A stretch of DNA of 22,454 nt from a virus: positions 1 through 22,454 of the IMG/VR virus record IMGVR_UViG_3300021424_000256. One strand, 5' to 3'. Below, in pieces: positions 1 to 22,454 of the stretch. The notes under the pieces were generated by a model. It saw only the letters and a list, made by a program, of their open reading frames with translations, did not search any database and was not told where the DNA came from. Positions within the stretch are counted from its first letter, which is position 1, and every line of letters begins with the position of its first letter. The translations under genes were made by a program, and so were the position numbers.

Positions 1-379
1 TGAAGAACCGCTTGTTCCAGACGAACCGCTAGTACCGTCAGTTCCAGAAGTACCACTAGAACCGCTCGTTCCAGAAGATCCACTCGTTCCAGATGAACCT
101 GAAGTACCTGAAGTTCCAGATGAACCACATGTACCACTTGTTCCAGATGGACCAGAAGTTCCTGAAGAACCGCTTGTTCCAGATGAACCTGAAGTGCCTG
201 AAGTTCCAGATGAACCAGATGTACCACTTGTTCCAGATGGACCAGAAGTTCCTGAAGAACCGCTTGTTCCAGACGAACCGCTAGTACCGTCAGTTCCAGA
301 AGTACCACTAGAACCGCTCGTTCCAGAAGATCCACTCGTTCCAGATGAACCTGAAGTACCTGAAGTTCCAGATGAACCA
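1..379. repeat. 127-bp perfect direct repeat, 252-bp offset, in collagen-like gene
   Basis: Bases 1-127 are identical to 253-379, with the first mismatch at 128 versus 380. The offset of 252 bases is 84 codons, so the duplication preserves reading frame and the Gly-X-Y register. The second copy continues with an extra 9-bp (one triplet unit) insertion. This is typical of repeat-length variation by slippage or recombination. Confidence 0.9.
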
Positions 380-663
380 GATGAACCAGATGTACCACTT
401 GTTCCAGATGGACCAGAAGTTCCTGAAGAACCGCTTGTTCCGGAAGAACCGCTTGTTCCGGAAAAACCGCTAGTGCCAGAAGCACCACTAGAACCGCTCG
501 TTCCAGAAGATCCACTTGTTCCAGAGGAACCGCTAGTACCCGAAGTACCACTTGTACCGGGAGGTCCCGTTTCTTTACCAACTGTAGAAATCGGTGGATT
601 TCCTACTAAATTAATATCAATAACATTTTTACTACTTTCAATCTTTACGTCAATTGAAGCCAT
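1..663 (-). CDS. Collagen-like Gly-X-Y repeat fibre protein (3' end outside window)
   Basis: The minus-strand frame is open from an ATG at 663 to the left edge, giving 221 codons with no stop, so the C-terminus lies outside the window. Residues 1-32 (MASIDVKIESSK...) are non-repetitive and probably form the virion-anchoring segment. From Gly33 to the edge every third residue is Gly, about 63 Gly-X-Y triplets, nearly all GTS or GSS, with a few GAS, GFS, GPS and GTD and one opening GPP. Such repeats are known from phage tail fibres and bacterial collagen-like proteins, where they form trimeric triple-helical stalks. Proline is almost absent, so Thr/Ser must supply stability, possibly through glycosylation. 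It follows the small gene at 668-997 by 4 bases. Plus-strand reading frames here (PEVPDEP-type) are antisense shadows. Fibre role likely; exact location in the virion unknown. Confidence 0.85.
   Translation of the reverse strand, partial: MASIDVKIESSKNVIDINLVGNPPISTVGKETGPPGTSGTSGTSGSSGTSGSSGTSGSSGASGTSGFSGTSGSSGTSGSSGTSGPSGTSGTSGSSGSSGTSGTSGSSGTSGSSGTSGSSGTSGTDGTSGSSGTSGSSGTSGPSGTSGTSGSSGTSGTSGSSGTSGSSGTSGPSGTSGTCGSSGTSGTSGSSGTSGSSGTSGSSGTSGTDGTSGSSGTSGSS
91..270. repeat. 90-bp tandem repeat, two copies, in collagen-like gene
   Basis: Bases 91-180 and 181-270 are adjacent 90-bp units (30 codons, ten Gly-X-Y triplets) that differ at only two positions, near 106/196 and 128/218. The high identity at synonymous positions points to a recent duplication. 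Confidence 0.85.
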
Positions 664-667
664 ATTT

Positions 668-997
668 TTATAAATGAGTTACATCTGGCAAAACATTTAA
701 TCTAAATTCAAAAAGAGTTCGATCTTGAATACCTGTAGAATAAAAATGTATGTCACCATACAAATTAATTGGAGGAAAACTTTGCGTTATATTAGCAGGT
801 AATGTAAAAAAAACAGAACCACTAAAGGGTGCAGCATAAACAATTGTCGGTACAAACTGATATAATAAATTACCATCAGGGTGTGGGCGAATTTGCCCCG
901 TACAACTCATGTTTGTAAAATCATCAATTGCGGAACTTAAATTAATCGTTTGTGTACCGAGATGATCCCCTCTAATTACAGATAATTGCGTTGCCAC
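668..997 (-). CDS. Small putative baseplate/tail-type virion protein
   Basis: 109 residues starting at GTG (997); an overlapping ATG at 999 is in another frame and hits a stop after a few codons, so GTG is preferred. The N-terminus (LSVIRGDHLGTQTINLSSAIDDFTN) followed by TGQIRPHPDG resembles the 'RGD..., then a short beta-rich body with an IR strand' layout common in small phage baseplate or fibre-adaptor proteins. The rest is predicted beta strands with no signal peptide or membrane segment. It sits 4 bases upstream of the collagen-like fibre gene and shares its strand, so an adaptor or chaperone role for the fibre is reasonable. The family assignment is by pattern only. Confidence 0.6.
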   Translation of the reverse strand: MATQLSVIRGDHLGTQTINLSSAIDDFTNMSCTGQIRPHPDGNLLYQFVPTIVYAAPFSGSVFFTLPANITQSFPPINLYGDIHFYSTGIQDRTLFEFRLNVLPDVTHL

Positions 998-1037
998 ATA
1001 TACAATTACACTTCTTTAAAAACAAAAGAAATGAAAT

Positions 1038-1421
1038 TTATATTTCGCCTAATATTTTTAATGTCTTCTTATGTAATGGATTATTTGGATCCAATTTTAC
1101 TGCTGGACTTTCTGTAGTCATTGAAATAGTACCGCGACCAATTGATTTAAATTCGCGCAACAACTTGTCGCGTAATTCTTGTCGCGAGCCACTAGCAAAT
1201 ATACCAACTCGCTCACAAAGTTTTTGCATATCTAAATTTGTCATCTCACTTAACTTTTCTTTAAACACATCTAGATTATAAGTTCCAAATGGATTTACTT
1301 TTTTGATACCTAGAATATCTTCTAGTTTTTTAATTTTTTGAATATCAGGATCTTCATTTATCTGTCCATCAGCTAAATTTAAATTATCTAATTCACTGGA
1401 CTTCTTTTTAGATTTTGCCAT
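1038..1421 (-). CDS. SAP-like domain protein, function unknown
   Basis: 127 residues. The N-terminus is Lys-rich (MAKSKKKSSE). Residues 44-91 carry NPFGT, then a helix-turn-helix-like stretch (LSEMTNLDMQKLCERVGI ... GSRQELRDKLLREF) that matches the SAP pattern: two short helices joined by a Gly/Ser turn, usually a nucleic-acid-binding element. It is the first gene after the capsid terminator, 43 bases from the next gene. The leader is A/T-only (AATAAATATATG). Position between capsid and fibre genes suggests a head- or neck-associated protein, but I do not recognise a named family. Confidence 0.65.
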   Translation of the reverse strand: MAKSKKKSSELDNLNLADGQINEDPDIQKIKKLEDILGIKKVNPFGTYNLDVFKEKLSEMTNLDMQKLCERVGIFASGSRQELRDKLLREFKSIGRGTISMTTESPAVKLDPNNPLHKKTLKILGEI

Positions 1422-1452
1422 ATATTTATTATAATAAATAAAAGATTAATTT

Positions 1453-1491
1453 AAAAAAATAAAAAAGGTGCTACCCTTTCGGATAGCACCT
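1453..1491 (-). terminator. Intrinsic terminator after the major capsid gene
   Basis: On the minus strand an 8-bp perfect stem (AGGTGCTA / TAGCACCT, plus-strand 1466-1473 and 1484-1491) with a 10-base loop is followed directly by TTTTTT-A-TTTTTTT. It begins 18 bases past the capsid stop codon. It would end or attenuate the capsid transcript before the fibre genes. This is the clearest terminator in the window. Confidence 0.9.
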
Positions 1492-1509
1492 CTTTGCGTT
1501 ATATTATGA

Positions 1510-2673
1510 TTACATTATCAATCCTACAAGTGCTCTGTTGTCGAGGACCATACGACCCTCTTCGAGACCACCGTAGTAACCAATCTTGCCCTGACGAAGA
1601 GTATACTGATCGTCAGCAACAAGAGTGAATTCAGAACCTGTATCAGAATCAACAGCGATGGCGCGGATTAGAGAATCGCGGCTTCTGTCAAGACCGATAA
1701 GAACTTCTTCGGTAGAACCATCAAATGCACCAGCAGCGCCACCACCATGACCGGCGTATTCAGTGGAACCAGCTACTGTGTCAAAGATGGTGTTGAACTT
1801 CTTACCAATACCGAGTTCAAGAATCTCCATGATGCTAACACCATAGAATTCAGGAAGACCGGCTTGGCTGAAGATTTGATCGCGAATAGCATCAGTAGCA
1901 ACAACTGGAGCGTTAGCAGCAGTTTGGCTGTTAGCTGTGCCCAACTTAGCAGGAGCAGCTGTATTGATTGGATTGTAAGCCATTGCACGTATTTCTTCTA
2001 CAACTTCAGGAGAAACGATAAGATCTGTGAGACCTCTGCGAGCGCCAGAAGGAGTACCACCAACGAATGAAGCGTTAATACGCTTGATCTTCGTGAACAA
2101 CTTGTTCAAGTCTTCTAGTACGAATCTACCAGCACCAGCTGTACGGAAAACATGATAGTTGTTAGCGGCAGTTGAGCTATTGCCAGTAGAAGCCTGAGCA
2201 AGAGCGGTCATGAGAAGGTTAGCAGATGTTCTTTCTTGCTTAAGCATAACTTCTTGAGCTACGCGAGTGAAAGACTTGCTAACTACATCAAGACGGCTCT
2301 TAGCAGCATACTTCTTGTCGAAAGCAACAGCACTATCGAGCTTGTAAGTAGCTAGCTTGAGTTCGGAAGCTAATGGCTGAACAATATTCTGAGGAAGACC
2401 ACCGGCAACAGTCTGGCTGTAAACCTTGATGTAATCTTCATCAAAAATGTCATAGTAAAGATCCAAAGGAATGGAAGGATTATCTTCAGCATTGAATTGG
2501 AGACTTGTGAAGAGGTTAGAAACGGTTGGAGCGTTGTTGATAACTTCGGCTAATACTGGGCCAATAAACTCAGCCAAAGCGACCTGAGCTTCATAAGCGG
2601 TTTCACGATTACGTGAAGCCATAGCCTTAACTAATTCAACCTGCTCATCTGTTCTCTTTAAAATAATTTTCAT
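1510..2673 (-). CDS. Major capsid protein (HK97-fold, inferred)
   Basis: 387 residues, a usual length for an HK97-fold capsid subunit. The N-terminal helix region is rich in Glu/Ala (RTDEQVELVKAMASRNRETAY), followed by the stretch at about 50-75 (VSNLFTSLQFNAEDNPSIPLDLYYDI) and a mixed alpha/beta body ending in a beta-rich C-terminus (LRQGKIGYYGGLEEGRMV). It follows portal, protease-scaffold and a cement-like gene, the standard phage order, and is followed by a strong terminator. By hand count a 60-base sample (1561-1620) is 48% GC against 20-25% in the glycan genes, consistent with codon selection on the most abundant virion protein. The leader is TTTAACTAAAACAAGAAT before ATG, with no SD. 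Identity rests on synteny and composition, not on a diagnostic motif. Confidence 0.85.
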   Translation of the reverse strand: MKIILKRTDEQVELVKAMASRNRETAYEAQVALAEFIGPVLAEVINNAPTVSNLFTSLQFNAEDNPSIPLDLYYDIFDEDYIKVYSQTVAGGLPQNIVQPLASELKLATYKLDSAVAFDKKYAAKSRLDVVSKSFTRVAQEVMLKQERTSANLLMTALAQASTGNSSTAANNYHVFRTAGAGRFVLEDLNKLFTKIKRINASFVGGTPSGARRGLTDLIVSPEVVEEIRAMAYNPINTAAPAKLGTANSQTAANAPVVATDAIRDQIFSQAGLPEFYGVSIMEILELGIGKKFNTIFDTVAGSTEYAGHGGGAAGAFDGSTEEVLIGLDRSRDSLIRAIAVDSDTGSEFTLVADDQYTLRQGKIGYYGGLEEGRMVLDNRALVGLIM

Positions 2674-2692
2674 ATTCTTGTTTTAGTTAAAA

Positions 2693-3367
2693 TTAAATGG
2701 TATAAGAAGTTGTGCAATCAATCTGAACTAGAGCGAATTTGGCTCCAGCAGTACCAGTACCAGCGTAATGATCGCTCTTACCGTTTTGACTGACTCGCGT
2801 ACCAGTAGCTAATACACGACCGATAATGCTATATTGACCAGTGAGTGGTGAAATAGCACTTGGGGCATAACCAGTAACTTTACCAGCGTTAGCGGAAATA
2901 GCTAAATGAGAATTTGGAGCCATGTTAGCATCAACCCAATCGATAGCTGTATCAGCTAGTGTGAAAACACCGCGAGTAGCGACTGGAACAGCTTGTCCAG
3001 AAAGAACAGCTTGAAGCTCTTGTCTCTTGACAGGATTATAAAGCAACTTCTCTCCGTTTTCATCGTTTTGAAGTGTTTGATTTAGCGTAACACCAAGAAC
3101 TGGAACGCCAGCGGTGGCCGCAGTGAAAGTTAGTGGAACGGAAGGATACTGAGCAGCTCCAAGGAATGGATAGTCAGTGTTTCCGAGGTAAGAGTTAGCA
3201 GCATAAGTAATTGGATCTTGATCCAAATTACCGGCTGAAACTTTAACGAAAACACCAGCAGAACCGTTACCATTTGTTGATGGGGCGGAATCCGCAGTGT
3301 CGCTAGCAAATAGATTGATTACATCGTATTCGCTATATTGTCTAAATGGATATAGTCTTAGTGACAT
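2693..3367 (-). CDS. Putative capsid cement/decoration protein
   Basis: 224 residues, beta-rich, Gly/Ala/Ser/Thr-rich, few charges. The N-terminal segment (LYPFRQYSEYDVINLFA) is followed by a body with VATRGVFTLADTAIDWVDA and AISANAGKVTGYAP ... IIGRVLATGTRV. This repeats the 'G-V-F-x-L ... GD-type turn ... G-x-V' organisation seen in small capsid cement proteins of the DUF2190 kind. It lies between the protease-scaffold and capsid genes, where decoration proteins are often found, and shares their raised GC. Its ATG is 5 bases after the upstream stop. A head-fibre or other virion protein is the alternative. Confidence 0.6.
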   Translation of the reverse strand: MSLRLYPFRQYSEYDVINLFASDTADSAPSTNGNGSAGVFVKVSAGNLDQDPITYAANSYLGNTDYPFLGAAQYPSVPLTFTAATAGVPVLGVTLNQTLQNDENGEKLLYNPVKRQELQAVLSGQAVPVATRGVFTLADTAIDWVDANMAPNSHLAISANAGKVTGYAPSAISPLTGQYSIIGRVLATGTRVSQNGKSDHYAGTGTAGAKFALVQIDCTTSYTI

Positions 3368-3372
3368 ATAGT

Positions 3373-4944
3373 TTAGTATTTAATTGTTATATTATCTTTC
3401 GAAAAGGCTTTTGTGAGTCTTTCTTTCCAAGAAACAGCAGCTTCAGTAACTTCTATAGACTGAGCAGGAACAGCGGGAGCTTCGACCTTCGCATTAGCAA
3501 GTGCTGTTTCTACTTCAACTGTTGCAACAGCGCTGGAAGCTGTGGTTTCAGTAATAGTTGGCTTAACAGTGTTAAGTCTCTTGGCTAATTCAGCTTCTAA
3601 TTTTTCTTGGAAAATTTTCTCTTGTTCAGCTTTAAAAGCTTTGCTCTTATGCTTGAAAAGAACAGAAACTTTATCTTTATAAGATGCAAAAGACTCATCA
3701 GAATTTTCTAATGAGTTGAGATCTTTTGCTAAAATGGCTCGATCAAAATCATCAAAATCATATTCTTGATCTAAAAGTGACATTCTGGTATTAAAAAGTT
3801 CTTCAGAAGCTTTTGCTTTAACAGCGGTTTCAAGTTCATTTAACTTGGCAACAGCTTGATCTAAATCAACGCGAAGTTTTTCAGCGTCAGCAATAGCCTT
3901 GGCTTTATCCTCTTCAACCGCAGCAAGCTGGGCCTTAAATTCGTTGTTTTTATTTTTAATGCTTTCAGCGATTTGAGCTGAAATATTAGCGACGGCTTCT
4001 TCGCTGAATTTTACAGAATCCTGCTTTTCAGCAAGCACCGTCTTTAATGCCGATATGATTTGTTCGAGATCCATAATTTTAGTTTTAGTATTTATTACAT
4101 TATTATTCTTGTCTTGGGAAAATTTTTTATTAATCAAATCTATTACATCTGAAGAGTTAACTTCAATTGATTCTGGTTCTTTTTTTTCTTCGTTATCGAT
4201 ATTTGTATTTGATGTTCCATCATCGATGATGATGCCTTGAACATCAGCAGCTGGGTTTGTTGTGAAACCAATACCCAATGGATAAATTCTTCCTGTAACT
4301 AATCGATAAATAGGAGTGCCGTCATTTAATTTACCCGGACCATCAAAACCTTTTAAATATTTTTTAAATTCATTAATCTGTTCTTTCTTGCTTATTATTT
4401 CAGCATCTTTTAAATCTAAACTTCCTACAGCGATTAAATAATCATTAAAACCAATTTCCCAACTCGCACTAATACGTTGGTATAAATTAGATTCAGGATC
4501 ATTTGAATTTGTCAAAGCGTCTGCAAAATCTCTATCAACAGTTCTATAAACAACAGCAGCCAATGCTATATTAAAAGGATTTAAACTTCCTTTTACATCA
4601 TCCTCGAATAATAATCTATTATCATCAAGAGAAGAAAACGCTGAATTAACAATATGACCAACAACTCTTTGTTTTTTATGTTCAATATTTGTTGGCTTAT
4701 GAATAAAATACTTCTTAAAAGCAATTGCAGTGTTTGTATCAATACCGTCACCATTCTTATTAAATTTATTCACAACAGCAGCATTAAATGCAGCGCCAAC
4801 CAAATCAATATTCTTATCTAAATTAACAGAAGAAGGTATCAAAGATTTGAGTGGCTCCAAAGAAGCAACTGACAATAATGGATTATTATCAAAATTTATG
4901 GAAGCCGTAACAATATTATCAAATCTCGTCTTATAAAGAAACAT
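3373..4944 (-). CDS. Prohead protease fused to capsid scaffold
   Basis: 523 residues in two parts. Residues about 1-250 form a prohead-protease-like domain: NIEHKKQRVVGHI places a candidate catalytic His at 89, and ASWEIGFNDYL a candidate Ser at 161 followed by Glu163, matching the H...S arrangement of phage maturation proteases. An acidic linker (EEKKEPESIEVNSSD) leads into residues about 291-480, a long Glu/Lys/Ala heptad-like coiled coil (AAVEEDKAKAIADAEKLRVD) typical of scaffold proteins, with a basic tail at the end. Family logic: the scaffold templates procapsid assembly and the protease then degrades it. It starts 11 bases after the portal stop. An internal ATG at codon 291 could make the scaffold alone, as lambda Nu3 is made within gene C. 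Confidence 0.8.
   Translation of the reverse strand: MFLYKTRFDNIVTASINFDNNPLLSVASLEPLKSLIPSSVNLDKNIDLVGAAFNAAVVNKFNKNGDGIDTNTAIAFKKYFIHKPTNIEHKKQRVVGHIVNSAFSSLDDNRLLFEDDVKGSLNPFNIALAAVVYRTVDRDFADALTNSNDPESNLYQRISASWEIGFNDYLIAVGSLDLKDAEIISKKEQINEFKKYLKGFDGPGKLNDGTPIYRLVTGRIYPLGIGFTTNPAADVQGIIIDDGTSNTNIDNEEKKEPESIEVNSSDVIDLINKKFSQDKNNNVINTKTKIMDLEQIISALKTVLAEKQDSVKFSEEAVANISAQIAESIKNKNNEFKAQLAAVEEDKAKAIADAEKLRVDLDQAVAKLNELETAVKAKASEELFNTRMSLLDQEYDFDDFDRAILAKDLNSLENSDESFASYKDKVSVLFKHKSKAFKAEQEKIFQEKLEAELAKRLNTVKPTITETTASSAVATVEVETALANAKVEAPAVPAQSIEVTEAAVSWKERLTKAFSKDNITIKY
4072..4092 (-). promoter_or_regulatory. Candidate internal translation start for free scaffold
   Basis: Codon 291 of the protease-scaffold gene is ATG (plus-strand 4072-4074), exactly at the linker/coiled-coil boundary. 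Its leader contains TAAATACTAAA, an 11-base string also present just before the ATG of the next gene (3367). The capsid gene leader has the related ACTAAAAC. In this SD-less genome a shared A/T leader is the only available clue. Suggestive, not proven. Confidence 0.35.
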
Positions 4945-4955
4945 ATATTATATGT

Positions 4956-6995
4956 TTACACGGAATATCTAGTGCTGTGATATAACAAGCTTGCAGAATA
5001 AGTATCTAATTGATGTTCACCTGCAAGATCTTGAATAGATTTTAATATTCCTAATTTATCTAATACAGATGGATCATTAACAACTTGAGTGGCTAACTCT
5101 TTCCAATTATTATTTTCCGATCCGATAATAATTGCTTCGCTGATACTAGTAGCAATTTTCTTTTGATCTGAAGATAAAGTTTTTTTAGCGTATTTTTTCT
5201 TTAAAGCTAATTCAACTAATGAATTTAAATTTTTTGTTTCGTCAATAGCTTTAGCGATTGCTTCTTTTGCAAAAACAGAAGCTTTAGCTCCAAGTGGACG
5301 ACCCTTTTCATTTGGAGTCGATGTCTTTTTTGCAATTGGTGCTGGCCCAGCAATATCTGGAACTGGAGGCGATATCATCGGAACGCCGCCAACAATTGGA
5401 TTGTAATAACCCTGCTCTCTTTGTTGAACAAACTTCTCTTGAGCAGCAACCAATTCTTCTGGAGTTGGATAAATACCAGTCTCAATAACTCTAAGACCTT
5501 CTTCAGGAGGAAGAATACCGAGTTCCATCATTCTTGTAACAACACGATTGAATTGAGTCTCGTCTTTAATTGAGACTTCTTCGAATTTTGCTTGAGGACA
5601 TTTACCCTTAAATCCTAAATTCTTGAATATCAAGTCAAGTTGTGGTTGCAAAAAATCATGCAAGAAAGCATTTCTTGCTTCTTTTAATCTTTCAAAAAAT
5701 ACTTGAGCTTTAACTGTTGTATTAGCAAACTTTTCAGAACCAATTAATATATTTTGCAATCCTTCTTTAATATCTTCATTAACGATTTTATATTTTTCAT
5801 ATCCCAATACTTTATTCATATCAGGAATTAGAAACTCAGCTTTAGTTGTGTAATCGGCAACAAGTACGCGACCAACTGATTGATTTCGCAAAAGATTTTG
5901 CATTGCTTGAATATTTTTATGATTAATACCACCTTTAGATGGTTCATTACCCATTGTAATCAATAAAATAACATTCTCAATTGTTCTACAAATTGCTTGA
6001 TCAATCTTCTTCATTTCAAGCTTGAAATTAATATCGTCAAGAACAGGAAAACCAAATGGAACAGCAAATGGCTCATAATCCTGCTTTTTATAAAACGAAT
6101 AAATCACATCTGTTGGATTTAGTTGAATTTTCAAACCATCTTGAGACCATTGACCACTTTTGATTTTATTTCTTGTTTCTTTATCTAAATTCTCAAATAC
6201 TAATTTATCGTGATCGTTTTTAGGATTTTGCAATCTTTCTAATTCGTATTCAGAAAGAACCTTTTGATAAACAACGTATTTCCAAGAACTTGTTCTATTA
6301 ACTGTTACATAATAAGGATTTAAAAGAATATACTGAACAGGAATTTCATTCTTTACATCATATTTTGTGGGATAATTCTTATTGATTATTAGATCAGTCG
6401 TATAAGAAGATCCATCGTAAGAAGCGTAGCTCTCTAAAATTTTAGAAAAATCATCAATTGTAAATTTAGCATTTATTTTATAAAAGAAAACGTTGCCGCT
6501 GCGATAATATTCACGGAAGTATTGATCTTTTACGTTCCACATTTGAACGTATTTCATCCATTTAGTAAAAAAGTCTCTAGCTTTTTGACTGCCGCCTTCT
6601 AAATATATTTCAGCATTAGCAAATTCAGACATAATATCAATTGCGTTTCTGAATATAGCAATATTTGCATAAGCTTTCTGACATAATTCAATAGCATCGC
6701 GAATATTATAACCATTGATTGACATCTCAAATGGCAACAATCCTTCTCGAATATTACCATATTTATAAATTTTAGGACCTACATAAGCTAAGTTTCTTCT
6801 TATTTCTGAATTGCTTGTTCCGCCGCCTCTTTCATAACTAGCTTTAATTTCCGAATCGTAGAAAGGTTCACCAACCAAAGAAGGCTCCGATTCATTTGTT
6901 TTCAACAACGCTTCTAATGGCAAATTATCATTATTCTCATTGCCGTGAGAAAATTTATTCCAATAGTCTGATTTTTTTGTATATTTACGGCTCAT
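4956..6995 (-). CDS. Portal protein
   Basis: 679 residues, long for a portal. An N-terminal charged region is followed by the alpha/beta wing (from about residue 90: MSINGYNIRDAIELCQKAY), the clip/stem region with the segment LLITMGNEPSKGG, and a helical C-terminal crown (FLHDFLQPQLDLIFKNLGF, then MMELGILPPEEGLRVIE). A Pro-rich stretch (MISPPVPDIAGPAPIA) precedes NEKGRPLG, the 'GRP' signature frequent near portal C-termini, and a further basic helical tail. The portal forms the dodecameric ring through which terminase pumps DNA and to which the neck attaches. It lies directly upstream of the protease-scaffold. Only the methyltransferase separates it from terminase. Confidence 0.88.
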   Translation of the reverse strand: MSRKYTKKSDYWNKFSHGNENNDNLPLEALLKTNESEPSLVGEPFYDSEIKASYERGGGTSNSEIRRNLAYVGPKIYKYGNIREGLLPFEMSINGYNIRDAIELCQKAYANIAIFRNAIDIMSEFANAEIYLEGGSQKARDFFTKWMKYVQMWNVKDQYFREYYRSGNVFFYKINAKFTIDDFSKILESYASYDGSSYTTDLIINKNYPTKYDVKNEIPVQYILLNPYYVTVNRTSSWKYVVYQKVLSEYELERLQNPKNDHDKLVFENLDKETRNKIKSGQWSQDGLKIQLNPTDVIYSFYKKQDYEPFAVPFGFPVLDDINFKLEMKKIDQAICRTIENVILLITMGNEPSKGGINHKNIQAMQNLLRNQSVGRVLVADYTTKAEFLIPDMNKVLGYEKYKIVNEDIKEGLQNILIGSEKFANTTVKAQVFFERLKEARNAFLHDFLQPQLDLIFKNLGFKGKCPQAKFEEVSIKDETQFNRVVTRMMELGILPPEEGLRVIETGIYPTPEELVAAQEKFVQQREQGYYNPIVGGVPMISPPVPDIAGPAPIAKKTSTPNEKGRPLGAKASVFAKEAIAKAIDETKNLNSLVELALKKKYAKKTLSSDQKKIATSISEAIIIGSENNNWKELATQVVNDPSVLDKLGILKSIQDLAGEHQLDTYSASLLYHSTRYSV

Positions 6996-7021
6996 GTTAT
7001 AAATAGTTACACATAGTAACT

Positions 7022-7702
7022 TTAAAAGTGACTTTTTAACTTATACATAAATACATTTTGATTTTCAAAAAATAAGTTTTTATCATATTTAGTCCAACCA
7101 AAATTCTTTAAAAAACCATCACAATACATGCCTTTTCCTAAAATATTATCTTTAGTTTCAAATCTTTCTGTTTTTCCATCTGAAAAAGTCCAGCTTATCC
7201 AAGTATTAGGTAAATAATTATCATCAATAGCTACTATACAATTTTCATTTAAATAAGGATACAACAACATCAATTCTGTAAAATGATGAATAGCAGATGG
7301 ATGAGGGTCTCTTAAATCAAAATCAAAAGAATCTAAAAAAACTAAATCAAAATCATTAATTATATTTTTATCTAAAGAATCTATTATTTTTAAACTATCT
7401 CCAAGACGATAATCTATAAAATCTTTATATTCTAAAGAATTTTTTTTACATTTATTCATATTGTTTTCATCAATATCTATTGTTGTTAATTTACCACCAG
7501 TAAAATTTTTAATTATTTCAGCAAAAAGGCAAGTCATCGTTTTAAATTGAGGTATACCATCCGTATGCCCACAACCAGTTTCTAAAATATTAATAGGTCG
7601 ATTTAAACTTATGAAATAATTAAATATATATTCAATAAATTTAATTCTGGATCCACCTAAAGCGTTTAACGAATTAATTTTATTTATAAATTGTTCTTTC
7701 AT
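7022..7702 (-). CDS. Class I SAM-dependent methyltransferase inserted in packaging module
   Basis: 226 residues with a Rossmann methyltransferase core: motif I ILETGCGHT (39-47), motif II acidic end TTIDIDENN (about 73-81), GDSLKIID (101-108), VFLDSFDF (121-128) and AIDDNY (158-163). The pattern is closest to the Methyltransf_24 / TylF-like O-methyltransferases that act on sugars or small metabolites; the AIDDN motif is typical of their metal-binding end. It starts one base after the terminase stop and ends 26 bases before the portal start, so it is co-transcribed with structural genes yet is not a known part of packaging. It is clearly AT-richer than the capsid genes, consistent with a moron-type insertion. 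A partner of the downstream glycan genes is possible. Confidence 0.85.
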   Translation of the reverse strand: MKEQFINKINSLNALGGSRIKFIEYIFNYFISLNRPINILETGCGHTDGIPQFKTMTCLFAEIIKNFTGGKLTTIDIDENNMNKCKKNSLEYKDFIDYRLGDSLKIIDSLDKNIINDFDLVFLDSFDFDLRDPHPSAIHHFTELMLLYPYLNENCIVAIDDNYLPNTWISWTFSDGKTERFETKDNILGKGMYCDGFLKNFGWTKYDKNLFFENQNVFMYKLKSHF

Positions 7703-7703
7703 T

Positions 7704-9566
7704 TTATAAAAACATTGGAGTAAAACTTTCTTGAATATTTTCTAATTGTATATTTTGCATATCAAAATAAATTTTTGACATCCAATTTCCCAAAACTAAA
7801 GCTGAATAACTATCTTTTCTAGGTTTATCTGGTCCTGTTTTTCTCTTTAGATTAGGAGGCAAATCGAAATTCTGCAAACCTTGAGCGGATGTGGTGATTT
7901 GTATTAAAGCGCATTCTGTTTTAGTTAACAATATCATATCTGATAAATGTTCTACAAAATCTATCATTTTAGCTTCTTCATTTTCTTTTTCAGAATCTAA
8001 AGAGTTAGAAAATTTTAAATTACCAATATTAATTTTTTGTCTAGTTTGACTTCTGAAATTATCATCAATAGCGCGGCCAGCAAAATAAGTTCTTTGATGA
8101 TCGAAATTAGCTTGAAGCAATTCGTTTGCTAAACGAATCCAAGTTGAAGTAGGTTTGCGAAGAACAACGTATTTGTAATCAGATTTATTGTATTCTGATT
8201 TTGCAGATAACAAGTTCTGTTGATATTCTTCAGGTCTTTCAAACTCAGTTGTGATTTGCTTTAAATTAATTTTAGCATCTTTGAATAGTTCGCTTTCATT
8301 ACAAGAGTTCATGAATTGAACGCCGCCGTTATAATCCATGCAAATGCCAATAACATTGAAGTGTGTTAATATATATAGAAAATACTGTATGTGATCTTTT
8401 AAAGAAGAACCTGATAAAGCATAAGAATGCACAAGAGTAGAAATTTGTTTTTCTCTATTAATCTTCAAAACTTGAATGGCAAAATCATCAGAGGATTCTG
8501 TTTCGGACCAAGAAGGGTCAACAGCTACGATATATTCATCTTCTGGCTTGCCAACTACTTCAACTGACGGCAATTCACCATCAGGTACAGTACAAAGAGC
8601 CATTTTAGAAATTTTAAAATAACCAGAACTATCATCAGTAAATTGAGCGCCAAACTCTCTCAAAAACTGAGATTCACTCATTGTTGATCGAGCTTGATTA
8701 ATTAGATTTTGATCGTAAAGCTGTTCAGGAGCGCAATCATAAGAGAACTGCATCACACATCTTTTTGTTCTTTCTTTATTTTTAGGATTAAAAATTAATT
8801 GTTCATATTGTTCATAAAGTTTATATAAATATTCAAATTTAAAAGAAGCGGATGACAAAGCTATCAGTTTGTTATTCGGCCATTGATAACGATCTTCTTC
8901 TTTCATTTGGCCTTGCTCAATTAATTTCGTTTCGACTTTATATAGATCTTCTCTTTGTGTTGGATTTTGTACAACAGACAAAAATGGAACAATAACTTCA
9001 TTATAAATACGTTCCGGCATCAATAAAAACTCGTCAATAATAATACGATGAAAACGGAAACCGCGAAGCTTTTCGCCATCACCTAAAGGTAGAGCGCGAA
9101 TACGACTTTTACCAATTTCCATCACCCATTCGTCATTACTTTTTGAAACATGAGTAATACATTGTTTTAATAAATAAGCTTCTGGCTTTGCTGCAATATC
9201 TTCAATCTTTTTAAATATCATTTTAGATTGACGAAAAGATCGAGATAAAATACCTATTTCTATACCTTGATTTAAAATAGCATCTAATACCGCATAAATA
9301 CCACACGTCCAGGATTTGGAAAGTCCACGGCTCCAAACAGCTAAAAAATAATCACTTTCCAACATGCCTTTAATAGCCATATGTTGAAATGGAAATAATT
9401 TTACTCCAGCAATTAAATCTGTCGCAAAAGTAATATTGTTTCGAAGAAATTGATAAAACAATAACTTCGCTTCGCGCTCTTCTATATGTCCAGGAATTTT
9501 CGCCAACTCTTCATTGGAGATTAAATGTGACTTCCTTGGTACTTGGCTGCCGTGATCCCAACTCAT
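7704..9566 (-). CDS. terL: Terminase large subunit (ATPase-nuclease)
   Basis: 620 residues, normal for a large terminase. The N-terminal ATPase has a deviant Walker A (WSRGLSKSW, 78-86, Lys84), where the usual Gly before Lys is Ser83, and a Walker B IIIDEF with Asp178/Glu179. The C-terminal RNase H-like nuclease shows the three acidic positions expected: VAVDPSWSE (Asp350), GICMDYNGG (Asp411) and HLSDMILL (Asp543). It drives DNA packaging into the procapsid and cuts the concatemer. The start at 9566 overlaps the upstream nuclease gene by 56 bases. The next in-frame Met is about 60 residues in, so this start is kept. No partner gene has an obvious small-terminase signature; the gene at 10464-11552 is the best candidate. 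Confidence 0.93.
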   Translation of the reverse strand: MSWDHGSQVPRKSHLISNEELAKIPGHIEEREAKLLFYQFLRNNITFATDLIAGVKLFPFQHMAIKGMLESDYFLAVWSRGLSKSWTCGIYAVLDAILNQGIEIGILSRSFRQSKMIFKKIEDIAAKPEAYLLKQCITHVSKSNDEWVMEIGKSRIRALPLGDGEKLRGFRFHRIIIDEFLLMPERIYNEVIVPFLSVVQNPTQREDLYKVETKLIEQGQMKEEDRYQWPNNKLIALSSASFKFEYLYKLYEQYEQLIFNPKNKERTKRCVMQFSYDCAPEQLYDQNLINQARSTMSESQFLREFGAQFTDDSSGYFKISKMALCTVPDGELPSVEVVGKPEDEYIVAVDPSWSETESSDDFAIQVLKINREKQISTLVHSYALSGSSLKDHIQYFLYILTHFNVIGICMDYNGGVQFMNSCNESELFKDAKINLKQITTEFERPEEYQQNLLSAKSEYNKSDYKYVVLRKPTSTWIRLANELLQANFDHQRTYFAGRAIDDNFRSQTRQKINIGNLKFSNSLDSEKENEEAKMIDFVEHLSDMILLTKTECALIQITTSAQGLQNFDLPPNLKRKTGPDKPRKDSYSALVLGNWMSKIYFDMQNIQLENIQESFTPMFL

Positions 9567-10467
9567 TATCTATAAAATATTGTATATCCACCTGCCATAA
9601 CTTACTACCATGATATAACAATTTAGGTATAATATCTAAAGATTTATTTCTATCACCAGTAAATACAAACTGAATTTTACGAGCATATTTATGGGATAAA
9701 TATCTCATATTATGAAAGACATATTCTAGACTCGTCTTTCTATGAAATTTTTTATGATTATATTTTATTTTTGCAATATTGCTCTCGACAACCACAAATA
9801 AATAACCATCTAAACCAACAGCTTTCTCTATTTCTCGTTCAAACCGCGCTAAACCTGAAGTCATAGTCCCTAAAAAATCAGACTCAGCTTTGCGATCTAC
9901 AAATGTATAACTATAATCTTTTTTATTTAATAAATAATCACCAACAAAAAGTTTTTCTATTTTTGTATTATTAAATTCTAATGGATCTTGTTCTCTTGTA
10001 TCAACAAGCATTTGTACATCAGACAAATCAATAGAATGAAAATCTTTTGGTATATTTTGATTAAATAAGGGCTCTAATCCAATTTGCTTACAAGCTAAAT
10101 TATAAGAATTAAAATGCTTCTTATAAATATTTATAGAAGGTAAATTCAAACTTATTAATTCATTTGAAAAAGGTGCGTATTTATATTCTTTTTCTTTTAT
10201 TCTAGCTTGAAGCATCTCAAGTATTTTGCTTTTGACAATTTCTTGTTTTTCGCTTTTCTCCCATAATAAGAATTCTTGTATATCCAAAAATTCGGTTTGG
10301 AAATATTCTTTTTTGTTTTTGTATGGAATTTGCTTTTTATAAAATAAAGAATATCGCGGATAATATTTACAATAATATTCTGCTTGATAAAGTTCATGTT
10401 TTTTTAAATGAGCGTGTAAGCTTTTATCATTTACAAATTCTTCGTTACATATTACGCATTTGGTCAT
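9511..10467 (-). CDS. C2H2 zinc finger fused to ERCC4/XPF-type nuclease
   Basis: 318 residues. Residues 4-24 are a perfect C2H2 finger (Cys4, Cys7, His20, His24). A basic helical middle (about 25-145) follows. Residues 150-270 have the ERCC4 nuclease signature: VDTREQD (Asp156, Arg158, Glu159), VGDYLL (Gly176, Asp177) and VDRKAESDF (Asp191, Arg192, Lys193), then FVVVE. ERCC4-family enzymes (XPF, Mus81, archaeal Hef) cut branched or flap DNA; the finger would supply DNA binding. It overlaps its upstream neighbour by 4 bases (ATGA) and terminase by 56, so it is translated with the packaging genes. Role in trimming branched concatemers before packaging is inference. A homing-endonuclease-like role is the alternative. 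Confidence 0.85.
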   Translation of the reverse strand: MTKCVICNEEFVNDKSLHAHLKKHELYQAEYYCKYYPRYSLFYKKQIPYKNKKEYFQTEFLDIQEFLLWEKSEKQEIVKSKILEMLQARIKEKEYKYAPFSNELISLNLPSINIYKKHFNSYNLACKQIGLEPLFNQNIPKDFHSIDLSDVQMLVDTREQDPLEFNNTKIEKLFVGDYLLNKKDYSYTFVDRKAESDFLGTMTSGLARFEREIEKAVGLDGYLFVVVESNIAKIKYNHKKFHRKTSLEYVFHNMRYLSHKYARKIQFVFTGDRNKSLDIIPKLLYHGSKLWQVDIQYFIDNELGSRQPSTKEVTFNLQ

Positions 10468-11552
10468 ATAGCATCTTCTTTAGAAATGCCTAAAATTCTA
10501 GCCTTCCATGAAGACATGTTTTCGAATTTATCAGCTTCTTCTCTTACAACTTTCTTTTGCATATCAGCTATTTGAATCATCATTTTTCTTTCTTGTTCAT
10601 CTTGAAACAGCTCAACAAGATTAATGATAGAAGCGTTTTTTTGTTGATGCATTTCGACTCGTTTAGATCTTTCACCGTTTAGTTTTTGTAGTGATTTATC
10701 TATACGTTGGGCGCATTGATTATATTCTTCACTAATAGTTTTAAGAATTTCAGTTAAACGAATAGTTAAATCTTTTTGCTCTTGAGTGTCATTGAACATT
10801 TCGTTTACTTTGTTCTTTTTATTATCTATTTGCTTAAGATTGATATAATCCATGCAAACATTAATATATAAATTAATTTCATCAATTGTTAAATCAGGTT
10901 TGTCCCAAGTTGAACGAACAAATTCAGCCTCGAAAAGATCCTTATCTGTTGCGCTACGATATGTATCGTAATTTTGTATAAAACGTGGGCTGGATAAATA
11001 AATTAATAACTTTTCTAAACATTTACGATGCTGAAGACTGAGTTTGGACTCATCTATTTCTTGACCGCACCATTTATTCACTTTCTTAATTACTGAATTT
11101 AAACTGCGCGGCACTACATATTTTTCATTTACCGCTGATTCGTTTTCGACTAAATAATCAGGATGATTTGTTTTAATATATTTATGAATAGCCTTGTATT
11201 GAGGGGTAATAAATATATTGACATTTTTAACGTCTTGAAAATCTTTATTAAATAAAAGCTCTGTAATTTGTTTGGGAGAAATGCCTGTTTTAATATTTTG
11301 TTCTATAAATTCAATATGACTATCAGTTAAAGCAAATTCTTGAATTTGATTTTTATTTTTTTGTTTTTTATTTAGAACGCCTGATTCAATCATAAAGTCG
11401 CGCACTAATTTACAAACTTTATCGCGACCAGTTAAATCAGTTTTATCCAACATTAGATTTGCAATTATAACATAATCGGTTTGGCCTTCTTCAATCTTTT
11501 TTAAAATAAATACTTTATTTTCTTCTGTTAAATTATTCATTTGAAAAGACAT
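10464..11552 (-). CDS. Unknown protein with two HTH-like segments; small-terminase candidate
   Basis: 362 residues, highly charged and helical. Two similar segments begin with the 'LT...FI...I..G' pattern: residues 8-54 (LTEENKVFILKKIEEGQTDY) and 75-105 (LTDSHIEFIEQNIKTGISPK). Each looks like a helix-turn-helix of the kind that opens small terminase subunits and recombinases. Residues about 230-345 are predicted coiled coil (NKKNKVNEMFNDTQEQKD). DNA binding plus oligomerising helices, and a position two genes before the large terminase, make a small-terminase role plausible, though the protein is longer than usual. Start uncertain: ATG at 11552 overlaps the sigma-like gene by 20 bases; ATG at 11540 is also possible. 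I do not recognise a named family. Confidence 0.6.
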   Translation of the reverse strand: MSFQMNNLTEENKVFILKKIEEGQTDYVIIANLMLDKTDLTGRDKVCKLVRDFMIESGVLNKKQKNKNQIQEFALTDSHIEFIEQNIKTGISPKQITELLFNKDFQDVKNVNIFITPQYKAIHKYIKTNHPDYLVENESAVNEKYVVPRSLNSVIKKVNKWCGQEIDESKLSLQHRKCLEKLLIYLSSPRFIQNYDTYRSATDKDLFEAEFVRSTWDKPDLTIDEINLYINVCMDYINLKQIDNKKNKVNEMFNDTQEQKDLTIRLTEILKTISEEYNQCAQRIDKSLQKLNGERSKRVEMHQQKNASIINLVELFQDEQERKMMIQIADMQKKVVREEADKFENMSSWKARILGISKEDAI

Positions 11553-12255
11553 CGTTTTGTTCTAAAATTTCTTTTGCTTTTAAATATAAAAGTTTTTTTA
11601 AATTTTTAATTTGTTTATAACCCGCCTTGCGACCTTTTTCAGATGTTTTAAACTTTAAGAAACGCGCAACTTCTTCGTCAGTTAAACAATCAATAAAAAA
11701 CATTTTATAAATAAAATAATATTTATCATTCAAATTAGCCTTCATTAAATCATGTAATTTAGTTTCGGCTTGAACAAAGTTTACACTTTCGTTATTTTGT
11801 ATATTCAAGTGATAATTTTTATGGTTTTCAAGACTTACTGGAATTTTTAAATCGTATGCATTTTTTTTTGTTTTTTCCCACTTTGCGTATAGCGGACATT
11901 CATTACATTGTTTTTTGCTTGGAGTGAAACCACAGGAATTTTCTATTGATTTATCTAGCGCAGCTTTATTCTCATTAAATGGGCACGACAAACAAGGTTT
12001 AGCAAAAGAACTGTAATGATTGCGTATTATGTTTCTTATTTGATTAGTGACGATACGATTAACCCAAGGTTCAATTGCTCTCGATTGATCCCATAGATGC
12101 CATTTATTGTAGATATGTAATTTAATGATTTGTTCAATATCTTCAAAATCAAACCAAGTTATGGCTTTTAGTTTCCATTTGGTTTGGCGTTTTTTGATGA
12201 TTTGATCAATAATTTCATACATGTCCTCAAAATGCTTTTTGTCTTTACGCCTCAT
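11533..12255 (-). CDS. Sigma-70-like factor with Cys-rich insertion
   Basis: 240 residues. Residues 35-81 match sigma region 2: FDFEDIEQIIKLHIYNKW, then IEPWVNRIVTNQIRNIIRNH, the core-binding and -10 recognition helices. Residues 190-232 (CLTDEEVARFLKFKT ... KQIKNLKKLLYLKAKEIL) resemble the region 4 HTH. Between them lies an insertion with Cys88, Cys91, Cys108, Cys117 and Cys120 (CLSC ... CNEC), a likely zinc site absent from ordinary ECF factors. It probably redirects host RNA polymerase to phage promoters, as T4 gp55 does for late genes; which genes it serves is not visible. It overlaps its neighbours by 11 and 20 bases. An RNA-polymerase-associated adaptor is the alternative. Confidence 0.75.
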   Translation of the reverse strand: MRRKDKKHFEDMYEIIDQIIKKRQTKWKLKAITWFDFEDIEQIIKLHIYNKWHLWDQSRAIEPWVNRIVTNQIRNIIRNHYSSFAKPCLSCPFNENKAALDKSIENSCGFTPSKKQCNECPLYAKWEKTKKNAYDLKIPVSLENHKNYHLNIQNNESVNFVQAETKLHDLMKANLNDKYYFIYKMFFIDCLTDEEVARFLKFKTSEKGRKAGYKQIKNLKKLLYLKAKEILEQNDVFSNE

Positions 12256-12622
12256 TCACATCCTCGAAATTCCGACTAGATTGGCATTCTTTCAAAGATT
12301 GAGCTAAATACTCTTCTTGAGATAATATTTTAGATTGACCAATTGGTCTTTGAAATTTTTCTGATGAAGGTTTTTGACTTATAATCTCATTAACAGAAAA
12401 TTTATTTCTACCATTCTTCTCTACTTCATATTCTAGTTTTCGTGGCTTAGTGAATGTTGTTGGTAAACCATCTTCATCCACTTCTGCGCTACGAACGTTA
12501 CGAGAAACAGTAGGGCGAGATTGACCTAAAATTTGACCGCCCATAGGAGTTCCGCAGCTTGAACAAAATTTAGCTCCTAACATATGTTTTGTACCACATT
12601 GAGAACAATAAACATTACTCAT
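12245..12622 (-). CDS. Zinc-ribbon protein, function unknown
   Basis: 125 residues. The N-terminus is a zinc ribbon, CSQCGTKHMLGAKFCSSCGT, with Cys6, Cys9, Cys20 and Cys23, of the type found in many small bacterial and phage proteins. The rest is polar, low in hydrophobics and probably disordered (Lys/Glu/Ser/Gln-rich). It lies between the PhoH-like ATPase and the sigma-like factor, overlapping the latter by 11 bases, so translational coupling is likely. It may bind nucleic acid or an RNA polymerase subunit together with the sigma-like protein. No specific function can be assigned. Confidence 0.7.
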   Translation of the reverse strand: MSNVYCSQCGTKHMLGAKFCSSCGTPMGGQILGQSRPTVSRNVRSAEVDEDGLPTTFTKPRKLEYEVEKNGRNKFSVNEIISQKPSSEKFQRPIGQSKILSQEEYLAQSLKECQSSRNFEDVNEA

Positions 12623-12634
12623 ATGTATATTATA

Positions 12635-13381
12635 TTAGTGATTTTGAGTTTTATCTAATTTCTTAAGTGTATGTATGATATATTTCAAAATTTCACTTCT
12701 TAATATATCTTCTTCACTGAATTCAAAACAATGAATACCTTTTTCGCGACTTTCTTCAGTATTGAAGATGTCGTATATTTTCATAAAACCTGATTTATTA
12801 CCAACATCAGATTGCATAGAATCGCCACAAATAAACATCTTAGTATTTTCACCAATACGAGTGATGGCAGTAATTAATTCTTTAGTAGAAAAGTTTTGGC
12901 ATTCATCAATTAAAACAATCATGTCTTTCCATGTAGCGCCGCGCAAAAAATTAACTGGTAATGCTTCAATCATTTTTTGTTGTTCAAGATATTTAGTTTG
13001 ATTAAGAGGTATCAATTCGTCCAATTTGTCATATAGCGGTATCATAAATGGATTAAATTTTTCATCAACTGTACCGGGTAATGCACCCAAAGCTCTTTCT
13101 CCAGATTCAGCAATTGTTCTAATATATTTGATTTCAGAATAATTTCCGGTATTAAATAAATGCAAAGCACAATAAACCGCCAAAAATGTTTTTGAACTTC
13201 CGGCTGGTCCATTAATAAATACAATTTTACTATTTTTATCAAAAACAATATTTACTATCATCTTTTGCTTATCGGTTAATTTAAAATCTTTTATATTCAA
13301 TCGAACATGTTTGAATTGATTTTCATTAACTATTTCTTCAAGTTCTGGTTTAATGTGTTTTTTCTTCTTTTTATTTGACAT
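12635..13381 (-). CDS. phoH: PhoH-like ATPase
   Basis: 248 residues. After a Lys-rich N-terminus it has the full PhoH core: Walker A GPAGSSKTF (58-66, Lys64), GERALGALPGTVDEKFNPF (about 94-112), FLRGATWKD followed by Walker B IVLIDECQN (155-163), and FICGDSMQSD (sensor-type motif at about 183-192). The usual Walker A is GPAGTGKT; here the Gly before Lys is Ser63. PhoH-like proteins are widespread in phages, especially aquatic ones; proposed roles concern RNA metabolism or phosphate stress, and none is firm. It is the first gene of the minus-strand series. Its start is 26 bases from the divergent glycosyltransferase. Confidence 0.93.
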   Translation of the reverse strand: MSNKKKKKHIKPELEEIVNENQFKHVRLNIKDFKLTDKQKMIVNIVFDKNSKIVFINGPAGSSKTFLAVYCALHLFNTGNYSEIKYIRTIAESGERALGALPGTVDEKFNPFMIPLYDKLDELIPLNQTKYLEQQKMIEALPVNFLRGATWKDMIVLIDECQNFSTKELITAITRIGENTKMFICGDSMQSDVGNKSGFMKIYDIFNTEESREKGIHCFEFSEEDILRSEILKYIIHTLKKLDKTQNH

Positions 13382-13407
13382 GTTAATTTAGGATTACACT
13401 ATTATAT
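13382..13407. promoter_or_regulatory. Divergent promoter region between phoH-like and GT4 genes
   Basis: Only 26 bases separate the two divergent ATGs. The minus strand has TATAAT (plus-strand 13401-13406) 20 bases before the phoH-like ATG, but no good -35 at the right distance. The plus strand has TATTATATATG running into the GT4 start, which would give a near-leaderless transcript. Promoter elements must extend into one or both coding regions. Confidence 0.3.
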
Positions 13408-14451
13408 ATGGTTTTTCACTGTTTAAGTATTCCTTATGCACCTACAAGGAAAGAGGTATCTTTATGCGCTTTTGTTCAAAAGGTATATAAGTTTTGTGAC
13501 GAAATGACTAAACGAGGTCATACTGTTTATCATTATGGTCACGAAAACTCTAATGTTAATTGTACTGAACATATAACTGTTACTAATGATAATATTTTAA
13601 AATTGTCATATGACAACTTAAATAGTTGGCAGCAAGTAGGTTTCAATCAAGATGTAGAAACACATGCTTTTAAAATTTTTAATCAAAATGCTATTCTTGA
13701 AATCAAAAAGAGATTAAAAACAAATAAAGATTTTATTATGTGTTGGTTTGGTTTTGGTCATTTAAAGACTGCTGAAACCTTTCAGAAACAAGCTATTGTT
13801 GTAGAACCTAGTATTGGATACGATTCGATGTTTGCGCCGGTTAAAATCTTTGAAACAAAAAGCCAGCTCCATAAAATGCATGGGCTGGCTCAAACAAATG
13901 TAGATTTTGAAAAAGAGTATGTTGTTTATCCAGGTTTTGATGCAAATGATTTTGAATACAAATCAACAAAATCTAATACAGCGTTATTTTTAGGTAGAAT
14001 CATACCGGAAAAAGGAGCGGGTCTTGTTTATGATATTTGTAATCATATACAGCAAGAAATTATTTTTGCTGGTCCAAATATAATGAAATTACAAGATACT
14101 AAATATTGTAAATTTGTGGGCTTTGTAGAACCAAATCAAAGAAAAAAATTATTAAGCAATGCAAAATTTTTATTTGCACCAAGTTTATTTATTGAGCCTT
14201 GTAATTGGACCGTCATTGAAGCTCAATTTTCAGGAACCCCAACAATAACAACGGATTTTGGCGGTTTTACAGAAACCGTATCACAATTAAGAACAGGATT
14301 TAGATGTTTTGATTCGCAAAGCATGATTCATAGTATATTCAATATAAATAAAATAGATCCATCAGAATGTTATAAAAACGCAATCAATAAATTTACAATA
14401 ACAAATCAGTGTGACAATTATGAAAATATTTTTAAATCATTTATACATTGA
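13408..14451 (+). CDS. GT4-family glycosyltransferase
   Basis: 347 residues, GT-B fold. The N-terminal half starts MVFHCLSIPYAPTRKEV and has GHTVYHYG (38-44). The C-terminal Glycosyl_transf_1 half has FLGRIIPEKGAG (194-205), IIFAGPNI (218-225) and the donor-binding/catalytic segment FIEPCNWTVIEAQFSGTPTI (261-280, Glu263 and Glu271) followed by GGFTETV. GT4 enzymes transfer a sugar from a nucleotide donor with retention of configuration; donor and acceptor cannot be read here. It is the only convincing plus-strand gene in the AT-rich part. It diverges from the phoH-like gene, and its 3' end overlaps the convergent GT9 gene by 34 bases. It carries a strong hairpin within codons 152-161. Confidence 0.9.
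   Translation: MVFHCLSIPYAPTRKEVSLCAFVQKVYKFCDEMTKRGHTVYHYGHENSNVNCTEHITVTNDNILKLSYDNLNSWQQVGFNQDVETHAFKIFNQNAILEIKKRLKTNKDFIMCWFGFGHLKTAETFQKQAIVVEPSIGYDSMFAPVKIFETKSQLHKMHGLAQTNVDFEKEYVVYPGFDANDFEYKSTKSNTALFLGRIIPEKGAGLVYDICNHIQQEIIFAGPNIMKLQDTKYCKFVGFVEPNQRKKLLSNAKFLFAPSLFIEPCNWTVIEAQFSGTPTITTDFGGFTETVSQLRTGFRCFDSQSMIHSIFNINKIDPSECYKNAINKFTITNQCDNYENIFKSFIH
13861..13890. repeat. Inverted repeat inside the GT4 gene
   Basis: AGCCAGC-T-CCAT ... ATGG-GCTGGCT forms an 11-bp stem with one bulged base and a 7-base loop within coding sequence. It is far richer in G/C than its surroundings. No T-run follows on either strand, so it is not an ordinary terminator. Confidence 0.7.
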
Positions 14452-15251
14452 TCTATTTTTTCCTTGACCATTTCAAATGTTATTGTTTTTGTGCATTCAA
14501 AATTTTTGCTCCTAGGACACCACATCCAATTACTAGAATCAAATTTTTCTTCATTAAAGCATCCATGACAAACTTTTTCGTTATCAATTCTATAAATATC
14601 TTTTTTAAATTCACACCAATTTTTTGTAACATTAGAAATCAATACAACTTTTTTATTAACTCCATGAGCAAGCCAAGTTAAACCATTCGATGTTCCAAGA
14701 TGAAATTCCGCATGATACAAGTAATTGCAACAATTTTCTAAATCTAATCCACATCTATTAATGCTTTTTTTAGGTATATAGTTTAAATTTTTACCATTTC
14801 CAAAAGATTCGTATTTATCTATACAAACTGTAGAAATATTATATTTATCTTTTAAATATTTTATTACGAAATCCCAACCATTTATAAAATTCCAATATCT
14901 ACCTTGATGACTGGACTGCATTGATAATGTAACATATCTTTGTTTAATATTTCTTGGTTTTATATTAAAAGAAATATTTGTATTACTTTATTCAAAAGCT
15001 AAACCCAAATCATCTGAATATCCTTTTTGCAAAGGTTGATCAAAATGAAAATGTATTTCTTTATATTCATCAAAAACATCAGTATCTTTAAATAAAATAT
15101 TTGGATAAGCCTTTTCAAAAAGATGTATCAAATTTTTATTTATTAAATAATAAACAGTGTTTTTAGTGATTTTTTGATACCGATCTACTTGACATACGGA
15201 TCCGATAGTATCTCCTAATGCTGAAGAAGTGTTTTTAATTTTTACTATCAT
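14418..15251 (-). pseudogene. GT9/BAHT-type heptosyltransferase-like gene split by in-frame TAA
   Basis: One continuous minus-strand frame of 278 codons, broken only by TAA at 14988-14990 (codon 88). Both halves align with the GT9 domain (residues about 1226-1535) of the giant enzyme: upstream SSALGDTIGSVCQVDRYQKI with GSLGDNIAWVPVVDHFQKI, downstream RYVTLSMQSSHQGRYWNFIN with KYVCIGSLSTCQAKFWNNPD. The Cys pattern Cx2Cx13Cx7C (codons 228, 231, 245, 253) and FECTKTITFEMV match the iron-finger type of bacterial autotransporter heptosyltransferases. Start chosen at ATG 15251 (MIVKIKN), which aligns with the GT9 domain start and overlaps the upstream gene by 17 bases; ATG 15266 is also possible. 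The halves could be two genes, a nonsense mutant, a readthrough product or a sequencing error. Confidence 0.8.
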
Positions 15252-15612
15252 ATATTTCGTAACCAATCTTAGTTTCTGTTATTTTATTTGGAAAAAATTT
15301 ATTTTGAAATTCTTTTTTAGCTATATATCTTTCATAATTGCATTTATCAACATATTCAGCGGTAACTTCATTAGACTTGGCTTTTTCTACAGCATGAAAT
15401 GTTTTTAAATTTGCGGTTTCTATATTTTTAAATTCTTGAGAATGCATAATATTGTTCCACAAATCATCATTATTGACTTGAATTTTTAAAAAATCATAAC
15501 ATTTTTTCCAATTATTAAAAGGTTGGCCAAAGAAATTATGTTTTTCGCTTTTAATATATAAAATGGTTAAATAATCAAAGGCGTAAGCTTCATCTACTTC
15601 TATATTTATCAT
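15235..15612 (-). CDS. Small companion protein of the glycan cluster, unknown
   Basis: 125 residues, charged, no membrane segment. The opening IEVDEAYAFDYLTILYIKSEKH, a central LWNNIMHSQEFKNIE and the end RYIAKKEFQNKF ... TETKIGYE loosely recall the small DUF6165-type proteins often found beside glycosyltransferases, which open with a 'DKITILEIK' helix. That resemblance is from memory and tentative. It starts 9 bases after the giant enzyme's stop and overlaps the GT9 gene, so the three probably share a transcript. Leader ATTTAATTATATG, no SD. Confidence 0.6.
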   Translation of the reverse strand: MINIEVDEAYAFDYLTILYIKSEKHNFFGQPFNNWKKCYDFLKIQVNNDDLWNNIMHSQEFKNIETANLKTFHAVEKAKSNEVTAEYVDKCNYERYIAKKEFQNKFFPNKITETKIGYEIYDSKN

Positions 15613-15621
15613 ATAATTAAA

Positions 15622-18600
15622 TTAATATTTTTTCTCTACTTTGTCAATATATGAATACCCATCAAATTCAAAACATATTTCATCTGTATTGAACTTCAAG
15701 AATTTTTGTTTTTCTTTTTCAAAAGAAAGGTTCAACCACCAATCAAAAGCGTGCCAACCATACTTTTCGATTATGTATTTAAAATAATATTTATGTTTTT
15801 TTGAAAAAATATACAAATAAGTTCCCCACATACAATCGATTTCATAGATGTTTTCATGAATTTTTTTATTTAAATCTATTCCGTGAACCGATTTTCCAAA
15901 TGTAAATATTTTATAATCAGTTTCATCTAAAACTCTAATCGCTTCATCAAAATATTTTTTGAAATTTTGCGGATCAACTAATATTTTTGCATCACCTTCG
16001 GCAATAACTAAATAATCATAATCATTTTCATCATTAAAAAATTCTAAAATAGCGTCGATGTGAGCTTTATAACATCCATAATGACGCGCTGTCAAACCAA
16101 ATTCATCATGTTTTTTATCTAATTCAATCCAATGATTGTTGTTTTCAAAAACTTGTATTTTTTCAGGAATTTCATTGTATAATATCGAATCTTTTATTGA
16201 GTAATTAAAATTTTCAATCAAGGAAAATGATGACTTTATATTTTCAATAGATAAAAGCTCTTTTTTTCCCTTTCTATCACAAATCAAGTGTTTTAAAAGG
16301 ATTTTTGGTTTTTCAATATCTTTAATTAACAAATTAATTTTTTCTTTAACCATTTCAAAAGAAATTTCTTTTGTACATTCAAAATTTTTATTTCGTGGAC
16401 ACCAAGCCCAATTATTTTTATCGAAATATATATTTATATCATTCCAACAACTGTTGCATACGTTTTTATTATGAACTCTATATGGAGTATGAAATTCTGA
16501 TTTAGGGTCAGAAAATCCAGAAATCATTATAACTGGTTTATTTAAGCCCCAGGCCAACCAACTTAAACCCGATCCTAAACCAATAAAAAATTCACAAAAA
16601 TATAAATCATTAATTCGATCTGATAATGGTTTATCGCCAGTTTCATCGATTGAATTAAATGGGATATGATTAATATGTTCACCATATCCTATGTTGTTAT
16701 TTTTATCAATAGAAATAACTTCATATCCTAAAGATTTAACATAATCCACAATTTGATTCCAACCATCAGGATTATTCCAAAATTTAGCTTGACAAGTAGA
16801 TAAAGAGCCTATGCATACATATTTTTTATTAAATTTATTTTTTAAATTATCTGGTAATGAAATTTTTGGTTGAATTTCAAAATATTCTAAACCTAAAATT
16901 TTAAAAGCTAATTCTTGTAAATTAAATTGATTCCATCTAATTCCATTTACATCAAAACAACCTAACGAATAATCTGAATTAATTGGCTTTTCATTGTAAT
17001 TATGAAATTCAATATTAGGATATGTTTTTTCAAATAATTCTTTATAAGGAGTATAATATTTAATTTTGCAATTTTTAATTTTTTGAAAATGATCTACCAC
17101 AGGAACCCACGCTATATTATCACCCAAAGATCCCGATTCATTAACTATGTGAATTGTTTTTTCTTGAAAAGCGTAAATAATACCTTTTTTATCTGAAAGG
17201 CTGTCAGTTGCTTGACATTGTAAATTATAACCTTCTATATGAAAACCATTATCTTTAAGTTTTTTTATAATACAGTCATTTAAAATTGCGCCATCATTAT
17301 GATGATACTCTATTATAAAAGATTTAATTTTCTTGATTATTTCATTATTTAAAGATTTAAATATTTTGTATTCAAATCCTTCAATATCCATTTTTAATAA
17401 ATCAACTGTTTGCAAACAATGTTTTTCCAAAAGAGTTTCTAAATTAATTGATTTAATTTTTAACGCATTGAAATTTTTATGTTTGAAATTATTTTCATAA
17501 TCAGCTTCTTTTTGTTTTTCTATATCAAAAGAAGTTAACGTGGAATCCTCACATGTTATTAATTCAATTTCTCCATTTTCATTTGATAAAGCCTGATTTT
17601 CGCAAAAAACGTTATTAAAATCACAAAAAGTTTTTTGTAAAACATCAAAAGACTTCGATGGTTCTAAAGCTATAATTTTTTTAGCTTTTCTAGATAAACA
17701 AAAATCAGCAAAAGTTCCACAACTAGCACCGATATCTATAATAATCATGTTCTCTTTTACCGCTTTTTTATAAAAAGGTTTGGAATAAAAATCCAAACTC
17801 TGGGAAAAGAAATTATCATGCAAAGCCAAATCTGTTTCTGGATCAAAGACGAATTGAACCGCATGTTTATTTTTTTTGAAAGTTTTATCAATCGGTATTT
17901 CAATATTAAATAGTAATTTGTTATTTTTATAAGCGATAAATTTGAAACCAGTAAAAATATCTAAATCAAGTTTTTGATCTTTAGTTGGATAAATATTATA
18001 TTCCCAACCTCTTATAATCGAAAAATCTTTTCGATTAAAAATAGAACATAAATTTAAATTTTTTCTCAAATCTTTTGCAATCAATATCACATCTTTAATA
18101 TCTTTAGATGTATAATAATATAAAGTATTGTTTTGTTTATCGTATTTAAAAGACAATCCAGAAAGATCAATAGATTTATCACAATAAATTGTATCAAAAT
18201 TTAAATTTATCAACGACGATTGTTCATTCTTCTCTAAAGATGTGCTAATTACTTCGTTTTTTACTGAGAAAAACAGATTATCTTTTTCATCGTAAACGTT
18301 AAAAACTACTGGTCCTGTAATGTTTTTAGTATTATTTAATGCTGAAAAATACTCACAATTACCGTCTAACCAAAAAGAATCTTCATAAAGACAAAAATTT
18401 GTTTTTTCATCAAAAAATTTAATTTTAGCTTTTACATTAAAAATAGAATTATTTCTGTATTCGATTCCTAATTTATTATCTGTGAATTTAACAAATGAAA
18501 CATTTTTATTATTTAATTCCATAAAATTATTAAAAGCTATTTTTGCTGACTTGACCCATGAAAAATTATCTCGAATAAAATGAGATTCTTCAATTGATTT

Positions 18601-20832
18601 TTCTAAAAATTTATTATAGTTTTGGTATACGTCCAACATTTTCTTTTTCAAGTCTTCAAAATCAGGAATGTAGTAATCTCCTTGAACATTTTTACAGAAT
18701 TGCTCTGAAATATAATTACTAGCATTTTCTGTATTCTTGATTTTAACTGGAATACCACGGTTTTTAGCAAACTCCAATTGCGCACTACATTCAGAATAAA
18801 TAGATGGAACGCCACACGCCATTGCTTCAATTAATGGTAGATTCCAACCTTCAGCTTTAGAACAAGATAAAAATACATGAATCGATTTTAAATGATCAAT
18901 ATAATCTTCACGATTTAAAAAATTTAATATTTTAATATTTTCACTTTCCAAATCAAAATGTTTTAAACGATTATGAGTGCTTTTTAAACCATCAATATCA
19001 TGAGGATTATCAACAGAAAGTAATAATTCAACGTTTTTGTTATTGCCAAATGATTCTTTGAAACATCTGATAATGCTCTTTGTGCTTTTTCTTTCGTCCC
19101 ATCTTCCAAAAATAGCAAAAGTAAATTTATTCTTTAATTTTTTATTTTCTAAATTAAAGATTTTAGAATCCACACCTAAAGGCACAACTTTAATTTTATC
19201 TTTGGGTAAATCTTGTTTAATCAAGCATTCTTTCTGCCATTCAGATGGAACCCAAATTTGATTAAATGTTTTTAATTGTTTTACGAAATCATTTGGAAAT
19301 TCAGTAGTTTCATACATTGTGTATGCAATTTTAGGACCACGGTAATTTTCATAAAAATAATAATGATTTAATTCATTAATGATTAAATTAACTTGCGGTT
19401 CAAAATTTGCAGTATAATTATAAATAGGAAAATCACTCCTAGAATGATCTGAATTATATAAAGTTTGAAGATGAAGAATTTTTTTATGCTCGTCTTCTAT
19501 ATCTAAATCGTGAGGTGTTGAATTATAACCTTTCCAACCGTGAGCAACTGTATAATTTCGAACTTTTACATTACATAAATTATTTAACTCTGGAAGTAAA
19601 TTTTGACACAAAGAATTAAATCCTCCAGTACCCACAAAACTACAATGAGTTAATACCTTTAAATTGTTTTTATCTAATTCAGACAAATGTTCCATAGCAA
19701 TATCCGCCGCATTTTCCCAAGTAAAAACTTTTCTTATATCATTTGATTCTTCTAAAGCTTTATTTTTATAAAAATCATAATTACGATAAACTTCAAGCAT
19801 TTGTTTTTTTAAATCTTCAAAGTCCGGCTCACACCAATAACCAGGAGAATTTTGATTTTTATTTTGTTCGAAATCTTCAGCCAAAACAAGATTTTTTATT
19901 TTAACTGGAATGCCTTTATTTTGTGCAAATTCTAATTGCCCACCATAATTTGAATAAATAGAAGGCGTACCACATGCCATCGCTTCTATTAATGGAATAT
20001 TCCAACCTTCTCCCCTTGCACAAGATAGAAAAACATGACCTCTTTGAAGATATGATATATAATCTTCTTGATTAGGGAAATTTAATATTTTGATGTTGGG
20101 GGCTGATAAATTATATTTTTTTAATCGTTCTTCTGTATTAGAACATCCGTCATTATAAAACCCGTTTTCAACTGATAAAATCAATTCAACATTTTTATCA
20201 TGTTTGAATAAATCAATAAAACATTGAATTATTTCTTTTGTACTTTTTCTGTCTGACCACGCACCGAAAATAATAAATCTAAATTTATTGTCGTTATATT
20301 TTGTTTTTTTAGGAAAATAAATTTTAGAATCAACAGCCTCTGGTACAACTTTAATTTTTCCAGCAAAAAACCCTTGCTCAACAAGCATTTGAGCCTGCCA
20401 TTTTGAAGCCACCCAAACTTGATCAAATTCTTTTAATTTTTCAAAAAAATTATTTGGATATAAAGAGTTCTCCCAAACATTATACGCTATTTTATAACCT
20501 TTATAAGAATCATAAAAATAATAATGATCAACAGTATTTAATATAATATTAACATCAGGAACAAAAGATGAATCATAATTATAAAGTGGAAAATCCTTTC
20601 GTTCTTTTTCTGGCGTCCATAAAGTTTGCTGATGTAATAATTTTTTATCTAAATCATTAACATCTGAACCATGAGGATTACCATCTTCGCAAGGATAACC
20701 TTTCCAATTTTTACCGATAGTAAAATTTCTGATTTTTAAATTGGTTTTTTCACTAAGTTTTCTAAAAAAACCTTGAGAGTGGGCGTTATATCCTGTTTTT
20801 CCAACATGGCTCGTATGAGCTAAAATATTCAT
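15622..20832 (-). CDS. Giant multidomain glycan enzyme: GT4-GT4-beta-FkbM-GT9-GT25-like
   Basis: 1736 residues in one frame. Domains: (1) GT4, 1-390, EGWNIPLIEAMACG with Glu275/Glu283; (2) a second GT4, 391-777, EGWNLPLIEAMACG with Glu661/Glu669, clearly a tandem duplicate; (3) a beta-rich linker, 778 to about 1010, resembling the beta-sandwich that precedes GT9 modules in autotransporter heptosyltransferases; (4) FkbM-type methyltransferase, about 1015-1225, DIGASCGT (1033-1040) and LLKMDIEGFE (Asp1149, Glu1151); (5) GT9, 1226 to about 1535, GSLGD (1234-1238) and Cys1459/1462/1478/1486 in the iron-finger spacing; (6) GT25-like, about 1540-1736, TARHYGCYKAH (Cys1587) and VIAEGDAK (1610-1616) where EDD is usual. 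No signal peptide or membrane segment, so cytoplasmic. It should build and methylate a short glycan; acceptor unknown. Its own promoter lies just upstream. Confidence 0.9.
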   Translation of the reverse strand: MNILAHTSHVGKTGYNAHSQGFFRKLSEKTNLKIRNFTIGKNWKGYPCEDGNPHGSDVNDLDKKLLHQQTLWTPEKERKDFPLYNYDSSFVPDVNIILNTVDHYYFYDSYKGYKIAYNVWENSLYPNNFFEKLKEFDQVWVASKWQAQMLVEQGFFAGKIKVVPEAVDSKIYFPKKTKYNDNKFRFIIFGAWSDRKSTKEIIQCFIDLFKHDKNVELILSVENGFYNDGCSNTEERLKKYNLSAPNIKILNFPNQEDYISYLQRGHVFLSCARGEGWNIPLIEAMACGTPSIYSNYGGQLEFAQNKGIPVKIKNLVLAEDFEQNKNQNSPGYWCEPDFEDLKKQMLEVYRNYDFYKNKALEESNDIRKVFTWENAADIAMEHLSELDKNNLKVLTHCSFVGTGGFNSLCQNLLPELNNLCNVKVRNYTVAHGWKGYNSTPHDLDIEDEHKKILHLQTLYNSDHSRSDFPIYNYTANFEPQVNLIINELNHYYFYENYRGPKIAYTMYETTEFPNDFVKQLKTFNQIWVPSEWQKECLIKQDLPKDKIKVVPLGVDSKIFNLENKKLKNKFTFAIFGRWDERKSTKSIIRCFKESFGNNKNVELLLSVDNPHDIDGLKSTHNRLKHFDLESENIKILNFLNREDYIDHLKSIHVFLSCSKAEGWNLPLIEAMACGVPSIYSECSAQLEFAKNRGIPVKIKNTENASNYISEQFCKNVQGDYYIPDFEDLKKKMLDVYQNYNKFLEKSIEESHFIRDNFSWVKSAKIAFNNFMELNNKNVSFVKFTDNKLGIEYRNNSIFNVKAKIKFFDEKTNFCLYEDSFWLDGNCEYFSALNNTKNITGPVVFNVYDEKDNLFFSVKNEVISTSLEKNEQSSLINLNFDTIYCDKSIDLSGLSFKYDKQNNTLYYYTSKDIKDVILIAKDLRKNLNLCSIFNRKDFSIIRGWEYNIYPTKDQKLDLDIFTGFKFIAYKNNKLLFNIEIPIDKTFKKNKHAVQFVFDPETDLALHDNFFSQSLDFYSKPFYKKAVKENMIIIDIGASCGTFADFCLSRKAKKIIALEPSKSFDVLQKTFCDFNNVFCENQALSNENGEIELITCEDSTLTSFDIEKQKEADYENNFKHKNFNALKIKSINLETLLEKHCLQTVDLLKMDIEGFEYKIFKSLNNEIIKKIKSFIIEYHHNDGAILNDCIIKKLKDNGFHIEGYNLQCQATDSLSDKKGIIYAFQEKTIHIVNESGSLGDNIAWVPVVDHFQKIKNCKIKYYTPYKELFEKTYPNIEFHNYNEKPINSDYSLGCFDVNGIRWNQFNLQELAFKILGLEYFEIQPKISLPDNLKNKFNKKYVCIGSLSTCQAKFWNNPDGWNQIVDYVKSLGYEVISIDKNNNIGYGEHINHIPFNSIDETGDKPLSDRINDLYFCEFFIGLGSGLSWLAWGLNKPVIMISGFSDPKSEFHTPYRVHNKNVCNSCWNDINIYFDKNNWAWCPRNKNFECTKEISFEMVKEKINLLIKDIEKPKILLKHLICDRKGKKELLSIENIKSSFSLIENFNYSIKDSILYNEIPEKIQVFENNNHWIELDKKHDEFGLTARHYGCYKAHIDAILEFFNDENDYDYLVIAEGDAKILVDPQNFKKYFDEAIRVLDETDYKIFTFGKSVHGIDLNKKIHENIYEIDCMWGTYLYIFSKKHKYYFKYIIEKYGWHAFDWWLNLSFEKEKQKFLKFNTDEICFEFDGYSYIDKVEKKY

Positions 20833-20848
20833 CCTAAAATTATTAAAT

Positions 20849-20894
20849 ACGTTACTCTAAAAATTGAAAAATGTCAACACTTTTTTTAAAAAAA
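20849..20894 (-). promoter_or_regulatory. Sigma-70-type promoter of the giant enzyme
   Basis: On the minus strand: T7A7 tract (20881-20894), 3 bases, perfect -35 TTGACA (20872-20877), 17-base spacer, -10-like TAACGT (20849-20854), then ATG at 20832. The T7A7 tract could act as an UP element. The same layout occurs before the HNH gene. Predicted start about 10 bases before the ATG. Confidence 0.6.
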
Positions 20895-20899
20895 TAAAA

Positions 20900-21148
20900 T
20901 CACAAATTTATAATATTAACATCATCAAGAAAAGTAAAAATAGATTCTTCGTTTTTATATTCATTATCTAATGACAAAATCAAAGCACCTTCTTTGTTAT
21001 AAAATAAAAACATAAATCTCTTTTTCAAATCAGGATTTAAACTTATGTAATGCTCAACTCCAAATTCTATAAAAATTTCAGTTTCATAATAAACGCGACT
21101 ATTATAATAATAATCAATTACTTTAACTTTAGTATATATCGGTTGCAA
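20900..21148 (-). CDS. Unknown small protein, start uncertain
   Basis: The longest frame with a standard start begins at TTG (21148), giving 82 residues (LQPIYTKVKVIDYYYNSRV...). The frame stays open for about 30 further codons upstream and reads like real protein (TEEIHFLRWFDDKNGVYVTN), so translation may begin nearer 21226, where the only initiator-like codon is a rare ATT. The protein is Tyr/Phe/Ile-rich with an acidic C-terminus, probably a compact alpha/beta fold. It follows the 106-residue gene and ends in TGA just before the giant enzyme's promoter. I recognise no family. Confidence 0.5.
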   Translation of the reverse strand: MQPIYTKVKVIDYYYNSRVYYETEIFIEFGVEHYISLNPDLKKRFMFLFYNKEGALILSLDNEYKNEESIFTFLDDVNIINL

Positions 21149-21237
21149 AATATTGCTTCTGTTAGTTACATAAACGCCGTTTTTATCGTCGAACCATCTT
21201 AAAAAATGTATTTCTTCAGTATTAATATAAATCTATA

Positions 21238-21558
21238 TTAAACGTCTTCTTTAGCTATAAACTCTTTAATCATTGTAGTAAAAAATTTCTCAAATCCTAG
21301 TTTTTTAATACACTCACTGATTTTTTTAGAAGCAACCATCTTGCCCACAATTTCACCCTCTATATAATCATATTCATCATCGTCATCATCTATTGTAAAT
21401 ATATGGGGATTATCGACTTTTAATATAATAACTTCTATAGTAGTTAAATCACCATCATAATGAGAAAATGATATTTTGCGCTTATAGATACCCTCATCAT
21501 CCGGTATCGCCGCCATTTTATGTCCGCGACCGTCTTTATATATTAACACATAGTTCAT
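21238..21558 (-). CDS. Unknown acidic small protein
   Basis: 106 residues from ATG 21558, chosen over ATG 21582 because it overlaps the upstream stop as TAATG, a coupling signal, and reads MNYVLIYKDGRGH. The middle contains an acidic run TIDDDDDEYDYIEGEIVGKM. The C-terminal half is helical (KKISECIKKLGFEKFFTTMI). No membrane segment. It is translated with the HNH nuclease gene and may be an accessory or inhibitor protein, but nothing in the sequence decides this. Confidence 0.6.
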   Translation of the reverse strand: MNYVLIYKDGRGHKMAAIPDDEGIYKRKISFSHYDGDLTTIEVIILKVDNPHIFTIDDDDDEYDYIEGEIVGKMVASKKISECIKKLGFEKFFTTMIKEFIAKEDV

Positions 21559-21920
21559 TATATAATATAATCGTTGTAACAACCAGTATTTAAATAATTA
21601 ATTGCACTATATAACAAATCAACATCATCATTAAAACGTCCTATGCCTAAATTACAACTATTACATATATATCCTCTAAAAGAATCAGTAAAGTGGCAAT
21701 GATCTAATATCCAAGATTCAGTGTGTTGATGGCAGATGGGACATGGTCCCGGAGGAGGTGGGGGGTTCTGTAATTTCAACTTACTTCTTATATTAGACAG
21801 ATGTCGGGCGCAATGAATACATGTATTCTTTCTACCAGCTTTATTTGTTGAAAAGAACGGAAATTCTTCTATATTTCTTTCTATATGACAACAACGGCAT
21901 TTTTTTTGAGATATTACCAT
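21558..21920 (-). CDS. Endonuclease VII-type HNH nuclease
   Basis: 120 residues. N-terminal CxxC pairs Cys8/Cys11 and Cys34/Cys37 could bind one zinc. After a Pro run (PPPPPGP) comes the endonuclease VII core: CPIC (Cys60, Cys63), LDHCH (Asp73, His74), FRGYICNSCNLGIGRF (Cys86, Cys89, Asn90) and a C-terminal helix YSAINYL. This reproduces the zinc and Asp-His...Asn active-site arrangement of T4 endonuclease VII, which resolves Holliday junctions and debranches DNA before packaging. Many phages carry extra copies that act as free-standing mobile nucleases, so either role is possible. It is first in a three-gene unit with its own promoter. Confidence 0.9.
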   Translation of the reverse strand: MVISQKKCRCCHIERNIEEFPFFSTNKAGRKNTCIHCARHLSNIRSKLKLQNPPPPPGPCPICHQHTESWILDHCHFTDSFRGYICNSCNLGIGRFNDDVDLLYSAINYLNTGCYNDYII

Positions 21921-22160
21921 ATAAAGTTATAGAAAAAAGGGCCGTTTTATTTTTTTGATGTTAGATGTATAAAGGATGTTTTGTCAAGTAAGTTTTTTTA
22001 AAAAAAGGGGGGGGGATATAGAGAGTTTTTTCTGATATAAGATGATATGTTCTGAGGATAGGAGAATATATATGATTGAAGAAATTGGAGATTGAGGAAA
22101 CCCTCCCCCCCCTCTACGCTGAAAAAAGCAAGTTGTAAATTTTTCAAAAAAATGGGGGGG
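21921..22160. other. Non-coding stretch with G/C homopolymers
   Basis: No convincing gene. It holds the HNH promoter and three striking homopolymers: G9 (22007-22015, directly after T7A7), C8 (22105-22112) and G7 (22154-22160, after A7T). Such runs occur nowhere else in this AT-rich window. The 97-codon minus-strand frame across it consists of homopolymer translation and is not credible. Possible slippage tracts, structured DNA or low-quality sequence at a join. Confidence 0.7.
21958..22006 (-). promoter_or_regulatory. Sigma-70-type promoter of the HNH gene
   Basis: On the minus strand: T7A7 tract (21993-22006), 5 bases, perfect -35 TTGACA (21982-21987), 18-base spacer, -10-like TAACAT (21958-21963). 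The ATG at 21920 is 37 bases further on. Its layout matches the promoter of the giant enzyme. Confidence 0.6.
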
Positions 22161-22454
22161 TCACAGCGTTGGCATGGTTCATGCTGGATGCGGTAAGCGT
22201 GCCAAGTGCGATTCCCAGGTGAATTGGCATGAAACTTCTTTGGAAGAAAAGTTGTCCGAAAGATTGACGGCAACCTAGGTTCCTGCCACACTCTTCTCCG
22301 TGATGAACAACGAACTACTCGATCCTCAGTCAGAGATTTATCCCCTCGCGTCCGTGAGCCTCGAAGAGGTTTACGATCACCCCAACATCGGGCCGCTGCC
22401 CGAGTGCTGGGGTGGCAAGCTCAATACCCCTGAAGACCTCGATTGAAAAATCTG
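22161..22454. other. GC-rich block of different composition at right end
   Basis: By hand count about 52% of these bases are G or C, against 20-30% in neighbouring genes. It contains a perfect 10-bp palindrome AACCTAGGTT (22272-22281), a 34-codon plus-strand frame (22174-22278, MVHAGCGKRAK, ending TAG) and the ORF at 22303-22446. It is either recently acquired DNA or a chimeric assembly join. Confidence 0.7.
22303..22446 (+). CDS. Possible small GC-rich ORF (47 aa)
   Basis: ATG to TGA, 47 residues (MNNELLDPQSEIYPL ... CWGGKLNTPEDLD), about 56% GC with G/C-favoured third positions (CTC, GCG, TCC, GTG, AGC), unlike any other gene in the window. The composition of the peptide is protein-like and soluble. 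No SD sequence precedes it. I do not recognise a family. It could be a complete small protein or a gene belonging to another replicon. Confidence 0.35.
   Translation: MNNELLDPQSEIYPLASVSLEEVYDHPNIGPLPECWGGKLNTPEDLD

What the first reader, a model, noticed from the sequence alone, without database searches (positions are those of the whole stretch)
15622..20832. Single-chain phage glycan assembly line with six modules
One 1736-codon frame joins two tandem GT4 domains, a beta-rich domain, an FkbM methyltransferase, a GT9 domain with an iron-finger Cys pattern and a GT25-like domain. Each has readable catalytic or binding motifs. I know of no described phage protein with this order. Fusion implies ordered, channelled synthesis and O-methyl capping of one glycan. 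The GT25-like domain has AEGD where EDD is usual, so its activity is uncertain.
Basis: partly seen in the sequence, partly recalled or inferred. Interest (0 to 1): 0.85.

Follow-up and report, generated by a model that had tools for sequence, protein, structure and literature searches.

The report
Single-chain phage glycan-building enzyme
A freshwater phage makes one giant enzyme out of six fused parts that probably builds a methyl-capped sugar chain on its own Ser/Thr-rich, collagen-like particle protein, and its close relatives carry shuffled versions of the same parts at the same genome position, as if each phage wore a different sugar coat.

Summary
The frame is real: one 1736-codon ORF on the MINUS strand (15622-20832). 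It recurs in a near-identical contig and full length at 70% identity in another metagenome, under purifying selection, so it is not an assembly fusion. The "odd" AEGD is normal for this branch: E and D are invariant in 63 of 63 homologues, and the nearest solved fold is human collagen galactosyltransferase (GT25).

The complete order occurs in two lineages; seven further distinct sequences lack only GT25. More striking, all 30 relatives with enough flank (terminases 82-100% identical pairwise) carry TibC modules at the same locus, in about 18-24 arrangements, fused or as separate genes: a hypervariable modular glycosylation locus.

Likely acceptor: a Gly-X-Y collagen-like protein with 92% Ser/Thr at X/Y (window 1-663). 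Viral contigs chosen only for such repeats carry TibC domains in 25 of 50, against 0 of 50 random contigs. Sugars, donor, acceptor site and reaction order remain inferred. Viral analogues exist (PBCV-1 A064R; mimivirus L230), so this is a new variant of a known kind.

The parts
15622..20832 (-). 1736-codon ORF, six-module glycosyltransferase/methyltransferase
   Evidence: same protein in L002 and, at 70% identity, in L003
19675..20832 (-). module 1: GT4 glycosyltransferase (aa 1-386), EX7E at E275
   Evidence: PF00534 E 1.7e-26 (2 stretches), phrog_2170 E 1.9e-65; motifs
18514..19662 (-). module 2: GT4 glycosyltransferase (aa 391-773), tandem duplicate of module 1 (51% identical), EX7E at E661
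17788..18507 (-). module 3: beta region (aa 776-1015), probably two small beta domains; the first may be the displaced N-terminal barrel of the TibC module
   Evidence: AF2 pLDDT 66-87 for the first ~90 residues only, low afterwards; Foldseek weak, includes TibC over 83 columns; both halves match the region N-terminal of other viral FkbM domains (hhalign prob. 95%); L017 has beta-1 directly before TibC
17188..17766 (-). module 4: FkbM-family SAM-dependent O-methyltransferase (aa 1023-1215)
   Evidence: TIGR01444 73.6 bits (cut-off 37.7), PF05050 E 2.9e-15
16315..17169 (-). module 5: TibC-type O-heptosyltransferase catalytic domain (aa 1222-1506): D1238, T1346, K1350, R1406, W1425, Cys 1459/1462/1478/1486
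   Evidence: TIGR04414 287.9 bits > 200; PDB 4rap E 3.4e-61; residue map against PMC4358343
15625..16314 (-). module 6: GT25-type GT-A glycosyltransferase (aa 1507-1736), E1612-x-D1614
   Evidence: AF2 pLDDT 91.5, pTM 0.90; Foldseek top hit COLGALT1/GLT25D1 E 1.1e-8; E and D invariant in 63/63
14418..15266 (-). separate TibC-only paralogue, interrupted by one in-frame TAA (intact in L003, 286 aa)
13408..14451 (+). 347-aa GT4 gene (phrog_3408), conserved partner at the right border of the variable locus
1..663 (-). candidate acceptor: collagen-like Gly-X-Y ORF (63 triplets, 92% Ser/Thr at X/Y), runs off the window end
   Evidence: same kind of ORF at the same position in 18 of 19 relatives with enough flank

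Best explanation
A phage-encoded, single-chain O-glycan builder for a virion protein. The TibC-type domain puts the first sugar, probably a heptose or related sugar from a host ADP-sugar, onto Ser/Thr of the phage's own collagen-like Gly-X-Y(S/T) protein. The two GT4 domains and the GT25 domain extend it, and the FkbM domain adds an O-methyl group. The locus is a hypervariable cassette that relatives rebuild by swapping, adding, splitting and fusing modules, so each phage would make its own glycan. Shown here: the modules, intact active-site residues, purifying selection, the shuffled syntenic locus, and co-occurrence of TibC domains with Ser/Thr-saturated collagen-like repeats. Inferred: activity of each module, donor, acceptor site, order of steps, and benefit (shielding or altered host recognition).
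For: Modules. All five TibC donor/base residues and all four iron-finger Cys are kept (PMC4358343 shows that D110, K230, R286, W305 and each Cys are needed, and that TibC heptosylates TibA and AIDA-I). Selection. Rosetta-stone evidence: the same modules occur fused or as separate neighbours at one locus in 30 of 30 relatives; pairwise median identity is terminase 89%, PhoH 75%, best-matching TibC 49%. Acceptor: window ORF 1-663 has 92% S/T at X/Y; 18 of 19 relatives have the same kind of ORF 6.4-7.1 kb after terminase. Contigs picked only for GTSGTSGxS repeats carry TIGR04414 in 25/50 (20/24 of those >=60 kb) against 0/50 random (0/18), p about 1e-9; PhoH, as a control for large aquatic phages, is 12/50 against 4/50; FkbM is 16/50 against 1/50. 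Giant S/T-G repeat genes lie next to several GT4-TibC genes. Precedent: PBCV-1 A064R has two GT domains plus a methyltransferase in one viral chain (PMC9614988).
Against: No biochemistry. The collagen-like gene is about 15 kb from the enzyme in this window, not adjacent. Co-occurrence contigs are not independent lineages and the random control is not matched for habitat. TibC needs its N-terminal beta-barrel (PMC4358343), which does not sit directly before the catalytic domain here. The TibC thumb tip (F265/V266) is replaced by E/H. Only 1 of 36 TibC-bearing records encodes a full-score ADP-heptose adenylyltransferase domain and none encodes gmhA, so the donor would have to come from the host and may not be heptose. 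Published views of related phage GTs favour host O-chain modification (PMC7029224).
Confidence: 0.58

Rival explanations
1. The enzyme remodels the host's surface glycan (LPS O-chain) to block superinfection or alter phage adsorption, rather than decorating the virion.
For: This is the published interpretation for glycosyltransferases in the variable host-recognition cluster of SAR11 myophages (PMC7029224). GT4 and heptosyltransferase folds are common in LPS synthesis.
Against: The TibC domain belongs to the protein-O-heptosyltransferase family (score over the TIGR04414 cut-off) and matches LPS heptosyltransferase models only weakly (TIGR02195 16.1 bits against a cut-off of 134.6). No polymerase or flippase gene was recognised among the window ORFs. 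TibC domains track Ser/Thr-saturated collagen-like phage proteins.
Confidence: 0.2
2. A virion-protein glycosylating enzyme, but the acceptor is another structural protein (capsid, tail fibre) and the collagen-like gene is merely a fellow traveller of the same phage group.
For: The collagen-like gene is not adjacent to the enzyme here. The structural genes lie in the same window, and phage tail proteins are often Ser/Thr-rich.
Against: The association holds across contigs of very different size chosen only for the repeats, and the repeats are absent from 120 random viral loci (0 by the S/T-G criterion; 1 Gly-X-Y ORF with 34% S/T).
Confidence: 0.17
3. It glycosylates modified phage DNA bases to evade restriction.
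For: Phage glycosyltransferases of T4 type do this; the role is often assumed for aquatic phages (PMC10202952).
Against: No base-hydroxylating or hypermodification gene was recognised among the window ORFs. TibC is protein-directed, and four transferases plus a methyltransferase are more than a base needs. Extreme module variability fits a surface glycan better.
Confidence: 0.03
4. Assembly or frameshift artefact joining separate genes.
For: The neighbouring TibC paralogue is interrupted by a stop, so errors or decay exist nearby.
Against: The frame recurs in a separate contig (99.9% nt) and at 70% aa identity in another metagenome with purifying selection in every module; five-module versions occur in further contigs.
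Confidence: 0.01

Closest known systems
TibC / AAH bacterial autotransporter heptosyltransferases (BAHT; TIGR04414; PDB 4RAP, 4RB4)
   Same: Catalytic GT-B core with the D110 base, T226/K230/R286/W305 donor residues and four-Cys iron finger all conserved
   Different: Fused to five other modules; FkbM sits between the beta region and the catalytic domain; thumb-tip residues not kept; residue 300 is Gly, neither Pro nor Ser; no autotransporter partner seen
Microcystis phage Mel-JY01 protein WWT39291 (1226 aa, GenBank name 'methyltransferase FkbM')
   Same: GT4 first, Methyltransf_24 in the middle, TibC catalytic domain last; lies a short way after a Ser/Thr-Gly repeat protein
   Different: One GT4, a different methyltransferase family, its own TibC_1st barrel, no GT25
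Chlorovirus PBCV-1 A064R (and A111/114R)
   Same: Single viral protein with two glycosyltransferases plus an O-methyltransferase building and capping the end of a capsid glycan (PMC9614988; PMC7826918)
   Different: Algal giant virus, N-glycan, unrelated GT families, 3 domains not 6; no TibC module
Mimivirus L230 and animal COLGALT1/GLT25D1 (GT25)
   Same: GT25-type domain; viral collagen-like proteins as acceptor (PMC9614988); COLGALT1 is the top fold match to module 6
   Different: Acts on hydroxylysine; L230 carries a lysyl hydroxylase; the phage repeats have Ser/Thr instead
Host-recognition cluster of pelagimyophages (PMC7029224)
   Same: Hypervariable, glycosyltransferase-rich region in conserved aquatic phage genomes
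   Different: That cluster sits between VrlC and gp14 and its GTs are mostly GT8; here the locus lies beside PhoH and is TibC-based. Synteny to that cluster was not established

Membership tests
TibC/AAH heptosyltransferase (TIGR04414, BAHT) | Scores above the curated family cut-off | tested here: met
   287.9 bits against 200
TibC/AAH heptosyltransferase (TIGR04414, BAHT) | Catalytic base D110 and donor residues T226, K230, R286, W305 | tested here: met
   D1238, T1346, K1350, R1406, W1425
TibC/AAH heptosyltransferase (TIGR04414, BAHT) | Four-cysteine iron finger | tested here: met
   C1459, C1462, C1478, C1486
TibC/AAH heptosyltransferase (TIGR04414, BAHT) | N-terminal beta-barrel directly before the catalytic domain | tested here: not met
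   FkbM domain precedes it; a displaced barrel at aa 776-865 is possible
TibC/AAH heptosyltransferase (TIGR04414, BAHT) | Hydrophobic thumb tip (F265, V266) for dodecamer assembly | tested here: not met
   E1385, H1386
TibC/AAH heptosyltransferase (TIGR04414, BAHT) | Uses ADP-heptose, acceptor Ser of an autotransporter | not testable with these tools
   No autotransporter recognised among the window ORFs; candidate acceptor is collagen-like
GT25 | GT-A fold nearest to GT25 enzymes | tested here: met
   COLGALT1 top hit, E 1.1e-8, TM 0.67
GT25 | Acidic metal-binding E-x-D motif | tested here: met
   E and D invariant in 63/63; middle residue G, C, N or A
GT25 | Sequence match to a curated GT25 profile | tested here: not met
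   No Pfam GT25 hit for the whole protein at E <= 1
FkbM methyltransferase | Score above curated cut-off and SAM motif | tested here: met
   TIGR01444 73.6 bits (cut-off 37.7); DIGASCG
GT4 | Pfam GT4-type match and EX7E motif, twice | tested here: met
   PF00534 two stretches; E275 and E661
A064R-type viral glycan assembly protein (works like) | Several GTs plus an O-methyltransferase in one chain acting on a virion glycoprotein | tested here: inconclusive
   Architecture met; activity and acceptor not testable; no homology claimed

The most novel reading that the evidence does not exclude
A phage 'glycotype' system: a conserved genome position where single-chain enzymes are continually rebuilt from TibC, GT4, GT25 and FkbM modules to put a phage-specific, methyl-capped O-glycan on a Ser/Thr-saturated collagen-like virion protein. 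This would extend TibC-type protein O-glycosylation from bacterial autotransporters to phage particles, with serotype-like diversity between close relatives.
Probability: 0.45. Interest if true: 0.83.

Novelty: new variant of a known kind. Interest (0 to 1): 0.68.

Why it matters
If true, common aquatic phages carry their own protein O-glycosylation machinery with near serotype-like diversity, encoded in one chain. It would explain why giant Ser/Thr-Gly repeat proteins and TibC-like 'autotransporter' enzymes turn up together in phage genomes. It gives a concrete, testable acceptor for phage glycosyltransferases usually assigned to host O-antigen or DNA, and offers natural multi-enzyme chains for glycan engineering.

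Tried and rejected
Assembly fusion: rejected.

GT25 inactive because of AEGD: rejected.

Beta region as TibC N-terminal barrel: suggestive only. AF2 is poor beyond residue ~90; Foldseek is dominated by generic beta-sandwiches, with TibC at rank 47; hhalign to bacterial TibC barrels fails (prob. 5%), while both halves match the region before viral FkbM domains (prob. 95%).

Phage-made ADP-heptose: not general (1 of 36 records with a full-score HldE-type domain; gmhA 0 of 36).

Generic Gly-X-Y pattern as a control set: mostly off-target; the 13 true Gly-X-Y loci have 0-28% S/T, so it is biased and not used as evidence.

Defence system: no PADLOC hit. Nearest cultured phages by the presumed capsid or portal gene: none; the terminase hits only distant phages at about 24-31% identity, so the host is unknown.

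Literature for phage TibC or a phage collagen-like glycosylation system: no direct hit in the open library.

Full report
Observation. The finding's coordinates hold a single ATG-started ORF of 1736 codons on the minus strand. The record is a 22,454-base virus contig with PhoH (12635-13381), terminase large subunit (7704-9566, phrog_2) and, inferred from gene order only, portal, protease/scaffold and capsid-type genes downstream. The same region exists as another IMG/VR contig at 99.9% nt over 16 kb (L002). In a different metagenome a 1733-aa protein with all six modules is 70% identical (L003). Between window and L003 every module is under purifying selection (dN/dS about 0.14-0.5). The fusion is therefore a real gene.

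Modules. GT4 twice (PF00534, 2 stretches; phrog_2170; 51% identical to each other: a tandem duplication). A beta region of about 240 aa. FkbM methyltransferase (TIGR01444, PF05050). Mapping the residues that the TibC paper tested (PMC4358343) shows D110, T226, K230, R286, W305 and all four iron-finger Cys conserved, but the thumb-tip pair F265/V266 is E/H and the stereoselectivity residue P300 is G. The C-terminal module has no Pfam hit but folds confidently (pLDDT 91.5), and its best solved match is COLGALT1/GLT25D1, a GT25 enzyme. Across 63 homologues E and D of E-x-D are invariant and the middle residue is G, C, N or A, so AEGD is the rule in this branch.

How common is it? TibC-type domains are widespread in viral contigs (485 confirmed stretches in one scan). 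Among ORFs in the fetched loci: GT4-TibC (82), GT4-GT4-beta-FkbM-TibC (7 distinct sequences, 1490-1495 aa), the full six-module order (two lineages), FkbM-TibC-GT25 preceded by a GT4 and a GT2 (L023; L315 has the same size and C-terminal half), TibC-TibC, TibC-FkbM-TibC, TibC-GT25 and others. In the bacterial genome contigs fetched, all 97 TibC ORFs had none of the other four modules.

A hypervariable locus. Using the window's terminase, 80 loci of the same phage group were fetched. All 30 with at least 5.4 kb upstream of PhoH carry TibC modules at that place, in 24 distinct module strings; some strings are cut by contig ends, so about 18 is a conservative count. In some relatives GT4, TibC, TibC and FkbM are separate adjacent genes; in others they are fused. 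On 120 sampled pairs the median identity is terminase 89%, PhoH 75%, best-matching TibC 49%. The five-module loci belong to the same group (terminase 81-83%). L017 has GT4-GT4-beta1-TibC without beta2-FkbM, showing clean module gain or loss. This is strong evidence that the modules work together (Rosetta-stone) and suggests pressure to diversify. It argues against reading the reaction order from the chain order.

Candidate acceptor. At the far end of the window, ORF 1-663 (minus, running off the contig) is a Gly-X-Y collagen-like protein: 63 triplets with 92% Ser/Thr at X and Y. In the phage group, 18 of 19 contigs that reach far enough have such an ORF 6.4-7.1 kb after terminase; complete copies end in a short non-repetitive C-terminal domain. 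No S/T-G repeat ORF was found in 120 random viral loci, and only one Gly-X-Y ORF with 34% S/T; among 154 unique viral TibC loci 49 have a Gly-X-Y ORF. For a test that does not start from TibC, contigs were picked only for GTSGTSGxS coding DNA and whole records searched for TIGR04414: 25 of 50 above cut-off, 20 of 24 for records of 60 kb or more, against 0 of 50 and 0 of 18 for random contigs (Fisher p about 1e-9 and 2e-8). PhoH, a control for large aquatic phages, rises only from 4 to 12 of 50, FkbM from 1 to 16. Records are not phylogenetically independent and the random set is not habitat-matched; I did not correct for this.

Mechanism (inferred). TibC-type catalysis on Ser/Thr of the collagen-like protein, extension by GT4/GT4/GT25, O-methyl capping by FkbM. 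Donor biosynthesis is not generally phage-encoded, so host nucleotide sugars are needed; whether the first sugar is heptose is open. The best functional precedent is chlorovirus A064R, where two GT domains and one methyltransferase in one protein build the end of the capsid glycan and mutations define antigenic classes (PMC9614988). Mimivirus L230 shows that a viral GT25-type domain can glycosylate viral collagen-like protein (same source). The main rival is host O-chain modification, the reading given for GTs of SAR11 myophages (PMC7029224).

Verdict. Real, intact and more interesting in context than as a single protein: one allele of a modular, hypervariable phage glycosylation locus with a good acceptor candidate. 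New variant of a known kind.

Noticed in passing
window 14418-15266 (minus): A second, stand-alone TibC-type gene directly downstream of the big ORF is split by one in-frame TAA in the window and in L002; L003 has an intact 286-aa copy. It looks like a decaying paralogue.
   Followed up: partly
window 15235-15612 (minus): 125-aa ORF between the two TibC genes with no Pfam or PHROG match; no ORF of this kind lies between the two genes in L003.
   Followed up: no
window 7022-7702 (minus): A methyltransferase-like gene (Methyltransf_24/Methyltransf_3, phrog_24975) lies between terminase and the presumed portal gene; L003 has no gene there.
   Followed up: partly
L003:644-5161: Upstream of its six-module protein L003 carries four more genes: FkbM, PLOD-type GT, Methyltransf_24 and a DUF6625 protein; the window has none of them there.
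   Followed up: partly
window 21558-21920 (minus): Endonuclease VII-like protein at the left border of the variable locus; a possible driver of module exchange (speculation).
   Followed up: no
window 9511-10467 (minus): ERCC4-type nuclease with an N-terminal zinc-finger-like motif whose frame overlaps the start of the terminase gene.
   Followed up: no
L208:940-9171 and L204:13162-21150: Ser/Thr-Gly repeat ORFs of 2744 and 2663 aa lie within about 1 kb of GT4-TibC or TibC genes in other aquatic phages.
   Followed up: partly
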